Source of the DNA: Actinopolyspora halophila DSM 43834
Lineage (GTDB): Bacteria > Actinomycetota > Actinomycetes > Mycobacteriales > Pseudonocardiaceae
Length of the DNA: 64,000 nt
Assembly (NCBI RefSeq): GCF_000371785.1
Contig: NZ_AQUI01000002.1
Location: 1,963,276-2,027,275, forward strand
Direction of reading: 5' to 3'
Shown: positions 1 through 64,000 of the stretch, piece by piece
Layout of the letters: every line of letters begins with the position of its first letter
Numbering within the stretch: the stretch's first letter is position 1
Made by a program: the position numbers and the translations under genes
Notes under the pieces: generated by a model
What the model saw: the letters and a program-made list of their open reading frames with translations, nothing else
The model's database searches: none
Told to the model about the DNA's origin: nothing

Positions 1-393
1 AAGGGCTGCTTCGCATGGCGGACTGAGAACTCCGCGCAGCGTGGCCTGCTCGGGTGCTCGGTTGGCCGTCACGTGAGTCGGCGCCTTGCCGGCGTTGGAG
101 GGCCTCTCGAGCAGCGGCCTGCGCCACGGTGCCCTCCCGCATTGCGATGCATCCGACTCACGCACCGGGGGCTCGCACTCGGCACGGCTCGGCTGGCGTG
201 AGCGAGTCGCTCGGTGCCCGCGGCGGTGCCGACTGTTCGGGGGCGCGTTTCGGCACCGGGGTGCTGAAGGATCACTCCGAGTCGTCAGCGTGGTGGGCAA
301 GCCGCACCGGACCGCTTGGCTGCTGCGGGGACCGGCACACGAGGATCCTGTGTGCACGGACTCGGTCGCAGGCCCGCGCCTTGTCGGCACTGC
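1..393. other. No supported gene at window edge
   Basis: Reading frames exist on both strands, but none carries a recognisable domain and all look like random open frames in GC-rich DNA. A gene truncated by the window edge cannot be excluded. I assign nothing here. Confidence 0.4.
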
Positions 394-894
394 TCAGCCC
401 CGTCTGCGTGCCGGCCGCGGCGGACGGGGCGGGGTGAGCGCGCGGGTGTGGACCTGTTCGAGCACCACCGAGGTGGTGAAGTGCCGCACCTCCGTGCGCG
501 CGGACAGCTTGTCCACGAGGAAACTCTGCAGGTGCGCACTGTCGGCCACGGCGACGTGCAGTATGAAATCGGCCTGGCCGCTGACGTGGAGCAGCGAACG
601 GGTTTCGGGCTGGGCCATCACGAACTCCCGGAAGGAATCCACCACCGCCCGTGTGTGCGGGCGGACGTTGATGGAAACCACGGCCTCCAGGGTCAGACCG
701 GTCGCGGCCGGGTCCACATCGATGTGTGACCCGGTTATCACCCCCTGCTCACGCAGCCTGCGCACTCGTTGCAGGCAGCTCGACGCGGCGAGCCCGATCC
801 TCTCGGCCAGCGTCCTGTTGGCCAGCGTCGCGTCGTTCTGCAACTCCTCCAGGATCCGCCAGTCCACCGAATCAAGTTCTGCTGTGTTCGTCAT
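394..894 (-). CDS. Lrp/AsnC family transcriptional regulator
   Basis: A 166-residue protein of normal family length. An N-terminal winged helix-turn-helix (about residues 8-60, LDSVDWRILEELQ and the ERIGLAASSCLQRVRRL recognition region) precedes a RAM/AsnC effector domain (about 65-145). Lrp-type proteins sense amino acids and form octamers or dodecamers on DNA. The gene is divergent from a LysE-type amino acid exporter across about 100 bp, the usual layout for a regulator controlling its neighbouring exporter. The Arg/Pro-rich last 15 residues are not part of the family fold. The family call is firm; the effector is unknown. Confidence 0.9.
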   Translation of the reverse strand: MTNTAELDSVDWRILEELQNDATLANRTLAERIGLAASSCLQRVRRLREQGVITGSHIDVDPAATGLTLEAVVSINVRPHTRAVVDSFREFVMAQPETRSLLHVSGQADFILHVAVADSAHLQSFLVDKLSARTEVRHFTTSVVLEQVHTRALTPPRPPRPARRRG

Positions 895-994
895 CGCCGA
901 ACATCATATGCCGTAGCTGGCGAGAACACGAACTACTGCTCCATGATTCCGAGGACTGTCGAAGATTCGTCGGATAAGCGTGAAGGAGTTCGTG

Positions 995-1603
995 GTGCAC
1001 ATCGCTTGGGGGTCGTTCCTGCTCGCCCTGCTGGTGATCGTCCTGGTCCCGGGGCCCGACTTCGTGGTGGTGACCAGAAACGCCGCGAGCGGACCCCGGT
1101 GGGGGTGGTTGGCCGCCGCCGGTGTGACCTGTGGGCTGCTCGTGCACGCGAGCGCGGCCACCGCGGGGCTGTCCGCGCTGGTCGTGGCCGTTCCCGGGGC
1201 GTTGGCCGTGGTCAAGGTGATCGGGGTCTGCTATCTGGCCTTCATGGGACTGCAGATCCTGCGCCGGGCGGGCGCCGGAACCGCGCGGGAGGCGACCGCG
1301 GAGCCGACGTCGCGGCGGGCGGTGTTCTTCCGCGGTTTGCTGATCGACGTGCTCAACCCGAAGGTGCTGCTCACCTTCCTCACCCTGTTGCCGCAGGCCA
1401 TGGACCCCTCCGGTGATCCCATGCCCCAGGCGTTGTTGTTGAGCGGGGTGGCGGTGTCCTCGTTCGCCGCCTGGTGGCTGATCGTGGTGCCCTCGGTCGG
1501 GTGGTTGTCGGCCTTTCTCGCGGCTCCGCGGCGGAAGCGTGTCTTCGAGCGCTGCTGTGGCGGTGCGCTGCTGGTGATGGCCGGTTCCATCGCGATGGCC
1601 TGA
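995..1603 (+). CDS. LysE/RhtB family amino acid exporter
   Basis: About 202 residues with five to six hydrophobic segments and the family N-terminal signature (FLLALLVIVLVPGPDF). Proteins of this family export amino acids or homoserine lactones across the plasma membrane. I chose GTG at 995 because GAAGGAG (982-988) sits 6 nt upstream; a GTG at 980 would lie inside that ribosome site. The divergent Lrp/AsnC gene is the probable regulator, responding to the exported amino acid (inference). The substrate cannot be read from sequence. Confidence 0.88.
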   Translation: MHIAWGSFLLALLVIVLVPGPDFVVVTRNAASGPRWGWLAAAGVTCGLLVHASAATAGLSALVVAVPGALAVVKVIGVCYLAFMGLQILRRAGAGTAREATAEPTSRRAVFFRGLLIDVLNPKVLLTFLTLLPQAMDPSGDPMPQALLLSGVAVSSFAAWWLIVVPSVGWLSAFLAAPRRKRVFERCCGGALLVMAGSIAMA

Positions 1604-1762
1604 TCGGCGGAGGCGTCCCCGCACTGGTGGACCTGTTCCGCGCGTGATCCCCGAACACGGTGCGTCGGTGTTGACCACGGGCCCGGGCTGTGCTTGGTTG
1701 TACCGAGCACGAAGAGTACTTCTTCGCGTTGCGTGCGTGTGTGGTGGTCGAAAGGCGGGACG

Positions 1763-3349
1763 TTGCGGCGTGGGTTGGCTCTGCTCCTCGGGTTCGTCGT
1801 ACTGCTGACGATCCCCACCGGCGCCGCTTCGTCGTCTCCGGGCGAGGGCGGTGAGCTGCGCGGCGATCTGGACGGGATACTCGAGGACCCTCGCCTGGGC
1901 GGGGCCACGGTGGGGGTCGTGGTTCGCGATCCGCGCAGCGACCGCGTGCTCTACGCGCGGAACCCACGCACGCGGATGACTCCTGCCTCCAATGCCAAGT
2001 TGTTCACCTCGGTGGCCGCGCTGGAAACGCTCGGCAGGGACTTCCGGTTCGACACCGAGGTGCTCACGACGGGGGACAGGCGGGGCTCGGAGCTGCGCGG
2101 TGATCTGTACCTGCGCGGGAGCGGCGACCCGACGATGCTGGCTGCCGATTACGAGGAGCTCGCCGCCGATGTCGCCGAGTCCGGAATCGACGTCGTCCGC
2201 GGCCGGGTGTTCGCCGACGACAGTTGGTTCACCGGCCCGGAGCTGGCCAACGGCTGGATGGCGGTGGACGAGCCCTATCACTACGCGGCACCGGTCTCAG
2301 CGCTGACCGTCGCCCCCACCGACGACTACGACGCCGGTTCGGTGGTCGTTCGGGCGCGGCCGGGAAAACCGGATCGCCCCGTGCGGGTGAGCACCAGTCC
2401 CCCGACCGGTGCGGTCACCGTGGTGAACCGTGCCCGAACGACCCGTGCCGGCTCCGCCGAGAGCCTGTCCGTGCGTCGTGAGCACGGAAGTGACCGGGTG
2501 CTCGTTTCCGGGGAGCTGCCTGCCGAGTCGGGGGAGAGGCGGTTCTTCAGCAGCGTTCCGGACCCGACGCGCTACGCGCTGGACGTGTTTCGGCGCGCAC
2601 TGGCCGAACACGGGGTGTCCTTCGAGGGGGTGGGGACCTCCCGAACCCCCGAACAGGCACGAGTGCTGGCCGAACACCGGTCCATGCCCCTCGGTGAACT
2701 GTTGACCCCCTTCCTCAAGCTGAGCAACAACGGGCACGCGGAAACGTTGGTCAAGACCATGGGAAGGCGGGTTCTGGGCGAGGGCAACTGGACAGCCGGG
2801 ATGAAGGTGCTTCGGAGTGAGCTGGAGTCCCTGGGCGTGGATCCCGGGGGACACCGCCTCGTCGACGGCTCCGGGCTTTCCACGCTGGACACGGTGAGCC
2901 CGCGACAGTTGAGCCTGCTGCTCGACGCCGCGCGCGAGGAACCGTGGTTCGACACCTGGTACGCGGCTCTGCCCGTTGCGGGAGAACCCGAACGGTTGGT
3001 CGGGGGGACGCTCCGGGGACGGATGGAAGGCACCGCCGCGGAGGGCGAGGTCGTGGCCAAGACGGGATCCATGACCGGGGTGACAGCCCTTTCCGGATAC
3101 GTGCGCACCCGTTCGGAGCGGCCTTTGGTGTTCTCGGTCGTGTTCAACGACTTCCTGGGGGCCGCTCCGCGTGACGTGCAGGACGCGATAGCGGTGCGAC
3201 TGGCCGAGCACGGAGGTGACGTCTCCTCCGGAAGGGGTGATCCGAACGCTCGGGAAGGCAGCCCACCTGCCACTTCCGAGGGACGGGACGGCTCCGGAGC
3301 CGAGGTCGGCGGCTCATCGCTCGAATGCTCCTGGATCAAGAGCTGCTGA
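1763..3349 (+). CDS. dacB: D-alanyl-D-alanine carboxypeptidase/endopeptidase, PBP4 type
   Basis: About 528 residues of the peptidase S13 family, which trims peptidoglycan stem peptides and cross-links outside the membrane. The three penicillin-binding motifs are present in order: SNAK (S76-K79, acylated serine), SNN (321-323) and KTG (433-435). TTG at 1763 is the likely start: AAAGG lies about 7 nt upstream and translation then opens with a clean Sec signal peptide (MRRGLALLLGFVVLLTIPTG, cleavage after TGAA). An upstream frame to 1694 would bury the signal. The last 40 residues are a Gly/Ser/Glu-rich tail ending in Cys. Class is firm; exact start moderate. Confidence 0.9.
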   Translation: MRRGLALLLGFVVLLTIPTGAASSSPGEGGELRGDLDGILEDPRLGGATVGVVVRDPRSDRVLYARNPRTRMTPASNAKLFTSVAALETLGRDFRFDTEVLTTGDRRGSELRGDLYLRGSGDPTMLAADYEELAADVAESGIDVVRGRVFADDSWFTGPELANGWMAVDEPYHYAAPVSALTVAPTDDYDAGSVVVRARPGKPDRPVRVSTSPPTGAVTVVNRARTTRAGSAESLSVRREHGSDRVLVSGELPAESGERRFFSSVPDPTRYALDVFRRALAEHGVSFEGVGTSRTPEQARVLAEHRSMPLGELLTPFLKLSNNGHAETLVKTMGRRVLGEGNWTAGMKVLRSELESLGVDPGGHRLVDGSGLSTLDTVSPRQLSLLLDAAREEPWFDTWYAALPVAGEPERLVGGTLRGRMEGTAAEGEVVAKTGSMTGVTALSGYVRTRSERPLVFSVVFNDFLGAAPRDVQDAIAVRLAEHGGDVSSGRGDPNAREGSPPATSEGRDGSGAEVGGSSLECSWIKSC

Positions 3350-3933
3350 GCGTATGAGGGTTGAGGCCGTACCTCGACCCGACCGTGAATCGGTGTGGGT
3401 TCTGGTCTTGGGGTGCGGGCTTGTCCGCGTGCTGCTTGGGGTGGAGTGCGTCGTTGGGGGGCGGTTGGTGGGGTGTTCGGACCTGGTGTTGTAGCAGGTC
3501 GTTCGTGATGGCGGTGCGGTGTGTCAGGACTTGTTCGGTTCGTTGTCCGGTGGGCTGCTCGGTTCGGGGCCTGTGCGGGCGCGTGTCAGGTGGTCCGGGT
3601 TGTACATCGGTGGGTTGTCGTTCCGCTCGGCTGGGGGTCGGGTTCGGTGGTTGTGGTGGGAACGGTCGTGGGTGGTGTTTCTGCTCGTTCGTCGTCGGTG
3701 CCGGTGGGGGTGTTGCTGTCTGCGGTCGACGAGTACGGGCGCGTGGTCCATTGGCGTGGGTTGTGGGGGTGCTCCTGGGACGTTCCACGATCGTGAGGGG
3801 AGTGCCGCCGAGGAGGTGCTCTCCGCCGGTCCGGCGGAGAGCACGTAAATCAGGGCGGTTCAGGGGCGGACCGGATTCGTGCGACCGTAATCACGCGATA
3901 GCGTGAGCCACGTCGCCGGTCCGAGGAGTGCGT
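3350..3933. other. GT-skewed non-coding stretch
   Basis: No convincing gene between the carboxypeptidase and the DedA gene. From about 3395 to 3800 the + strand is extremely rich in G and T and poor in A and C. Open frames exist in several phases, but their products are low-complexity (Pro/Thr/His/Arg-rich on the minus strand, Gly/Val/Cys/Trp-rich on the plus strand) and fit no family. A perfect 14-bp hairpin lies at the right end. Confidence 0.6.
3816..3844. terminator. Perfect 14-bp inverted repeat, probable terminator
   Basis: GTGCTCTCCGCCGG, a single T, then its exact reverse complement. There is no U-tract, common for actinobacterial terminators. Its place just before dedA suits ending transcription of the upstream GT-skewed region; an operator role is possible. 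Confidence 0.6.
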
Positions 3934-4641
3934 GTGTCTGTTGTCAGTGAGCTGCTCGCAGCGATCGCGGGGTTGCCCCGGCCACTCCTCGTCGTAGTGG
4001 TCGGTGCGCTGGTGCTGGGCGAGTGCACTCTCGGTATCGGTTTCTTCGTTCCCGGGGAAAGCGGCTTGCTGATCGCTTCGGCCGCCGTCACCGACTTCGG
4101 TTTCTTCCTGACGCTGTCCCTGTGCGTGGCCCTGTTCGCCGTCGTCGGTGACAACATCGGTTTCCTGCTCGGACGTCGCTACGGGTGGCGCATGCGGGAG
4201 AGCGCCGCCGTGCGCAAACTCGGCCAACGGCACTGGGACCGGGCGGGTGAACACCTGCGCCGCTACGGGACGGGGGCCGTGTTCATAGCGCGCTTCCTGC
4301 CCGTGGTTCGCACCCTGACCCCGGCCGCGGCCGGATCCTGCGGGCTCGGCTACGCCCGATTCCTGTCCGCCTCGCTGCTCGGGGGGACCTCCTGGGCCGT
4401 GCTGCACGTGTCGATCGGCTGGTTGGCCGGGGCTTCGGCCAAGTACATCGAACACATACTCGGTGGAGCGGGGTGGATCGCGCTGGGGTCCCTGGTGCTG
4501 ATCGGGCTGGTTTTCTGGCTGTGGCGGCGTCGTTCCGGTCGCCGCGCCGGGCAAGGGGCCGATGCGGGCTCGGTCGGTTCGGAGGCCCCCGACTCCGCTG
4601 TGGGAAACGGCACGGTCGAGGACATCGACCGTGCCGCGTGA
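3934..4641 (+). CDS. DedA family membrane protein
   Basis: About 235 residues with four to five hydrophobic segments. It carries the SNARE-associated/DedA domain: an acidic E-x-x-x-P-G-E-like element (FFVPGE), the conserved G-R-x-x-G region (FLLGRRYGWRM), and the ARFLPVVRTLTPAAAG motif typical of the family. DedA proteins act in lipid carrier recycling and membrane homeostasis, some as undecaprenyl-phosphate translocases. GTG at 3934 is preferred: GAGGAG (3923-3928) lies 5 nt upstream, while the in-frame GTG at 3928 overlaps that site. A charged tail follows the last membrane segment. Confidence 0.88.
   Translation: MSVVSELLAAIAGLPRPLLVVVVGALVLGECTLGIGFFVPGESGLLIASAAVTDFGFFLTLSLCVALFAVVGDNIGFLLGRRYGWRMRESAAVRKLGQRHWDRAGEHLRRYGTGAVFIARFLPVVRTLTPAAAGSCGLGYARFLSASLLGGTSWAVLHVSIGWLAGASAKYIEHILGGAGWIALGSLVLIGLVFWLWRRRSGRRAGQGADAGSVGSEAPDSAVGNGTVEDIDRAA
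4608..4636 (+). terminator. Hairpin overlapping the dedA 3' end
   Basis: CGGCACGGTCGA, GGACA loop, TCGACCGTGCCG: a perfect 12-bp stem inside the last codons of dedA, just before its stop. It lies between convergent genes (dedA and bioB), fitting an intrinsic terminator without a U-tract. Confidence 0.6.
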
Positions 4642-4712
4642 GCATTCGCGCACCGGCCGTTCGAGCCCGGAGCACGAGTTCCCGGACTACCGACCCGGAC
4701 GGCGAACTCCGA

Positions 4713-5774
4713 TCAGACGTTGGAAGCCACGTCGGTGCCGACTCCGCGCCTGCGGATGTTGACCAGGTCCTGTCGCTGCTCGGGCAGGGTCGCTTCTTCC
4801 TTGCCCTCGATGACGAACCCCGCGTCGGTGATCAGCTGGCGGTCCTGGTCCCCGGTCTGCCCCTCGCTGGTCAGGTAGTCGCCCAGGAACATCGAGTTCG
4901 CCACGTGGAGTGCCAGCGCCTGGACGTTGCGCAGGTGGATCTCCCGGCCGCCGGCGAGACGGACCTCGACGTCGGGGAAGAAGAACCGGTAGAGGGCGAG
5001 GATCCGCAGACAGCGCTGCGGAGTCAGGGGCCACTGCCCCTCGAGCGGGGTTCCCTCCATCGGAATCAGGAAGTTGACGGGTACGGAGTCGGGGGACAGC
5101 TCGCGCAGTTCGAAAGCGAGGCTGATCACGTCCGAGTCCGACTCGCCCGTGCCGAAGATCGCCCCGGAGCAGGGGGACAACCCCGCCGAAGTGGCCTCCC
5201 GAACCGTTCTCGCCCGGTCCGCGAAGGTGTGTGTCGAGCAGATCTCGGCGTAACGTTCCTCGTTGGTGTTCAGGTTGTGGCTGTAGGCGTACGCGCCTGC
5301 CGTGCGGAGTTGTTCGGCCTGCCCCTCGGAGAGCAGCCCGAGGCAGGCGCAGATCTCCACGTCCGGTTGTTTCCGCAGGATGGCGTCGATGGTCGAGCCG
5401 ACCCTGTTCACGTCACGCTGTCCCGGCCCACGACCGCTGGCGACCAGGCAGATGCGCTTCGCTCCCGCGTCGGCGGCCGCCTCGGCGGCCTCGGCCGCTT
5501 CTTCGGCCGCGACCCAGGAGTACTTGAGGATCTCCGAGTCGGAGCCGAGCCGTTGTGCGCAGTAGGTGCAGTCCTCCGGGCACAGCCCGCTCTTCATGTT
5601 GATGATCGTGTTCAGCTTGACCCGGTTTCCGAAGAAGTGCCTGCGTACTCGGGCCGCGGCCGCTACGACTTCGAGAACGTCGAATTCCTCGGTGAGTACT
5701 CCGGCCGCCTCCTCGCGCGTCGGAGATCGCCGGTGCAGCGCCTTCGTGACCAGTTCGTCCAGCGGATTCGTCAT
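4713..5774 (-). CDS. bioB: Biotin synthase
   Basis: 353 residues, close to the usual 320-350. It is the radical SAM enzyme that inserts sulfur into dethiobiotin in the last step of biotin synthesis. The CxxxCxxC iron-sulfur motif is CPEDCTYC (C65, C69, C72), followed by the BATS-domain sequence ([15 protein letters not shown]). The start ATG lacks a strong ribosome site. No bioA, bioD or bioF is adjacent, so the gene stands alone here. The window also holds a biotin-dependent carboxylase pair (accC-accB) near 63 kb. A direct repeat lies in its upstream region. Confidence 0.97.
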
Positions 5775-5804
5775 GCCGTCGACGGTCGCGGAACGGCCGG
5801 AGGG

Positions 5805-5832
5805 CTACAAGATCGCGAAACCTACAAGATCG
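5805..5832 (-). promoter_or_regulatory. Direct repeat upstream of bioB
   Basis: CTACAAGATCG occurs at 5805-5815 and 5822-5832, a 17-bp period, about 30-60 bp upstream of the bioB start. Two same-phase sites at this position could be a regulator-binding element. No known biotin operator motif was recognised. Confidence 0.35.
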
Positions 5833-5872
5833 ACCGCGATGATTTGTCGGTACGGCGCCCGGTGCCGAAGAA

Positions 5873-5900
5873 GTGCCGCGCCCCGGCAGGGACGCGGCAC
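5873..5900 (-). terminator. Hairpin between glyA and bioB
   Basis: GTGCCGCG at 5873-5880 pairs with CGCGGCAC at 5893-5900 around a 12-nt loop, 142 bp beyond the glyA stop on the same strand and upstream of bioB. It is a candidate terminator of the gcvT-glyA transcript. Confidence 0.5.
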
Positions 5901-6041
5901 CGTCAGTGGGTCCGGATCAACCCGATCACTGATGTCTTCCGGTCGGGTTCTCGGCTGACCCGGGTTTTCCCTCGACGCTCCCGGCGCCGAGAGGACCACC
6001 CGAGCAACTCGCGCTACGACAACCGGAGCGGAGGAGCTCCG

Positions 6042-7322
6042 TCAGAGGTTGGGGTAGAGCGGGTGCTTCGTCGCGAGCGCTTCCACCCGGGCACGCAGCT
6101 TCTTGCTGAGCGTCTCGTCGAACTCGGAGTGCAGCGCCGTGGCGATGATGTCGGCGATCTCGGTGAAGTCCTCGGCCCCGAACCCGCGGGTGGCCAGCGC
6201 CGAGGTGCCGATGCGCAGCCCCGAGGTCACCATCGGCGGCCGCGGATCGTTCGGCACCGCGTTGCGGTTGAGAGTCACGCCGATCTCGTGCATACGGTCC
6301 TCGGCCTGCTGACCGTTGAGCTCCGAGTTGCGCAGGTCCACCAGCACCAGGTGCACATCGGTGCCACCGGAGACGATCTGCACTCCGGCCCCGGCGGAGT
6401 CGGACTGCTGCAGCCGGTCGGCGACGATCCGCGCGCCCTCGAGAGTGCGCCGCTGGCGGTCGGCGAACTCCTCGCCCGCGGCGAGTTTGAAGGCCACCGC
6501 CTTGCCCGCGATCACGTGCTCCAGCGGACCACCCTGCTGTCCGGGGAACACGGCCGAGTTGAACTTCTTGCCGAGATCCTCCTGGGCGGACAGGATCACA
6601 CCCGCGCGCGGGCCGCCGAGGGTCTTGTGCGTGGTGGTGGTGACCACGTGGGCGTGCGGAACCGGGTTGGGGTGCAACCCGGCCGCGACGAGCCCGGCGA
6701 AGTGCGCCATGTCCACCATGAGGTAGGCACCGACCTCGTCGGCGATCTCCCGGAAGCGCTTGAAGTCGAGCTGACGCGGGTAGGCGGACCAACCGGCGAT
6801 GATCAGCTGCGGCTTGTTCTCCCTGGCCAGACGGGCGACCTCATCCATGTCGACGAGGTTGTCGTCCTCACGGACGTGGTAGGGAACCACGTTGTAGAGC
6901 TTGCCCGAGAAATTGATCCTCATCCCGTGGGTGAGGTGCCCACCGTTGGCCAGGTCGAGGCCCAGGATGGTGTCGCCCGGGTTGAGCAACGCGAACATGG
7001 CCGCCGAGTTGGCCTGGGCGCCGGAGTGTGGCTGGACGTTGGCGTAAGCGGCCCCGAAGAGGTCCTTGACCCTGTCGATGGCCAGTTGTTCGACGACGTC
7101 GACGTGTTCGCAGCCACCGTAGTAGCGCTTGCCCGGGTAGCCCTCGGCGTACTTGTTGGTCAGTACCGACCCCTGAGCTTCCAGCACCGACTGCGGTGCG
7201 AAGTTCTCCGAGGCGATCATTTCCAGCGTGTTCTGCTGGCGATGCAGCTCGGCATCGACCGCGTTGGCCACCTCGGGATCGACCGAGGCGAGTCGCTCGT
7301 TGAACAGATCGCCTGACGGCAT
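6042..7322 (-). CDS. glyA: Serine hydroxymethyltransferase
   Basis: 426 residues, full length. The PLP enzyme interconverts serine and glycine with tetrahydrofolate, supplying one-carbon units. The PLP lysine lies in [14 protein letters not shown] (about K233), with the usual N-terminal [13 protein letters not shown] and the [14 protein letters not shown] elements. ATG at 7322 is preferred over an in-frame TTG two codons upstream because GGAGGT lies 8 nt before the ATG. It follows gcvT by about 50 bp on the same strand, so both probably share the glycine riboswitch upstream of gcvT. Confidence 0.97.
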
Positions 7323-7373
7323 GATCAATTACCTCCGTGTTTGTGATTACCGGTGGAATCGGGTCGGCCGCGT

Positions 7374-8477
7374 TCAGCGGTTTCGGTTGTAGAAGGGTGT
7401 TTCCACGACCTCCACGGGCGCGGCCTTGCCGCGGATGTCCACCTGCAGTTCGGTACCCGGCTCGGCGTTGACCCGGTCCACATAGGCCATCGCGATCGGG
7501 TGCCCCAGCGTGGGCGACGGTGCTCCGCTGGTCACGACACCGGTCTCGGCGCCGTCGTCGTCCAGCACGGTGTAGCCGTGCCGCGGCGCGCGACGACCTG
7601 TCCCGCTCAGCCCCACCAGAGTCCTCCTTGGTGGTTGTTCGGCGGCCGCCGCGAGCGCCGCGCGACCGACGAAGTCCGCCGATTTGTCCAACCGAACCAC
7701 TCGCCCCAGGTTCGCGTGGAACGGAGTCAGCTCGGGGGACAACTCGTGTCCGTGCAGCGGCATGCCCGCTTCCAGCCGCAGGGTGTCCCGACACGCCAGG
7801 CCCGCGGGTTGCAGCCCGTGCGGTGCGCCCGACTCGCTGAGCGCGTGCCAAACCGTAGCGGCGTCGGCGGTCGATGTGAACAGCTCGAAACCGTCTTCGC
7901 CGGTATAGCCGGTACGGGCGAGTAAAATGTCACAGTTGGCCACGCGACTCGGGTAGCCGGCGAAGTAACGGACCTGTCCGAGATCGGTGTCGGTCAACGG
8001 GGCCAGGATGTCCGCGGCGGCGGGCCCCTGTACCGCGATCAGCGCGTACTCGGTGGAGACGTCGGAGTACTCGGCGTCGAAAGGACGTACCCGCTCGGCG
8101 AGCTCGGCCGAGACCACTTCCGCGTTCGCCGCGTTGGCGACCACGAGGAACTCCTGGTCAGCGGTGCGGTAGACGATCAGGTCGTCCAGCACGCCGCCGT
8201 TGCCGTCGCAGAGCATCGTGTAGCGAGCGCGTCCGACCTTGATCCCGGACGCGTTGGCCACCAGGGCGTAGTCCAGTGCCTCGGCTGCCTGCGGGCCCCT
8301 GACTCCGAGTTCGCCCATGTGTGTGAGATCGAACAGCCCGGCCGTGTTGCGTACGGCGTTGTGCTCGGCGGTGTCCCCGGCGTAGCGTAGCGGCATCTCC
8401 CAGCCGGCGAACTCGGTGAAACTCGCCCCCAGCTGCTGGTGCACGTCGTGCAGTGGTGTCTGACGTGATGGTGACAT
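7374..8477 (-). CDS. gcvT: Glycine cleavage system aminomethyltransferase (T protein)
   Basis: About 367 residues, normal for GcvT. The T protein transfers the methylene group from the aminomethyl-lipoyl H protein to tetrahydrofolate. Family elements include TPLHDVHQQLGASFTEFAGW near the N-terminus, THMGE, and the C-terminal GHPIAMAYV region. ATG at 8477 is preceded by AGGAGG with suitable spacing; an extension to 8528 would run into the riboswitch. gcvH and gcvP are not in the window, so the complex must be completed elsewhere. Expression is probably glycine-inducible through the leader RNA. Confidence 0.96.
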   Translation of the reverse strand: MSPSRQTPLHDVHQQLGASFTEFAGWEMPLRYAGDTAEHNAVRNTAGLFDLTHMGELGVRGPQAAEALDYALVANASGIKVGRARYTMLCDGNGGVLDDLIVYRTADQEFLVVANAANAEVVSAELAERVRPFDAEYSDVSTEYALIAVQGPAAADILAPLTDTDLGQVRYFAGYPSRVANCDILLARTGYTGEDGFELFTSTADAATVWHALSESGAPHGLQPAGLACRDTLRLEAGMPLHGHELSPELTPFHANLGRVVRLDKSADFVGRAALAAAAEQPPRRTLVGLSGTGRRAPRHGYTVLDDDGAETGVVTSGAPSPTLGHPIAMAYVDRVNAEPGTELQVDIRGKAAPVEVVETPFYNRNR

Positions 8478-8514
8478 GATGTGTGACTCCTCCTGGTCGG
8501 CGCCTGCTAGGCGT

Positions 8515-8752
8515 CTCCCCGGAGTCATTGGCCTGAGAGTTTCACCGCGTCGTGGCTTGCACCGTGGCGGCTTGCACCGTGGGCGAGGGGCTCCCGCCCC
8601 TGCTTTCCTCCGTGATCGCCTGCTGCCATGCGGTGATTGGGCCTGAGAGTTTATCGGGGAGTATTGCTCCTTCGGCGCTCCGCGTGCACGTTGAGACCAT
8701 TGCCGTGGCCGGGCAGCGTTGCCGCGAGCCGCTTGCGGAGTCTCTCCCGCAT
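8515..8752 (-). ncRNA. Tandem glycine riboswitch
   Basis: Read on the minus strand, two aptamers follow each other. The first opens with GCGGGAGAGA (8750-8741), contains GCGCCGAAGGAGCAA, and ends with ACTCTCAGGC (8650-8641). The second opens near 8620 with ACGGAGGAAAG and ends with a second ACTCTCAGGC (8540-8531). The duplicated ACTCTCAGG signature and the CCGAAGG core are hallmarks of the gcvT-type glycine riboswitch family. It ends about 35-40 nt before the gcvT start, where such switches control glycine cleavage genes. The downstream expression platform was not resolved. Confidence 0.93.
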
Positions 8753-8983
8753 GACGTCATCGGCGCACTGTTCGGTTGTGGGCAGGACGCTACGGAGCCC
8801 CCGGGGTCGAGTCAAGCACACCGAGGGGTGATCCTCGTCCGAACGTTCGTGGAGTCGTGTGCTCCGTGCACGGAGATCGTCCTCGCCCGAGGTTCGGGGG
8901 GACACCGGGGCGAGACTCCGCGGCAGTTCCCGCGCCCCGCACCGCCGCGCGAACCGGGATGACGAAGTTCCCGGTGGGGCCCG

Positions 8984-9625
8984 TCAGGAATCCCCTGCCC
9001 CTCCCGTGAGCTCGGCGTGCCTGCTGCGCAGTCCCTCCACGAACGCCTGCAGGGCCAACTCGAAACTGGCGCTGTCGATCTCGGCGGCGTGTCGGGGAAG
9101 CAGGTGCGCCCGTTCCAGGTTGGGGAAGCGTTCCTCGTACAGTTCCGCGTCCGCGGGAAAACCACCCGCGAAGGAGCCCATGGCTCCTCCGATGACCAGG
9201 TACTTGACCGAGGCCCCGATCATCGTCGCGTACCGTTGCGGCCATCCCGCGTTGACCAGGCCGCCGTGCACGGCGTCGGCACGTCGCAGGGCCGCCTCCC
9301 TGCGCGCGGGCCCGGAGGCGAGGAGCGGAACGAGGTTGGGGTGTTCGGCCAGCGCGGCCCGGTAGGAGCGCGCCCACACCGTCAGTCCGGTGACCCAGTC
9401 CGTGTCGAATCCGGACACGTCCACCTCGTCCATCACCGAATTGGCGATGTCCTGCAACAGCTCGTCCTTGTTGGGGACGTAGTTGTACAGCGAGGCGGCC
9501 CGAACTCCCAGGCGCTCGGCCAGCTTCCGCATGGACAGGGCTTCCAGGCCGGCCTCGTCGATGATATCCAGAGCGCATTCGCGGATGCGCCGCATCGAGA
9601 GCAGGGGAGTGCTCGGTCTGGGCAC
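8984..9625 (-). CDS. TetR family transcriptional regulator
   Basis: 213 residues. The N-terminal TetR helix-turn-helix is clear (about residues 28-56, KLAERLGVRAASLYNYVPNK), followed by an all-helical ligand domain. The alanine-rich C-terminal half resembles the TetR_C subgroup. GTG at 9625 is chosen because GGAGG lies 5 nt upstream; the frame stays open further upstream but encodes low-complexity Arg/Ser/Pro sequence. The gene is divergent from an acyl-CoA ligase/SDR/acyl-CoA dehydrogenase operon with a perfect palindrome between them, so it probably represses that operon in response to an acyl-CoA or related ligand (inference). Confidence 0.9.
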   Translation of the reverse strand: MPRPSTPLLSMRRIRECALDIIDEAGLEALSMRKLAERLGVRAASLYNYVPNKDELLQDIANSVMDEVDVSGFDTDWVTGLTVWARSYRAALAEHPNLVPLLASGPARREAALRRADAVHGGLVNAGWPQRYATMIGASVKYLVIGGAMGSFAGGFPADAELYEERFPNLERAHLLPRHAAEIDSASFELALQAFVEGLRSRHAELTGGAGDS

Positions 9626-10012
9626 TGTTACCTCCGGGGGCTCGATGTCCGGGGCGTCCGGCTTGCGTCCGTCCGGGGAGTGCCCGGCTTCGGCCGCTCG
9701 GCCGCGGCCGTGCGCCACTCGGGAGTACTTCGGGGAATCACCGGTGAGCGCGTGGAAGCAGGTTCGTGGCTTCAATGTGTCATATCGGGCCCCGGACGAC
9801 GTGCCGGGTTCCGCTCGTCGGGAAGAACGGTTCCTCCTGCGGCGCGCGTTCGGACCCGATGTGTTCGCGGGGTTCGTTTCCGTGCCCGTCTCCCTGTTCA
9901 AATTCGGGGTTCCGTTGTAGGGTCCTATAAAACTAACAACGTTAGTTAAGCTGTCGCCCGCAGGTGCGTGCCGCACGCGGCAGCGGCTCCTGGTGAGCGA
10001 AGGAGATCGCTG
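9626..10012. other. Intergenic region between tetR and the acyl-CoA operon
   Basis: About 390 bp. The right third is AT-richer and holds the operator palindrome and probable promoters. The left two thirds (9640-9900) are ordinary GC-rich sequence with no recognised element; it would be an unusually long tetR leader if transcription starts near the palindrome. Confidence 0.5.
9931..9947. promoter_or_regulatory. Probable TetR operator palindrome
   Basis: AACTAAC-AAC-GTTAGTT, a perfect 7-bp inverted repeat with a 3-bp centre, directly after a TATAAAA-like run. It sits between divergent tetR and the fatty-acyl operon, 66 bp before the ligase start. The symmetry and site fit a TetR-family operator. 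Confidence 0.75.
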
Positions 10013-11635
10013 ATGATCGAGAATCGCCCTTGTCCGAACTCCGCGGACGAGAGCACAGCAGGTCCGCGTTCCACGCTCTCGTTGGCCTCGCTGCTCGCGG
10101 AGCCCGCCAAGCGCGCCCCCGAACGAACCGCTGTCGTCGAGGGGCGACAGCGTTTCGGTTACGGCGAGCTCTGGGAGCAGGTGCGCGGGTACGCGACCGC
10201 GCTGCGCGAACTCGGGGTGACCGAGGGGTCACGGGTGGCTCTGGTGGCTCCGAACGTAGTCGACTTCGTACGCGTCTACTACGCGGTGCAGACCCTGGGA
10301 GCGGTCGTGGTTCCGGTTCCGTTGCTGCTGGTTCCGGAGGAAGCCGAACACCTGGTGGCCGACTCGGAGGCGGAACTGATCGTCGGGCACACCGGTCAAC
10401 TCGAACTGGCGCGCGGATGTTCCCGCCTGACGGGAGTTCGCCTCGTCACCGTCGGCCCCCGGGAGGAGGGACAGCCCGAAGACGGCCTCGACGAACTGGC
10501 CCGCTCCGTGGAGCCCGTGCGCGGTTTCGTCTCCAGGCAACCGCAGGACCCGGCCGTGATCTTCTACACGAGCGGAACCACGGGAAGGCCCAAGGGGGCC
10601 GTGCTCACCCAGCTCAACATGGTCATGAACGCCACGGTCAACGCCTTCGACGCCAACGAGACCACCCCGCGCGATCGGGTGCTCGGGTGCCTCCCGCTGT
10701 TCCACGTCTTCGGGCAGACCGTCTCGATGAACACCACGTTCCGGGCCGGGGCCACCCTGGTTCTACAGCCGGGGTTCGAGCCGGCACAGGCTCTGGAACT
10801 CATTCGTGAACACGAGATCACCCAGTTCAACGGGGTTCCGACCATGTACGGTCGGATGCTCGACGCGGCGGAGGAAGGTCTGGAGCTGCCCAGTCTCCGC
10901 CTGTGCGTGTCCGGGGGAGCGGCGCTCCCCGTGCAGGTGCTGGAACGGTTCAACGAACGTTTCGACACCAGGATCCTGGAGGGGTACGGGCTGTCCGAGA
11001 CCTCGCCCACGGCGACGGTGAACCAGCCCGCGCTGGGGACCCGTGCGGGCACCGTCGGCCACCCGCTCTGGGGAATCGAAGTGGAGACGGCCGATCCCGA
11101 CGCGGAGCGGATCGAGCTGCTCGAGGCCGGGACCACCGGCGAGGTGGTGGTGCGCGGCCACAACGTGTTCGCCGGTTACCTCAACGACCCGGAGGCGACC
11201 GAGGCCGTGCTGGTCGACGGCTGGTTCCGGACCGGCGACATCGGGCGCAAGGACGAGGACGGTTTCCTGTCCATCGTCGACCGGAAGAAGGACCTGATCA
11301 TCCGTAACGGATACAACGTGTATCCGCGCGAGGTCGAGGAGACGCTGCTCGGACACCCCGCCGTGAATCAGGTGGCGGTTATCGGTCTTCCGGACGAAGT
11401 GCGTGGTGAAGAGGTCTGTGCAGTGGTGGTTCCCGCAGATAAGGTGGATACCGACCAGTCGGTTGGCGATTGGATAACCGAGTGGGCCGCGCACAGGCTG
11501 GCGGCGCACAAGTATCCGCGCCGAGTGAGCTTCGTGGCCGAGCTCCCGCTCGGTCCCAGCCACAAGGTCCTGAAAAGGGAGCTGCGCACCCGGATCATCG
11601 CGGAGTTGCGCCGAACCAACGACAGCGAGGAGTGA
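10013..11635 (+). CDS. AMP-forming fatty-acid/acyl-CoA ligase
   Basis: 540 residues of the ANL superfamily, activating a carboxylic acid to its acyl-CoA through an acyl-adenylate. The phosphate-binding motif is YTSGTTGRPKGA, followed by GYGLSE and the C-terminal RTGDIGRKDEDGF and DRKKDLIIRNGYNVYPREVE hinge elements. ATG at 10013 has AGGAG 7 nt upstream. It is first in an operon with an SDR (2-nt gap) and an acyl-CoA dehydrogenase, which suggests activation and beta-oxidation-like breakdown of an organic acid. The substrate is not readable. Confidence 0.92.
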   Translation: MIENRPCPNSADESTAGPRSTLSLASLLAEPAKRAPERTAVVEGRQRFGYGELWEQVRGYATALRELGVTEGSRVALVAPNVVDFVRVYYAVQTLGAVVVPVPLLLVPEEAEHLVADSEAELIVGHTGQLELARGCSRLTGVRLVTVGPREEGQPEDGLDELARSVEPVRGFVSRQPQDPAVIFYTSGTTGRPKGAVLTQLNMVMNATVNAFDANETTPRDRVLGCLPLFHVFGQTVSMNTTFRAGATLVLQPGFEPAQALELIREHEITQFNGVPTMYGRMLDAAEEGLELPSLRLCVSGGAALPVQVLERFNERFDTRILEGYGLSETSPTATVNQPALGTRAGTVGHPLWGIEVETADPDAERIELLEAGTTGEVVVRGHNVFAGYLNDPEATEAVLVDGWFRTGDIGRKDEDGFLSIVDRKKDLIIRNGYNVYPREVEETLLGHPAVNQVAVIGLPDEVRGEEVCAVVVPADKVDTDQSVGDWITEWAAHRLAAHKYPRRVSFVAELPLGPSHKVLKRELRTRIIAELRRTNDSEE

Positions 11636-11637
11636 AC

Positions 11638-12405
11638 GTGTCTTCGGAACTGAGTGACAAGGTGGCCGTGGTTACCGGAGCGGCCAGGGGGATCGGCTCC
11701 GGTATCGCGCAGAACCTGGCCGCGTCCGGCGCGGCGGTGGCCGCGGTGGACCTGGAGGAATCCGCCTGTGCCGACACCGTGGAGCGGATCGAAGCCTCCG
11801 GCGGCAGGGCGCTCGCCGTGGGGGCGGACGTGACCGACTCCGACTCCGTCGAGCAGGCCTTCGAACGCATCTCCGAGCAGCTCGGCACGGTCGGGGTTCT
11901 CGTGAACAACGCGGGAGTCACCAAGGACAACATGCTGTTCAAGATGTCGGAGCAGGACTGGGACACGGTCATGGGAGTCCACCTGCGCGGTGCCTTCCTG
12001 TGCAGCAGGGCGGCCCAGAAGCGAATGGTTCCCGAGCGCTGGGGAAAGATCGTGAACCTGTCCAGCGTGTCCGCTCTCGGGAACCGCGGTCAGGCCAACT
12101 ACTCGACGGCAAAGGCGGGCATCCAGGGATTCACCAAGACCCTGGCGATCGAGCTCGGGCCGTTCGGGATCAACGTCAACGCGATCGCGCCGGGATTCAT
12201 CGTCTCGGACATGACCGCGGACACGGCACAACGGCTCGGCATGGACTTCGAGGACCTCAAGGCCGGAGCAGCGGGCGAGACCCCGGTTCGACGGGTCGGG
12301 CAGCCGGAGGACATCGCCAATGCGGTGTCCTTCCTGACCAGCGGTAACTCCTCGTTCATCACCGGCCAGACACTGTACGTCGACGGTGGTCGCAAGCTCG
12401 GCTGA
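11638..12405 (+). CDS. 3-oxoacyl-ACP/acyl-CoA reductase-like SDR
   Basis: 255 residues of the classical short-chain dehydrogenase family. The cofactor motif is TGAARGIGSGIA, then NNAGV, catalytic Ser in NLSSVSALG, and YxxxK (YSTAKAG); the C-terminal VDGGRKLG ending is typical of FabG-like enzymes. It probably interconverts 3-hydroxyacyl and 3-oxoacyl thioesters. The GTG start lies 2 nt after the ligase stop, with GAGGAG overlapping the end of the ligase, so translation is coupled. Whether it serves synthesis or degradation is inferred from its degradative neighbours. Confidence 0.92.
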   Translation: MSSELSDKVAVVTGAARGIGSGIAQNLAASGAAVAAVDLEESACADTVERIEASGGRALAVGADVTDSDSVEQAFERISEQLGTVGVLVNNAGVTKDNMLFKMSEQDWDTVMGVHLRGAFLCSRAAQKRMVPERWGKIVNLSSVSALGNRGQANYSTAKAGIQGFTKTLAIELGPFGINVNAIAPGFIVSDMTADTAQRLGMDFEDLKAGAAGETPVRRVGQPEDIANAVSFLTSGNSSFITGQTLYVDGGRKLG

Positions 12406-12425
12406 GTCGGTTTTCGGTTTTCCGG

Positions 12426-12450
12426 CGGTGCACCCCCGGGTGGTGCACCG
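12426..12450 (+). terminator. Intra-operon hairpin between SDR and acyl-CoA dehydrogenase
   Basis: CGGTGCACC, 7-nt loop, GGTGCACCG: a perfect 9-bp stem 21 bp after the SDR stop. It could attenuate read-through to the dehydrogenase or stabilise the upstream message. Confidence 0.45.
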
Positions 12451-12499
12451 TTCCGGACCCCGCTTCACTTGGAACTTCTTTCCGGGAAAAGGAATTGTC

Positions 12500-13678
12500 A
12501 TGGTCGATTTCTCGTTGTCGGACACCGAGCGCGACATCCGTGACTGGGTGCGCAACTTCGTCCAGCGTGAGTTGATGCCGCTGGAACAGCAGGTACTCGA
12601 CAGGGAGCGCAGGGGAGAGCGCGGTCTGAGCAAGGAGGAGACCGAGCAGCTGCGTGACAAGGCCCGTCAGGCGGGCTTTTGGGGCGTACAGACGCCCGAG
12701 GAGTACGGAGGCATGGGGCTGTCGGCCGTGCTGACCGCCCTGACCGAGGTCGAACTGGGACGCACCTTCGTACCGTTCAGTTTCGGAGGCAGCGCGGACA
12801 ACATCCTCTACCACGGGGACGAGCGACAGAAGCAGCGCTATCTGCTTCCCACCATCGAGGGCACTCGCAAGTCCTGCTTCGCGATAACGGAGCCAGACGC
12901 GGGATCGGACGCGAAGAACATCCGCACGACCGCTCGGAAGGAGGGGGCGGAGTGGGTCATCGACGGTGAGAAGACGTTCATCACCGGCGGTATCGACGCG
13001 GACTTCGCGATGGTCTTCGCAGTGACCGACAGGGAGAAGGGGGCCGACGGCGGTGTGACCTGCTTCCTCGTGGACAGGGACATGGGCTGGACCTCGGAAC
13101 CCATCGACATCATGGGCGAGTGGGACCGGCAGCCTGCCGCGCTGACCTTCGAGGGAGTCCGGGTTCCCGAGGAGAACGTGCTCGGTGAGGTCGGGGGTGG
13201 GTTCTCGCTGGCCATGCAGTGGATCGGCCGGGGGCGGTACCTGTTGCCCGCGCGTGCGCTCGGTGGTTGCGAGCGCATGGTGGAGATGGCGACAGAGTAC
13301 TCGCGGTCGAGGAAGACCTTCGGCGAACCCATCGCCGACAGGCAGGCCATCCAGTGGATGCTGGCGGATTCGGCCGTGGACATCGAGTCCCTGCGCTGGT
13401 TGGTGCTTCAGGCCGCCTGGCAAGCCGATCAGGGGCTGGACTCCCGTCACGCCCAGTCCATCGCCAAGCTGCACGGAGGGGTGCGCGCCAACGAGATCGT
13501 CGACCGGGTGATGCAGATCCACGGCGGGATGGGCTACACCCGGGAGCTGCCCATCGAGCGCTGGTACCGCGACCTGCGGCTGCTGCGCATCTTCGAGGGT
13601 ACCGACGAGATCCAGCGTCGGACCCTGGCCAGGAACCTGTTGAAGGGGAACGCCTCGGTGCGGGGAGTGCTCGGCTGA
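12500..13678 (+). CDS. Acyl-CoA dehydrogenase
   Basis: 392 residues of the FAD-dependent acyl-CoA dehydrogenase family, introducing an alpha-beta double bond in an acyl-CoA. The N-terminal, middle (CFAITEPDAGSDAKNI) and C-terminal domains are present, with the signatures MQIHGGMGYTRELPIERWYR and RIFEGTDEIQR. The expected catalytic base (the Glu in FEGTDEI) is in place. ATG at 12500 has a GGAA-rich ribosome site. It is third in the TetR-controlled operon, supporting a fatty-acid, amino-acid or side-chain degradation role. Confidence 0.94.
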   Translation: MVDFSLSDTERDIRDWVRNFVQRELMPLEQQVLDRERRGERGLSKEETEQLRDKARQAGFWGVQTPEEYGGMGLSAVLTALTEVELGRTFVPFSFGGSADNILYHGDERQKQRYLLPTIEGTRKSCFAITEPDAGSDAKNIRTTARKEGAEWVIDGEKTFITGGIDADFAMVFAVTDREKGADGGVTCFLVDRDMGWTSEPIDIMGEWDRQPAALTFEGVRVPEENVLGEVGGGFSLAMQWIGRGRYLLPARALGGCERMVEMATEYSRSRKTFGEPIADRQAIQWMLADSAVDIESLRWLVLQAAWQADQGLDSRHAQSIAKLHGGVRANEIVDRVMQIHGGMGYTRELPIERWYRDLRLLRIFEGTDEIQRRTLARNLLKGNASVRGVLG

Positions 13679-13743
13679 TGGAGGTCTCATGTCCCCCTTC
13701 CGTGGGTGATTGCTCGGCGGAACCGCTCACTGAATCGACCTCT

Positions 13744-13767
13744 CGCCGGGGCCCGCGAGCCCCGGCG
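13744..13767 (+). terminator. Terminator of the acyl-CoA operon
   Basis: CGCCGGGGC, 6-nt loop, GCCCCGGCG: a perfect 9-bp GC stem 66 bp after the dehydrogenase stop, followed by a TGATTTC run. Confidence 0.7.
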
Positions 13768-13817
13768 GGGTGATTTCACCGGGTAACTCGGTGGGCACAC
13801 GCGGTCTTGTGATGCCG

Positions 13818-13843
13818 GTCTCGCGTTGTTCCGTTTCGGGTAT
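13818..13843 (+). promoter_or_regulatory. SigF/SigB-type stress promoter
   Basis: GTCT (13818-13821), 16-nt spacer, GGGTAT (13838-13843), about 40 bp before a small gene. The family consensus is GTTT-N15-17-GGGTAT, so the -10 is perfect and the -35 has one mismatch. A SigB/SigF-family sigma is encoded at 24.9-25.7 kb in this window. Confidence 0.55.
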
Positions 13844-13883
13844 TCTGGACACGGAGGAATCCGATTCGACGGCAGGAGCTGGC

Positions 13884-14036
13884 ATGTCGATCTTCAAGAA
13901 GGTGGCCGACCTCGCCAAGAGCCCGCAGGGCAGGCGTGCGGTCGAACAGGCCAAGCGCTATGCCCAGGACCCCAAGAACAAGGAAAAGATCGATCGGGTG
14001 GTCAACAAGGTCAAGGGCCGGGGAAAGAGCCACTGA
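13884..14036 (+). CDS. Small basic hypothetical protein, 50 aa
   Basis: Starts MSIFKKVADLAKSPQGRRAV and is rich in Lys, Arg and Asp, with predicted amphipathic helices and no cysteine or membrane segment. CAGGAGC lies 8 nt before ATG 13884. It superficially resembles short antitoxin-like or CsbD-like actinobacterial proteins, but I cannot assign it. It is monocistronic, with a stress-sigma-type promoter upstream and a strong terminator right after, so it is very probably a real transcription unit. Stress-linked expression is inferred. Confidence 0.75.
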   Translation: MSIFKKVADLAKSPQGRRAVEQAKRYAQDPKNKEKIDRVVNKVKGRGKSH

Positions 14037-14051
14037 TCTTGCACGAGGAGA

Positions 14052-14080
14052 AGGCCCCGCCGGGCACCCGGCGGGGCCTT
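14052..14080 (+). terminator. Intrinsic terminator
   Basis: GGCCCCGCCGG, short loop, CCGGCGGGGCC followed by TTTGTCG: an 11-bp stem with a short T-run, 16 bp after the small gene. Confidence 0.88.
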
Positions 14081-14234
14081 TGTCGTCCGTGGTGGCCTCC
14101 GACTCCCGTTGCGCGGCGTCCTGCGCCTGATCACGCGGACGAGTGAGGATGAATCCCGGCCAAAGTCTGTCCCGCGCCCGAGTGGATCAGTAGAGTGCGA
14201 CACGCATGATCACTGTTCGACCGCAGGGCGTGAT

Positions 14235-15434
14235 ATGGCCAGTGTTTACGTCGTCGGGACCTTCGACACCAAGCGAGCCGAGCTCGACCACGTCGCAGAC
14301 CTGCTCCGGGGGAACGGTTCCTCGGTGGTGACAGTGGACCTGAGCACCTACGGGACCGCGAGGGCCGCCGTCTCCGTGCCCGCCGAGTCGGTAGCCGTGC
14401 ACCACCCGTACGGCCGCGGGGCGGTTTTCACGGGGGAGCGCGGTTCGGCGGTCTCCGGCATGGCCGAGGCGTTCGAGGGATTCCTGAACTCGCGTGCGGA
14501 CGTGGCCGGTGTCCTCGGGCTCGGCGGGTCCGGGGCCACGGCGATGATCGCTCCGGCCATGCGCTCCCTGCCGGTCGGCGTCCCCAAGTTCATGGTCTCC
14601 ACCGTCGTGTCGGGGGAGGTCTCCGGTTACGTCGACGCGAGCGACATCACGCTGCTGCCTTCGGTCACCGACATGGCGGGGCTGAACCGGATCTCGCGCC
14701 GAGTGCTCGCCAACGCGGCCAACGGACTCCACGGCGCGGTCACGGCCGGAACGGCCTTCGGTGCTGAGGACAAGCCCGCTGTAGCCCTTTCCATGTTCGG
14801 CGTCACCACGACCTGCGTTTCCGGCGTCGTGTCCGAGCTGGAGAACGAGTACGACCCCCTGGTCTTCCACGCGACCGGCACGGGAGGTCGTGCGATGGAG
14901 AAACTGGCGGGGGACGGCCTGCTGCGAGCTGTGCTGGACATCACCACCACGGAGGTGTGCGACCTCGTCGCGGGGGGTGTGATGAGCGCGGGGGAGGAGC
15001 GTTTCGACTCCCTGGCGCGCAGTGGTGTTCCCTATATCGGTTCGTGCGGCGCTCTGGACATGGTGAATTTCGGGACGCGGAAAACGGTTCCGGAAAAGTA
15101 CGCCGACCGGAACCTTTATGAGCACAACCCCCAGGTGACCCTGATGCGAACCACCCCGGAGGAGTGTGAGCGCATCGCTCTGTTCATCGCCGAGAAACTC
15201 AACACGTTCGTCGCCCCGGTTCGTTTTCTGCTTCCCGAGGGCGGGGTTTCCCTTTTGGACGTCCCGGGGGGTCCTTTTTACGATCCCGAGGCGGACGCCG
15301 CCCTCTTCGAGACCCTGCGAAGCCACGTCGTGCAGGACGAAAAGCGTCGTCTCGTCCGGTTGCCTTACAACATCAACGATCCGGAGTTCGTGCGCGAACT
15401 GTTGACCGCTTTTTCCGAGGTGGTGAAAGAGTGA
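14235..15434 (+). CDS. Tm-1-like ATP-binding domain protein (UPF0261)
   Basis: 399 residues matching the UPF0261/Tm-1 N-terminal family (opening [21 protein letters not shown]; glycine-rich [29 protein letters not shown]). The tomato Tm-1 resistance protein has this fold fused to a TIM-barrel domain; here the second domain is the next gene, coupled through a GTGA overlap at 15431-15434. Bacterial members are presumed ATP-binding, but the reaction is unknown to me. ATG at 14235 keeps the conserved N-terminus. Confidence 0.88.
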
Positions 15435-16309
15435 CCGAGAGCGACGGTGCGCCCCCGGGAGCTGTGGAGGAACCGAGCAACCGTTCCCGCATATTGGGGC
15501 GACTTCGGGAAAAGGCCTCCCGGGGGCAGCCGATCATCGGTGGTGGGGCCGGAACCGGGCTCTCGGCCAAGTGCGAGGAGTCCGGTGGGATCGACCTCAT
15601 CGTGATCTACAACTCCGGTCGTTACCGGATGGCAGGCCGCGGCTCGCTCGCGGGATTGCTCGCGTACGGGAACGCCAACGACACAGTCGTGGAAATGGCC
15701 CGTGAGGTGATCCCGGTGGTGCGGGAGACCCCCGTGCTCGCCGGGGTGAACGGGACGGACCCCTTCATGATGCGGGACAAATTTCTGTCCGAACTGCGCG
15801 GAATGGGATTCGCCGGTGTGCAGAACTTTCCCACCGTGGGACTCATAGACGGGACCTTCCGGCAGAACCTGGAAGAGACCGGAATGAGTTACGAGCTGGA
15901 AGTGGAACTGATCCGTGCCGCCAACGAAGCGGACCTGCTCACCACTCCCTACGTTTTCTCGGCCGACGACGCCAGAGCCATGACCGAGGCCGGGGCCGAC
16001 GTTCTCGTGTGCCACATGGGCCTAACCACGGGAGGGGCCATCGGAGCCGAAACAGCCAGGAACCTCGACGACTGTGTCCGGCTGACGGACGAGTGGGCCG
16101 CGGCGGCTGCCGAGGTCCGGGACGACGTGCTGGTGCTTTGCCACGGGGGGCCGATAAGCGAACCCGAGGACGCCGGTTACGTGTTGTCCCGGACTCGACG
16201 CTGTCACGGCTTCTACGGCGCGAGCAGCATGGAACGACTTCCCACCGAGCAGGCGGTGGTCGCTCGGACCGAGGCCTTCCTGCGCGGGCCCGGGGAACCG
16301 AGCGGCTGA
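15431..16309 (+). CDS. Phosphoenolpyruvate hydrolase family (Tm-1 C-terminal type) protein
   Basis: 292 residues forming a TIM-barrel of the PEP-hydrolase/isocitrate-lyase-like superfamily ([70 protein letters not shown]). Its GTG start overlaps the preceding stop, so the two Tm-1 halves are translationally coupled and probably form one complex. Together they correspond to the two domains of plant Tm-1. The substrate is unknown; carbon-carbon hydrolase or lyase chemistry is a family-level guess. Confidence 0.85.
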
Positions 16310-16379
16310 CCGGCGCCTTCCACTTCCCGGTATGCCGGGCGTGGAAGATTCCGTTGCGAAAACGTTGTGGAGGAGTCCG

Positions 16380-16817
16380 ATGGCAGAGTCGTACGCGAGC
16401 GCGGTCATCCCCGCCCCCGTGGACCGCGTCTGGCAGTGGTTCGGGGACTTCGCCGGCCTCGCCGAGTGGCATCCCGCCGTAACCGCACTTGAGCTGGAGG
16501 GGGGCGCCCCGGTCGAGGTCGGAGTGGTCCGGAGGCTGTGGTTGAGCGACGGCTCGCGGATTCGTGAGCGGTTGACAGCATTCGACTCGATCAGCCGTAG
16601 ATACTGCTACGAGATGTTGGAAGGGCCGTTCCGGGTCAGGAGCTACCGGGCAGTCGTACGTTTGGCTCCGATCACGGCCACCGGCGCGACCTTCGCGGAG
16701 TGGTCGGCCTGCTACGACAGCGATGCGGACCAGGAGGCCGAGTTGGACCGGGTCTTCGTCACGGAGGTGTTCGCCCCCGGGCTCGCCGGACTTGCCCGCT
16801 TTTACACCGACGAGTGA
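16380..16817 (+). CDS. SRPBCC family protein (polyketide cyclase/MxaD-like)
   Basis: 145 residues with the START-like SRPBCC fold pattern: SYASAVIPAPVDRVWQWFGDF at the N-terminus, W-H-P-A after it, and a C-terminal amphipathic helix. Such proteins bind hydrophobic ligands. ATG 16380 is chosen because GGAGGAG lies 4 nt upstream. It follows the Tm-1-like pair by 70 bp on the same strand and may be cotranscribed. No catalytic residues are diagnostic. Confidence 0.82.
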   Translation: MAESYASAVIPAPVDRVWQWFGDFAGLAEWHPAVTALELEGGAPVEVGVVRRLWLSDGSRIRERLTAFDSISRRYCYEMLEGPFRVRSYRAVVRLAPITATGATFAEWSACYDSDADQEAELDRVFVTEVFAPGLAGLARFYTDE

Positions 16818-16918
16818 AACTCTGTGTTCACCCCCCAGGTATCCGGCTAATTCGTTCGGGGGATCGGTTTCGGACGGGCTCGCACACGGCGAATACAGGA
16901 ACGGTTAGAGTCATATGC

Positions 16919-17911
16919 GTGCCAAGCAGCTTTGTGCAGTCCGCAGCGAAATCAGGTGAACCGGAAGTCGGTGCAGAGCGGGTCGTGGTGACCGGTGGCT
17001 CGGGCTTTGTCGGCAGAGCCGTTGTCCGGGCTCTCGCGAACCGCGGCAATCCCGTGACGGTCGTCGACCGAGTCGAGCCCGAGATTCCGGAGGAACACCG
17101 TCACCTGGTCAGCCACGTCCCCGGCGACCTGACAGACCCCGACGTTCGGGATGCCGCCGTCACCGAGGGAAGTGCCGGGATCATCCACCTGGCCGCAATC
17201 ACTTCCGTGTTGCGTTCGGTGGACAAGCCGACCGAGACTTTTACCGAGAACGTGGAGGTCACCCAGGGGCTGCTGGAACTGGCACGCCAGCGTGGCCTCA
17301 CACGTTTCGTGCTCGCCTCCACCAACGCCGTGGTCGGCGACATCGGGTACGGCACGATCTCCGAACGGCTGCCGTTGCGGCCGCTGACGCCGTACGGAGC
17401 GACCAAGGCCGCCTGTGAAATGCTGTTGTCCGGCTACACCGGGGCCTACGGCATCGCCACGACGGCACTGCGTTTCACCAACATCTACGGGCCCGGCATG
17501 GGGCACAAGGACAGTTTCGTGCCGCGTCTCATGCGTGCCGCGCTGGCGGACGAAGGCGTGGAGGTCTACGGAGACGGCTCGCAGAGCCGTGATTTCGTGC
17601 ATCTCGACGACGTGGTCCGAGCCATCGTCGCCTCGTGGGACAAGCAGTACAGCGGTACGGCCGTCATCGGTTCCGGAAGCTCCGTCTCGGTGCTGGAACT
17701 GATCGAGTCGGTACGCGCCGTCACCGGCAAGGAGCTCCCCGTGACGCACGTCCCCGCGAAGAACGGTGAGATGCCCGCCGTGATCGTCGAGGTCGAGAAG
17801 GCAAAGCGCGAGCTCGACTACCAGCCCAGCGTGCGGTTCGCCGAGGGACTGCGTACGGTTTGGGACGATTTCCGCCACGTCGCCGACGGCAGTGTCCCCG
17901 CGGCGACATGA
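16919..17911 (+). CDS. NAD-dependent sugar epimerase/dehydratase
   Basis: About 330 residues of the extended SDR family. The nucleotide-binding motif is VVVTGGSGFVGRAVV, with ASTNAVVGD carrying the Ser/Thr site, YxxxK as YGATK, and the C-terminal sugar-binding region (RDFVHLDDVVRAI). It resembles UDP-glucose 4-epimerase-type enzymes acting on nucleotide sugars. The start is uncertain: GTG 16919 has no strong ribosome site and GTG 16936 is an alternative. Its stop overlaps the next gene's start (ATGA), placing it at the head of a surface-sugar operon. Confidence 0.88.
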   Translation: MPSSFVQSAAKSGEPEVGAERVVVTGGSGFVGRAVVRALANRGNPVTVVDRVEPEIPEEHRHLVSHVPGDLTDPDVRDAAVTEGSAGIIHLAAITSVLRSVDKPTETFTENVEVTQGLLELARQRGLTRFVLASTNAVVGDIGYGTISERLPLRPLTPYGATKAACEMLLSGYTGAYGIATTALRFTNIYGPGMGHKDSFVPRLMRAALADEGVEVYGDGSQSRDFVHLDDVVRAIVASWDKQYSGTAVIGSGSSVSVLELIESVRAVTGKELPVTHVPAKNGEMPAVIVEVEKAKRELDYQPSVRFAEGLRTVWDDFRHVADGSVPAAT

Positions 17912-19341
17912 CCCACCGGCTGTTGCGTACGGTCCGGCAGCACTGGTTACTGGCGCTGTTCCTGCTGGCCGGGGTGTTGCTGCGTGTCCTCGTGGAGGTC
18001 GCTTACCAGCCCGCGCTGCTGTACATCGACTCCACCCGGTACCTGAGGGACCTCGGGGTGTTCGACCCCAGCAACATCAATCCGATCGGCTACGAGCTGC
18101 TGCTGCTCGGACCGGTGCTGCTGTTCGGCGATCTCGGGGTCGTCGTACTGGTCCAGCACCTGCTCGGACTCGCCCTGGCCGTGGCCGGGTACTCCCTGCT
18201 GCTGCGGTTGGGGTGCAGGCGCTGGTTGGCCGCTCTCGCGGTCACCCCGGTCCTGTTCGACGCATACCAGCTCCAGGTCGAGCACATGATCATGTCCGAC
18301 CTGCTGTTCCAGCTGCTGTTGCTGACCGTGCTCATCCTGTTGACCTGGTGGGGCACTCCGGGGCCACGGCTCGCTCTCGTCGCCGGGTGCGTGCTGGCGA
18401 CCTCGGTGCTGGTTCGCCTGGTGGGGCTCACCCTCGTCGTCCCGGCGGCCGTGTTCGTGTTGTTGGCCGCCGGATTGCGGCCGCGGGACGGCTGGAAACG
18501 TCGGTTGCGTGCCGGAGGCGCCCTCGCGGGGGGTTTCGTGCTCGTGCTTGCCGGGTATGCGGGTTACCACATGGTCTGGACCGGAGTTCCCGCGCTCGGT
18601 GGCTCGACTGGCAGCGTCGTGTTCGGTCGCACGGCGATGGTGGCCAAGTGCGACGAGTTGGACCTCACCAAGGCGCAGCGGGTGGTGTGCCCGAAGGAAC
18701 CGGTGGCCGAGCGCAAGCGCAACGGGATCGACTACTACATCCACTTTTTCCACAACCAGGTCGATGCCGATAAGCTGCCCGAAGACACGAGCTACTCGAT
18801 CGCGCAACACTCGCTGGCGTTCAAGGTGCTGCGTAGTCAGCCCCTGGACGTCTTCGGAGGTGTGGCCAAGGACTTCCTCAAGGGGTTCGCCCCCATGCGC
18901 ACCCAGTCGCCGGGGGACGTCCCGCTGTCGAGGTGGCACTTTCAGACCGAGTACCCGCTCTACTTCTCCGAATGGTCCCTGAACGGGTGGCTCGAGTACT
19001 ACGACAACGGCAGTTACTCGGTCAACGACCGAGCCGCGGGGCTTCTGCGCACCTATCAACAGAGCGGGGGATATACTCCCGGCACTGTCCTTGGTTTGGC
19101 GTTGCTCGTTGCTATCGCGGCGATTCTGGGGGTGGGACGAGCCAGCCGGAGCGGGCTCAGAGCGGTGTGTCTGCTTTCGGGAGGGCTGGCTTCGGCCGCA
19201 CTCTTCACGGCGGCGGCCATGGAGTTCTCCTGGCGATATCAACTTCCCGGACTGGTGCTGCTGCCCCTGGCCGGGGCACTGGGTATCACAGCTATAACCG
19301 GCCGCCGAACCGACACGAAGGGTTCCACGACGAACCGGTAG
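17908..19341 (+). CDS. Integral membrane glycosyltransferase-like protein
   Basis: About 477 residues with roughly ten hydrophobic segments, an N-terminal Y-I-D-S-T-R-Y luminal loop after the first segment, and a large extracytoplasmic loop (about residues 240-370). This resembles polyprenyl-phosphate-dependent GT-C transferases of the ArnT/PMT group, although I see no diagnostic motif beyond the acidic first loop. It overlaps the epimerase by 4 nt and is followed by a GT2 enzyme of the polyprenyl-phosphate hexose synthase type. This is the expected trio of sugar donor maker, carrier loader and membrane transferase. Confidence 0.75.
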   Translation: MTHRLLRTVRQHWLLALFLLAGVLLRVLVEVAYQPALLYIDSTRYLRDLGVFDPSNINPIGYELLLLGPVLLFGDLGVVVLVQHLLGLALAVAGYSLLLRLGCRRWLAALAVTPVLFDAYQLQVEHMIMSDLLFQLLLLTVLILLTWWGTPGPRLALVAGCVLATSVLVRLVGLTLVVPAAVFVLLAAGLRPRDGWKRRLRAGGALAGGFVLVLAGYAGYHMVWTGVPALGGSTGSVVFGRTAMVAKCDELDLTKAQRVVCPKEPVAERKRNGIDYYIHFFHNQVDADKLPEDTSYSIAQHSLAFKVLRSQPLDVFGGVAKDFLKGFAPMRTQSPGDVPLSRWHFQTEYPLYFSEWSLNGWLEYYDNGSYSVNDRAAGLLRTYQQSGGYTPGTVLGLALLVAIAAILGVGRASRSGLRAVCLLSGGLASAALFTAAAMEFSWRYQLPGLVLLPLAGALGITAITGRRTDTKGSTTNR

Positions 19342-19369
19342 CCGAGATCACGGCCTGAAGGAGCATGAG

Positions 19370-20218
19370 ATGTCGACGACCTTTCCGGACGAGGTCGACC
19401 AGGACGCGTTGGCCGATTACGCCACGCGCTACGGCGATCACCGGTTCGCCCCGGTAGTTGTGTTGATCGCCGCCTACAACGAGCAGGACGCCATCCCCTC
19501 CGTGCTGGACGGGATGCCCGGGGCGAGCTGCGGTCTGAACGTGGACACCCTGGTCGTGGTGGACGGTGCCACCGACGCCACGGCCGAGGCGGCGGCACGT
19601 CACGGTGCCTACACCTGCACGGCTCCGAAGAACCGGGGCCAGGGAGCCGCGTTGCGGCTCGGCTACCGACTGGCTGCCGAGCGTGGGGCACGCTACGTGG
19701 TGACCACCGACGCCGACGGGCAGTACGAGATCGAGGAGCTTCCCAGCCTGTTGCGCCCGCTCATCGACGACGAGGCCGACTTCGTGACCGGATCGCGACG
19801 TTTGGGCAGCAGCGAGAACCCCCAGTTGTTGCGTCGCATGGGCACTTATGTGTTCGCGTGGCTCGTCAGCGTCATGACCGGCCAGCGCATCACGGACACC
19901 TCGTTCGGGTTCCGTGCCATGCGCGTCGAGGTCCCCAACTCGGTGCGCCTGGAGCAGCAGCAGTACCAGTCCTCGGAGTTGTTGGTCGGAGTGTTGGCAC
20001 GCGGTTACCGCGTTCGGGAGCGTGCCATGACCATGCGGCAGCGAGTCGCGGGGTTCAGCAAGAAGGGCAACAACATGCTCTACGGGTACCGCTACACCAA
20101 GGTGGTGCTCGGCACCTGGATGCGTGAGCGCAGGGCCCGGCGCGTGATGCAGGCTTCGGCCGGATCGGCCTCTTCCGACGAACAGGTCAACGAGCCGGCT
20201 CGTGCCGCCGGTGACTAG
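19370..20218 (+). CDS. GT2 glycosyltransferase, polyprenyl-phosphate sugar synthase type
   Basis: 282 residues with a GT-A fold: VVLIAAYNEQDAIPSVLDGM opening, VVDGATDAT, DADGQYE (metal-binding DXD-like), and the GSRRLG and TDTSFGFRAM elements typical of dolichol/polyprenyl-phosphate sugar synthases. It should load a sugar onto undecaprenyl phosphate at the cytoplasmic face. It lies 28 bp after the membrane transferase. Its 3' end overlaps the convergent GtrA gene by 32 bp. The donor sugar is unknown; the operon encodes a nucleotide-sugar epimerase. Confidence 0.88.
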   Translation: MSTTFPDEVDQDALADYATRYGDHRFAPVVVLIAAYNEQDAIPSVLDGMPGASCGLNVDTLVVVDGATDATAEAAARHGAYTCTAPKNRGQGAALRLGYRLAAERGARYVVTTDADGQYEIEELPSLLRPLIDDEADFVTGSRRLGSSENPQLLRRMGTYVFAWLVSVMTGQRITDTSFGFRAMRVEVPNSVRLEQQQYQSSELLVGVLARGYRVRERAMTMRQRVAGFSKKGNNMLYGYRYTKVVLGTWMRERRARRVMQASAGSASSDEQVNEPARAAGD

Positions 20219-20669
20219 GGAAGACCACCCGATCCATCAGGAAGAACTTGACCACGAACATCAACAGATAGGTCCCCAGATAGGCCCCCCAGACCAGCGT
20301 GACTCGTGGGGTGGCGGATTCGGCGAACAGATGCAGGGCAAGAGTTTCAGCGTAGTTGGCGGCTGTTCCGGCGATCAGCACGGTGGCCACCGAGACGGGG
20401 AGGAATCGGGCGAGTTCGCCACGCAGCCCACTGCGCCCCCTGCTGCCCCAGGTTCTCCGGTTCAGCAGGAAATTGGGGACGGCTCCTGCCAACCAGCCCA
20501 GCACCGTGGACAGGATCGGCATGGAGCTGAGCGAGTAGGAAAGCAGGAACACGAGCTGACTACTGACTGTAGCTACGGCGGAAGCTCCGGCGAAACGGCG
20601 GAGCAGTCGCCAGTAGCGACGTGCGCCTCCGGTGGGCTGTTGTGCTTCCGGCCCCGAGGTGGCGGCCAC
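20187..20669 (-). CDS. GtrA family membrane protein
   Basis: 160 residues with four hydrophobic segments and the GtrA/DPMS-like domain (RFAGASAVATVSSQLVFLLS, NFLLNRRTWGSRG). GtrA-type proteins are thought to flip polyprenyl-phosphate sugars. The GTG start at 20669 has AGGGAG upstream. It is convergent with the GT2 gene and overlaps it tail-to-tail by 32 bp, while the function clearly belongs with that cluster. The gene is divergent from the SQD1 homolog. Confidence 0.85.
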   Translation of the reverse strand: MAATSGPEAQQPTGGARRYWRLLRRFAGASAVATVSSQLVFLLSYSLSSMPILSTVLGWLAGAVPNFLLNRRTWGSRGRSGLRGELARFLPVSVATVLIAGTAANYAETLALHLFAESATPRVTLVWGAYLGTYLLMFVVKFFLMDRVVFPSHRRHEPAR

Positions 20670-22161
<1,492 letters not shown>

Positions 22162-22197
22162 CAGCCGCTTACAGCGGTTCACGAGTGGCCGCGGGGA

Positions 22198-22668
22198 TTA
22201 CCGGCTCCGGGCGGGACGAGCCGAGCTCGCGGCCACTCCGCTGATCAGTGTTCCTATCGCGAGTCCCAGCAACACGTTCAACACGCACGTGGCGATTTGT
22301 GTTTCCAGCGTCGCCGTGGTGGTGAACGGTCGTACAGCCACCGCGACCGTCGCGAGGGCGACTATCCAGCCGAAGAAGATCGTCGGTCGCGGTGTGCTCA
22401 GCAGCAGCAGGTGCATCAGCCCGGTCGCGAGCAGTGCCGCCACGGCCGCGAGCAAACACATCCAGACCGTACTGACGTCACCGAGCGTGCCGTAGCGCGA
22501 CGGCCCGAGCACGGGGATCCGAAGGACCCCGCGAGCGATCACCAGCCCTACCAGGGCGACCAGCAGCGCGACGAGAGCCGTGGCCGCTCCTCCTGTCCAC
22601 AGCTGACGCACGTTGATCCCCGGACGACCGGAGCCGCCACCCGTCGGTCGAGTCTCCTCCTCGGGCAC
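22198..22668 (-). CDS. DUF6069-like membrane protein
   Basis: About 156 residues with four hydrophobic segments separated by short loops (MHLLLLSTPRPTIFFGWIVA is the most characteristic stretch). It resembles the actinobacterial DUF6069 family by recall; function is unknown. GTG 22668 is preferred because GGGAGG lies 6 nt upstream; the frame stays open to 22734. It is convergent with the SQD1-like gene across 36 bp. Confidence 0.7.
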   Translation of the reverse strand: MPEEETRPTGGGSGRPGINVRQLWTGGAATALVALLVALVGLVIARGVLRIPVLGPSRYGTLGDVSTVWMCLLAAVAALLATGLMHLLLLSTPRPTIFFGWIVALATVAVAVRPFTTTATLETQIATCVLNVLLGLAIGTLISGVAASSARPARSR

Positions 22669-23450
22669 CGGCACCCTCCCGACAGCGACGAAACCGGGCA
22701 ACGACAGTCGATGTTCGCGGCAGGTGCGGTACACCGCAACGCCTGTCCCGCTTCCTCACTCCAACGAGTGGTCGTGTCTCGGATGTCCCCGAGCCGGTCC
22801 GCTGAGGGGTGGGGCAGTGGGAGGCGGGGAAACGAGCGCAGCCGGGAAAAGAACACTTTTTCGCATACTGTGACGTTCCGGGTGTCGTGCGGCGTCACGC
22901 GTCGTTTCCCGGGGCGTACCTCGCATTCGCGTGTCGGACATCACTTTGGCGGCTTGTTTGCTTTAACGTAGCCCCCGATGTGTTCATTCGATCATTTATC
23001 CGGTGGGCTACATTGCCGCTTTTCGCGATCTCGGAGAGATCGCGATTCCGGAGGTTCTTGATCCGGAATGAGTCGACAACGTGGATCTTACCCACTTCTT
23101 TCTTGTGGCTTTACCAGGGACTTCGTCGAGAAAGCCGCTCACGGATCCCGTGGTCCCCCTGGATCGGCCCGCGCTGCCCCGTGTCGTAGTCGGAGGCGCG
23201 GTGAGCCAAGTATGCGTTTGGTTGCAGCGTTATCGGAGTGCAATCCGCTTATGAACACATAGAGTGCTTGCATGCGTGGCACCTGTGCTTCTGCTCTGCA
23301 TCCAAAGGGTGAGAGCTTGAAGCTTTGGATACATAAAGCTACGTTGCAGCCGGTACGTCACGGTTCGGTCACGACGCACTTCGACCCCCGAGGAGTGCAC
23401 CCGACCCCCGACGGGATGTGTCCGAACCTCCCCGAGACGGAAAGGCGAGC
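22669..23450. other. Long intergenic leader upstream of the M23 peptidase
   Basis: About 780 bp with no supportable gene. The section 22980-23340 is less GC-rich than its surroundings and full of inverted repeats, described in the next entry. The part 22670-22980 shows nothing specific. Confidence 0.5.
23023..23340 (+). promoter_or_regulatory. Hairpin-rich leader of the M23 peptidase gene
   Basis: Successive perfect inverted repeats: TCGCGATCTC (23023-23032) with GAGATCGCGA (23036-23045); ATTCCGGA (23045-23052) with TCCGGAAT (23062-23069); GCTCAC (23137-23142) with GTGAGC (23201-23206); ATCCAAAG (23300-23307) with CTTTGGAT (23323-23330). The last competes with AGCTT-G-AAGCT (23314-23324) and with AGCTTT/AAAGCT around 23321-23340, so alternative folds are mutually exclusive. 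This could be a cis-regulatory RNA or clustered operators. I did not find the c-di-AMP (ydaO) riboswitch core. Confidence 0.4.
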
Positions 23451-24407
23451 ATGGCCGACAAGCATGACGAGGACGGTCGCAACAAGTTCTCCGCCCTCAA
23501 GTCACGTATCCCCGAATCCCTTCGCAATTCGTTTTCGAGTTCCGGGCACAACCCGGCCCGTAACAAGATTCTTGCCGGCGTGGTCGCCGCAGGAGCTTTC
23601 GTCGCGGTCGGATCTCCGCTGGTCGCGGTGACCAACGAGGACGGCGGAGGATCGCAGAACCGTGATGTCGCTCCGGTGGCGGAACAACGTCCCCTGAGCG
23701 CGGCCGTCAACGGCACCCCCGAATCCCCCGAGTCCGTGAAGCTGCCCAGTGGTGAGTCGAACGGCGACGACGGGGAGAAGCAGAACCTGGACAAGAGCAA
23801 GCAGGTGCGCCAGCAGCGTGCCGCCGAGAAGGCGAAGCAGGCCGAGGCGGAGCGCAAGGCGGAACAGGAAGAGGCCGTCCAGCAGCAGGCCGCGAAGAAG
23901 AAGGAACTCGCCCGTCAGGCCGAGCAGCAGGACGCCGACCAGCAGGACAAGGCGGACAAGCAGGAGGAGCAGCCGCAGGCCAAGGCCGCTCCGAAGGCGG
24001 CCGAGGCACCTGATTCCACACCGAACAAGCTGGTCGAGAAAGGGTTCCTCACCTCGGGCTTCCACACCCGCGGTGGTACGCACGCCGGTATCGACATCGG
24101 AGCCGACACGGGAACACCGATCTACGCTCCGCAAGCGGGTACCGTGATCAGTTCCGGTCCCGCCAGCGGATTCGGTATGTGGGTCCGCGTGCAGCACGAT
24201 AACGGCGAGGTCACCGTCTACGGTCACATCAACAGCTCGCAGGTCAGCGTCGGCCAGCGAGTCGAGGCCGGACAACAGATCGCCACCGTCGGCAGTCGCG
24301 GACAGTCGACCGGGCCGCACCTGCACTTCGAGGTCCGTGTCGGCCCCGGGGCGCAGGAGCTCAACCCGATTCCGTGGTTGCAGCAGCGAGGCCTGAACCT
24401 CGGCTGA
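23451..24407 (+). CDS. M23 family metallopeptidase with coiled-coil stalk
   Basis: 318 residues. One membrane segment near residues 38-60 is followed by a charged coiled coil rich in Glu, Gln, Lys and Ala (about 108-185), then a LytM/M23 domain. Zinc ligands are H211 and D215 (HAGID) plus H290/H292 in HLHFE. It should cleave peptidoglycan cross-bridges outside the membrane, or activate another hydrolase. ATG 23451 is preferred (GAAAGG upstream); GTG 23418 is possible. The stalk resembles EnvC- and NlpD-like hydrolase regulators. Confidence 0.92.
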   Translation: MADKHDEDGRNKFSALKSRIPESLRNSFSSSGHNPARNKILAGVVAAGAFVAVGSPLVAVTNEDGGGSQNRDVAPVAEQRPLSAAVNGTPESPESVKLPSGESNGDDGEKQNLDKSKQVRQQRAAEKAKQAEAERKAEQEEAVQQQAAKKKELARQAEQQDADQQDKADKQEEQPQAKAAPKAAEAPDSTPNKLVEKGFLTSGFHTRGGTHAGIDIGADTGTPIYAPQAGTVISSGPASGFGMWVRVQHDNGEVTVYGHINSSQVSVGQRVEAGQQIATVGSRGQSTGPHLHFEVRVGPGAQELNPIPWLQQRGLNLG

Positions 24408-24917
24408 CGCCCACGGCGAGTCGTTGCCGGGGGACCGTGCTCCCCCCGACGCCGGTTCCCCGGCAACTTTCCAACCGAATGCTCCCGGGATCGGACCACG
24501 GGACACGAGCAGCGGTACTCGGGCGGGCACCCGTTCCCGAGACGGGCGGTAGGTTCCGTCCCCGCACCGCCGCGTGGAGCGAGGCGCGAAAAGCCTGCCG
24601 GGACCGGGACGTGGAACGGGGCCGCTCAGTTCGAGCGGCCCCGTCCTCGTGGAATGCCCGCACGAGCGCGAGCGAGGGGTTTCCGAACCCCGGCGGAGGC
24701 ACTGGTGTTTCCCGGGCGGGTCGTTGACCGGGACGGGGGCTCCCAGATGGGGCCGAGGCACCCCGATCAGCCGGCTCCGCCGCGGGGCTCCCGCGTGTGT
24801 TCTCCCGACGACCCCGATGTTGTGTGGGCCGTTCCCCGCCGTCGGGGAAGCAGCTCACCAGCCCGCGGGGGCTCCGCCGAGTAGCCGGCCACGACGGGGA
24901 AGCACGGAAGGCACCGG
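24408..24917. other. Intergenic region between convergent M23 and sigF genes
   Basis: 510 bp of GC-rich DNA with no supported gene; the only clear element is the hairpin at 24617-24643. Confidence 0.5.
24617..24643. terminator. Probable bidirectional terminator
   Basis: CGGGGCCGCTC, AGTTC loop, GAGCGGCCCCG: a perfect 11-bp stem between convergent genes. Confidence 0.7.
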
Positions 24918-25727
24918 TCAGTCCTTCACCGGCTCGGGGGGCACGTCCACCTCTATGCGCTCCCGCAGCCAGCTCAAGGTACGTGCGAGCAGGCGTGACA
25001 CGTGCATCTGGGAGATACCGATCTGCTCGGCGATCTGGGTCTGCGTCATCGACTTGAAGAAACGCAGCACCAGGATGCGTCGTTCCCGCTCGCCGAGTTC
25101 CTCGAGCAGGGGGCGGATCGCGGCGCGATTCTCCACCTCGTCCAGCTCGGTGTCGGAAGAACCGATGGCATCGCCGAGCGGTATCTCGTCGGTGTCGCTG
25201 AGCAGCTCGTCGAGGGAACTGCTCCGGTAGGCGTTGCCCGCCTCCAGACCTTGGTGAACCTCGTCCCTGCTGATACCGAGATGACCGGCTATTTCGCTGG
25301 GAGTGGGGGCTCTGCCCAGGTTCTGCGAGAGCGTGGAGATCGCCGAGGAAATGGACAGATGCCTTTCCTGCAGGCGTCGTGGTACTCGTACCGTCCAGCC
25401 GGTGTCCCGGAAATGGCGCCGCACTTCGCCCATGATGGTGGGAACGGCGTAAGAGAGGAAATCGACACCCCGTTGCGGGTCGAATCGATCCACGGCGTTG
25501 ATCAGGCCGAGGGTGGCCACCTGGATGAGGTCCTCCTGAGCCTCACCCCGGTTGCTGAACCTCCGCGCTATGTGCTGTGCGATGGGCAGGTGTTCGGTCA
25601 CCAACCTGTCCCGCAGCTCGGCGTAGCGCCGATCCGCTTTGTCCAACCCCGCGAACTCGACGAATAACGGGGTCAGTTCCTCATAGTTCTGACCTCGGTA
25701 GGCGTGCTCGGAGTCCGCCTGCGTCAC
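24918..25727 (-). CDS. sigF: SigB/SigF/SigG family RNA polymerase sigma factor
   Basis: 269 residues with sigma regions 2 (HIARRFSNRGEAQEDLIQVA, AVDRFDPQRGVDF), 3 and 4 (FFKSMTQTQIAEQIGISQMH). The general-stress/sporulation group reads GTTT/GGGTAT promoters. Its ATG overlaps the stop of the upstream anti-sigma gene (ATGA), the classic rsbW-sig arrangement that keeps the two in balance. No anti-anti-sigma gene is adjacent. A matching promoter upstream of the pair suggests autoregulation. The symbol follows actinobacterial usage and could equally be sigB. Confidence 0.93.
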   Translation of the reverse strand: MTQADSEHAYRGQNYEELTPLFVEFAGLDKADRRYAELRDRLVTEHLPIAQHIARRFSNRGEAQEDLIQVATLGLINAVDRFDPQRGVDFLSYAVPTIMGEVRRHFRDTGWTVRVPRRLQERHLSISSAISTLSQNLGRAPTPSEIAGHLGISRDEVHQGLEAGNAYRSSSLDELLSDTDEIPLGDAIGSSDTELDEVENRAAIRPLLEELGERERRILVLRFFKSMTQTQIAEQIGISQMHVSRLLARTLSWLRERIEVDVPPEPVKD

Positions 25728-26200
25728 TCGTGGACCATCCGTCCCTTACTCAGCTGTATACGCACGACGTGCCCGTCAGCGTGCTCTTCCGATTCCTGGA
25801 CCGAGGATGCCACGTTGTCCGACAACGCGCTCAGTACACGCCAGCTGAACGTGTTCTTGCGCGGTCCGGAGGCATCCGGACTGTTCACCTCGGCGGTGAA
25901 CTCCAGTACGTCGTTCTCGGTCCGGAAACGTCCCACCAGCTGACTCTGCTCAGCGGCGATACGGATCAGCGACGAACAGGCCTCGTCCACGGCCAGTCGC
26001 AGGTCGGCGATGGTGTCGACGTCGAAGTCGGCACGCATGGCCAGGTCACCGACCACGGCGCGCATGACGGGAAGTTGTTCGGGATCGGCCATGACCCGTA
26101 CTTCGACCACGTGCGGGTCTCCGTCCGTGCTCGGTGCTTGCGGGTTCGGCGCGGAACTTTCCACAGATGCCTGGTGGCGATCCGGCTGGGATGCTGACAC
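25724..26200 (-). CDS. rsbW: RsbW-type anti-sigma factor
   Basis: 158 residues of the HATPase_c serine-kinase group that sequesters stress sigma factors. The N-box region reads DLRLAVDEACSSLI, but the glycine-rich ATP-lid motifs are weak, as in several actinobacterial RsbW/UsfX proteins. GTG 26200 is chosen: GAGGAG lies 5 nt upstream. Translation is coupled to the sigma factor through a 4-nt overlap. It should bind its partner sigma until released by an antagonist encoded elsewhere. Confidence 0.88.
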   Translation of the reverse strand: MSASQPDRHQASVESSAPNPQAPSTDGDPHVVEVRVMADPEQLPVMRAVVGDLAMRADFDVDTIADLRLAVDEACSSLIRIAAEQSQLVGRFRTENDVLEFTAEVNSPDASGPRKNTFSWRVLSALSDNVASSVQESEEHADGHVVRIQLSKGRMVHE

Positions 26201-26355
26201 GCGGACTCCTCGTTCCAACCTCATGCGAGACCACCGCACATCGAATCAGAGGGACGAGATCGTCCAATATCTCGGGGGTGCGATCGTGGGGAGGACGCCT
26301 TGTGCCACGGCTCGAGCAGAGACCGTGAACGGAACTGAACGCTCATAGCCGCCTG

Positions 26356-26381
26356 GTACCCGACAACGAAGCATTGCAAAC
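26356..26381 (-). promoter_or_regulatory. SigF/SigB-type promoter upstream of rsbW-sigF
   Basis: On the minus strand GTTT (26381-26378), a 16-nt spacer, and GGGTAC (26361-26356), about 155 bp upstream of rsbW. It matches the GTTT-N15-17-GGGTA(T/C) consensus of this sigma class, implying positive autoregulation. Confidence 0.6.
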
Positions 26382-26486
26382 GGATGTTCGTCGTTGCGGG
26401 CCAGGCGGCTGAGGCTGTGTTTCGTCCGGTTGTGGGGTTCGGGCCCCGGCCGCTTTCGCGCCGCGGGGCCCGTCAGCTCCCGCGGG

Positions 26487-27137
26487 TCAGACCAGGGTGC
26501 TCCAGTAGGTCCAGAACGCCTCCAGGATCAGGCCGATGACGAGCAGGTACCACAGCACCAGTACCACGGTGTGAACCCGGGCCACGCCCAGTACCAGCGG
26601 TCTGGCCGGGCCGACGGGGAGGTTCCTTCTTTCCAGGTTGTGCAGCGTGGTGTACCAGAACACCGCTATGGTCACCACCCACACCACCATGCAGTACGGG
26701 CACAGTGCGTGGATCTCGTAGAGGCTCTGCCAGATCAACCAGTGCACGAAGACGACGCCGAAGAGCGTCCCCAGCTGCATGCCGATCCAGTACCAGCGCG
26801 GCGGCCGGAAACCGGACAGTAGCGCGACACCGGTCGTGGTCACGATCGCGAAGGCGGCCACGCCGATCAGGGGGTTGGGGAACCCGAACGCCGTGGCCTG
26901 ATCGCTTTCCATCACCGAGCCGCACGAGACCACCGGGTTGATGCTGCAGCTGGTCACGTAATCGGGGTTGAGCAGGCTCAGGTACTCCTCGACGCTGAGG
27001 GCGAACGCGGCGATGAAGCCGATGCCGCCCCCGAGCAGGTAGAGCCAGCCCAGTCCGCGTCCGAAAAGCGGGGGTTCGGAGTGCTCCGTCGGGCTCCCGG
27101 GGCCCCCGTGCTGAGTCGTTTCGGCTGTCGCTGTCAC
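26487..27137 (-). CDS. Vitamin K epoxide reductase (VKOR) family protein
   Basis: 216 residues with about five membrane segments and the VKOR cysteines: a loop pair (C64, C72) and the redox CPYC motif (C146-C149). Bacterial VKOR reoxidises DsbA-like proteins and passes electrons to menaquinone, replacing DsbB. The GTG start overlaps the stop of the upstream DsbA-like gene (GTGA), so the two are coupled. The pair forms a complete oxidative folding module for exported proteins. Confidence 0.95.
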   Translation of the reverse strand: MTATAETTQHGGPGSPTEHSEPPLFGRGLGWLYLLGGGIGFIAAFALSVEEYLSLLNPDYVTSCSINPVVSCGSVMESDQATAFGFPNPLIGVAAFAIVTTTGVALLSGFRPPRWYWIGMQLGTLFGVVFVHWLIWQSLYEIHALCPYCMVVWVVTIAVFWYTTLHNLERRNLPVGPARPLVLGVARVHTVVLVLWYLLVIGLILEAFWTYWSTLV

Positions 27138-27868
27138 TTGGCCAGGGCTCCGTCCAGTTTCTCACGCAGGTGCTGCGCCGGGTCGCCTCCGCGCTCGAAC
27201 TCGACCTTCTTGCCGTCCAGGAAGTAGGTGGGAGTCGCCGAGACCCCGGCCTCCTGGCCGTCGGCCCTGTCCTCGTCGATGCTCTGCTGCACCTGGTCGG
27301 ACTGCATGTCCTCGTGGAACTTGTCCACGTCCAGGCCGATCTGCTCGGCGAACTTGGTGAACTGCTCCTGGGCGCGTTGCTCGTCGCTGCTCACGTTCTG
27401 CCCGCCGGAGGCAGCCGCCCAGGAGGAGTAGTTGTCGAACACCTTGTGATACATCTGCTCGAACTCGCCCTGCATGGCGGCCGCCTCGGTGGCTCGCGCC
27501 GCGGGCTCGGCCAGGGGGTGTGCGTTCAGCGGGAAGTTCCGCACCACGAAGTTGATCTTCCCGTCGTACTCCTGCTCGATCTTGGTGTTCACGGTCTGGT
27601 AGTAGGAGTGGCAGCTGGGGCACTGGTAGTCGGCGAACTCGACCAGGGTGGGAGCGCCCTCCCCCCCGTCGAGCACCTTGTTGCTCCCCTCGGGGTGCAG
27701 CACGGAGGCAGCGACCTTGTCCGAGCCGTTGGTGGAGTTGGAGTTGCCGCCTCCGAAGAACACGACGCCACCGATGACTGCCACCGCTACGACCAGCACG
27801 ATCGCGGTGAGGATGATGTTGGTCGAAGCCCCGCTGCGCTTCGCCATCGGGTTGGTTGTCTTGGGCAT
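27134..27868 (-). CDS. Membrane-anchored DsbA-like thiol oxidoreductase
   Basis: 244 residues. An N-terminal membrane anchor (about 17-39) is followed by a thioredoxin-fold domain of the DsbA/Thioredoxin_4 type with active site CPSC (C83, C86). The cis-proline region is SATPTYFLDG. It introduces disulfides into exported proteins and is recycled by the VKOR encoded immediately downstream with overlapping codons. The start is well placed before the basic residues of the anchor. Confidence 0.94.
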   Translation of the reverse strand: MPKTTNPMAKRSGASTNIILTAIVLVVAVAVIGGVVFFGGGNSNSTNGSDKVAASVLHPEGSNKVLDGGEGAPTLVEFADYQCPSCHSYYQTVNTKIEQEYDGKINFVVRNFPLNAHPLAEPAARATEAAAMQGEFEQMYHKVFDNYSSWAAASGGQNVSSDEQRAQEQFTKFAEQIGLDVDKFHEDMQSDQVQQSIDEDRADGQEAGVSATPTYFLDGKKVEFERGGDPAQHLREKLDGALAK

Positions 27869-28173
27869 CGGCCTGTTACACCTTCGACGGTCGGTTCGCG
27901 CGAGGACTGCTCGCGCACGGACGTTTGGGTCAGTTTCCCCTACTCACACGATCGTGAAATCCGCCGGGGTGGGTCATATCACCCCGGTGGGGGTGGGGGC
28001 TGCGCTGTGGCAGTTGTTCGCCACCATCATGCCCGTGGTGGAGTCCGATTTGTTCGCTCGCCTGGGTGAACTCGACTACGCTCGGCGATCCACAAGGGGG
28101 CGGAACGAGAGCCGGTGGGTTCCCCGTCGCGGCGGACGGGGCGGACCACCGGACGAACGTCGGGGCGAACCGC
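27869..28173. other. Intergenic region upstream of the DsbA-like gene
   Basis: 305 bp with no supported gene. It contains the 27964-27987 hairpin and a likely promoter region for the thiol-oxidation operon that I could not pin down. Confidence 0.4.
27964..27987 (-). terminator. Hairpin upstream of the DsbA-like gene
   Basis: CCGGGGTG, 8-nt loop, CACCCCGG: a perfect 8-bp inverted repeat about 96 bp upstream of the DsbA-like start. It may terminate the small upstream gene or act as an operator. Confidence 0.4.
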
Positions 28174-28323
28174 TCAGTTCTCGGACAACCTGAGTACCGC
28201 CGCCTTGTCGTCGGCAGGGGTTCCCTGCTCGGCGGGAAACCAGGTGGCCAGCACGACGGTCAGCACGACCATCAGAACGGTGCCGATTATGGAGGCGATC
28301 ACCTGACGAGAACTGACGTGCAT
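28174..28323 (-). CDS. Small single-pass membrane protein, 49 aa
   Basis: Starts MHVSSRQVIASIIGTVLMVV. One strong hydrophobic segment (about 8-27) is followed by a short polar tail. ATG 28323 is preceded by GGGGGAT; the frame remains open upstream to 28395 but that part looks non-coding. Function unknown. It lies upstream of the DsbA-VKOR pair on the same strand, but the 305-bp gap argues against cotranscription. Confidence 0.6.
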   Translation of the reverse strand: MHVSSRQVIASIIGTVLMVVLTVVLATWFPAEQGTPADDKAAVLRLSEN

Positions 28324-28558
28324 CTTCGATCCCCCGTGTACGCCGTGCCGAAAAGCGCGTGCGATGACACTCCGCTCCTGACGCGACAAGATCACCGCAC
28401 TCCGGGTGTCGAATATCGCTTCCGAATCGTTACACGATGACGTGGATCAGTTCTCACCGGTGTTTTCCGGTCGAGTCATCGGTCGACTCCGGGGTTTTCT
28501 CCGGCGCAAGCGGCGCCGAAACGACCCACCCACGACAAGGGGGGAGAGAGAACTTCGA

Positions 28559-29245
28559 TCAGTGTTCCGCGGCCCACGCGTCTCGCTCGTCGAGGTAGGC
28601 GATCAGCAGTTCTCCCAGGCCGCGCAGGTGTTCGTACATCCTGCTCTCGGCGGTGCCGCCATCCCCTTCCGCCAGAGCGGTGAGCACGGCCGAGTGGTCC
28701 CGTGCGCAGGCATCCGTCCAACCAGCCGCGGCCAGTGCCTGCTCGCGCGGTGCGTAGCGCCTGGTCAGCTCGAAGAACCAGGCGAGTTTCCTGGCGTGGG
28801 CGGCGTCCCCCAGGTCACGGTGGAAACGGTTGAGCAGCTCGGCCGCCCTCGTCCGTTCGTCGAACTCGTGCGCCCGGGACAGGTCCTGCTGCACCGTGCG
28901 CAGCTGCTCGAGTTCCTCTGAGGTGAGCTCGTCCGCGCACCGGCGAGCCAACCGGCCCGCGATCAGGGCCTGCAGCTCGAAGATGTCCATCAGGTCGCGC
29001 CGGTTCGGCGAGGCCACGGCGAAGCCCTGCCGTGGTTCGAGTTCGACGAACCCCTCCGCGGCGAGGGTGATCAGTGCCTCGCGTACCGGCGTTACGCTGA
29101 TGCCCAGGTCCTCGGCGAGTTGATCCAGCCGCAGGTACTCCCCGTCGAGCACCTGCCCGGTTATGATCTGTTCGCGGATGTGCACCGCGACTTCCTCCGG
29201 AAGCTGGGGTCTGCGTCCGCGGGACGCTGATTCGGATACGGCCAT
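28559..29245 (-). CDS. GntR/FadR family transcriptional regulator
   Basis: 228 residues. An N-terminal winged helix (about 18-78; LRLDQLAEDLGISVTPVREA) is followed by a helical FCD ligand domain with the metal-binding His/Asp pattern (FHRDLGDAAH, ARDHSAVL). Such regulators respond to organic acids or acyl compounds. ATG 29245 has GGGAG 4 nt upstream; the longer open frame is rejected. It is divergent from a PucR-type regulator across about 225 bp. The target is unknown. Confidence 0.9.
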   Translation of the reverse strand: MAVSESASRGRRPQLPEEVAVHIREQIITGQVLDGEYLRLDQLAEDLGISVTPVREALITLAAEGFVELEPRQGFAVASPNRRDLMDIFELQALIAGRLARRCADELTSEELEQLRTVQQDLSRAHEFDERTRAAELLNRFHRDLGDAAHARKLAWFFELTRRYAPREQALAAAGWTDACARDHSAVLTALAEGDGGTAESRMYEHLRGLGELLIAYLDERDAWAAEH

Positions 29246-29470
29246 CGAACTCCCGATCGTCGCGGTGCTGGGGGCGATCACACGCGTTCGTGTCACCGGA
29301 GGGCCTCTGTGCAAGGGCCGGGCCCCGAATTGTCGGTGAACATGACGGGGCGCGCATCGCGCGCGGTCCGGCCTGCCGCTGGTCGCCCGCGAAACCGTGG
29401 GCGAACTGTCGCGAACACGGTTCGCGGTGCCGGTCCCGTCGACACCCGGGGCGTATCGTCTGGAGGCGTG

Positions 29471-30712
29471 GTGGCTGATCCCTTCACAGGTGATGTCCAC
29501 GGGGCGTTCACCCACAAGAGCCCCGACGGGCCCACCGAACAGATCACGCGTTCACTCGCGCAGGCAAGGCTCGACGACGTGCCCGAGCTGGCACAACGGC
29601 TCATGGGGGCGATCTTCACCGACAACCCGGAGTGGACCGACTATCGCCCCGTTCCCCGGGAGGACCTGTGGGAGGGGTGCGCCAACTACCTCGCCCGTGT
29701 GCTGCACGTGCTCAGCGGGCGCGTTCCGCGTAGCGAGGACGACAGCGTGGCCGCGGCGATCGGAAGGCGTCGTGCCGAGCAGGGGGTTCCGCTCGAGGTG
29801 ATGTTACGGACCTTCCGGATCGGGGGGCGCATAGTCTGGGAGGCTCTGGTCGAGCAGGCGCACGCCGATCAGGTCGATCCGGACGCCGTGCTCGGTGCCG
29901 CGACGGCGATGTGGACCGTTATCGACGCCCTGTCCTCGGCGTTGTCCACTTCCTACCGCAACACCGAGCTGGAGCAACTGCGCAGCGACGACCAACGAAG
30001 GCACGCCCTCGTGGAGGACCTGCTCGGCGGGCGGGCCCGGGACACCGCGTTCGCCCAACGGACCGCCAAGGAGCTGGATCTGCCCACCTCCGGGCCCTAC
30101 GTCGTCGTGGTGGCGGAGATGATCGCCGACGGCAGCTTCGCGCTGCGTGGTCAGCAGGCGGCGTTGGCCGCTCTGCACATCCGGTCGGTCTGGCAGGTGC
30201 GCGCGGACACCTTCGTGGGATTGGTGGCGCTGGAGCAGCACGAGGAGTCCACCGCGCTGGGGGCCCTGCGCCAGTTGGTCCGTGGACGGGCGGGCGTCTC
30301 ACCCGTGGTGCGTGGTCTGGCCGAGGTGGGCCTGGGGCACGAGTTGGCCGTCACGGCACTGGGGACCTCGTCGCGGGGAGCCACCGAGCTCGTCTCGCTG
30401 GGTCAGCGCTATCCCGAGGCGCTGCTGGTGCAGTCCCCCGATCTGGCGCAGCGGCTGCTGGACGAACAGCTGGGACAGGTGCTGGCGCTGCAGCCGAAGG
30501 AACGCGACATGCTGCTGGAGACCCTGTCCGCCTGGTTGGAGGAGAACTGCTCGACGGCCAACGCGGCCGTGCGGCTCCACTGCCACCGCAACACGGTGCT
30601 CAATCGACTGCACAGGATCACGACGCTGATCGGGAAGCCGCTGCACGGTCGGGACTCCTACGTCGCGCTCTCCCTGGCCCTGTCGGCGTTGCGGATGCGT
30701 GCCGACAGCTGA
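29471..30712 (+). CDS. PucR/CdaR-type helix-turn-helix regulator
   Basis: About 413 residues. The N-terminal part resembles the RsbRD-like sensor half found in actinobacterial members. The C-terminal PucR helix-turn-helix is clear (TLSAWLEENCSTANAAVRLH, CHRNTVLNRLHRI). GTG 29471 is taken as start (GGAGG 4 nt upstream); GTG 29468 is equally in frame. It precedes the 2-oxoacid dehydrogenase operon by 350 bp on the same strand and might regulate it, though nothing proves this. Confidence 0.85.
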   Translation: MADPFTGDVHGAFTHKSPDGPTEQITRSLAQARLDDVPELAQRLMGAIFTDNPEWTDYRPVPREDLWEGCANYLARVLHVLSGRVPRSEDDSVAAAIGRRRAEQGVPLEVMLRTFRIGGRIVWEALVEQAHADQVDPDAVLGAATAMWTVIDALSSALSTSYRNTELEQLRSDDQRRHALVEDLLGGRARDTAFAQRTAKELDLPTSGPYVVVVAEMIADGSFALRGQQAALAALHIRSVWQVRADTFVGLVALEQHEESTALGALRQLVRGRAGVSPVVRGLAEVGLGHELAVTALGTSSRGATELVSLGQRYPEALLVQSPDLAQRLLDEQLGQVLALQPKERDMLLETLSAWLEENCSTANAAVRLHCHRNTVLNRLHRITTLIGKPLHGRDSYVALSLALSALRMRADS

Positions 30713-31061
30713 GCAGCGCCGCGCGCTCGGGGCTTTGCCGTTGTCGGCTCCGGGATGGTTAAACAGCCGCCCCGGAGCGCGTCAACCGTGTTGATCGGTA
30801 ATTTCTCGAATTTTTGACACTGGGTTGGTTGACGGCGCTGTTTTCCCGGCTTGATTCCCGGGTTACTTTTAGTAGGTTTACTTTCCGTGTTCGTTGTTTA
30901 CCTTTGTGTCACCGAGTGGTGGGGAAAATGTGCGCATTGCACAGTCACCGAGGGTCAACTCTGGGCGTGACGGCATGGCGCGACCGTGGTCGCGGTCACG
31001 ACACTCGGAACGCGACAGCTCGACGCTTTCGGCGGGTGCGAGAACAAAGGAGCACAGCGAA
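30713..31061. other. Promoter and leader region of the 2-oxoacid dehydrogenase operon
   Basis: 349 bp, AT-richer between 30790 and 30910. It carries the promoter candidate at 30851-30878 and an untranslated leader of about 175 nt. No known riboswitch motif was seen. Confidence 0.5.
30851..30878 (+). promoter_or_regulatory. Candidate housekeeping promoter of the lpd operon
   Basis: TTGATT (30851-30856), 16-nt spacer, TAGGTT (30873-30878), in the AT-richer patch. A TTGACA at 30813-30818 is an alternative -35 without a convincing -10. Confidence 0.4.
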
Positions 31062-32522
31062 GTGCAGGAATTCGACCTACTCGTGGTAGGCGGCGGCCCC
31101 GGTGGCTACGTCGCGGCGATCCGTGCCGCCCAGCGTGGCCTCTCGGTCGGCCTGGTGGAGAAGGAAAAAGCCGGTGGCGTGTGCCTGAACTGGGGCTGCA
31201 TCCCGACCAAGGCGATGCTGCGCTCCGCCGAGGTGTACGAGACCGTGCTGCACTCCGAGGACTTCGGGGTCCGCGCGGAGAACGTGGCGTTGGACTTCGG
31301 TGCGGTGGGGCGCCGCAAGGACGGGGTCGTCAAGAACCTCACGGACGGTGTGGCGGGCCTGCTCAAGGCCAACGGGGTGACCGTCATCGACGGGCACGCC
31401 CGTTTCACCGGGCCGACGAGCGTGGACGTCTACCCGACCGGGGACTCCCCGCTGGGCGAGGGCGGGCCGCGTTACGCCGCCGCCCCGGCCGGCGGAGAAC
31501 CGGTGGAGAAAGTGACCGCACGGGACGTGATCCTGGCGACCGGGTCGACTCCCGTCCGCCTGCCGATCCCGGGGGGAGACCTTCCGGGTGTGATCACTTC
31601 CGACGGGGCCTTCGGTCTCGACGAAGTGCCGGGGCGCATCGCCGTGATCGGAGGCAGCGCCGTCGGAGCCGAGTGGGCGAGCATGTTCGCGGCCTTCGGT
31701 AGTGAGGTCACCATCGTGGAGATGGCTCCCAGCCTGGTTCCGATCGAGGACGCCGAGGTCGGCAAGGCGCTCGGCCGTTCCATGAGCAAGAGTGGCGTCC
31801 GCGTGCTCACCGAGTCGACCGTCTCCGCGATCGAGCGGACCGACGGAGCACTGCGGGTTCGGGTGGACGGCTCCAAGGAGCAGCAGCTCGACGTGGACGT
31901 CGTGCTCATGGGAGTCGGCCGCAAGCCCAACACCGCCGCTCTCGACCTCGAAGCCACCGGCGTCGCCACCGACGAGCGCGGTTTCGTCCGGGTCGACGAG
32001 AAGATGCGGACCAACGTCGAGCACCTTCACGCGATCGGTGACCTCACCGGCAAGGCACTGCTCGCCCACGTCGCCTCCCACCAGGGCGTGGTCGCCGCGG
32101 ACACCATCGCCGGGCACGAGGCCCACATCGACTACGGAGTGGTCCCGGCGGCCACCTTCACCCATCCCGAGATCGCCAGTGTCGGGCTCACCGAGGCGGC
32201 GGCGAAGGAAGCGGGGCACGACGTCGTCACCAGCCGTTTCCCGTTCGCCGCGCTGGGCCGGTCCAAGACCACCGGCGACGAGGAGGGTTTCATGAAGATC
32301 GTCGCCGGCAGCAAGCACGGCGAGATCCTCGGGGTGCACGTGATAGGCCCCTCCGCCAGCGACCTGATCACCGAGGGAACTCTGGCGATCAGTCTGGAGG
32401 CCACGCTCGACGAGCTCGCCGACACGATCCACGCCCACCCGACATTGGGGGAGATCGGCATGGAGGGAGCCATGTCGGCCCTCGGACTTCCGCTGCACAC
32501 CGCGCCGCCGCGCCGCCGCTGA
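31062..32522 (+). CDS. lpdA: Dihydrolipoyl dehydrogenase (E3)
   Basis: 486 residues, full length. This FAD enzyme reoxidises the lipoyl group of the E2 subunit with NAD+. The N-terminal FAD motif is VVGGGPGGYVAAI, the redox disulfide is CLNWGC (C41, C46), and the NAD motif is VIGGSAVGAEWASM. The C-terminal catalytic HAHPTLGE (His-Glu pair) is present. GTG 31062 has AAAGGAG about 10 nt upstream. It leads an operon with E1alpha, E1beta and E2, giving a self-contained complex. A stretch near residues 125-150 (PTGDSPLGEGGPRYAAAPAG) is a small insertion relative to common homologs. Confidence 0.96.
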   Translation: MQEFDLLVVGGGPGGYVAAIRAAQRGLSVGLVEKEKAGGVCLNWGCIPTKAMLRSAEVYETVLHSEDFGVRAENVALDFGAVGRRKDGVVKNLTDGVAGLLKANGVTVIDGHARFTGPTSVDVYPTGDSPLGEGGPRYAAAPAGGEPVEKVTARDVILATGSTPVRLPIPGGDLPGVITSDGAFGLDEVPGRIAVIGGSAVGAEWASMFAAFGSEVTIVEMAPSLVPIEDAEVGKALGRSMSKSGVRVLTESTVSAIERTDGALRVRVDGSKEQQLDVDVVLMGVGRKPNTAALDLEATGVATDERGFVRVDEKMRTNVEHLHAIGDLTGKALLAHVASHQGVVAADTIAGHEAHIDYGVVPAATFTHPEIASVGLTEAAAKEAGHDVVTSRFPFAALGRSKTTGDEEGFMKIVAGSKHGEILGVHVIGPSASDLITEGTLAISLEATLDELADTIHAHPTLGEIGMEGAMSALGLPLHTAPPRRR

Positions 32523-32545
32523 GCGCGGAGGCGGTTCACCCAGTG

Positions 32546-32578
32546 GGGACCCGCCCTTGTGCGACAGGGGCGGATCCC
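32546..32578 (+). terminator. Hairpin between lpdA and the E1alpha gene
   Basis: GGGACCCGCCC pairs with GGGCGGATCCC (10 of 11 positions) around an 11-nt loop, 24 bp after the lpdA stop. It may be a partial terminator or a processing site adjusting E3 relative to E1/E2. Confidence 0.5.
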
Positions 32579-32680
32579 GAGCTGTAGAAGGCACCGGCGT
32601 TCGACCGCAACCGCCACGCACCGCGTTGCCCTTCGGTCTTCGGGACGCCGCTAACCACCCACTCGAAGAGGGGATCTCTC

Positions 32681-33802
32681 ATGGCGGAGACCGCTACCCG
32701 CAGCAAGCCGACAAGCTCCGGCTCGAAGAGTCGTCGCGGCGGCGCCCGCTCGAGCGGAAACCGGGCACAACAGACTCAGGAGAAGGCCGCGCTGGGATCC
32801 GAGTCCCCGGAACAGCTGCGCGACTACTTCAAACAGATGTCGCTGATCAGGCGTTTCGAGGAGCGGGCCGCCCAGGGCTACACCCAGGCCAAGGTCGGTG
32901 GGTACTGCCATCTGAACCTGGGCGAGGAAGCCACCGTCGTCGGGTTGATGAGCTCGTTGTACAACTCCGACTACCTGTTCACCAACTACCGGGAGCACGG
33001 TTACGCCATCGCGAAGGGCATCGACCCGAACAGGGTGATGGCCGAGCTCTACGGCCGCACCACCGGTACCTCCAAGGGACTCGGCGGGTCGATGCACATG
33101 TTCGACACCGACGTCGGGCTGCTCGGGGGCTACGGAATCGTCGGTGGACAGATTCCGCTCGCGACGGGTGCGGCGCTCGCGATCGACTACCGGGGCGACA
33201 ACCAGGTGGTCATGTGTCAGATGGGCGACGGGACGACGAACATCGGCGCCTTCCACGAGTCGATGAACATCGCGGCGCTGTGGAACCTGCCCGTGGTGTT
33301 CGTCGTGATCAACAACTACCTCGGCATGGGGACCACGGTGGACATGGCCTCCGCCGAGTCCGAGCTCTACAAGCGGGCCGTGGCCTATCGGATGCACGGT
33401 GAGCGGGTGGACGGCAACGATGTGCTCGCGGTGAGCGAGGCCTCCGGCAGGTTGGTCGAGCACGCCAGGAAGACCGGCGAGCCTGCCATGCTCGAGGCGG
33501 TCAGTCACCGGATGAAGGGGCACTCGGTGGTCGACCCGGCCAAGTACCGCAGTTCCGAGGACGCCCAGGCCGCCAGGGCGGCGGACCCGGTGGCCGCTTT
33601 CCGGGACCAGCTGATCTCGGCCGGGGTGCTGGACGAGGACGGCGCCTCCGAGATCGAGCAGACCGTGCAGGCCGATGTCGACGCGGCCGTCGCCTTCGCC
33701 GACGACAGCCCGCACCCCGATCCCTCGAACCTGTTCGACTACACCTACGCCACGCCGGTCGCCAACGACTCCCGCAGGCTTCCGGCCGACCCGGTCTTCT
33801 GA
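32681..33802 (+). CDS. 2-oxoacid dehydrogenase E1 component, alpha subunit
   Basis: 373 residues with a thiamine diphosphate site (GDGTTNIGAF start, closing NN at V-V-I-N-N) and the YREHGYAIAKGID and GGYGIVGGQIPLATG elements shared by PdhA/AcoA proteins. The first 40 residues are a Ser/Lys/Arg/Gln-rich extension absent from most homologs. With E1beta it decarboxylates a 2-oxoacid and acylates the E2 lipoyl arm. Pyruvate or acetoin-type substrate is likely from similarity; branched-chain substrates are not excluded. Confidence 0.92.
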   Translation: MAETATRSKPTSSGSKSRRGGARSSGNRAQQTQEKAALGSESPEQLRDYFKQMSLIRRFEERAAQGYTQAKVGGYCHLNLGEEATVVGLMSSLYNSDYLFTNYREHGYAIAKGIDPNRVMAELYGRTTGTSKGLGGSMHMFDTDVGLLGGYGIVGGQIPLATGAALAIDYRGDNQVVMCQMGDGTTNIGAFHESMNIAALWNLPVVFVVINNYLGMGTTVDMASAESELYKRAVAYRMHGERVDGNDVLAVSEASGRLVEHARKTGEPAMLEAVSHRMKGHSVVDPAKYRSSEDAQAARAADPVAAFRDQLISAGVLDEDGASEIEQTVQADVDAAVAFADDSPHPDPSNLFDYTYATPVANDSRRLPADPVF

Positions 33803-33931
33803 CGAATCGTCTTCCGCCAGCCCCCTCAGGAAGGGACCGAGCGGGAGCGCCCCACCGAATCACACCCCGCCACGAACCGCCGGGGGTCGTGCACACGACC
33901 CCACGGCGAAGCATGCCCAGGAGAAACACCG

Positions 33932-34927
33932 TTGGCCGTCATCACCTATCGGCAAGCGCTGCATGACACGCTGCGCGAGGAAATGCTCGCCGATGAGAAC
34001 GTCTTCCTCATCGGCGAAGAGATCGGAGTCTTCGAGGGCTCCTACAAGATCACCGCGGGCTTGCTCGACGAGTTCGGGGAAAAGCGCGTCCGGGACACCC
34101 CGATCGCGGAGGAAGGCTTCGTGGGCGCCGCCGTGGGAGCGGCGATGCTGGGGCTGCGCCCGGTCGTGGAGTTGATGACGATCAACTTCTCGCTGCTCGC
34201 GCTGGACCAGATCGTCAACCACGCAGCGAAGATCTACGGAATGTTCGGTGGCCAGTCCAACGCCCCCATGGTGCTGCGCACCCCCGGTGGCGGTGGCCAA
34301 CAGCTCGGTGCCACGCATTCCCAGAACATCGAGCTCTACTACGCCTTCGTCCCCGGCCTGAAGGTGGTCGCACCGAGCACGCCCGCCGATGCGAAGGCGC
34401 TGCTCAAGGCTTCCATGGCCGACAACGATCCCGTGCTGTTCCTGGAGAACCTGGCCCTCTACAACACCAAGGGCGAGGTGCCGGACGAGGTGGCTCCCGC
34501 GGAGATCGGCAAGGCGGGCATCGTCCGCCCGGGAAGCGACATCACCATCATCGGGTACTCGAGGATGGCCAACGTCGCCACCCAGGTCGCCGACAAGCTG
34601 CAACAGGACGAGGGCATCTCGGCTGAGGTGGTGGACCTGCGCAGCCTGCGCCCGCTGGACAGGGAGACCGTCGTCGAGTCGGTGCGCAAGACCGGTTGTG
34701 CCGTCATCGCCGAGGACGACTGGCTGACCTACGGCATCGGTGCGGAGATCGCGGCTTCGATCTCGGACGGTGCCTTCGACTACCTCGATGCCCCGGTACG
34801 CCGTGTCGCCGCGGCCGAGGTGCCGTTGCCCTACGCCAAACCGCTGGAACGGGCGGCGTTGCCTTCCGCCGAGTCGCTGACCACGGCGGTACATCAGACA
34901 CTCGAAGCCGTCGGACATCGTCGCTGA
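33932..34927 (+). CDS. 2-oxoacid dehydrogenase E1 component, beta subunit
   Basis: 331 residues of the transketolase-like E1beta family: IGEEIGVFEGSYKITAGLL, TPIAEEGFVGAAVGAA, TPGGGGQQLGATHSQ and the transketolase C-terminal domain. The start is TTG 33932 with AGGAG 9 nt upstream; the conserved MAVITYRQAL N-terminus supports it. It follows E1alpha after 129 bp and precedes E2 by 97 bp in the same operon. Confidence 0.93.
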   Translation: MAVITYRQALHDTLREEMLADENVFLIGEEIGVFEGSYKITAGLLDEFGEKRVRDTPIAEEGFVGAAVGAAMLGLRPVVELMTINFSLLALDQIVNHAAKIYGMFGGQSNAPMVLRTPGGGGQQLGATHSQNIELYYAFVPGLKVVAPSTPADAKALLKASMADNDPVLFLENLALYNTKGEVPDEVAPAEIGKAGIVRPGSDITIIGYSRMANVATQVADKLQQDEGISAEVVDLRSLRPLDRETVVESVRKTGCAVIAEDDWLTYGIGAEIAASISDGAFDYLDAPVRRVAAAEVPLPYAKPLERAALPSAESLTTAVHQTLEAVGHRR

Positions 34928-35024
34928 GAACCCAGCAAGGCGCAGACTCGCCGTGTCGGTGGCGGAAGGGCCGCGAGCTCCCGCACCGGCGCGGTGAGTC
35001 GTTCATCAGGAGCCGAGGAAGACC

Positions 35025-36347
35025 ATGACCGAGATTCACATGCCGCGCCTGTCCGACACGATGGAGGAAGGCGTCATCTCCGCCTGGCGCAAGCAGGTGG
35101 GCGAGCAGATCAACCGTGGCGACGTGGTGGCCGACATCGAGACGGACAAGGCCGTCATGGAACTGGAGGCCTACGACGACGGGGTGCTGGAGAAGATCCT
35201 GATCGGAGAGGGGGAGACCGTCCCGATCGGAACCCCGATCGGTTTGCTCGGCGACGGCTCCGGGTCGGCCGCGGAGCCCGGGCCCTCCGAGAGCTCCGGT
35301 TCCGCCCAGCAGTCCTCCGGGGAGAGGAGCGGTTCGGAACCGCAGGACAACGGGCAGAGCTCCGCTCCGGCCCAGCAGGATTCCGCTCCTGCCGGATCGG
35401 GTTCCGGCGCGGAGTCCGGTAACGGCTCCCAGGGCGGTCCGCGGAACCGCCCGAAGGCCTCCCCGCTGGCGCGTGCGGTCGCACGGGAGAAGGGCGTGGA
35501 CCTGTCCACCGTTTCCGGCACCGGCCCCGGGGGCAGGATCATCAGGGTCGACATCGAAGCCGCCGCCGAGCGCTCCGGGGCGGCTCAGCCCGCGACCGCT
35601 CCCACCGCTCCCGAGCAGGAGACCTCCGCCGACACCTCCGCCGCGGCGGAGGACCCGGATCTCGAGGAGATCCCGCTGAGCAACATCCGCAAGGTGACCG
35701 CCAAGCGGCTGACCGAGAGCAAGCAGCAGGCCCCGCACTTCTACCTGACCAGCGCGGTCGACGTCACGGACCTGGTTTCCTTCCGCGCGGACCTCAACGA
35801 GCGGTTGCAGGCCGCGGGCGGGCCGAAGGTCAGCGTGAACGACCTGGTCGTCAAGGCCTGTGCGACCGCCTTGCGCGCCAACCCCTCGGTCAACGTCTCG
35901 TTCCGGGACGAGAAGCTGTTCCAGCACAAGCGGGTTCATCTCGGAGTTGCGGTGGCGCTGGACTCCGGCCTCGTGGTGCCGGTGATCCCCGACGCCGATC
36001 GCAAGAGCGTCTCGGAGATCGCCACCGAGGGGCGGGAGAAGGCCGAGCGCGCCCGCGACGGCAAGCTGAAACCGGACGAGATGACCGGGAGCACCTTCAG
36101 CGTTTCCAACCTGGGCATGTTCGGTATCGAGGAGTTCTCCGCCGTGATCAACCCGCCCGAGGCGGCCATTCTCGCGGTTGGGGCCACACGGGAGGAGGTG
36201 CAGGTGCGCGACGGCGAGTTCGCGGTCCGCAAGATGCTCCGCCTCACCCTGTCGGCCGATCACCGTGCGGTGGACGGCGCCGTGGGAGCGGTGTTCATGC
36301 AGCAGCTCACGGGGCTGTTGGAAGACCCGATCAGGATCATCGCGTGA
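35025..36347 (+). CDS. 2-oxoacid dehydrogenase dihydrolipoyl acyltransferase (E2)
   Basis: 440 residues. A single lipoyl domain (1-76; lipoylated K42 in ETDKAVMELEA) leads to a Ser/Gly/Gln-rich linker (80-142), a peripheral-subunit-binding domain (SPLARAVAREKGVDLSTVSG, about 146-182), a second linker, and the acyltransferase core (from about 215) with the catalytic HRAVDG (H413, D417). One lipoyl domain is typical of Gram-positive PDH or acetoin-type complexes. It closes the operon before a strong terminator. Confidence 0.95.
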   Translation: MTEIHMPRLSDTMEEGVISAWRKQVGEQINRGDVVADIETDKAVMELEAYDDGVLEKILIGEGETVPIGTPIGLLGDGSGSAAEPGPSESSGSAQQSSGERSGSEPQDNGQSSAPAQQDSAPAGSGSGAESGNGSQGGPRNRPKASPLARAVAREKGVDLSTVSGTGPGGRIIRVDIEAAAERSGAAQPATAPTAPEQETSADTSAAAEDPDLEEIPLSNIRKVTAKRLTESKQQAPHFYLTSAVDVTDLVSFRADLNERLQAAGGPKVSVNDLVVKACATALRANPSVNVSFRDEKLFQHKRVHLGVAVALDSGLVVPVIPDADRKSVSEIATEGREKAERARDGKLKPDEMTGSTFSVSNLGMFGIEEFSAVINPPEAAILAVGATREEVQVRDGEFAVRKMLRLTLSADHRAVDGAVGAVFMQQLTGLLEDPIRIIA

Positions 36348-36358
36348 GACGGGTCCAC

Positions 36359-36395
36359 GAGCGGGGCCGGCCGCCGGTGGCGGTCGGCCCCGCTC
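36359..36395 (+). terminator. Terminator of the 2-oxoacid dehydrogenase operon
   Basis: GAGCGGGGCCG with CGGCCCCGCTC as outer stem, plus GCCGCC/GGCGGT inside: a long GC hairpin 12 bp after the E2 stop. Confidence 0.82.
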
Positions 36396-36567
36396 GTCCG
36401 GTGCCGGGGTCGGAGATCGGGCGGGAGAACCGTTCTCACGAACGGCGTTCCGGTAGGATCAGTCACCGTGGTTGTCGGACGGTTCCGCCGAGCGGGCATC
36501 CCGACAGCCGGGACGGAAAACCACCACAGGATCGGCGGCGCTGTGTCGTCGGTGCCGCGAAAGTTCG

Positions 36568-37371
36568 ATGATGAATGACACGGGAGTCGGAGCCCGCGAA
36601 CTGGGAAAGGGCCTGTTCGACATACTCCGTTCACCGAAAATGCTGCTGCTCGGTGGGGTGCCCGCCCTGCTGAGCAGTCTGCTCCTGTTCGCGGGAATCG
36701 GTGTGCTCGCCTGGTTCAGCGGCGATCTGGCTTCCTGGATGACCCCCTTCGCCGAGGGGTGGTCCGCATGGTGGCGGGTGGTGCTGCGTGCGGTTCTGGC
36801 CTGTGCCCTGGTCGCGGGGGCCGTGCTGCTCGGTTCGGTCTCCTTCGTCGCGCTGACCTTGTTGATCGGCGGCCCGTTCTACGACTACATCGCCGAGTGC
36901 ACCGAACGGGAACGCGGGCTGGACAGTGGATCCGACGGTGCCGGGCAGCCGCGACTGGTGTGGCGCGGGGTTCGTGACGCGCTGCGGCTGGTGCTGGTCG
37001 GTGTCCTCGGGGCGCTGCTGCTGTTCCCGTTCGGTTTCGTTCCCGTGTTGGGACAGACCGTGGTGCCGGTCTGCGGGGTGTTGTTCGGCGCGTGGCTGAT
37101 AGCCCTGGAGGTGACCGGTCCCGTGTTCCAACGGCTCGGGATGGGACTCGGACGGCGCCACCGGATGCTGTGGCGCCATCGGCGCAAGGTGCTGGGATTC
37201 GCGGTTCCGGCTTATCTGCTCTGCCTGGTCCCGGTGGCCCAGCTCGTGGTGATCCCTTCCGCCGTGGTCGGGGGAGTCCTGCTGGCGCACCGGGTGTTGG
37301 ACCACGAGCGGGGCGACGACCTCTCGGGGGTGGTCCCGGAGGGTCCCGCGGCCCCGAACGGAAGTACCTGA
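36568..37371 (+). CDS. EI24 domain (CysZ-like) membrane protein
   Basis: 267 residues with five to six hydrophobic segments; GARELGKGLFDILRSPKMLL, the loop YDYIAECTER and the following layout match the EI24/CysZ family. Some members are sulfate transporters; actinobacterial copies are uncharacterised. ATG 36568 is used; ATG 36571 is adjacent. It stands alone between the dehydrogenase operon and the broken M50 gene. Confidence 0.8.
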   Translation: MMNDTGVGARELGKGLFDILRSPKMLLLGGVPALLSSLLLFAGIGVLAWFSGDLASWMTPFAEGWSAWWRVVLRAVLACALVAGAVLLGSVSFVALTLLIGGPFYDYIAECTERERGLDSGSDGAGQPRLVWRGVRDALRLVLVGVLGALLLFPFGFVPVLGQTVVPVCGVLFGAWLIALEVTGPVFQRLGMGLGRRHRMLWRHRRKVLGFAVPAYLLCLVPVAQLVVIPSAVVGGVLLAHRVLDHERGDDLSGVVPEGPAAPNGST

Positions 37372-37529
37372 CGGGCGGGTAAACCCACTTCCGGTGAGCG
37401 GGGTTCCTCTCGCGGGCTGTGGGGCCGTCCCGAGCGGCAGCCGATTCCCGGAAGGCGCGGGTGAGCTCCGCGGCGTCCGGTCGCTGAGAACGTGCAGGAG
37501 CCCGAACCGACCCGGTTGCGAGGATCGTT

Positions 37530-38246
37530 GTGCAAGAGTTCGGCCGAGTGCTGACGAACGTGTCGGGAGCGGTTCCGGCTTCCGTGGTCGCGCTGCTCGC
37601 CCTCGTGCTGGTCGGTTACCGCGGCACCTGGCGGGTGCTGCGCAACGTGGTGACCATCGCCCACGAGGCGGGGCACGCCCTGGTGGCTCTGCTCAGCGGG
37701 CGCAGACTCAACGGGATCCGACTGCACTCGGACACCTCGGGACTGACCGTTTCCACCGGGCCCGCGCGGGGCCCGGGGATGGTCCTGACCCTGTTCGCGG
37801 GCTATCCGACCGTCTCGCTACTGGGGGCCGTGGCGGCCTGGACGGTTTCCGCCGAGCACGTGGAGGTGATGCTCTGGACGGCAGTGGGGGCGTTGGCGCT
37901 GTTGCTGATCGCGCTGCGCAATCTCTACGGGGTGCTGTCCGTGGTGCTCACCGGACTCGCTCTCGTGGCCGTGATCCGGTGGGGCACCCCTCCGGTCACT
38001 GTGGTGTGCGCCGAACTGCTGAGCTGGTTGCTGCTGTTGGGGGGTGTGCGGCCGTTGTTCGAGCTGGCCGGCAAACGCCGCAGGGGTCGGGCATCCGATT
38101 CCGATGCGGACCAGTTGGCCAGGTTGACCGGTGTGGCGGGGGGATTCTGGATGGCGATCTGGTTCGTGATCTCCGTGGGGCTGCTGGTTCTGGGGGCGCG
38201 CTGGTTGCTGGACCTAGTGGGTTGTCAGGCAACTTTGGTCGGGTAA
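37530..38246 (+). pseudogene. M50 family metallopeptidase, 5' part, interrupted
   Basis: The first 228 codons of a membrane metallopeptidase with a zinc-binding HEAGH motif (TIAHEAGHALVALL, about residues 44-57) and several membrane segments. After 38215 the native sequence stops and an IS630 end begins, so the frame runs nine codons into the element. The native C-terminus (PPLTEFSALVSG) is at 46581-46620, after a second copy of codons about 125-228. Joined, they would give a 240-residue protein. GTG 37530 has GAGG upstream. The shortened protein might be made, but I treat the gene as broken. Confidence 0.9.
37902..38215 (+). repeat. 314-bp direct repeat, left copy (R1)
   Basis: Matches 46267-46580 with a constant offset of 8365 and no indel; the translated products are identical and the bases agree wherever I compared them. 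It lies inside the M50 gene and ends exactly at the terminus of IS630 copy 1. The two copies bracket the 8,051-bp IS-rich insertion. Confidence 0.95.
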
Positions 38247-39396
38247 TGGGGCCAGGTGCGGATGGGTGAGTCGGTGGCGAATCCGGTCTTGGGCTGAGCA
38301 CGGGCGTTGCGCCAGCGGAGATAGGCGCGGATCGCGGCGTTTTGCTCGGTGTGGCTGCGATGCGAACTAGCCCGTGGCGGCGAACTGGAGATTCGATCCA
38401 GTTCAGCCAGGATCCGTAGGTCGGTAGGAACACCAACTCGACCTTGTTGGCAGCGGCCCATGCGCGCACTGCGGGGTGGCGATGCGGGGAAAAGGTGTCG
38501 CAGACGAGGTAGAGCTTCTCGCCCGGCCACCGTGCCCGCAAGCTCGTGAGCAGGTCGAGGAACTCGCGATGGCGTTTGCGGTCCCGGATCCGGTAGTGGA
38601 TTTTGCCAGCGGTCAGGTCCAGCGCGGCCAGCATGTGCATGACCCTGTCGCCCGCGGCGATAGGTTGCCCGTTGGCGCCGAGGCTTGCGTAACGGGCGCC
38701 CGGCTTTGCCGGTGCGGGGCAGCAGATTTAGTGGTCCGAACTCGTCGACGCAGACCACCCGGCCGTCGGCTGGTGGCTGGTCATACAGCTCGAGGATGCG
38801 GGCCATCTTGGTGATGAATTCAGGATCAGTGGAGGCCTTCCACGTGGTGGTGGCCTGCCAGGACACGCCCCCGGCCCGCAAAATCTGCCGCAGCGTCTCG
38901 ATCGAGACCGGCACCACCGAGCACCGTTGGACGAGGTGATCACGCAGCTTGCTCAGAGACCAGGTCGAAAACGCCGTGATGCCCCAGTCAGACGGGGACG
39001 TCCGGGCGATCAGGCAGATGCGTTCCCGCAGCTGTTCACCGATCCCTCTCGGACGTCCCCCACTCCATTGTGAGGGCCAGCGCGTCGAACCCCCGCTCGT
39101 TGAACGCATGGATCACATCCCGCACATAGTCCTCGCTGACCTGCATCAACGAGGTGATGTCACGAACTGCCTGTCCCTGTCCGGACATCAGCACCACGAT
39201 CGCCCGCCGCAGTTTGACCGGGTCCTTCGCCGTGCGACTGATTCGCTGCAGCTTGCGACCTTCCTCCATCGATAAGGACCGGACGAACACCTCCGGACGA
39301 CGAGCCATCGCCACCTCCCACATACAACACGGGAGACCAGCCTGACCCATCACCACAAAGACCAATTACCCACCCAACGATCTTGGACGGGCCACT
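38216..39396 (-). mobile_element. IS630-type element, copy 1
   Basis: Bounded by CTAG at both ends (38214-38217 and 39395-39398), as expected for an IS630-type element that inserts at CTAG and duplicates TA. The imperfect terminal repeats start GTGGGTTGTCAGG and GTGGCCCGTCC and share GGGTAAT. It is the exact reverse complement of 41584-42764 (positions sum to 80980), with no indel. Identity extends from 38211 to 39398. Confidence 0.93.
38225..39308 (-). pseudogene. IS630-type transposase, frameshifted
   Basis: The transposase is spread over three frames. The N-terminal helix-turn-helix half (MARRPEVFVRSLSMEEGRKL to TMEWG) shifts near 39060 into SGGRPRGIGEQLRERICLIA through the first catalytic Asp (VVCVDEFG). 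A second shift near 38660 leads to MHMLAALDLTAGKIHYRI, the second Asp (LVCDTFS) and the Glu (LNWIE). A deletion/shift near 38390 then leads to the HRSHTEQNAAIRAYLRWRNA tail. The first shift could be programmed; the others look inactivating. IS630 copy 2 carries the same lesions. Confidence 0.88.
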
Positions 39397-39542
39397 AGCC
39401 TAGGCGTGGTGGCGAGGGGCGAGGCAAGGGATGTCTACGAGATCGGATTGATCGTTATCGACCTGTGTGTTATAAGGGCTGAGCAGGTGAAGATATATCC
39501 GTATTGCCTTCTTTGTCTTGTTTAAGTTTGCTCATCTGAGTC
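39397..39542. other. Orphan spacer between IS elements
   Basis: About 145 bp, AT-richer than host genes, with no gene. It begins GCCTAGGCGTGG and is the first non-IS sequence of the inserted segment. Confidence 0.5.
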
Positions 39543-40521
39543 GACTGAGGTGATCTCAACGAGGTAGTAGCGGGCGCATGAGATCGGTGGCATGGATGCG
39601 CTGGGATGAGGCGGAGATCCCCTGGTAGGACTGGTCTCACCACAAGATCAAGTCCCCATACCCAAAGGCTCTCCGTGATTGCTCATCCTGTCATCCTCGA
39701 TGTATCCCGTGAGCTCGCCCGTCAGGTGGCGTGGCTGCTGCAGTCCGAACGTCGTCGGGGCACCCGCGGGGGAACGCGTGTGCTGACCTGCTTTTGGCAG
39801 GCCGTGCTGGGGCTACGCTGGTTTCGCCACCGCGCCGACCCGGAACGATTAGGTCGAGATCACCGGCTCTCACGGGCCACAGCGTATCGCTATCTCGATG
39901 ATGTGATCGACGTGCTCGCCGACCAGGCCCCGGACCTGCATCAGGCTGTGAAGCAAGCCCACGAGCACGACATGGCCTACGTGATCCTCGACGGCACCGT
40001 GATCACGACCGATCGCGTGGGTGAGAAAACCACGAGCGTGCCAGGGAAAACCATCGACTTGTGGTACTCCGGCAAAGCAGGTGAACACGGCGGCAACATC
40101 CAAGCCCTCTCAGCGCCGAACGGGTTTCCTCTGTGTGGCTCCGATGTGGAACCCGGCTCGACACACGCTCTCACCGCCGCCCGCGAGCATGCGCTGGGCG
40201 CGCTGTACGCCGCCGCCTCACGGGGGCTGCCCACGCTGGCCGACGGCGGCTACGAGGGCACCGGAATCGGAGTGCACACCCCGATCAAACAACCCCCCGG
40301 CAACCAGGCCCTCGATGCCGACAACCGCACCTACAACGCCCTACTACGCGGGCTGCGCAGCCTCGGCGAACGCGGATTCGCCCTACTTACCGGCCGCTGG
40401 CGCACCTTGCAACGCATCACCGCCAGCCCCAGCAAGATCGGCAGCATCATCCAAGCCGCAGTCGCCCTGCCCCACCTCGAACACCGCCGGCCCGAAACTC
40501 GCTGAGATCACCTCACTGAGA
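39543..40521 (+). mobile_element. IS element with imperfect terminal repeats (IS5-superfamily type)
   Basis: Ends carry TGAGGTGATCTCAACGAG (39546-39563) and CTCGCTGAGATCACCTCA (40498-40515), inverted repeats differing at one base in this core. The element fits tightly around one transposase gene. Exact boundaries and target duplication are uncertain by a few bases. Confidence 0.78.
39675..40505 (+). CDS. Transposase, DDE_Tnp_4-type
   Basis: 276 residues with an N-terminal helix-turn-helix (LGRDHRLSRATAYRYLDDVI) and a DDE nuclease domain (AYVILDGTVITTDRV, YSGKAGEHGGNIQALSAP, TLADGGYEGTGIG). GTG 39675 starts the conserved MIAHPVILDVSREL; the frame opens earlier but is not conserved in the family. 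The frame is intact, so this is the only transposase in the island that looks functional in a single reading frame. Confidence 0.85.
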   Translation: MIAHPVILDVSRELARQVAWLLQSERRRGTRGGTRVLTCFWQAVLGLRWFRHRADPERLGRDHRLSRATAYRYLDDVIDVLADQAPDLHQAVKQAHEHDMAYVILDGTVITTDRVGEKTTSVPGKTIDLWYSGKAGEHGGNIQALSAPNGFPLCGSDVEPGSTHALTAAREHALGALYAAASRGLPTLADGGYEGTGIGVHTPIKQPPGNQALDADNRTYNALLRGLRSLGERGFALLTGRWRTLQRITASPSKIGSIIQAAVALPHLEHRRPETR

Positions 40522-40580
40522 AGATCTACTCTAGAAGCTGAGGTAGTTTGGGAAGTTTGAGTGCTTGACAAGAGCGCGTC

Positions 40581-40945
40581 TCATTTGGGGATGTTCTTGT
40601 AGCAGGTCAGTGCTGCGGCGAGGGCGAGGAATCCGGTGACGTTGGTGGCTGTGCGTTCCCAGCGAATGGCCGGGCGGCGGTAGTTCAGCAGCCAGGAGAA
40701 GCTGCGTTCAACGCGCCAGCGGTAGCGTCCGAGTGTGGCGCTGGATTCGACGCCGGTACGGGTGATGCGGGGCACGATGTTCCGGGTGCGCAGTCAGCGG
40801 CGTAGGTCGTCGTAGTCGTAGCCTGTGTCGGCGTGCAGCTTGCCGGGTCGGCGGCGTCGTGGTCCGCGAGGCGACCGCACGTCCGGGATCGCGTGGACAC
40901 GAGGCTTGGGGGCGTTCCTGTCGTGGGTGTTGGCCCCGGAGACTG
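40581..40945 (-). pseudogene. Truncated IS5-type transposase (C-terminal part, leftward)
   Basis: Encodes the SGANTHD-like region, KLHADTGYDYDDLRR, an in-frame stop in place of the conserved Trp codon (near 40795), then RNIVPRITRTGVESSATLGR and the DDE-type C-terminus ending ALTCYKNIPK. The N-terminal half is missing. Confidence 0.8.
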
Positions 40946-41392
40946 CCACCGACAGTTGACCGGGGCAAAACCAGTTCGAAGCACCACCTGGTCTGCGACG
41001 GCGGTGGCGTTCCTCTGGCCGTCACGCTCACCGGCGGCAACCGGCACGACATCACCCCACTGCTGCCGCTGGTCGAGAAGATCCCGCCGGTGCGAGGGCG
41101 ACGCGGGCGACCGCGCCGCAAACCCGACGTGCTCGTCGCGGACCGCGGCGAGGACGACGAGCCCTACCGCCACCACCTCCGATAACGCGGAATCACTCCG
41201 CTGATCAGCCGGAAACGCACCCGCGACAACAACCAGCCCGTCCGCTGGGTCGTGGAACACACCCTGGCACTGCTACACCAGTTCCGACGCCTGGCAACCC
41301 GATGGGAACGCCGCACCGACATCCACCACGGCTTCCCCACCCTCGCCACCAGCCTCATCAGCTGGCGCCGACTCCCCAAACAAATGCGTTAG
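40946..41392 (+). pseudogene. Truncated IS5-type transposase (C-terminal part, rightward)
   Basis: Encodes DRGKTSSKHHLVCDGGGVPL, then LTGGNRHDITPLLPLVEKIP and DVLVADRGEDDEPYRHHLR, a premature stop near 41183, and the tail VRWVVEHTLALLHQFRRLAT ending KQMR. The first half is missing. Confidence 0.8.
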
Positions 41393-41401
41393 GAGCTCCT
41401 A

Positions 41402-41583
41402 CGTTACCCGCTCGAACGCGCCATCTCCCACCTGAAAAACTGGACCATCCTAGCCAGCCGATATCGCCGCACACTTGTTCACCTTCAACGACCCCTCCAC
41501 ATCCTCACCAGATTCCGACGAATCCGAGAGTCCTGGCAAACAGTTCAGTGCATAGTATTCGACATTCTGAAATTCATAAAACT
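41402..41583 (+). pseudogene. Remnant of another transposase C-terminus
   Basis: One frame reads PLERAISHLKNWTILASRYR followed by RPLHILTRFRRIRES (about 41410-41540), resembling the C-terminal end of actinobacterial DDE_Tnp_4 transposases. No other part of the gene remains. The last 60 bp before IS630 copy 2 are AT-rich and unassigned. Confidence 0.5.
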
Positions 41584-42764
41584 AGTGGCCCGTCCAAGAT
41601 CGTTGGGTGGGTAATTGGTCTTTGTGGTGATGGGTCAGGCTGGTCTCCCGTGTTGTATGTGGGAGGTGGCGATGGCTCGTCGTCCGGAGGTGTTCGTCCG
41701 GTCCTTATCGATGGAGGAAGGTCGCAAGCTGCAGCGAATCAGTCGCACGGCGAAGGACCCGGTCAAACTGCGGCGGGCGATCGTGGTGCTGATGTCCGGA
41801 CAGGGACAGGCAGTTCGTGACATCACCTCGTTGATGCAGGTCAGCGAGGACTATGTGCGGGATGTGATCCATGCGTTCAACGAGCGGGGGTTCGACGCGC
41901 TGGCCCTCACAATGGAGTGGGGGACGTCCGAGAGGGATCGGTGAACAGCTGCGGGAACGCATCTGCCTGATCGCCCGGACGTCCCCGTCTGACTGGGGCA
42001 TCACGGCGTTTTCGACCTGGTCTCTGAGCAAGCTGCGTGATCACCTCGTCCAACGGTGCTCGGTGGTGCCGGTCTCGATCGAGACGCTGCGGCAGATTTT
42101 GCGGGCCGGGGGCGTGTCCTGGCAGGCCACCACCACGTGGAAGGCCTCCACTGATCCTGAATTCATCACCAAGATGGCCCGCATCCTCGAGCTGTATGAC
42201 CAGCCACCAGCCGACGGCCGGGTGGTCTGCGTCGACGAGTTCGGACCACTAAATCTGCTGCCCCGCACCGGCAAAGCCGGGCGCCCGTTACGCAAGCCTC
42301 GGCGCCAACGGGCAACCTATCGCCGCGGGCGACAGGGTCATGCACATGCTGGCCGCGCTGGACCTGACCGCTGGCAAAATCCACTACCGGATCCGGGACC
42401 GCAAACGCCATCGCGAGTTCCTCGACCTGCTCACGAGCTTGCGGGCACGGTGGCCGGGCGAGAAGCTCTACCTCGTCTGCGACACCTTTTCCCCGCATCG
42501 CCACCCCGCAGTGCGCGCATGGGCCGCTGCCAACAAGGTCGAGTTGGTGTTCCTACCGACCTACGGATCCTGGCTGAACTGGATCGAATCTCCAGTTCGC
42601 CGCCACGGGCTAGTTCGCATCGCAGCCACACCGAGCAAAACGCCGCGATCCGCGCCTATCTCCGCTGGCGCAACGCCCGTGCTCAGCCCAAGACCGGATT
42701 CGCCACCGACTCACCCATCCGCACCTGGCCCCATTACCCGACCAAAGTTGCCTGACAACCCACT
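41584..42764 (+). mobile_element. IS630-type element, copy 2
   Basis: Exact inverted copy of 38216-39396, bounded by CTAG at 41582-41585 and 42763-42766. The left flank is ATAAAAC and the right flank GGTCGCC. The two copies enclose about 2.2 kb of IS debris. Confidence 0.93.
41672..42755 (+). pseudogene. IS630-type transposase, frameshifted (copy 2)
   Basis: Carries the same three breaks in frame as copy 1 (near 41920, 42320 and 42590), starting MARRPEVFVRS and ending PTKVA. Identical lesions mean both copies descend from an already damaged element, so a source in trans or a DNA-level duplication made them. Confidence 0.88.
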
Positions 42765-42965
42765 AGGTCGCCGAATTAGAAACTCTTGATAGAAAAGTTA
42801 CACAACACTTATTGACTTTGATCCAATCTTAGGATATTTTTTGTGCGCTGACCAAGATTGGAGTTATAACTTCTATAAATAGATGTACACACTCAACCTG
42901 TAGGCAAGCCTAAAAAGCTAACTCATTGCTAGTTAAAATCAACTTAGACAGGTGAAGATAATAAA
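42765..42965. promoter_or_regulatory. AT-rich upstream region of the secreted-protein gene
   Basis: Distinctly AT-rich. TTGACT near 42814, a 17-bp spacer and TATTTT is a plausible promoter; TTGGAG/TATAAA further on is another but with short spacing. CAGGTGA before ATG 42966 is a weak ribosome site. Confidence 0.4.
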
Positions 42966-43364
42966 ATGAAAAATATGAGTCGCCTGATTGCTCTAGCAGC
43001 TGGAACGGCCATGGCTTTGATGCCACTCGGAACAGCCATGGCTAGCGAATCAAACTTACTAGACAAACAATGCAACGATGGATACGGGCACATCAGCGGC
43101 GCTCAAACACCAGTCAAGACAGGACCTAACGAAGTTTGGGGAATGGGAACTTACGAAAACGTAAGTAATTATCCAGCATATGTAAGAGTGTACAAGCAGG
43201 TCGACTGGGGAATAGATACCGAAGTCGCTTACGCCGAAGGACTTCAAAATGGGGAGCCAATCAATGCAACTGGCCCTCTCGAGGGCGCTGGATCCTACTA
43301 CACCTATGTAACCGGACTAAGCAACACTGAGGTATGCCGAAGCAGCACGATGTATCTAGAGTAA
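42966..43364 (+). CDS. Small secreted protein on an AT-rich island, unknown function
   Basis: 132 residues. A textbook Sec signal peptide (MKNMSRLIALAAGTAMALMP, cleavage after AMA near residue 27) leaves a mature part of about 105 residues. The mature part is acidic, rich in Tyr, Gly, Asn and Thr, with two cysteines (in KQCNDG and EVCRSS) that could form a disulfide. I recognise no family. Codons end mostly in A or T, unlike every host gene here, so it was acquired from a lower-GC source. It has its own promoter region and a strong terminator. A toxin, inhibitor or surface factor are all possible. Confidence 0.75.
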   Translation: MKNMSRLIALAAGTAMALMPLGTAMASESNLLDKQCNDGYGHISGAQTPVKTGPNEVWGMGTYENVSNYPAYVRVYKQVDWGIDTEVAYAEGLQNGEPINATGPLEGAGSYYTYVTGLSNTEVCRSSTMYLE

Positions 43365-43400
43365 CATATTTTTCTAGCTAGTAATTAAACCTAAAAAAGC

Positions 43401-43445
43401 AGACTACCTGGAATAGTTTCCCGCAGAAACTATTCCAGATAGTCT
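43401..43445 (+). terminator. Strong intrinsic terminator
   Basis: AGACTACCTGGAATAGTTTC, loop CCGCA, then its reverse complement with one G-U-compatible change, followed by ACGATTTT. It is a 20-bp stem, 37 bp after the secreted-protein stop, and unlike the short GC stems used by host genes. Confidence 0.92.
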
Positions 43446-43609
43446 ACGATTTTCGATGCATCCGAAAATACGAATGCAATACAGATAGAACGTTATTCAG
43501 AAGCGTACGACAGTATGGAGATTAACGGTTCCGTCGGAGTACGATCATGTTCCGATCAAAGAATAAGATCGATCCGAGGAACCGTTGCAGTGCCAGTCTG
43601 CCGTAGGAC
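43446..43609. other. Remainder of the AT-rich island
   Basis: About 165 bp without a gene, ending at the TTA where the IS5-type array begins. Confidence 0.4.
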
Positions 43610-43612
43610 TTA

Positions 43613-44475
43613 GAGGTCGTCTCATTTGGCGAGGTGTTTGTAGCAGGTGATCGCGGCGGCCAGGGTCAGCATTCCTGCGAGGTTGCTGGCTGTGCGTTCC
43701 CACCGCACGGCCAGACGGCGGTAGGTGAACAACCAAGCAAAGGTGCGTTCAACGCGCCACCGATACCGGCCCAGGCGGGCGTGGGACTCGACGCCGACAC
43801 GGGCGATCCGCGGGACGATGTTGCGGTCGCGCAGCCATGTGCGCAGGTGTTCGTAGTCGTAGCCTTTGTCGGCATGCAGCTTGGCCGGCCTGCGCCGTCG
43901 GGGGCCGCGGCGTGAGCGCACGGCCGGGATGGCGTGCACCAGGGGTTTCAACGCGTTCATGTCGTGGGTGTTGGCCCCGGATACCGCCACGGCCAGCGGG
44001 AGCCCGCCCGCCTCGGTCAGGATGTGCAGTTTCGAGCCGCTCTTGCCGCGGTCGACGGGGTTGGGTCCGGTTGCGGTTCCCCTTTTTTCGCGCGAACGCT
44101 GGCGCCGTCCACGATCGCTCGTTCCCAGTCGAGGTCCCCGGCCGAGCCGAGTTCGTCGAGCACGGCCCGGTGCAGCCGCCGCCATACCCCGGCCTGGGTC
44201 CACTCCTGAAAACGCCGGTGCGCGGTGGGCACACTGACCCCGAACGAGGGTGGCAGTTGCCGCCAGGAACACCCGCTGGTCAGCACGAACACGATGGCCG
44301 TGAATACGGAACGATCGCTGGCCCTGCGGCGCCCACCGCCCTGGTGACGCACCCCGTGTTCGGGAAGCAGTGGTGCTGCGATGTCCCACAACTCATCCGG
44401 CACCAACCGACGCGACAGATCATCCATCGATGATCATCATGCCAGCACCCTTAACCCGCCTATCAAGACACCCTG
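43613..44475 (-). mobile_element. IS5-family (IS427-type) element B
   Basis: 863 bp flanked by TTA on both sides (43610-43612 and 44476-44478). Ends are imperfect inverted repeats (GAGGTCGTCTC against CAGGGTGTCTT). It carries a two-frame transposase on the minus strand. Confidence 0.88.
43622..44427 (-). CDS. IS5-family transposase B (orfA/orfB, -1 frameshift)
   Basis: orfA (from ATG 44427) encodes MDDLSRRLVPDELWDIAAPL to VRAKKGEP with the DUF4096-type N-terminus. orfB, in the -1 frame, carries NPVDRGKSGSKLHILTEAGG, SGANTHD, ADKGYD and RWRVERTFAWL (DDE C-terminus), ending KHLAK. The switch lies at an AAAAAAGGGG run, the standard slippery site of IS427-type elements. Both parts are otherwise intact, so it may be active. 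Confidence 0.85.
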
Positions 44476-44478
44476 TTA

Positions 44479-45344
44479 GACCGTGTCCTACGTGGTCGGT
44501 GATCGTTGATCTCGGTGTGAGTGGTGGCAGGTGGGACTGGGTCGTCCCGGAAGGACTGTGGGAGATCGTCGAGCCGTTGCTGCCGGCGGCGAAGGTGCGT
44601 CCGCAGGGTGGCGGGACGGCGAATATCGATGATGAGGCGGTGTTTGCAGCGATCGTGTACGTGCTAGTCAGCGGGTGTTCGTGGCGGCACCTGCCGCCGT
44701 GCTTCGGCGCCTCGAAGTCCACAGTGCACCGCCGCTTCCGGATGTGGACCCAGGCCGGAGTATGGGGACGACTGCACCGGGCGATCCTGGACCGGCTGGA
44801 CGCCGAAGAGCTGGTCGATCTTTCCCGAGTCCTGCTCGATACCTCCCATGTGCGCACCAAAAAGGGGGCGAACACACAGGCCCGAGCCCCGTGGACCGGG
44901 GCAAACCAGGTTCCAAGCTGCACATCCTGTCCGAAACAACCGGACTGCCCCTCGTCGTCGGTGTCTCAGCCGGCAACACCCACGACAGCCACGGCCTAAT
45001 CCCCATGGTCTCCGGTTTCCTCTCGAGACACGACCCCCATCGAGGCCATCACGCCAAGCCTCGACGATGCTACGCCGACAAAGCCTACGATCGCCCAGAC
45101 CTGCGGCGATGGCTGCTCGGCAAGCACATCACCCCACGCATCGCCCGCAAAGGAATCGACTCCAGCCAGCGACTTGGACGCTATCGCTGGAGGATCGAAC
45201 GCACTTTCTCCTGGCTATCCGGCTACCGACGCCTGTCCCCACGCTACGAACGCGATCCACGCCTCTACCTGGGCTTTCTCGGACTCGCCGCAGCACTCAC
45301 CTGCTACCAAACACCTCCACAAAAACACCACGTAGGACACGGTC
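44479..45344 (+). mobile_element. IS5-family (IS427-type) element C
   Basis: 866 bp with near-perfect ends: AGACCGTGTCCTACGTGGT at 44478-44496 and its exact reverse complement at 45327-45345. It is flanked by TTA on both sides, each TTA shared with the neighbouring element. Confidence 0.92.
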
Positions 45345-45391
45345 TTAGAGCCCCTAACGCATTTGGTGTGGGAGTCGGCGCCAGCAGATGA
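44499..45391 (+). CDS. IS5-family transposase C (orfA/orfB, -1 frameshift)
   Basis: orfA from GTG 44499 (PEGLWEIVEPLLPAAKVRPQ, HRRFRMWTQAGVWGRLHRAI) shifts -1 at a CAAAAAGGGGG run into orfB (GPSPVDRGKPGSKLHILSET, SAGNTHD, ADKAYDRPDLRRWL, RYRWRIERTFSWL). orfB has no stop inside the element; it reads through the terminal repeat and ends at 45391 in element D, adding about 15 foreign codons. Confidence 0.82.
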
Positions 45392-46200
45392 GGCTGGTGG
45401 CCAGGGTCAGGAATCCGTGGTGGATGTCGGTGCGGTGTTCCCACCGGGTTGCCAGGCGTCGGAACTGGTGTAGCAGTGCCAGGGTTTGTTCGACGACCCA
45501 GCGCACGGCTTGGTTCGTGTCCTGGGTGCCACGACGGCTGATCAACGGGCGGATCCCTCGTTGCCGCAGCGGATGTCGGTACGTGTCGTGGTCGTAGCCG
45601 CGGTCAGCGACGAGGACCTCGGGCTTGTGTCGGGGATGTCACGACGGCTGCGTACGGGCGGGATTTTCTCGACCAGCGGCAACAGTGGTGTGATGTCGTT
45701 GCGGTTGCCGCCGGTGAGCGTGATAGCCAGCGGCACACCACCACCGTCGCAGATCAGGTGGTGCTTCGAGCCGGTCTTGCTCCGGTCGAGGAGGGCTCGG
45801 TCCTGGCTCGGGGCCCCCTTTTTTGGCGCGAACATGCGAGGCGTCCACACACGCCCGCGACCAGTCGATCTGTCCGGCCGCGTGGAGCTCGGCCAGCAGC
45901 ACCTCGTGGAGCTGGTCGATCACTCCTGTTTCCTGCCAGTCCCGCAGGCGCCGCCAGCACGTCATCCCCGACCCGAATCCCAGCTCCTGCGGCAGGTCTT
46001 CCCATCCGATTCCGGTGATCAGCACGAACAGGATGCTCGGCACCACCTGCCGTTCCGGTAACGGCTTCGACCCCGCCCGCCTTGCCGGACGCACCGGCAA
46101 CAGCGGCTCGATCCGCTCCCACAACTCGTCCGATACCACCCACGGCGCCACCAGCAACCAAGACCATCCCAGCCCGGTAGCACCAACGTGCTAGGGCCTC
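45348..46200 (-). mobile_element. IS5-family element D
   Basis: 853 bp with ends GAGCCCCTA and TAGGGCCTC (imperfect inverted repeats), flanked by TTA at 45345-45347 and 46201-46203. It is the same type as the right half of the chimera at 40946-41401. Confidence 0.88.
45354..46157 (-). pseudogene. IS5-family transposase D, probably defective
   Basis: The N-terminal part (MLVAPWVVSDELWERIEPLL to HVRAKKGGPEPG) and the central part (SKTGSKHHLICDGGGVPLAI, LTGGNRNDITPLL) are joined by an apparent +1 or -2 shift at AAAAAAGGGGG. A further shift near 45640 loses the DRGYD region before the tail (QAVRWVVEQTLALLHQF). Two shifts suggest the copy is inactive, though the first may be physiological. Confidence 0.75.
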
Positions 46201-46203
46201 TTA

Positions 46204-46620
46204 GTGAAGGCGGTCTGTCCCTGCAAGGACGAGGAAGATGGGCACGTCGCAAATCCTATGCACTTATTGCTGATCGCGCTGCGCAATCTCTACGGGGTGC
46301 TGTCCGTGGTGCTCACCGGACTCGCTCTCGTGGCCGTGATCCGGTGGGGCACCCCTCCGGTCACTGTGGTGTGCGCCGAACTGCTGAGCTGGTTGCTGCT
46401 GTTGGGGGGTGTGCGGCCGTTGTTCGAGCTGGCCGGCAAACGCCGCAGGGGTCGGGCATCCGATTCCGATGCGGACCAGTTGGCCAGGTTGACCGGTGTG
46501 GCGGGGGGATTCTGGATGGCGATCTGGTTCGTGATCTCCGTGGGGCTGCTGGTTCTGGGGGCGCGCTGGTTGCTGGACCTGCCACCGCTGACGGAGTTCT
46601 CCGCGCTGGTCAGCGGCTGA
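46204..46620 (+). pseudogene. M50 family metallopeptidase, 3' part
   Basis: 46267-46580 repeats codons about 125-228 of the M50 gene, and 46581-46620 supplies the native C-terminus PPLTEFSALVSG and stop. The 63 bp before the repeat (46204-46266) are foreign and happen to keep the frame open from a GTG next to the TTA. This half lacks the HEAGH zinc site and cannot be an active peptidase alone. Confidence 0.9.
46267..46580 (+). repeat. 314-bp direct repeat, right copy (R2)
   Basis: Same sequence as 37902-38215. Its left border joins foreign DNA (TCCTATGCACTTA) and its right border continues into the native end of the M50 gene. Confidence 0.95.
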
Positions 46621-47031
46621 ATCTCGTCCGAGCGGTTGCCAACGCGGCGCCGGTTGGACGAGCATCGTCGCAGTGGCGGTGTGGTGGTCGGTGCCGGAAC
46701 GGCGGCTCGTGCCGCGGAGTCCGCTCGTTGCCGGCGTCCGGACCTGTTCGCCGTGCCGAGGGGAGTCCGGGCTCCCGCGGAGAGCCGAGTCCGCGGTCCC
46801 CTTCCGAGGCGACCGGGTCGACCGCCGGAGTGGTGCGTTCGGACGTTTTGTCGGGATCACTCGGTAGTCTCGGGGAGCACGGGGCGGAACCGTCGCGGGG
46901 AGCGAGCCGTGGGCGGGAGTGGCGTGCCGGTTGCACTGGGGCGTGCGGCTCCGGTACGCCGCACGTGCGGCGGTGGTTTCCCGTCGCCCTTCGGGCGGCG
47001 GGGTTCGGTGCGGTCGCTAGGGAGAGGTGAG
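46621..47031. other. Intergenic region upstream of the PAS-GGDEF-EAL gene
   Basis: 411 bp of GC-rich DNA without a supported gene. The ribosome site GGAGAGGTGAG precedes the next gene; no promoter or operator was resolved. Confidence 0.45.
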
Positions 47032-49221
47032 ATGAGTCGCGCGAGTTCCGGTGGTGGTGCTCCGAGCGAGGGATTCGTGCCCGATCCGCGGACGGCTTCC
47101 TGGGGCAGCGAGCCGTGGTGCGCGGAGCTGGCGGCGCAGTGGGCCCAGCGACTGGACCGCACGTCGTACGTGCCGATGGCGCGTGAGTCCCTGGAGAACG
47201 TACTGTGCGAACTGGTCGGTGAGATCGTGGAAGGTCTCCGGACGCCGGGAGCGACCGAACGTACCGGGGAACGGATCGGCGAGCGGTTGGTCCGGCTGAA
47301 CGCCACGGGCGAGGACAGCCTCGCGCGCAGCCTCGACCTGCTCCGCCGTGCGTTGCTCCCGACCTCTTCCGACGAATCGACCCGGCAGGTGTTCGGCCTG
47401 TTGGCCTCGATCGCCTCCGGTTACGCCGCCGCGGACCACGCGACCGTCCTCGACCAGCAGGATAACCTGAGACGTGCGCTGCTTTGGTCCAAGATGGACA
47501 GCGAATACAGGTTGCGGGCCAGTCGGGACCGTTTTCGCGAGGTCTTCCGGACGACTCCGGTCGGCATGGGCATATGCGACGGGAAGGGCACTTTTCTCGA
47601 CGTGAACGAGGCCCTGGAGTCGATCCTCGGGTACTCGGGGGAGGAGCTGCGTTCCGGAACGCTCGCCGAGCTGTTCCACCCCGACGAGGCCGACTTCCTC
47701 GTGAACGCCTACACGGAACTACTGCGGGGAACTCGCGACGAGTTGCGGGAACGCAGGAACCTGCTGCGAGCGGACGGCGGCAAGGCCTGGACCCGCGTCT
47801 CGCTCGCGACGTTGCGCGGCGGGGAGGGCTTCCCCGGTCGTTTCGTCGTGATGGTGGAGGACCTGCGGGAGCTGAGCTACCTGCAGGAGCGCCTGCAACA
47901 CCAGACCCTGCACGATGCCGTCACCGGTTTGCCGAACCGGCAGCACTTCCGTTCCAGACTGGAGACCGCGCTCGCCGGTCTCCCCCCGACGGAACGCCTC
48001 ACGCTGTACCAGCTGCGGCTGGACGGTTTCGAGCTGATCAACGAAGGACTCGGCTACGAGACCGGTGACGAGATCGTCCGCACCGTGGCCAACAGGCTCC
48101 AGGGGCTCGTCGAGGACGAGGACGGACTGGTGGCCCGCATCGGAGGGACCGAGTTCGCCGTCCTGCTTCGGCAGGACCGGTACACGCCCAAGATTTCCGA
48201 GTTCGCCGAGCTGATCAACAAGGAGCTGGACGAGCCCATATACATCGGGGAGAACGGGTTGGCCCCCACGGCCAGCATCGGGGTCATCCAGCGTGCCGTG
48301 GGCGATCGGGAGCCTGTCGACATGATGTGGGCGGCCGAAGTGGCGTTGCGCGGAGCGGAGCAGGCGGGCAAGCGGCAGTGGGCGCTTTTCGACCCGCAAC
48401 GGGCCCCGGCCGAGCGTTCCGATGCCAGGCTGGCCGCCGTGATGCCGGGAGCGCTGGAACTCGGCGAGTTCGAAGTGCGCTACAGGCCGTGGGTCTCGCT
48501 GGCCGAGGGCGGCCTGCTCGCCGTGGAGGTACGCCTTTCCTGGCAGCCGGCCGGCTACGAGGCACTCGACCACGACGAGTGCCTGCGGCTGGCCGAGCTC
48601 TCCGGGATCACGTTGTCCCTGCGGGACTGGATGCTGCGCACGGCGTGGACACAGCTCGGCGAGTGGCACGCGCAGGGGATGCACCCACAGCTCATCGCGG
48701 GGTTGAGCCCCAACCAGTCCCGCGACCCGGATCTGGTGGCCGTGGTGCGCGACCTCGTGGACGGAGGAGCGCTCGATGCGGGGTGGTTGCGGCTGTGCGT
48801 GTCCATGAAGGCCCTGATGAGCAGTGGTGGCGAGGCGCGCGACAACGTCACCACGCTGGCCGGGACGGGTGTGCAGACCGCGGCGCACGAGTTCAGCGGT
48901 GCTCCCTCCGAACTGCGCTTTCTTCGCGAGTTCCCCACCTATGCCGCTTTGCTGGCTCCGGACGTGGTGCGGCTGATCGGTGAGTGCGCGGGCGAGGAGG
49001 ACACCCCGGAGGCCCGCGCGTTGGCCGGGATGATCCCGTTGGTGCGGGACTGCGGGGTGCCGGTAGCCGCCTCGGAGGTGAGCACCGAACGGCAGGTGCG
49101 CTGGTGGCGGGAAGCAGGATGCGAGATCGCCTCCGGCCCGTACTACGGCACACCGCTGGAGGCGGTGGAAATGACCGAGCTGCTGTGGAGCGGAGCGCCT
49201 CCCTACGGTCTCGCGGGATGA
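47032..49221 (+). CDS. PAS-GGDEF-EAL protein with degenerate catalytic motifs
   Basis: 729 residues: a helical N-terminal region (1-155), a PAS domain (about 163-280, FREVFRTTPVGMGICDGKGT), a GGDEF domain (about 290-450) and an EAL domain (about 460-715). The diguanylate cyclase signature reads GGTEF (about 371-375), losing the catalytic Asp/Glu. The EAL signature reads AVEVRLSW in place of EALxR. Both enzymes are therefore probably inactive, and the protein may bind c-di-GMP, GTP or a partner instead. ATG 47032 follows GAGGTGAG. It is not affected by the nearby insertion. Confidence 0.9.
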   Translation: MSRASSGGGAPSEGFVPDPRTASWGSEPWCAELAAQWAQRLDRTSYVPMARESLENVLCELVGEIVEGLRTPGATERTGERIGERLVRLNATGEDSLARSLDLLRRALLPTSSDESTRQVFGLLASIASGYAAADHATVLDQQDNLRRALLWSKMDSEYRLRASRDRFREVFRTTPVGMGICDGKGTFLDVNEALESILGYSGEELRSGTLAELFHPDEADFLVNAYTELLRGTRDELRERRNLLRADGGKAWTRVSLATLRGGEGFPGRFVVMVEDLRELSYLQERLQHQTLHDAVTGLPNRQHFRSRLETALAGLPPTERLTLYQLRLDGFELINEGLGYETGDEIVRTVANRLQGLVEDEDGLVARIGGTEFAVLLRQDRYTPKISEFAELINKELDEPIYIGENGLAPTASIGVIQRAVGDREPVDMMWAAEVALRGAEQAGKRQWALFDPQRAPAERSDARLAAVMPGALELGEFEVRYRPWVSLAEGGLLAVEVRLSWQPAGYEALDHDECLRLAELSGITLSLRDWMLRTAWTQLGEWHAQGMHPQLIAGLSPNQSRDPDLVAVVRDLVDGGALDAGWLRLCVSMKALMSSGGEARDNVTTLAGTGVQTAAHEFSGAPSELRFLREFPTYAALLAPDVVRLIGECAGEEDTPEARALAGMIPLVRDCGVPVAASEVSTERQVRWWREAGCEIASGPYYGTPLEAVEMTELLWSGAPPYGLAG

Positions 49222-49236
49222 CGGGCGGGGACCCCG

Positions 49237-50253
49237 TCACGTGCTCGAATCGTCTTCACTGCTCGAGCTGTCTCCACGGAACGCGCGCAGGAGGCGTTCG
49301 GCAGCCATCCCGGCGGTCACCTCGCCGTCGCGTACCCGCTGTTCGATCTCCTCGCGCGCCCGCTCCACCCGCGGGTCCTCGAGGAGTTCGCTCATCAGCT
49401 GGTCCCGGACCAGCTCCCAGGTCCACTCCAGCCGCTGCCTGCTGCGTTTCTCCGTCAGCTCACCAGCCTCGGACAACGCCGCGTGGTGCTCCAACACCTG
49501 CTGCCAGAGTTTGGCCAGTCCCGTTCCGTTGAGGCCGCTGCAGGTGGTGATCCGCGGTTTCCAGGAGGCGTTCGGCGGGGTGAGCAGCCGCAGCGCGCTC
49601 CGCAGTTCGCGGGCGGATCGGCGGGCCTCGTCCTCGTGGGGACCGTCGGCCTTGTTCACCGCGACCAGGTCGGCCAGCTCCAGCACACCCTTCTTGATGC
49701 CCTGCAGTTGATCCCCGGTGCGAGCCATCGTGAGCAGCAGGAAGCAGTCCACCATCCCGGCCACCGTGATCTCGGACTGCCCGACCCCGACGGTCTCCAC
49801 CAGCACCACGTCGAATCCGGCCGCCTCCATGAGCACGATGGTTTCCCTGGTGGCCCTGGCCACACCGCCGAGGGTCCCCGCCGTGGGGGAGGGGCGGATG
49901 AAGGCGTCCGCCTCGGCGGCGAGAGCGCCCATGCGGGTCTTGTCCCCGAGGATGCTGCCCCCACTCCGGTTCGACGAGGGGTCCACGGCCAGCACTCCGA
50001 CCCGGTGTCCCGCACCGACCAGCTCGGTTCCGAGCGACTCGATGAAGGTGGACTTGCCGACCCCCGGAACACCGGTGATGCCGATGCGGTGGGATCCGCC
50101 CGCGTGTGGCAGCAGTCGGGTCAGCAACCGCTGCGCCTTGTCCCGGTGTTCGGGACGGCTGGACTCCACGAGGGTTATGGCCCGTGCCAGCGTGGTGCGT
50201 GACCCCGCGAGCACGCCCTCGGCGTAGGTTTCGACGTCGATGGTGCGTGGCAT
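49237..50253 (-). CDS. meaB: Methylmalonyl-CoA mutase-associated GTPase MeaB
   Basis: 338 residues of the G3E GTPase family. Walker A is [13 protein letters not shown] (about 58-70), followed by [14 protein letters not shown] and NKADG. MeaB gates loading and protects the B12-dependent mutase. It lies downstream of mutA-mutB on the same strand, separated by 280 bp. The Ser/Glu/Asp-rich last ten residues are an extension. Annotated in some genomes as ArgK-like or YgfD. Confidence 0.95.
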
Positions 50254-50532
50254 GGTTCAGGTCTCGTTTCGCCGCGGGCGTTGCCCGGACACCCCGTTCG
50301 CGCCCGGGCGCCCTGTTCGGACGAGTGTGCTCTTGGAACTTCCGGCGGAATGCTTCGTCCGGTCCGGGGACTTCAGCCCGAGCAGAGCGCGGAGCCCCGG
50401 TGCGTGAGTCGGGTCCGTTGCAAGGAGGGGGGGCACGTGGCGGCCGCGGCTCGAGGTGCCCTGCAACGCAGCGAGGCGCCGGACTCGCGTGACGGTTAAG
50501 CGACCAACCACGCAGAGCTCTGCCGTGGGGTC
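50254..50532. other. Spacer between mutB and meaB
   Basis: 279 bp with no gene or clear terminator; meaB may have its own promoter here. Confidence 0.4.
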
Positions 50533-52763
<2,231 letters not shown>

Positions 52764-52767
<4 letters not shown>

Positions 52768-54689
52768 GATGTCGCTTTCGGAACGGCCGCGGTGGGCGAG
52801 GCCCACCGTTGGTGGATGTCGGTCAGCACTTGCGGCACGTCGCTGCGGGCGTGGACGAAGCCGTCCACCCCGCGGGGAGCCGGGTCCTGGGGGGAGCGGG
52901 CCAGCAGCACGAGCCGCGCGCCCGCCTCTTCGAGGGCCACGGCGGTCTCCTCCGCACGCTGCTCGTAGATCTCGTTCGAGGAGCACAACACGACCAGGGC
53001 GGTTCCCGACCGCTCGAACGCCTCCAGCACCTCCCCGGTCGTTTCGGTCTCCCCGGCCTCCTCGGTGGTCACTCCGCCCGTGGCGAGCAGGTTCCGCGTG
53101 AAGGAGGCACGTGCGGTGTGGGAGGCCAGCGGGCCGAGCGTCGCGAGGAAGACCCGGGGCCGCCCGGCGGGCAGCTCCTCGGCCATGCGGTCGGCCTCGT
53201 CGCGGAGCCGCTCGTAGTCCTCGGCGTAGCGGTGCCGGGGCAGGCCGCCCGTTTCCGGCTCCGGGGGACGGGCGCGACGGGTCAGCGGGCGTTCGTTCGG
53301 GTCCGGGTACTCGCTGACTCCGGTGAGCTGGTCGGTGCGGTGGGCGAGCGCCGCACGGCGTCGTTGCCAGGTGCTGTCCAATCGTTCGGCGACCATCCCC
53401 GAGCCGAGTGCCTCGGGCAGGCCTCCTGTCTCCTCGATGTCCTGGAACCAGCTCCACGCGGTTTTCGCGATTTCGTCGGTCAGGGACTCCACGTAGTACG
53501 AACCGCCCGCCGGGTCGATCACCTGTCCGAGGTGGGCTTCGTCGGTCAACAGTGCCTGGGTGTTGCGGGCGATCCGACGGGAGAAGGAGTCGGGCAGTCC
53601 CAGCGGGGTGTCGAAGGGCTGGACCGTGACGGACTGCGCACCCCCGGCTCCCGCGGCGAACGCGGCGATGGTGGAGCGCAGCATGTTCACCCAGGGGTCG
53701 TGGCGGGTGAGCATCGCCGAGGAGGTGACGGCGTGCTGGCGCTGGCCCCGCGCGTGTTCGGCGACTCCGCAGGCGCGCAGCACCCGTTCCCAGAGCCGCC
53801 GGGCCGCCCTGAGCTTGGCGATGGTGGTGAACTGGTCCACGGTGGCCGCGAAGCGGAACTCCAACAACCCGGCCGCGGTTTCCACGGGCAGGTCCGCCTC
53901 GGTGAGCATGCGCAGGTAGGCGACCCCGGCGGCGACGGCACAACCGAGTTCCTCGGCGTCGGAACCGCCCGCGTCGTGGTAGGGCAGCCCGTCCACGCTG
54001 ATGGCGTGCATGCCCGGATAGTCCCGCGCGCAGCGGTGGGCGAGTTCCACGGCGGGGGCCGCGTCGTGGGGGGTTCCCGTCCGGGCTCGCAGTCCCACGG
54101 GGTCGGCCCCGAGATTGCCGCGCAGTGATTCGGCGGCCACGCCCCACTGCTCGGCCAGCCGCAGCAGTTCCGTGGCGGCGCCTTCGTAGTGCTGTCCGGG
54201 GTGGAGCACCACACCGGCGAGGTCGAGCCGGGTCCCGTGCAACGCGTCCCCGAGCTCTTCCACGGCGATGCCGCCGGGGCCCGTCCGCAGCCACACCGAA
54301 CCGGCTCCGCCTTCCAGGTCGGCGAGTATCTCGCGGTTGCTCGTGGCCGCGTCCGGGTCGTCGTGGTACTGGCGCACGTCCCAGCCCCCGTCGACCGCGC
54401 CCGCGGGGCGGGAGTGCCTGGTGAACGGCGCCAGCCCGGGCAGTCCGTTCGCGGAGTGCCCGGCGCGCGCCGTGTACAGCGGCTGGACCTCGATCCCGTC
54501 GTAGGTCTCGGTTGCCAGCGTCTCCTCCGGTCGTTCCCGGGTGGGTGCGTCCCGGGGAAGCAGACCGGACTTGCGCAGCACCTGATCGACCTGCGCCTGC
54601 CACTGCCCGTGGGTGGGCGGCTCGAACCCGGCCATCAGGTCGAGCCGGTCTCCGTGCTCGCTCGACGTTGAGCGCTCCGACGCCGTCAT
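52764..54689 (-). CDS. mutA: Methylmalonyl-CoA mutase small (beta) subunit
   Basis: About 641 residues, homologous to MutB but lacking the DxHxxG cobalamin ligand in its C-terminal domain ([20 protein letters not shown]), as expected for the non-catalytic subunit. ATG 54689 is the best guess; no strong ribosome site was seen and an ATG 18 codons downstream ([10 protein letters not shown]) is possible. It is translationally coupled to mutB. Together with MeaB it forms the propionyl-CoA/odd-chain carbon route into succinyl-CoA. Confidence 0.94.
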
Positions 54690-55005
54690 GGAAGCCGATG
54701 GTATGCCCGTGCTCGGTGGATCGAGACCGGCATCGGGTGTGACGCGCGTCCCAAATTTGTTAGAGGTCGTTAACCGGGCCCGGAAGTCGCGCCGGGGTGC
54801 GTTCACGCGGATTCCGTCATGAGTTCCGAGCGCGTTCGGTGTTCGTCCGGGTGAAAGTCCTCCTTTTAGTTCTACTAAAAGCCAGTGCAGGAAGTTTCAC
54901 TTGTCCTACCGGTTTCGCGGGCGCATTCTCGTGTCGATCGACGAAAAGCGCTCCGCCCGGGAAACGGAACGACCCCGGGGTGGACACACCGGACGGGAGA
55001 AGACG
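54690..55005. other. Intergenic region upstream of mutA
   Basis: 316 bp between divergent mutA and a small acidic gene. An AT-richer patch (54748-54775) and an inverted TTTTAG/CTAAAA (about 54865-54880) may mark the divergent promoters. Confidence 0.4.
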
Positions 55006-55353
55006 ATGCCCGAACAGGTCGCAGGCGAATGCGCCACGTTGCCGCGTGAAGCTCGGGAGGAGACGTTCGGAGACGACGGTTCCGGACCGCGAGGAGCATC
55101 CCGCGAACAGCGGGACGAGTACGTCACCTCGGAGCGGCCGTCCGTCGGCGGGCAGGGTTCGAGCCGGGAAGAACAGGAGCCGAGCTCAACCGAGCCGGAC
55201 CGGACGTCGGCAGAAAGGGATGAACGGGCTCCGGCCGAACAGGGATCGGGCGATCAGGAGCGGGACTGCGTCGAAGCTCCTCCGGGGACGCGGTCCCTGT
55301 TCGCCGCGGTGCTCGCCGAGATCGGGCGCTGGCGCGCGGACGTCCTCAAGTGA
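55006..55353 (+). CDS. Acidic, disordered hypothetical protein, 115 aa
   Basis: Rich in Glu, Ser, Gly, Arg and Gln with almost no hydrophobic residues until the last 20 (SLFAAVLAEIGRWRADVLK), which could form an amphipathic helix. GGGAG lies before ATG 55006. A perfect hairpin overlaps its stop codon, supporting a genuine transcription unit. No family recognised. Confidence 0.55.
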   Translation: MPEQVAGECATLPREAREETFGDDGSGPRGASREQRDEYVTSERPSVGGQGSSREEQEPSSTEPDRTSAERDERAPAEQGSGDQERDCVEAPPGTRSLFAAVLAEIGRWRADVLK

Positions 55354-55363
55354 CGTCCGCGCG
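55333..55363 (+). terminator. Hairpin overlapping the stop of the acidic protein gene
   Basis: CGCGCGGACGTC, 7-nt loop, GACGTCCGCGCG: a perfect 12-bp stem between convergent genes. Confidence 0.7.
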
Positions 55364-55398
55364 GTCCACCCGAAAGACGGTCCGCGTAGAACCGCGGC

Positions 55399-56607
55399 TC
55401 ACCGCTGCTCGAGCTGCTTCTCCAGCCCGGACACGATTTCGTCGAACCGGGGAAGCGCGCGGAACTCCCGCGCCATGGCCCGGGTGCGGTGGCGATGGGC
55501 GGAGTCGGCCAGTACCGTTCCCACGGCCGTGCGCAGCGAATCGTGGCTGAGGTCTTCGAGGTTGAGGCGCTTGCCCGCCTCCAACTGCTCGACCCGTTCG
55601 GCATTGGCCGGCTGCTCGGCGAATATGGGCAGCACCACCATGGGGACTCCACTGCTGAGCGCCTCCCGGACTCCGTTGAAACCGCCGTGTGTGATGAAGG
55701 CTTCGCAGGCGGGCAGCAGCAGTTGTTGCTGCGCGAAGGAGGTCAGATACACATTGTCCGGACGGGAGCCGGTCCAGTCCTCGGGGGAGGAGCCGTCGCC
55801 CAGGGCGACCACACCCGTGACACGCAGATCGCCGAGTACTTCCACGATGGTGTTCAGCAGGCTGAGCTCGCCTCCGCCGAGCACTCCGGCCGCGTTGGAA
55901 CCGAGAGTGGCCAGCACCAGGGGGCGGTCTCCCGGAAGTTCCGCGATCGCCGGGTCGAGCTGTTCGGTTCTCGCCGGGGGAGCGTTGTAGTAGCTCGCCG
56001 AGGGGAGCCGCAGAGACTCCGGATAGAAGCTTTCCGGGGCCATGCCGATCCTCCCACCTCGGAAGGGGTGCAGCGGATCGGTCACCGGTTCCAGATCGAG
56101 CCTGCCGCGTTGCTCGTTGAGCCTGGTGAGCATGGCCTCGGTGTTGAACGGGGCCAGTGGTCCGATGTCCAGGGCGGTATGCCGCACGCCGAGGTATTCG
56201 GCCGCGTAGTAGCTCGAGTGGTCGGTGGATTCGCGGACGAGCAGATCGGGAGCGAAGGATTTCAGCACGTCCACGGCCTCCTCCGCGCTGTCCCCCGCGG
56301 CCGGTCCGGCGAACATCGCCGCGAAGTGGTCGTCCTGTGCGCGCAGCGTCTTCCGGCCCAGCTCGTCGAGGAACGACAGATCCAGCCCGAGTCGTTCGTT
56401 CAGCTCGGGGCGTTGGAACATCTCGCGCGGGGTGATCGCGTTCCGGAGGGGAAGCGGGGTCAACCCGAACGCCTGGACCTCTTCGGACAGCTCGGGCGAG
56501 GTCAGCACCGCCACCTCGTGTCCGGCCTCGGCCGCCAGCCGAGCGAGCGGAAGCAAGGCCGGAACGAGATGGGAGTAGATGGGTTGGCTGCCGAAGGCGA
56601 CACGCAA
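55399..56607 (-). CDS. GT1 family glycosyltransferase (MGT-like)
   Basis: 402 residues with the GT-B fold of macrolide- and natural-product-modifying transferases: N-terminal MRVAFGSQPIYSHLVPALLP, and the C-terminal donor-binding region containing CEAFITHGGFNGVREALSSG and GVPMVVLPIFAEQPANAERV. The start is TTG 56607 with GGAG 5 nt upstream. It transfers a sugar from a nucleotide donor to a small acceptor, unknown here. No biosynthetic cluster is adjacent, so it may detoxify a macrolide-like compound. Its promoter region holds a 14-bp tandem repeat. Confidence 0.88.
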   Translation of the reverse strand: MRVAFGSQPIYSHLVPALLPLARLAAEAGHEVAVLTSPELSEEVQAFGLTPLPLRNAITPREMFQRPELNERLGLDLSFLDELGRKTLRAQDDHFAAMFAGPAAGDSAEEAVDVLKSFAPDLLVRESTDHSSYYAAEYLGVRHTALDIGPLAPFNTEAMLTRLNEQRGRLDLEPVTDPLHPFRGGRIGMAPESFYPESLRLPSASYYNAPPARTEQLDPAIAELPGDRPLVLATLGSNAAGVLGGGELSLLNTIVEVLGDLRVTGVVALGDGSSPEDWTGSRPDNVYLTSFAQQQLLLPACEAFITHGGFNGVREALSSGVPMVVLPIFAEQPANAERVEQLEAGKRLNLEDLSHDSLRTAVGTVLADSAHRHRTRAMAREFRALPRFDEIVSGLEKQLEQR

Positions 56608-56623
56608 GACGACTCCAGAGGAC

Positions 56624-56654
56624 GGTGCTGAATCGTGAGTGGTGCTGAATCGTG
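56624..56654 (-). repeat. Tandem 14-bp repeat in the GT1 promoter region
   Basis: GGTGCTGAATCGTG at 56624-56637 and 56641-56654, separated by AGT (17-bp period), 17-47 bp upstream of the GT1 start. It could be two operator half-sites overlapping the promoter. Confidence 0.55.
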
Positions 56655-56843
56655 GTCTGATTCTCGAGATCGACGGTACGCGCCGAAGCGATCACCATCG
56701 GTGAGATGGTTGTCACACAACGCTTTCGTGTGGTCTTCGGGAACCGATCGCACGGTCCCGAACGGGGTCGGTTTCCTCCGTGCCAGGAGCCCCAGCGCAG
56801 GACGGCGGCCGGTGGGGCGCGGTGGAGATACTAACGTGGGACC

Positions 56844-57179
56844 GTGCTGATAGCCCGTTCCATCGCCCTGTTCGTGTTGGCCGCTTTCTGCGAGATAGGC
56901 GGCGCCTGGCTGGTCTGGCAGGGCGTGCGTGAGCACCGGGGTTGGCTGTGGATCGGTGCCGGTGTGGCGGCGCTCGGGGCGTACGGGTTCGTGGCAACCC
57001 TGCAGCCCGACGCCCACTTCGGACGGATCCTCGCCGCTTACGGGGGCGTGTTCGTGGCCGGGTCACTGGCCTGGGGGATGGCGCTGGACGGCTACCGGCC
57101 CGACCGCTACGACGTCATCGGTGCGTTGATCTGCCTGCTCGGTGTGGCCGTGATCATGTACGCCCCGCGCGTCCGGTGA
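56844..57179 (+). CDS. YnfA/UPF0060 family membrane protein
   Basis: 111 residues, four membrane segments, with the family sequence [32 protein letters not shown] and AAYGGVF. Start GTG 56844. YnfA-like proteins are related to small multidrug transporters; function in actinobacteria is unproven. Confidence 0.93.
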
Positions 57180-57334
57180 GCCACGGTCATAGGCGAAATC
57201 GCGAGGGAATCCTTCGGGCCCCGGTACGCGCCCTTCCACCGGGCGTGCGGCGCCGTCCTTCCGGAGTTCCCTCGAACGAGTGTGTTCGACCCCACGTGCC
57301 CACCACGGACGCCGAACGGGAAGATGGAGGGGAG

Positions 57335-59854
57335 ATGACGCTTACCGACCAGCTCCCCCCGACGCCCGATGCCGATCCGGACACGCTCCTGGAGGGCTTC
57401 ACCACCTGGACCGCCGATCAGGGGTTCGACCTCTATCCCGCTCAGGAAGAAGCGCTGATGGAGGTGGTGTCGGGATCCAACGTGATCGTAAGCACCCCGA
57501 CCGGTTCGGGGAAGAGTCTGATCGCGGTCGGCGCGCACTTCACCGCCCTGGCGAGCAAGCAGCGCAGTTTCTACACCGCGCCCATCAAGGCGCTGGTCTC
57601 GGAGAAGTTCTTCTCGCTGGTCGACACGTTCGGCCCGGACAACGTGGGAATGCTGACCGGCGACAGCAGCGTCAATCCCGACGCTCCGATCATCTGCTGC
57701 ACCGCCGAGATCCTGGCCAACATCGCGTTGCGCGACGGGGAGCGCGCCGAGGTCGGCCAGGTCGTCATGGACGAGTTCCACTTCTACGCGGAACCGCAGC
57801 GTGGCTGGGCGTGGCAGGTGCCGATGCTGGAACTGCCGCAGGCCCAGTTCGTGCTGATGTCGGCGACGCTCGGGGACGTAACCGGCTTCAAGCAGGATCT
57901 CACCCGGCGCACCGGTCGGGAGACGTCCGTGGTCAGTTCCGCCGAACGCCCGGTCCCGCTGACCTTCCGCTACGCCATGACCCCGCTGCACGAGACCATC
58001 GAGGAACTGCTCGGTGGTAATCAGGCCCCCATCTACGTGGTGTACTTCAACCAGGCCTCCGCCGTGGAGCAGGCGCAGGCACTGGTGAGCATGAACGTGG
58101 CCAGCAGGGCCGAGCGGGACGCCATATCCGAGAAACTGGGCGGTTTCCGGTTCACCGCCGGGTTCGGCAAGACGCTCTCGCGGTTGATCCGGCACGGCAT
58201 CGGCGTGCACCACGCGGGGATGCTGCCGCGCTACCGCCGTCTGGTGGAGCAGCTCGCCCAGGCCGGGTTGCTCAAGGTCATCTGCGGTACCGACACCCTC
58301 GGGGTCGGCATCAACGTGCCGATCCGCACCGTGCTGCTGACCGGGTTGACCAAGTTCGACGGCAACCGGACCAGGCACCTCAAGGCCAGGGAGTTCCACC
58401 AGGTCGCGGGACGTGCCGGGCGTGCTGGCTACGACACGGACGGCTACGTGGTCGTGCAGGCGCCCGAGCACGTCATCGAGAACGAGCGCGCGCTGGCCAA
58501 GGCGGGCGACGACCCGAAGAAGCGCCGCAAGGTGGTCAAGAAGAAGGCCCCCGAGGGTTTCGTGTCCTGGGGCCAGAAGACCTTCGACAAACTGGTCGCG
58601 GCGGAGCCGGAGCCGCTGGTCTCCAGCTTCAACGTCACGCACGCCATGCTGCTCAACGTCATCAGCAGGCCGGGTGACACCTACGCGGCTATGCGCAGGC
58701 TGCTCACCGACAACCACGAGAGCCGTCCCACTCAGCGCAAGCACATGCTGCGTGCGATCGCGATCTACCGTGCCCTCGTGGCAGCCGGAGTGGTCGAACA
58801 GTTGGAGGAACCGGACGAGCAGGGCAGGTCGGTGCGGCTGACCATGGACCTGCAGTTCGACTTCGCGCTCAACCAGCCGCTCTCGCCGTTCGCCCTGGCG
58901 GCCATCGAGCTGCTCGATCCGGAGTCGCCGAGCTACGCGGTCGACGTGCTCTCGATCATCGAGGCGACGCTGGACGATCCGCGTCAGGTGTTGGGGGCGC
59001 AGCAGGCCAAGGAACGCGGCGAGGCCATCGCCAGGATGAAGGCCGAGGGCGTGGAGTACGAGCAGCGGATGGAGGTGGTCGAGGAGATCACCCACCCGCA
59101 GCCGTTGGCCGACATGCTGGAGGCGGCCTACGAAACCTATCGGCAGGGCCACCCCTGGGTCTCCGAGCACGAGGTGTCGCCGAAGTCGGTGGCCAGGGAC
59201 ATGTACGAGCGCGCGATGAACTTCGTCGAGTTCGTCAACCACTACAGCCTGGCCCGTTCGGAGGGGCTGGTGCTGCGGTACCTGGCCGATGTGTACAAGG
59301 CGCTGCGGCACACCGTTCCCTACGACGCGAAGAGCGAGGAGCTCGGCGACATCATCGAGTGGCTCGGGGAACTGGTGCGCCAGGTGGACTCCAGCCTGCT
59401 CGACGAGTGGGAGCGGCTGCGCAACCCGTCCGCGGAGTCCACGGAGGGCGAGCCGGTCGACGAGGGACCGGCCAAGTTGACCGACAACGCCCGCGCCTTC
59501 CGCGTGCAGGTGCGCAACGCCATGTTCCGCCGGGTCGAACTGGCCGCACGGGAGCGGTTCGACGAACTGGCCGCGCTCGAGGGGGAGAACGGCTTCACCT
59601 CCGAGGACTGGCAAGCGGCGATGGACGAGTACTTCGAGGAGTACGACGAGCTGGCCACCGATGCCGACGCGCGCGGCCCCGCCCTGTTCATGGTCACCGA
59701 GGAGTCGCAGCGCTGGTTGGTGCGCCAGATTTTCGCCGACCCCTCCGGGGATCACGACTGGGGGATCAGTGCCGAGGTGGACCTGCCCGCCTCGGACGAT
59801 GCCGGGGTCGCGGTGGTTCGGGTCACCTCGGTGGGGCGGTTCGAACAGTACTGA
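57335..59854 (+). CDS. Ski2-like DEAD/DEAH-box RNA helicase
   Basis: 839 residues. Walker A is STPTGSGKS (about 53-61), motif II DEFH (146-149), motif III SATLGD, and motif VI HQVAGRAGRAG, followed by a long C-terminal domain (DUF3516-like in actinobacterial homologs). The DEFH box rather than DEVH is typical of this bacterial group. It resembles eukaryotic Ski2/Mtr4 helicases feeding RNA to exonucleases. ATG 57335 is preceded by GGAGGGGAG. Confidence 0.93.
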   Translation: MTLTDQLPPTPDADPDTLLEGFTTWTADQGFDLYPAQEEALMEVVSGSNVIVSTPTGSGKSLIAVGAHFTALASKQRSFYTAPIKALVSEKFFSLVDTFGPDNVGMLTGDSSVNPDAPIICCTAEILANIALRDGERAEVGQVVMDEFHFYAEPQRGWAWQVPMLELPQAQFVLMSATLGDVTGFKQDLTRRTGRETSVVSSAERPVPLTFRYAMTPLHETIEELLGGNQAPIYVVYFNQASAVEQAQALVSMNVASRAERDAISEKLGGFRFTAGFGKTLSRLIRHGIGVHHAGMLPRYRRLVEQLAQAGLLKVICGTDTLGVGINVPIRTVLLTGLTKFDGNRTRHLKAREFHQVAGRAGRAGYDTDGYVVVQAPEHVIENERALAKAGDDPKKRRKVVKKKAPEGFVSWGQKTFDKLVAAEPEPLVSSFNVTHAMLLNVISRPGDTYAAMRRLLTDNHESRPTQRKHMLRAIAIYRALVAAGVVEQLEEPDEQGRSVRLTMDLQFDFALNQPLSPFALAAIELLDPESPSYAVDVLSIIEATLDDPRQVLGAQQAKERGEAIARMKAEGVEYEQRMEVVEEITHPQPLADMLEAAYETYRQGHPWVSEHEVSPKSVARDMYERAMNFVEFVNHYSLARSEGLVLRYLADVYKALRHTVPYDAKSEELGDIIEWLGELVRQVDSSLLDEWERLRNPSAESTEGEPVDEGPAKLTDNARAFRVQVRNAMFRRVELAARERFDELAALEGENGFTSEDWQAAMDEYFEEYDELATDADARGPALFMVTEESQRWLVRQIFADPSGDHDWGISAEVDLPASDDAGVAVVRVTSVGRFEQY

Positions 59855-59868
59855 CGAAGTTTTCCGGG

Positions 59869-59914
59869 ACGGCCCGTCACTTCGGTTCTCCTACCGAGGT
59901 GGCGGGCCGTTTTC
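59869..59914 (+). terminator. Terminator after the helicase gene
   Basis: ACGGCCCG with CGGGCCGT closing, further pairing of TCACTTCGGT with ACCGAGGTGG inside, then TTTTCG. A long hairpin with a short T-run, 15 bp after the stop. Confidence 0.9.
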
Positions 59915-59995
59915 GTACCCGGAGCGCGTGAGCCTTCCGCGCTGTGGCGTCGGCTCCGTTTTCGTTTTTCCTGGTGGGGCGGACACACACATAAA

Positions 59996-60011
59996 AAGTT
60001 GCCCGCAACTT
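59996..60011. promoter_or_regulatory. Probable OhrR-type operator upstream of ohr
   Basis: AAGTTGC-CC-GCAACTT, a perfect 7-bp inverted repeat in an AT-rich patch, 58 bp before ohr. MarR-family OhrR repressors bind AT-rich palindromes at this position; no ohrR gene lies adjacent. Confidence 0.6.
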
Positions 60012-60068
60012 AATTTTGCGTTACCGTTCTGGGTGTAATCGGACATCGCGTTCAGGAGGACAACGAGA

Positions 60069-60488
60069 ATGAGTGCTGCCTACACGGCCGAGGCCATCGC
60101 GACCGGTTCGGGGAGAAGCGGGCACACCCGTTCCTCCGACGGAGTTCTGGACCTGGAGCTGTCCGTGCCGCGGGAGCTCGGAGGAGCGGGCGGTGCGGGC
60201 ACCAACCCGGAGCAACTGTTCGCGGCGGGCTACGCGGCCTGCTTCCACAGCGCGCTGCAACTGGTGGCCCGGCAGGAGAAGGAGAACATCGAGGGATCCT
60301 CGGTCACCGCGGACGTGGGCATCGGCGCCAACGGAAACGGGGGATACCAGCTGTCCGTGACGCTGCGCGTGGGACTGCCCGGCTTCGAACACGCCAGAGC
60401 GCTCGAGCTGGCGCGGGCCGCCGATCTCGTGTGCCCCTACTCCAACGCGGTGCGTGGCAATGTGGACATCGAACTGAGCGCGGAGTGA
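60069..60488 (+). CDS. ohr: Organic hydroperoxide resistance protein (Ohr/OsmC family)
   Basis: 139 residues, normal length, with the two catalytic cysteines in AACFHSAL (C58) and VCPYSNAVRGN (C122). It is a lipoyl-dependent peroxidase that reduces organic hydroperoxides in the cytoplasm. CAGGAGG precedes the ATG. The upstream palindrome suggests a peroxide-sensing repressor. The gene is convergent with a methyltransferase gene across a shared terminator. Confidence 0.95.
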   Translation: MSAAYTAEAIATGSGRSGHTRSSDGVLDLELSVPRELGGAGGAGTNPEQLFAAGYAACFHSALQLVARQEKENIEGSSVTADVGIGANGNGGYQLSVTLRVGLPGFEHARALELARAADLVCPYSNAVRGNVDIELSAE

Positions 60489-60494
60489 ACAGCC

Positions 60495-60532
60495 CGGCGT
60501 TCTCCCGAAGCGCCCACTCCGGGAGAACGCCG
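60495..60532. terminator. Bidirectional terminator between ohr and the methyltransferase
   Basis: CGGCGTTCTCCCG, 12-nt loop, CGGGAGAACGCCG: a perfect 13-bp stem between convergent genes. Confidence 0.88.
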
Positions 60533-60557
60533 CCGAGCCGACCGTCGGCGGGAGGTC

Positions 60558-61427
60558 TCAGTCCTCGAGCCGTGCGGAAAGGGCATACGAATTGCGGAAG
60601 ACGGCTCCGAGGGCCTCGTCGGCGGGGAGCTGCCTGCCGTGCCGTTCGGCGATGTCGGTGAACGACTCGCGCGAGGTGCTCCACCCCGCCGGACGCAGCC
60701 GTTCTGCCGGGTCGGTTTTCCGTTCACCGGACATCAGTTCGGTCATGTCGATGCCCCACTGCAGCGCGATCTCGTTCAACTGCGAGTTGCCGAGTTCCTC
60801 GGGCAGCTCCGTGTGCTCGATCATCAGTCGGCTTCCGGGGGGCGAGAGGGAGTGCACGGTGTCCAGCAGATCGTTCTCCGCTTCCGCGGGAAGGTACGGG
60901 AAAAGCCCCTCGGCCAGCCACGCGGTGGGAAGCTCGGTGTCGAAACCGGCTCGTACCAACTCGTGGGCCCAGTCCGCGCGCAGGTCGACCCCGAGGGGGT
61001 GGCGCTCGCACCGTGCCCGCACGTTTTTGGAGTCGAGAACCGAGTCCTTGAATTCGAGGACCTTCGGCTGGTCGATCTCGAACAACCGGAAGCCTTCCGG
61101 CCACTCCTCGCGGAAGGCCCTGGTGTCCAAACCGCTGGCCAGGATGACGGCTTGCCGAACACCCCGTGCGCCTGCCTCCGCGAACCAGTCGTCGAAGCAG
61201 CGGGTGCGTACCGCCACGTAGTCGGCCATTCGGTTCAGGAGTGGCGCCTCGTCGGTGGGGGAGGTGGGCATCTCGACCGGGGACTCGGCGGCTCGTACGA
61301 GATCGGCCGCGTAGGGATCGTCGACGAGCCGGTCGTTTCTGCCGCTCTCGACGGCACGCCCGCTCGCGACGGCGAGAGCCGTGACACCGACTCCGGTCGC
61401 GATGTCCCAATCATTCAGTGCGGTCAC
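60558..61427 (-). CDS. SAM-dependent methyltransferase (TIGR00027/LCMT-like)
   Basis: 289 residues of the actinobacteria-expanded family of putative SAM methyltransferases: NDRLVDDPYAADLV, AVRTRCFDDWFAEAGARGVR, VILASGLDTRAFR, EIDQPKVLEFK and AEGLFPYLP. Members are related to leucine carboxyl methyltransferases; substrates are unknown. GTG 61427 has GGAGGT 6 nt upstream. A perfect palindrome lies 33 bp upstream, suggesting control by a repressor. Confidence 0.9.
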   Translation of the reverse strand: MTALNDWDIATGVGVTALAVASGRAVESGRNDRLVDDPYAADLVRAAESPVEMPTSPTDEAPLLNRMADYVAVRTRCFDDWFAEAGARGVRQAVILASGLDTRAFREEWPEGFRLFEIDQPKVLEFKDSVLDSKNVRARCERHPLGVDLRADWAHELVRAGFDTELPTAWLAEGLFPYLPAEAENDLLDTVHSLSPPGSRLMIEHTELPEELGNSQLNEIALQWGIDMTELMSGERKTDPAERLRPAGWSTSRESFTDIAERHGRQLPADEALGAVFRNSYALSARLED

Positions 61428-61459
61428 CCGAGTACCTCCGAGTCGAACCAATTCATTTC

Positions 61460-61474
61460 GTTAGTGACACTAAC
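61460..61474. promoter_or_regulatory. Palindromic operator upstream of the methyltransferase
   Basis: GTTAGTG-A-CACTAAC, a perfect 7-bp inverted repeat in an AT-richer patch 33 bp before the methyltransferase start; TetR- or MarR-type site likely. The half-site core GTTAGT also occurs in the 9931-9947 operator but in the opposite arrangement. Confidence 0.6.
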
Positions 61475-61689
61475 TTTACTGGTTCGACTGGAAAACCGAT
61501 GTGATCGATATCGCTTTCTCGACGGCACAGCGAGCAGTGAGCCACCGGACGCCGTGGCGGGGTGGTTCCTCCCGAAGGCGTGTGACCACCCGGAACCTCC
61601 GTCATACCCGGTGTGGCGGGATTACGCGGGCCGGGCGGCGTTCTCGGCGCTGCGCGCCGTGGTGATCAGCCACTCGATAGACTGCGCTC

Positions 61690-62049
61690 ATGGGTCACGG
61701 ACTCCGCGACGCGACCATCCCGACCGCGCGCCTGGACCACGATTCGGCCGTCTCCGTAGCCGAGACGTTGCAGGCGCTGGCCACGCCGTCCCGTTTGTTG
61801 ATCCTGAGCGAGCTGCGCCAGGGCGCCCGTTCGGTGAACCAGCTGGCCGAAGCCGTCGGAATGGGGCAATCGGCTGTCTCGCACCAGCTGCGTGTGCTGC
61901 GTTCGCTCTGGCTGGTGAAAGGGGACCGGGCGGGCAGGGCAGTGGTGTACTCGCTCTACGACACGCACGTCGCCCAGTTCCTCGACGAAGCGGTTCACCG
62001 CGTGGAACACCTCCACCCGAACACGCTCGAACGTCAGCGATCCCTGTGA
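61690..62049 (+). CDS. ArsR family transcriptional regulator
   Basis: 119 residues with the winged helix-turn-helix of the ArsR/SmtB family (ALATPSRLLILSELRQGARS, LAEAVGMGQSAVSHQLRVLR, YSLYDTHVAQFLDEAV). It lacks the CxC metal site of classical ArsR; the C-terminal His pair (AVHRVEHLHP) resembles the NmtR/KmtR type of metal sensors. No target transporter is adjacent. Confidence 0.9.
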   Translation: MGHGLRDATIPTARLDHDSAVSVAETLQALATPSRLLILSELRQGARSVNQLAEAVGMGQSAVSHQLRVLRSLWLVKGDRAGRAVVYSLYDTHVAQFLDEAVHRVEHLHPNTLERQRSL

Positions 62050-62242
62050 GGCGGTTCACCTCGATTCGCACAGGAAATCGGCACTCGAATCGGCTCCTCG
62101 CAGCACGGGCCGGGGCGGCGCGGTGCCTCCGAAGGAGTCCCCGGAAGCACCCGCCCGGGCGGGGCACAGAACCTCCGTCCGGCGCTTCCTGCACCGGGAG
62201 AGACCCCGGCCCCCCACCTGCAACTCGACCGGAAAAGCCCTG

Positions 62243-63583
62243 TCAGGTCCGCTCCTCCAGCCAGGTGGTGTGCACCGGCCCCTCGGACAACTCCCGATCG
62301 TCGATCAGCTCGCGATGAAGCGGGATCGTGTTCGCCACGCCCTCCACGCGGAACTCCGACAGGGCCTGGCGCGCACGCGCGTAGGCCTGTCGCCGGTCCG
62401 CTCCCCAGCAGACCAGCTTCGCGATCAGCGAATCGTAGAAGGGGCTGATCTGCTCACCCCTGGTGAGAGCGGTGTCGAGCCGGACACCGGGTCCTCCCGG
62501 GGCCTCGAAGGAGGTTATCTCCCCCGGAGTCGGGAGGAAATCGTTGTCCGGGTCCTCGGCGTTGATCCGCAGTTCCACGGCCGCTCCCGAGTGGCGGGCC
62601 GCATCCTGAGTGAGGGACAACGACGCACCATCGGCGATCCGGAGCTGCTCGGCGACCAGGTCCACCCCGGTGATGGCCTCGGTGATCGGGTGCTCCACCT
62701 GCACCCTCGTGTTCATCTCGATGAAGTAGAACCGCCCGTCCGGGTCGACCAGGAACTCGACCGTGCCCGCGTTGCGGTAGCCGACGTGTTCGCCCAGCCG
62801 TTTCGCCGCTTCCCCGAGCTCGTTCCTGGTGTGCTCGTCCAGGTCCGGCGCGGGAGCCTCCTCCAGGAGCTTCTGCCTGCGGCGCTGTACCGAGCAGTCG
62901 CGTTCGAACAGATGAACCAGATTCCCGTGGTGGTCGGCCAACAACTGCACCTCGACGTGCCTGGCACGTGGAAGCGCGCGTTCCAGGTAGGCGGTCCCGT
63001 CCCCGAAGGCGGACTGAGCCTCGGCACGAGCCCCGGCGAAGACCTCGGTCAGCTGGGTGGCGTCCCGCACCGGTCGGATGCCGCGTCCACCACCACCGGC
63101 CGCGGCCTTCACCAGGATCGGATAGCCGATCTCCTCGGCGACGCGCACCGCGTCGTCCGTGTCGGTGACCGGCCTGCTGCCCGGAACGACCGGAACCCCG
63201 GCCGCGGTCGCGGCACTGCGTGCGCTGGCCTTGTCCCCCATCAGCTCGATCACCTCAGGGGGAGGGCCGATGAAGGTGAAACCGGCTGTGGTGACCGCGC
63301 GGGCGAAAGCCGCGTTCTCCGAGAGGAAGCCGTATCCGGGATGGACCGCATCGACCTCGGCGTACTTGGCCGCCTCGAGGATCGAGTCGGTGTTGAGGTA
63401 GGACTTCGCAGCGGGGGACCCACCGATGTGCAGCGCCTCGTCGGCCATTCGTACCCAGCGCGCGTTCTTGTCCGTGTCCGAATAGACCGCGACGGCCTCG
63501 TGACCCGCCGTGTGGCAGGCCCGCACTATGCGCACCGCGATCTCACCGCGGTTGGCGACCAGGATTCTGCTGCGTTTCGTCAT
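62243..63583 (-). CDS. accC: Biotin carboxylase (AccC type)
   Basis: 446 residues of the ATP-grasp biotin carboxylase: RILVANRGEIAVRIVRACH, the glycine-rich KAAAGGGGRGIRPVR loop, and FIEMNTRVQVEHPITE with the catalytic Glu/Asn/Arg. It carboxylates the biotin of the carrier encoded just upstream (ATGA overlap at 63580-63583). Its neighbours suggest the stand-alone carboxylase pair found with 5-oxoprolinase/allophanate-hydrolase-like genes rather than the main acetyl-CoA carboxylase. Confidence 0.95.
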   Translation of the reverse strand: MTKRSRILVANRGEIAVRIVRACHTAGHEAVAVYSDTDKNARWVRMADEALHIGGSPAAKSYLNTDSILEAAKYAEVDAVHPGYGFLSENAAFARAVTTAGFTFIGPPPEVIELMGDKASARSAATAAGVPVVPGSRPVTDTDDAVRVAEEIGYPILVKAAAGGGGRGIRPVRDATQLTEVFAGARAEAQSAFGDGTAYLERALPRARHVEVQLLADHHGNLVHLFERDCSVQRRRQKLLEEAPAPDLDEHTRNELGEAAKRLGEHVGYRNAGTVEFLVDPDGRFYFIEMNTRVQVEHPITEAITGVDLVAEQLRIADGASLSLTQDAARHSGAAVELRINAEDPDNDFLPTPGEITSFEAPGGPGVRLDTALTRGEQISPFYDSLIAKLVCWGADRRQAYARARQALSEFRVEGVANTIPLHRELIDDRELSEGPVHTTWLEERT

Positions 63584-63819
63584 GCTTCATCGACCTCGAC
63601 AATGCCCTGACCCGCCTCGACCTCGTCACCGTCGCCGAGCAGGAACTTGCTGATGATTCCCGAACGATCGGCCTTGACTTCGTTGAACGTCTTCATCACC
63701 TCGATCAGGGCCACGAGCTGTCCGGGTTCGACCGTCCCGCCTTCCTCGATGAAGGGAGCCTGTTCGGGAGAGGGACGTCGGTAGAACACACCGGGCAGCT
63801 GTGCGTTCATCGTGGACAT
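63580..63819 (-). CDS. accB: Biotin carboxyl carrier protein
   Basis: 79 residues, essentially only the biotinyl domain. The biotinylated lysine is in EVMKTF (K43), a variant of the common AMKM. ATG 63819 has AGGAGG 5 nt upstream. It overlaps accC by 4 nt. Full-length AccB carriers are about twice this size, so this is the short form found in ycsF/kipI/kipA operons. Confidence 0.92.
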   Translation of the reverse strand: MSTMNAQLPGVFYRRPSPEQAPFIEEGGTVEPGQLVALIEVMKTFNEVKADRSGIISKFLLGDGDEVEAGQGIVEVDEA

Positions 63820-63896
63820 GACAGCCTCCTTCGACGAGTGATCCGCTTGAGCCGCTGCGCGTTGCTGACCGCCGGGTGGTTCACGTTCTCCGGTGC

Positions 63897-64000
63897 TCAA
63901 CCACTCAGGACCGTGCGGAGTTTGTGCAACCACGCGTCGCGGTCCTGACGAGCTTGTACTGCGGAGTCGACATCCGTGGCGTTGAACCGCACGTAACCAC
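63897..64000 (-). CDS. 3' end of a probable KipA/PxpC-type gene (partial)
   Basis: The last 34 codons on the minus strand read GYVRFNATDVDSAVQARQDR then DAWLHKLRTVLSG and a stop at 63899-63897. The VRF-x-DVD-x-A-W-L pattern resembles the C-terminus of biotin-dependent carboxyltransferase-like (KipA/PxpC, 5-oxoprolinase subunit C) proteins, and the adjacent short accB-accC pair supports this. The gene runs off the window. Confidence 0.55.
   Translation of the reverse strand, partial: GYVRFNATDVDSAVQARQDRDAWLHKLRTVLSG

What the first reader, a model, noticed from the sequence alone, without database searches (positions are those of the whole stretch)
37902..46580. 8-kb insertion in an M50 peptidase gene, bracketed by a 314-bp direct duplication of that gene
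Positions 37902-38215 and 46267-46580 are collinear with no indel and appear identical. Codons before the first copy and after the second complete one M50 gene, so the pre-insertion allele can be rebuilt exactly. Known transposases duplicate 2-15 bp, and integrase att cores are far shorter. Possible origins are single-crossover integration of a circle carrying 314 bp of the gene, template switching during repair, or a larger duplication trimmed by IS-adjacent deletion. I could not decide between them.
Basis: seen in the sequence. Interest (0 to 1): 0.85.

Follow-up and report, generated by a model that had tools for sequence, protein, structure and literature searches.

The report
IS-rich insert with 314-bp target duplication
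In an Actinopolyspora bacterium, an 8-kb pile of decayed jumping genes lies between two identical 314-letter copies of the end of a membrane-protease gene, so the first gene copy stays practically whole; how the copy arose is not settled, but nothing found here requires a new kind of jumping enzyme.

Summary
The 314-bp exact direct repeat is real (0 mismatches, no extension). The genus is Actinopolyspora. Sister alleles G008 and G002/A. biskrensis read straight through the site, so repeat and insert are derived here. The 8051-bp insert is a heap of IS: a defective IS630 pair, an IS5_4-type element, a chimeric IS scar, and three IS5-type elements stacked on one TTA. An AT-rich stretch carries an orphan ORF. 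The six IS with readable ends have 2-3 bp duplications, so none of them explains 314 bp. The gene is hardly harmed: copy 1 keeps the whole M50B domain and a normal length. Copying the insert from elsewhere in the genome is disfavoured; three tested non-IS parts lack a full second copy. I favour recombination or repair: single crossover of IS-bearing DNA holding 314 bp of the gene, then IS-linked trimming. Staggered-break end joining is a close rival. Real, but probably ordinary; mechanism undecided.

The parts
37530..38246 (+). M50B peptidase gene ending in copy 1: 228 native codons, a synonymous 229th, then 9 residues read from IS630
   Evidence: PF13398 at residues 20-221; length compared with 11 relatives
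37902..38215 (+). Copy 1 of the 314-bp direct repeat
38217..39395 (-). IS630-type element copy 1, transposase frame broken; TA at 38215-38216 and 39396-39397 within CTAG
39398..39546 (.). Non-IS DNA without a known relative (interrupted by the next element)
   Evidence: no second copy in the genome; one marginal 25-bp plasmid hit
39547..40514 (+). IS5_4-type element with ACT on both sides
   Evidence: NF033581 95.6 bits, below cut-off 140; PF13359; ends
40572..41398 (.). Chimeric IS: ISc-like 5' part fused near 40956/40957 to an inverted ISb-like part; deletion or fusion scar
   Evidence: 77.3% over 379 bp and 82.2% over 439 bp
41399..41545 (+). Transposase-like C-terminal fragment (by eye)
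   Evidence: PHROGs transposase hit E 0.042; no Pfam match
41546..41584 (.). Possible left end of an AT-rich unit (inverted partner of the right end)
   Evidence: inconclusive
41585..42763 (+). IS630-type element copy 2, identical to copy 1
42766..43612 (.). AT-rich cargo
   Evidence: 43% GC; absent from the 9 other genus genomes searched
42966..43364 (+). Orphan small ORF, looks secreted (by eye)
43613..44475 (-). ISc, IS5-type, TTA on both sides; four more full copies in the genome
44479..45344 (+). ISa, IS5-type, TTA on both sides
45348..46200 (-). ISb, IS5-type, TTA on both sides
46204..46266 (.). Right end of the insert, non-IS
   Evidence: no second copy in the genome; 1 of 296 other family genomes has a weak match
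46267..46580 (+). Copy 2 of the 314-bp direct repeat
46581..46620 (+). Original 3' end of the M50B gene

Best explanation
A recent, one-off insertion of IS-bearing foreign DNA at the 3' end of an M50B peptidase gene, made by recombination or repair rather than by a transposase. Preferred route (inferred): a circular IS-rich molecule that had earlier picked up 314 bp of this gene integrated by single crossover over those 314 bp. The insert was then shortened by an IS-linked deletion (the chimeric IS at 40572-41398). Ordinary IS insertions overlay it: IS630 into CTAG, IS5-type elements into TTA or another 3-bp target. Shown: the exact repeat, the empty sister allele, six IS with 2-3 bp duplications, the chimeric IS, the practically intact first gene copy, and the lack of a full second copy of three non-IS parts. 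Inferred: the circle, the order of events, the trimming.
For: Exact 314-bp repeat, nothing beyond. Empty alleles in G008 and G002/A. biskrensis without indel. ISc is 863 bp with a 3-bp TTA/TAA duplication in 5 of 5 full copies read; ISa and ISb sit on the same TTA. IS630 relatives: 4 of 4 left ends and 2 of 4 right ends read in G001, and both ends in G002, carry CTAG, so this IS makes a 2-bp TA duplication. Chimeric IS: ISc-like 379 bp (77%) joined to inverted ISb-like 439 bp (82%). Non-IS parts 39390-39560, 42770-43611 and 46190-46266 have no full second copy in the genome. 0/314 differences (95% upper bound 0.95%) against 25-26 of 413 to the nearest sisters means recent, unless gene conversion keeps the copies alike.
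Against: No circle with the 314 bp was found: plasmids, phages, viral contigs by peptide, no third place in the genome. No replication or integration gene was recognised in the insert beyond IS transposases. How a circle would first acquire an internal 314-bp gene piece is unexplained. No comparable repeat in 11 other IS-bearing stretches, so no recurrent process is seen.
Confidence: 0.38

Rival explanations
1. Staggered double-strand break with fill-in and capture: two opposite nicks 314 bp apart opened the gene, both overhangs were filled in, and end joining sealed a captured fragment of IS-rich foreign DNA between them. The result mimics a giant target-site duplication.
For: One step gives exactly this structure, and both borders may then be arbitrary. 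Neither border is a proven IS end: the right-end inverted repeat is weak, and the IS630 at the left border sits on a CTAG formed by the junction.
Against: Precedent is recalled only; the one paper search on paired nicks listed a single paper, on human cells (listing and abstract start only).
Confidence: 0.25
2. Unequal exchange between two insertions: one mobile element entered at 38215 on one sister chromosome and a related one at 37901/37902 on another. Recombination or replicative transposition between them left the 314 bp on both sides.
For: The geometry fits exactly. The insert holds several IS that could recombine. The right border may be an element end: AGTGCATAG-K-ATT-CGAC recurs inverted at 41547.
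Against: The left border is not a matched end of the same element: only GCNTAGG is shared. The sister alleles have CTGC at 38214-38217, not CTAG, so IS630 could not have entered there by its usual target.
Confidence: 0.14
3. Transposition with a long variable target duplication, as by IS1549/IS1634, of an element whose right end is 46266 and whose left end is 41546 (or 38216), later filled with other IS.
For: 314 bp lies within the 8-514 bp reported for IS1549/IS1634. The right end has an inverted partner at 41547: only 6 of 2000 Markov sequences of the 1.3-kb non-IS core reach its score anchored at the end. The pattern, written from these two sites, occurs nowhere else in 297 family genomes.
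Against: No IS1634 transposase over cut-off in the genome; in the insert only an 18.4-bit hit of an IS5 protein. Against the whole insert the repeat is ordinary: 53 of 300 Markov sequences score as well unanchored, and anchored 8 of 500 Markov sequences, 22 of 185 host, 6 of 129 cargo and 4 of 27 39-kb pseudo-ends. Its left partner lies 3.3 kb inside the border.
Confidence: 0.08
4. Assembly artefact or mixed population: two alleles, one with an element at 38215 and one with an element at 37902, were merged, or two contigs were joined wrongly at the identical IS630 pair.
For: The 1188-bp exact inverted pair is longer than short reads. No second assembly of this species was at hand; how this one was made is unknown to me.
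Against: The window has no N. The ISs with readable ends have clean short duplications.
Confidence: 0.08
5. Template switching during replication repair copied the insert from other places and returned 314 bp upstream.
For: The last 5 bases of copy 1 (GACCT) also flank the second IS630 copy, a possible microhomology, although CTAG targeting accounts for part of it.
Against: Three tested non-IS parts of the insert have no full second copy to have been copied from. Both ends of IS630 copy 1 are exact IS ends at CTAG, as transposition gives.
Confidence: 0.07

Closest known systems
IS1549 (Mycobacterium smegmatis) and IS1634 (Mycoplasma mycoides): long variable direct repeats
   Same: A long exact duplication of target DNA around inserted mobile DNA; 314 bp is within the 8-514 bp reported (PMC2266710, passages).
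   Different: No IS1634-family transposase over cut-off in the insert or genome; no matched ends at the two borders. The same review gives 5-6 bp as typical for the IS1634 family.
Single-crossover (Campbell-type) plasmid integration (recalled)
   Same: A direct repeat of the homologous segment on both sides of the inserted DNA, with no bases lost.
   Different: No plasmid, phage or viral contig with the segment found. The insert now shows only IS remains, a short cargo and unassigned DNA.
IS-rich scars of IS630- and IS5-family elements
   Same: NCBIfam: IS5_3 two protein pieces over cut-off and three just below it; IS5_4 and IS630 pieces below cut-off. Short 2-3 bp duplications. Chimeric IS.
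   Different: Flanked by a 314-bp target duplication that none of these IS explains.

Membership tests
IS1634/IS1549-type transposition | IS1634-family transposase in or near the insert | tested here: not met
   NF033559: 0 matches over cut-off in G000; its 2 sub-cut-off places (23.3 bits) overlap DUF4096 hits of 269-aa frames. In the insert only an 18.4-bit hit of an IS5 protein.
IS1634/IS1549-type transposition | terminal inverted repeats at both borders of the duplicated target | tested here: inconclusive
   Right end has a partner 3.3 kb inside the left border, not at it; significance depends on the null used.
IS1634/IS1549-type transposition | long, variable target duplications at several insertion sites | tested here: not met
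   End pattern found only at these two sites in 297 family genomes, own included; no comparable repeat in 11 other stretches of G000.
Single-crossover integration | direct repeat of a homologous segment with a precise empty allele | tested here: met
Single-crossover integration | a circular molecule carrying the segment | tested here: not met
   No match in plasmids, phages, viral contigs by peptide, nor a third place in the genome. Absence from these collections is weak evidence.
End joining at a staggered break | Ku and LigD encoded in the genome | not tested
IS5-type ISc (43613-44475) | precise ends with 3-bp target duplication | tested here: met
   5 of 5 full copies read: 863 bp with TTA or TAA on both sides.
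IS630-type element | insertion at TA within CTAG | tested here: met
   Both window copies; in G001 relatives 4 of 4 left ends and 2 of 4 right ends (the other two CCAG); both ends of the G002 relative.
IS630-type element | intact transposase frame | tested here: not met
   Single frames of 359, 359 and 362 aa in three plasmid relatives; in the window element single-base insertions and a 17-bp gap break the frame; both copies are identical.

The most novel reading that the evidence does not exclude
The AT-rich unit from 41546 to 46266 (about 1 kb without its later IS passengers) is a new kind of small, non-autonomous mobile element. Its ends read AGTGCATAG-K-ATT-CGAC, it carries a secreted-looking orphan protein, and it entered with a target duplication of hundreds of bases, sparing the gene it hit.
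Probability: 0.06. Interest if true: 0.7.

Novelty: new member of a known kind. Interest (0 to 1): 0.27.

Why it matters
Long target duplications around mobile DNA lacked a mechanism when reviewed in 2008: the review says no model had been proposed for IS1549/IS1634 (passage). This locus shows a similar product without a recognisable transposase of that family. It also shows how such a duplication can save the gene that is hit, so surviving insertions in genes may be biased towards duplicated ones (inference). It is a single case in one assembly and stays an anecdote until a second is found.

Tried and rejected
Long-duplication transposase: looked for IS1634 in ten insert and gene translations and in the genome; nothing over cut-off.

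Right-end remnant as an IS end: 46190-46266 has one weak match in the 296 other family genomes (G166, 84%, query 16-59). There it overlaps the start of a protein that looks to me like a histidine phosphatase (by eye). Not pursued.

Terminal inverted repeat of the right end: seen by eye. Unanchored, 53 of 300 Markov sequences of the insert and 7 of 300 2-kb AT-rich ones score as well. Anchored: 6 of 2000 for the 1.3-kb core, 8 of 500 for a Markov insert; pseudo-ends 22 of 185 (host), 6 of 129 (cargo), 4 of 27 (39440-39544). Inconclusive.

Inversion between the two IS630 copies to explain the left border: it would leave two right-type ends in the same direction, so I kept the present order (reasoning only).

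IS630 at the left border as cause of the border: the insert holds 14 CTAG sites (paired flanks of each IS630 counted once, two IS630-internal sites left out) against 3 in the rest of the window. Landing on the junction CTAG is then about 1 in 14 if sites are equal.

Cargo ORF 42966-43364: no plasmid or phage match; 22 viral-contig pattern hits, none a relative; no NCBIfam, Pfam or PHROGs family; one weak match (31%, E 8.3e-4) besides itself in 397 order genomes.

Plasmid matches to 39399-43611 (333 records, the 20 listed mostly annotated as transposases) and to 45348-46266 (468 records): no listed record holds the whole stretch. Small pieces 41399-41581 and 39390-39560 gave one marginal hit each.

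Rfam on 37500-47000: nothing at gathering score. ARAGORN: no tRNA in the window.

Literature: searches (Actinopolyspora halophila + insertion sequence + genome) gave 0 papers. PMC2266710 and PMC10132070 were seen as passages only; the IS1549 paper is not held and the IS1634 original was not looked up.

Full report
Observation. The two 314-bp stretches are identical and do not extend. A search of the own genome found these two places and no third. The window is G000:C2:1963276-2027275 of a 5.35-Mb, two-contig genome. The genus is Actinopolyspora: the best named relative of the M50 protein is A. biskrensis at 97%, and G002 has a contig of the same length as that record (620731). I recall that A. 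halophila DSM 43834 has a genome of this size; no call names the species.

Empty allele. Ten of ten genus genomes, own included, hold the M50 gene. Only G000 has two long matches; second matches elsewhere are 31-42 bases. The flanks joined at 38215/46581 align without a gap at the joint to G008 (91.6% over 2045 bp) and to G002/A. biskrensis (89.9% over 1540 bp). Duplication and insert are therefore derived in this species. The nearest sisters differ at 25 or 26 of 413 bases around copy 1, while the two copies differ at 0 of 314. The event is recent, or the copies are kept alike by gene conversion.

The gene is spared. Copy 1 encodes 228 native residues plus a synonymous 229th codon; the Peptidase_M50B match covers residues 20-221. 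It then reads 9 residues of IS630 sequence. From the TIAHE motif to the stop it has 197 residues, against 191-200 in the 11 relatives read (9 Actinopolyspora, 2 Saccharopolyspora). Copy 2 is a C-terminal fragment. 'Insertion in an M50 gene' is true by position but misleading in effect. That copy 1 is functional is inferred, not shown.

The insert, 38216-46266. IS630-type copies occupy 38217-39395 (minus) and 41585-42763 (plus), in a 1188-bp exact inverted repeat. They are the only full copies found in the genome; the two other matches are a 67% piece and a 40-base piece at one place. Their frame is broken relative to three plasmid relatives with single frames, yet the two copies are identical. 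The second was probably moved in trans, or the copies were made alike by conversion (inference). An IS5_4-type element lies at 39547-40514 with ACT on both sides. A chimeric element at 40572-41398 joins an ISc-like part (77%) to an inverted ISb-like part (82%). A short transposase-like piece follows at 41399-41545 (PHROGs E 0.042; no Pfam match). Then come an AT-rich cargo and three IS5-type elements in a row on one TTA: 43613-44475, 44479-45344, 45348-46200. ISc has four more full copies in the genome; all five are 863 bp with a 3-bp TTA/TAA duplication. None of the six IS with readable ends explains 314 bp.

Borders. The left border falls inside a CTAG (C38214 to G38217) formed by gene plus insert, into which IS630 copy 1 went. 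CTAG is rare in the rest of the window (3 sites) and frequent in the insert (14 sites), so this is not a striking coincidence. The right border may be an element end, but the statistics are mixed: favourable only against the 1.3-kb non-IS core (6 of 2000), unfavourable against the whole insert and real pseudo-ends.

Mechanism. A long-duplicating transposase of the IS1549/IS1634 type would explain the length (8-514 bp), but none is found over cut-off. Copying from elsewhere in the genome is disfavoured, because three non-IS pieces have no full second copy (one search lists one 61-base, 79% inverted match of the cargo to itself). The pieces 41399-41584 and 40515-40571 were not searched alone in the genome. 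What remains is single crossover of a molecule carrying 314 bp of the gene, capture at a staggered break, or exchange between two insertions. I prefer single crossover plus IS-linked trimming, at 0.38 for that whole statement. The broader claim, that recombination or repair and not a long-duplicating transposase made the repeat, I put at about 0.75.

Control. Eleven other stretches of the genome, ten around DUF4096 hits (two of them sub-cut-off) and one around the IS630-like piece, were compared with themselves at 60 bp or more and 90% or more. They show only an ISc pair and a 162-bp, 90% pair 14 kb apart. So the long repeat is so far a single case in this genome; most of the genome was not examined in this way.

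Verdict. This is a clean example of a duplicative, gene-sparing insertion of IS-rich DNA. The mechanism is unsettled, but nothing here requires a new kind of system.

Noticed in passing
41585-42763 and 38217-39395: Two identical IS630 copies share a broken transposase frame, including a 17-bp gap against plasmid relatives, and no other full copy was found in the genome; a defective element seems to have moved recently.
   Followed up: partly
43610-46203: Three different IS5-type elements are stacked on one TTA target, neighbours sharing a TTA.
   Followed up: partly
42966-43364: Orphan small ORF that looks secreted (by eye) in 43% GC DNA inside a 66% GC window; no match in plasmids, phages or viral contigs and one weak match in 397 order genomes.
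   Followed up: yes
38214-46191: CTAG is rare in the rest of the window (3 sites in about 56 kb) but frequent in the insert (14 sites), a mark of foreign DNA.
   Followed up: partly
L142:8759-11717 (G000:C2:2554700-2574600): Two ISc copies in direct orientation 2.1 kb apart, 99.9% identical.
   Followed up: no
L022:9003-9808 (window equivalent about 46900): A. biskrensis has about 0.8 kb of extra sequence just downstream of the M50 gene; the same neighbourhood is variable in two species.
   Followed up: partly
L149:494-655 and 14450-14611: A 162-bp direct repeat, 90% identical, 14 kb apart in another stretch of the genome.
   Followed up: no
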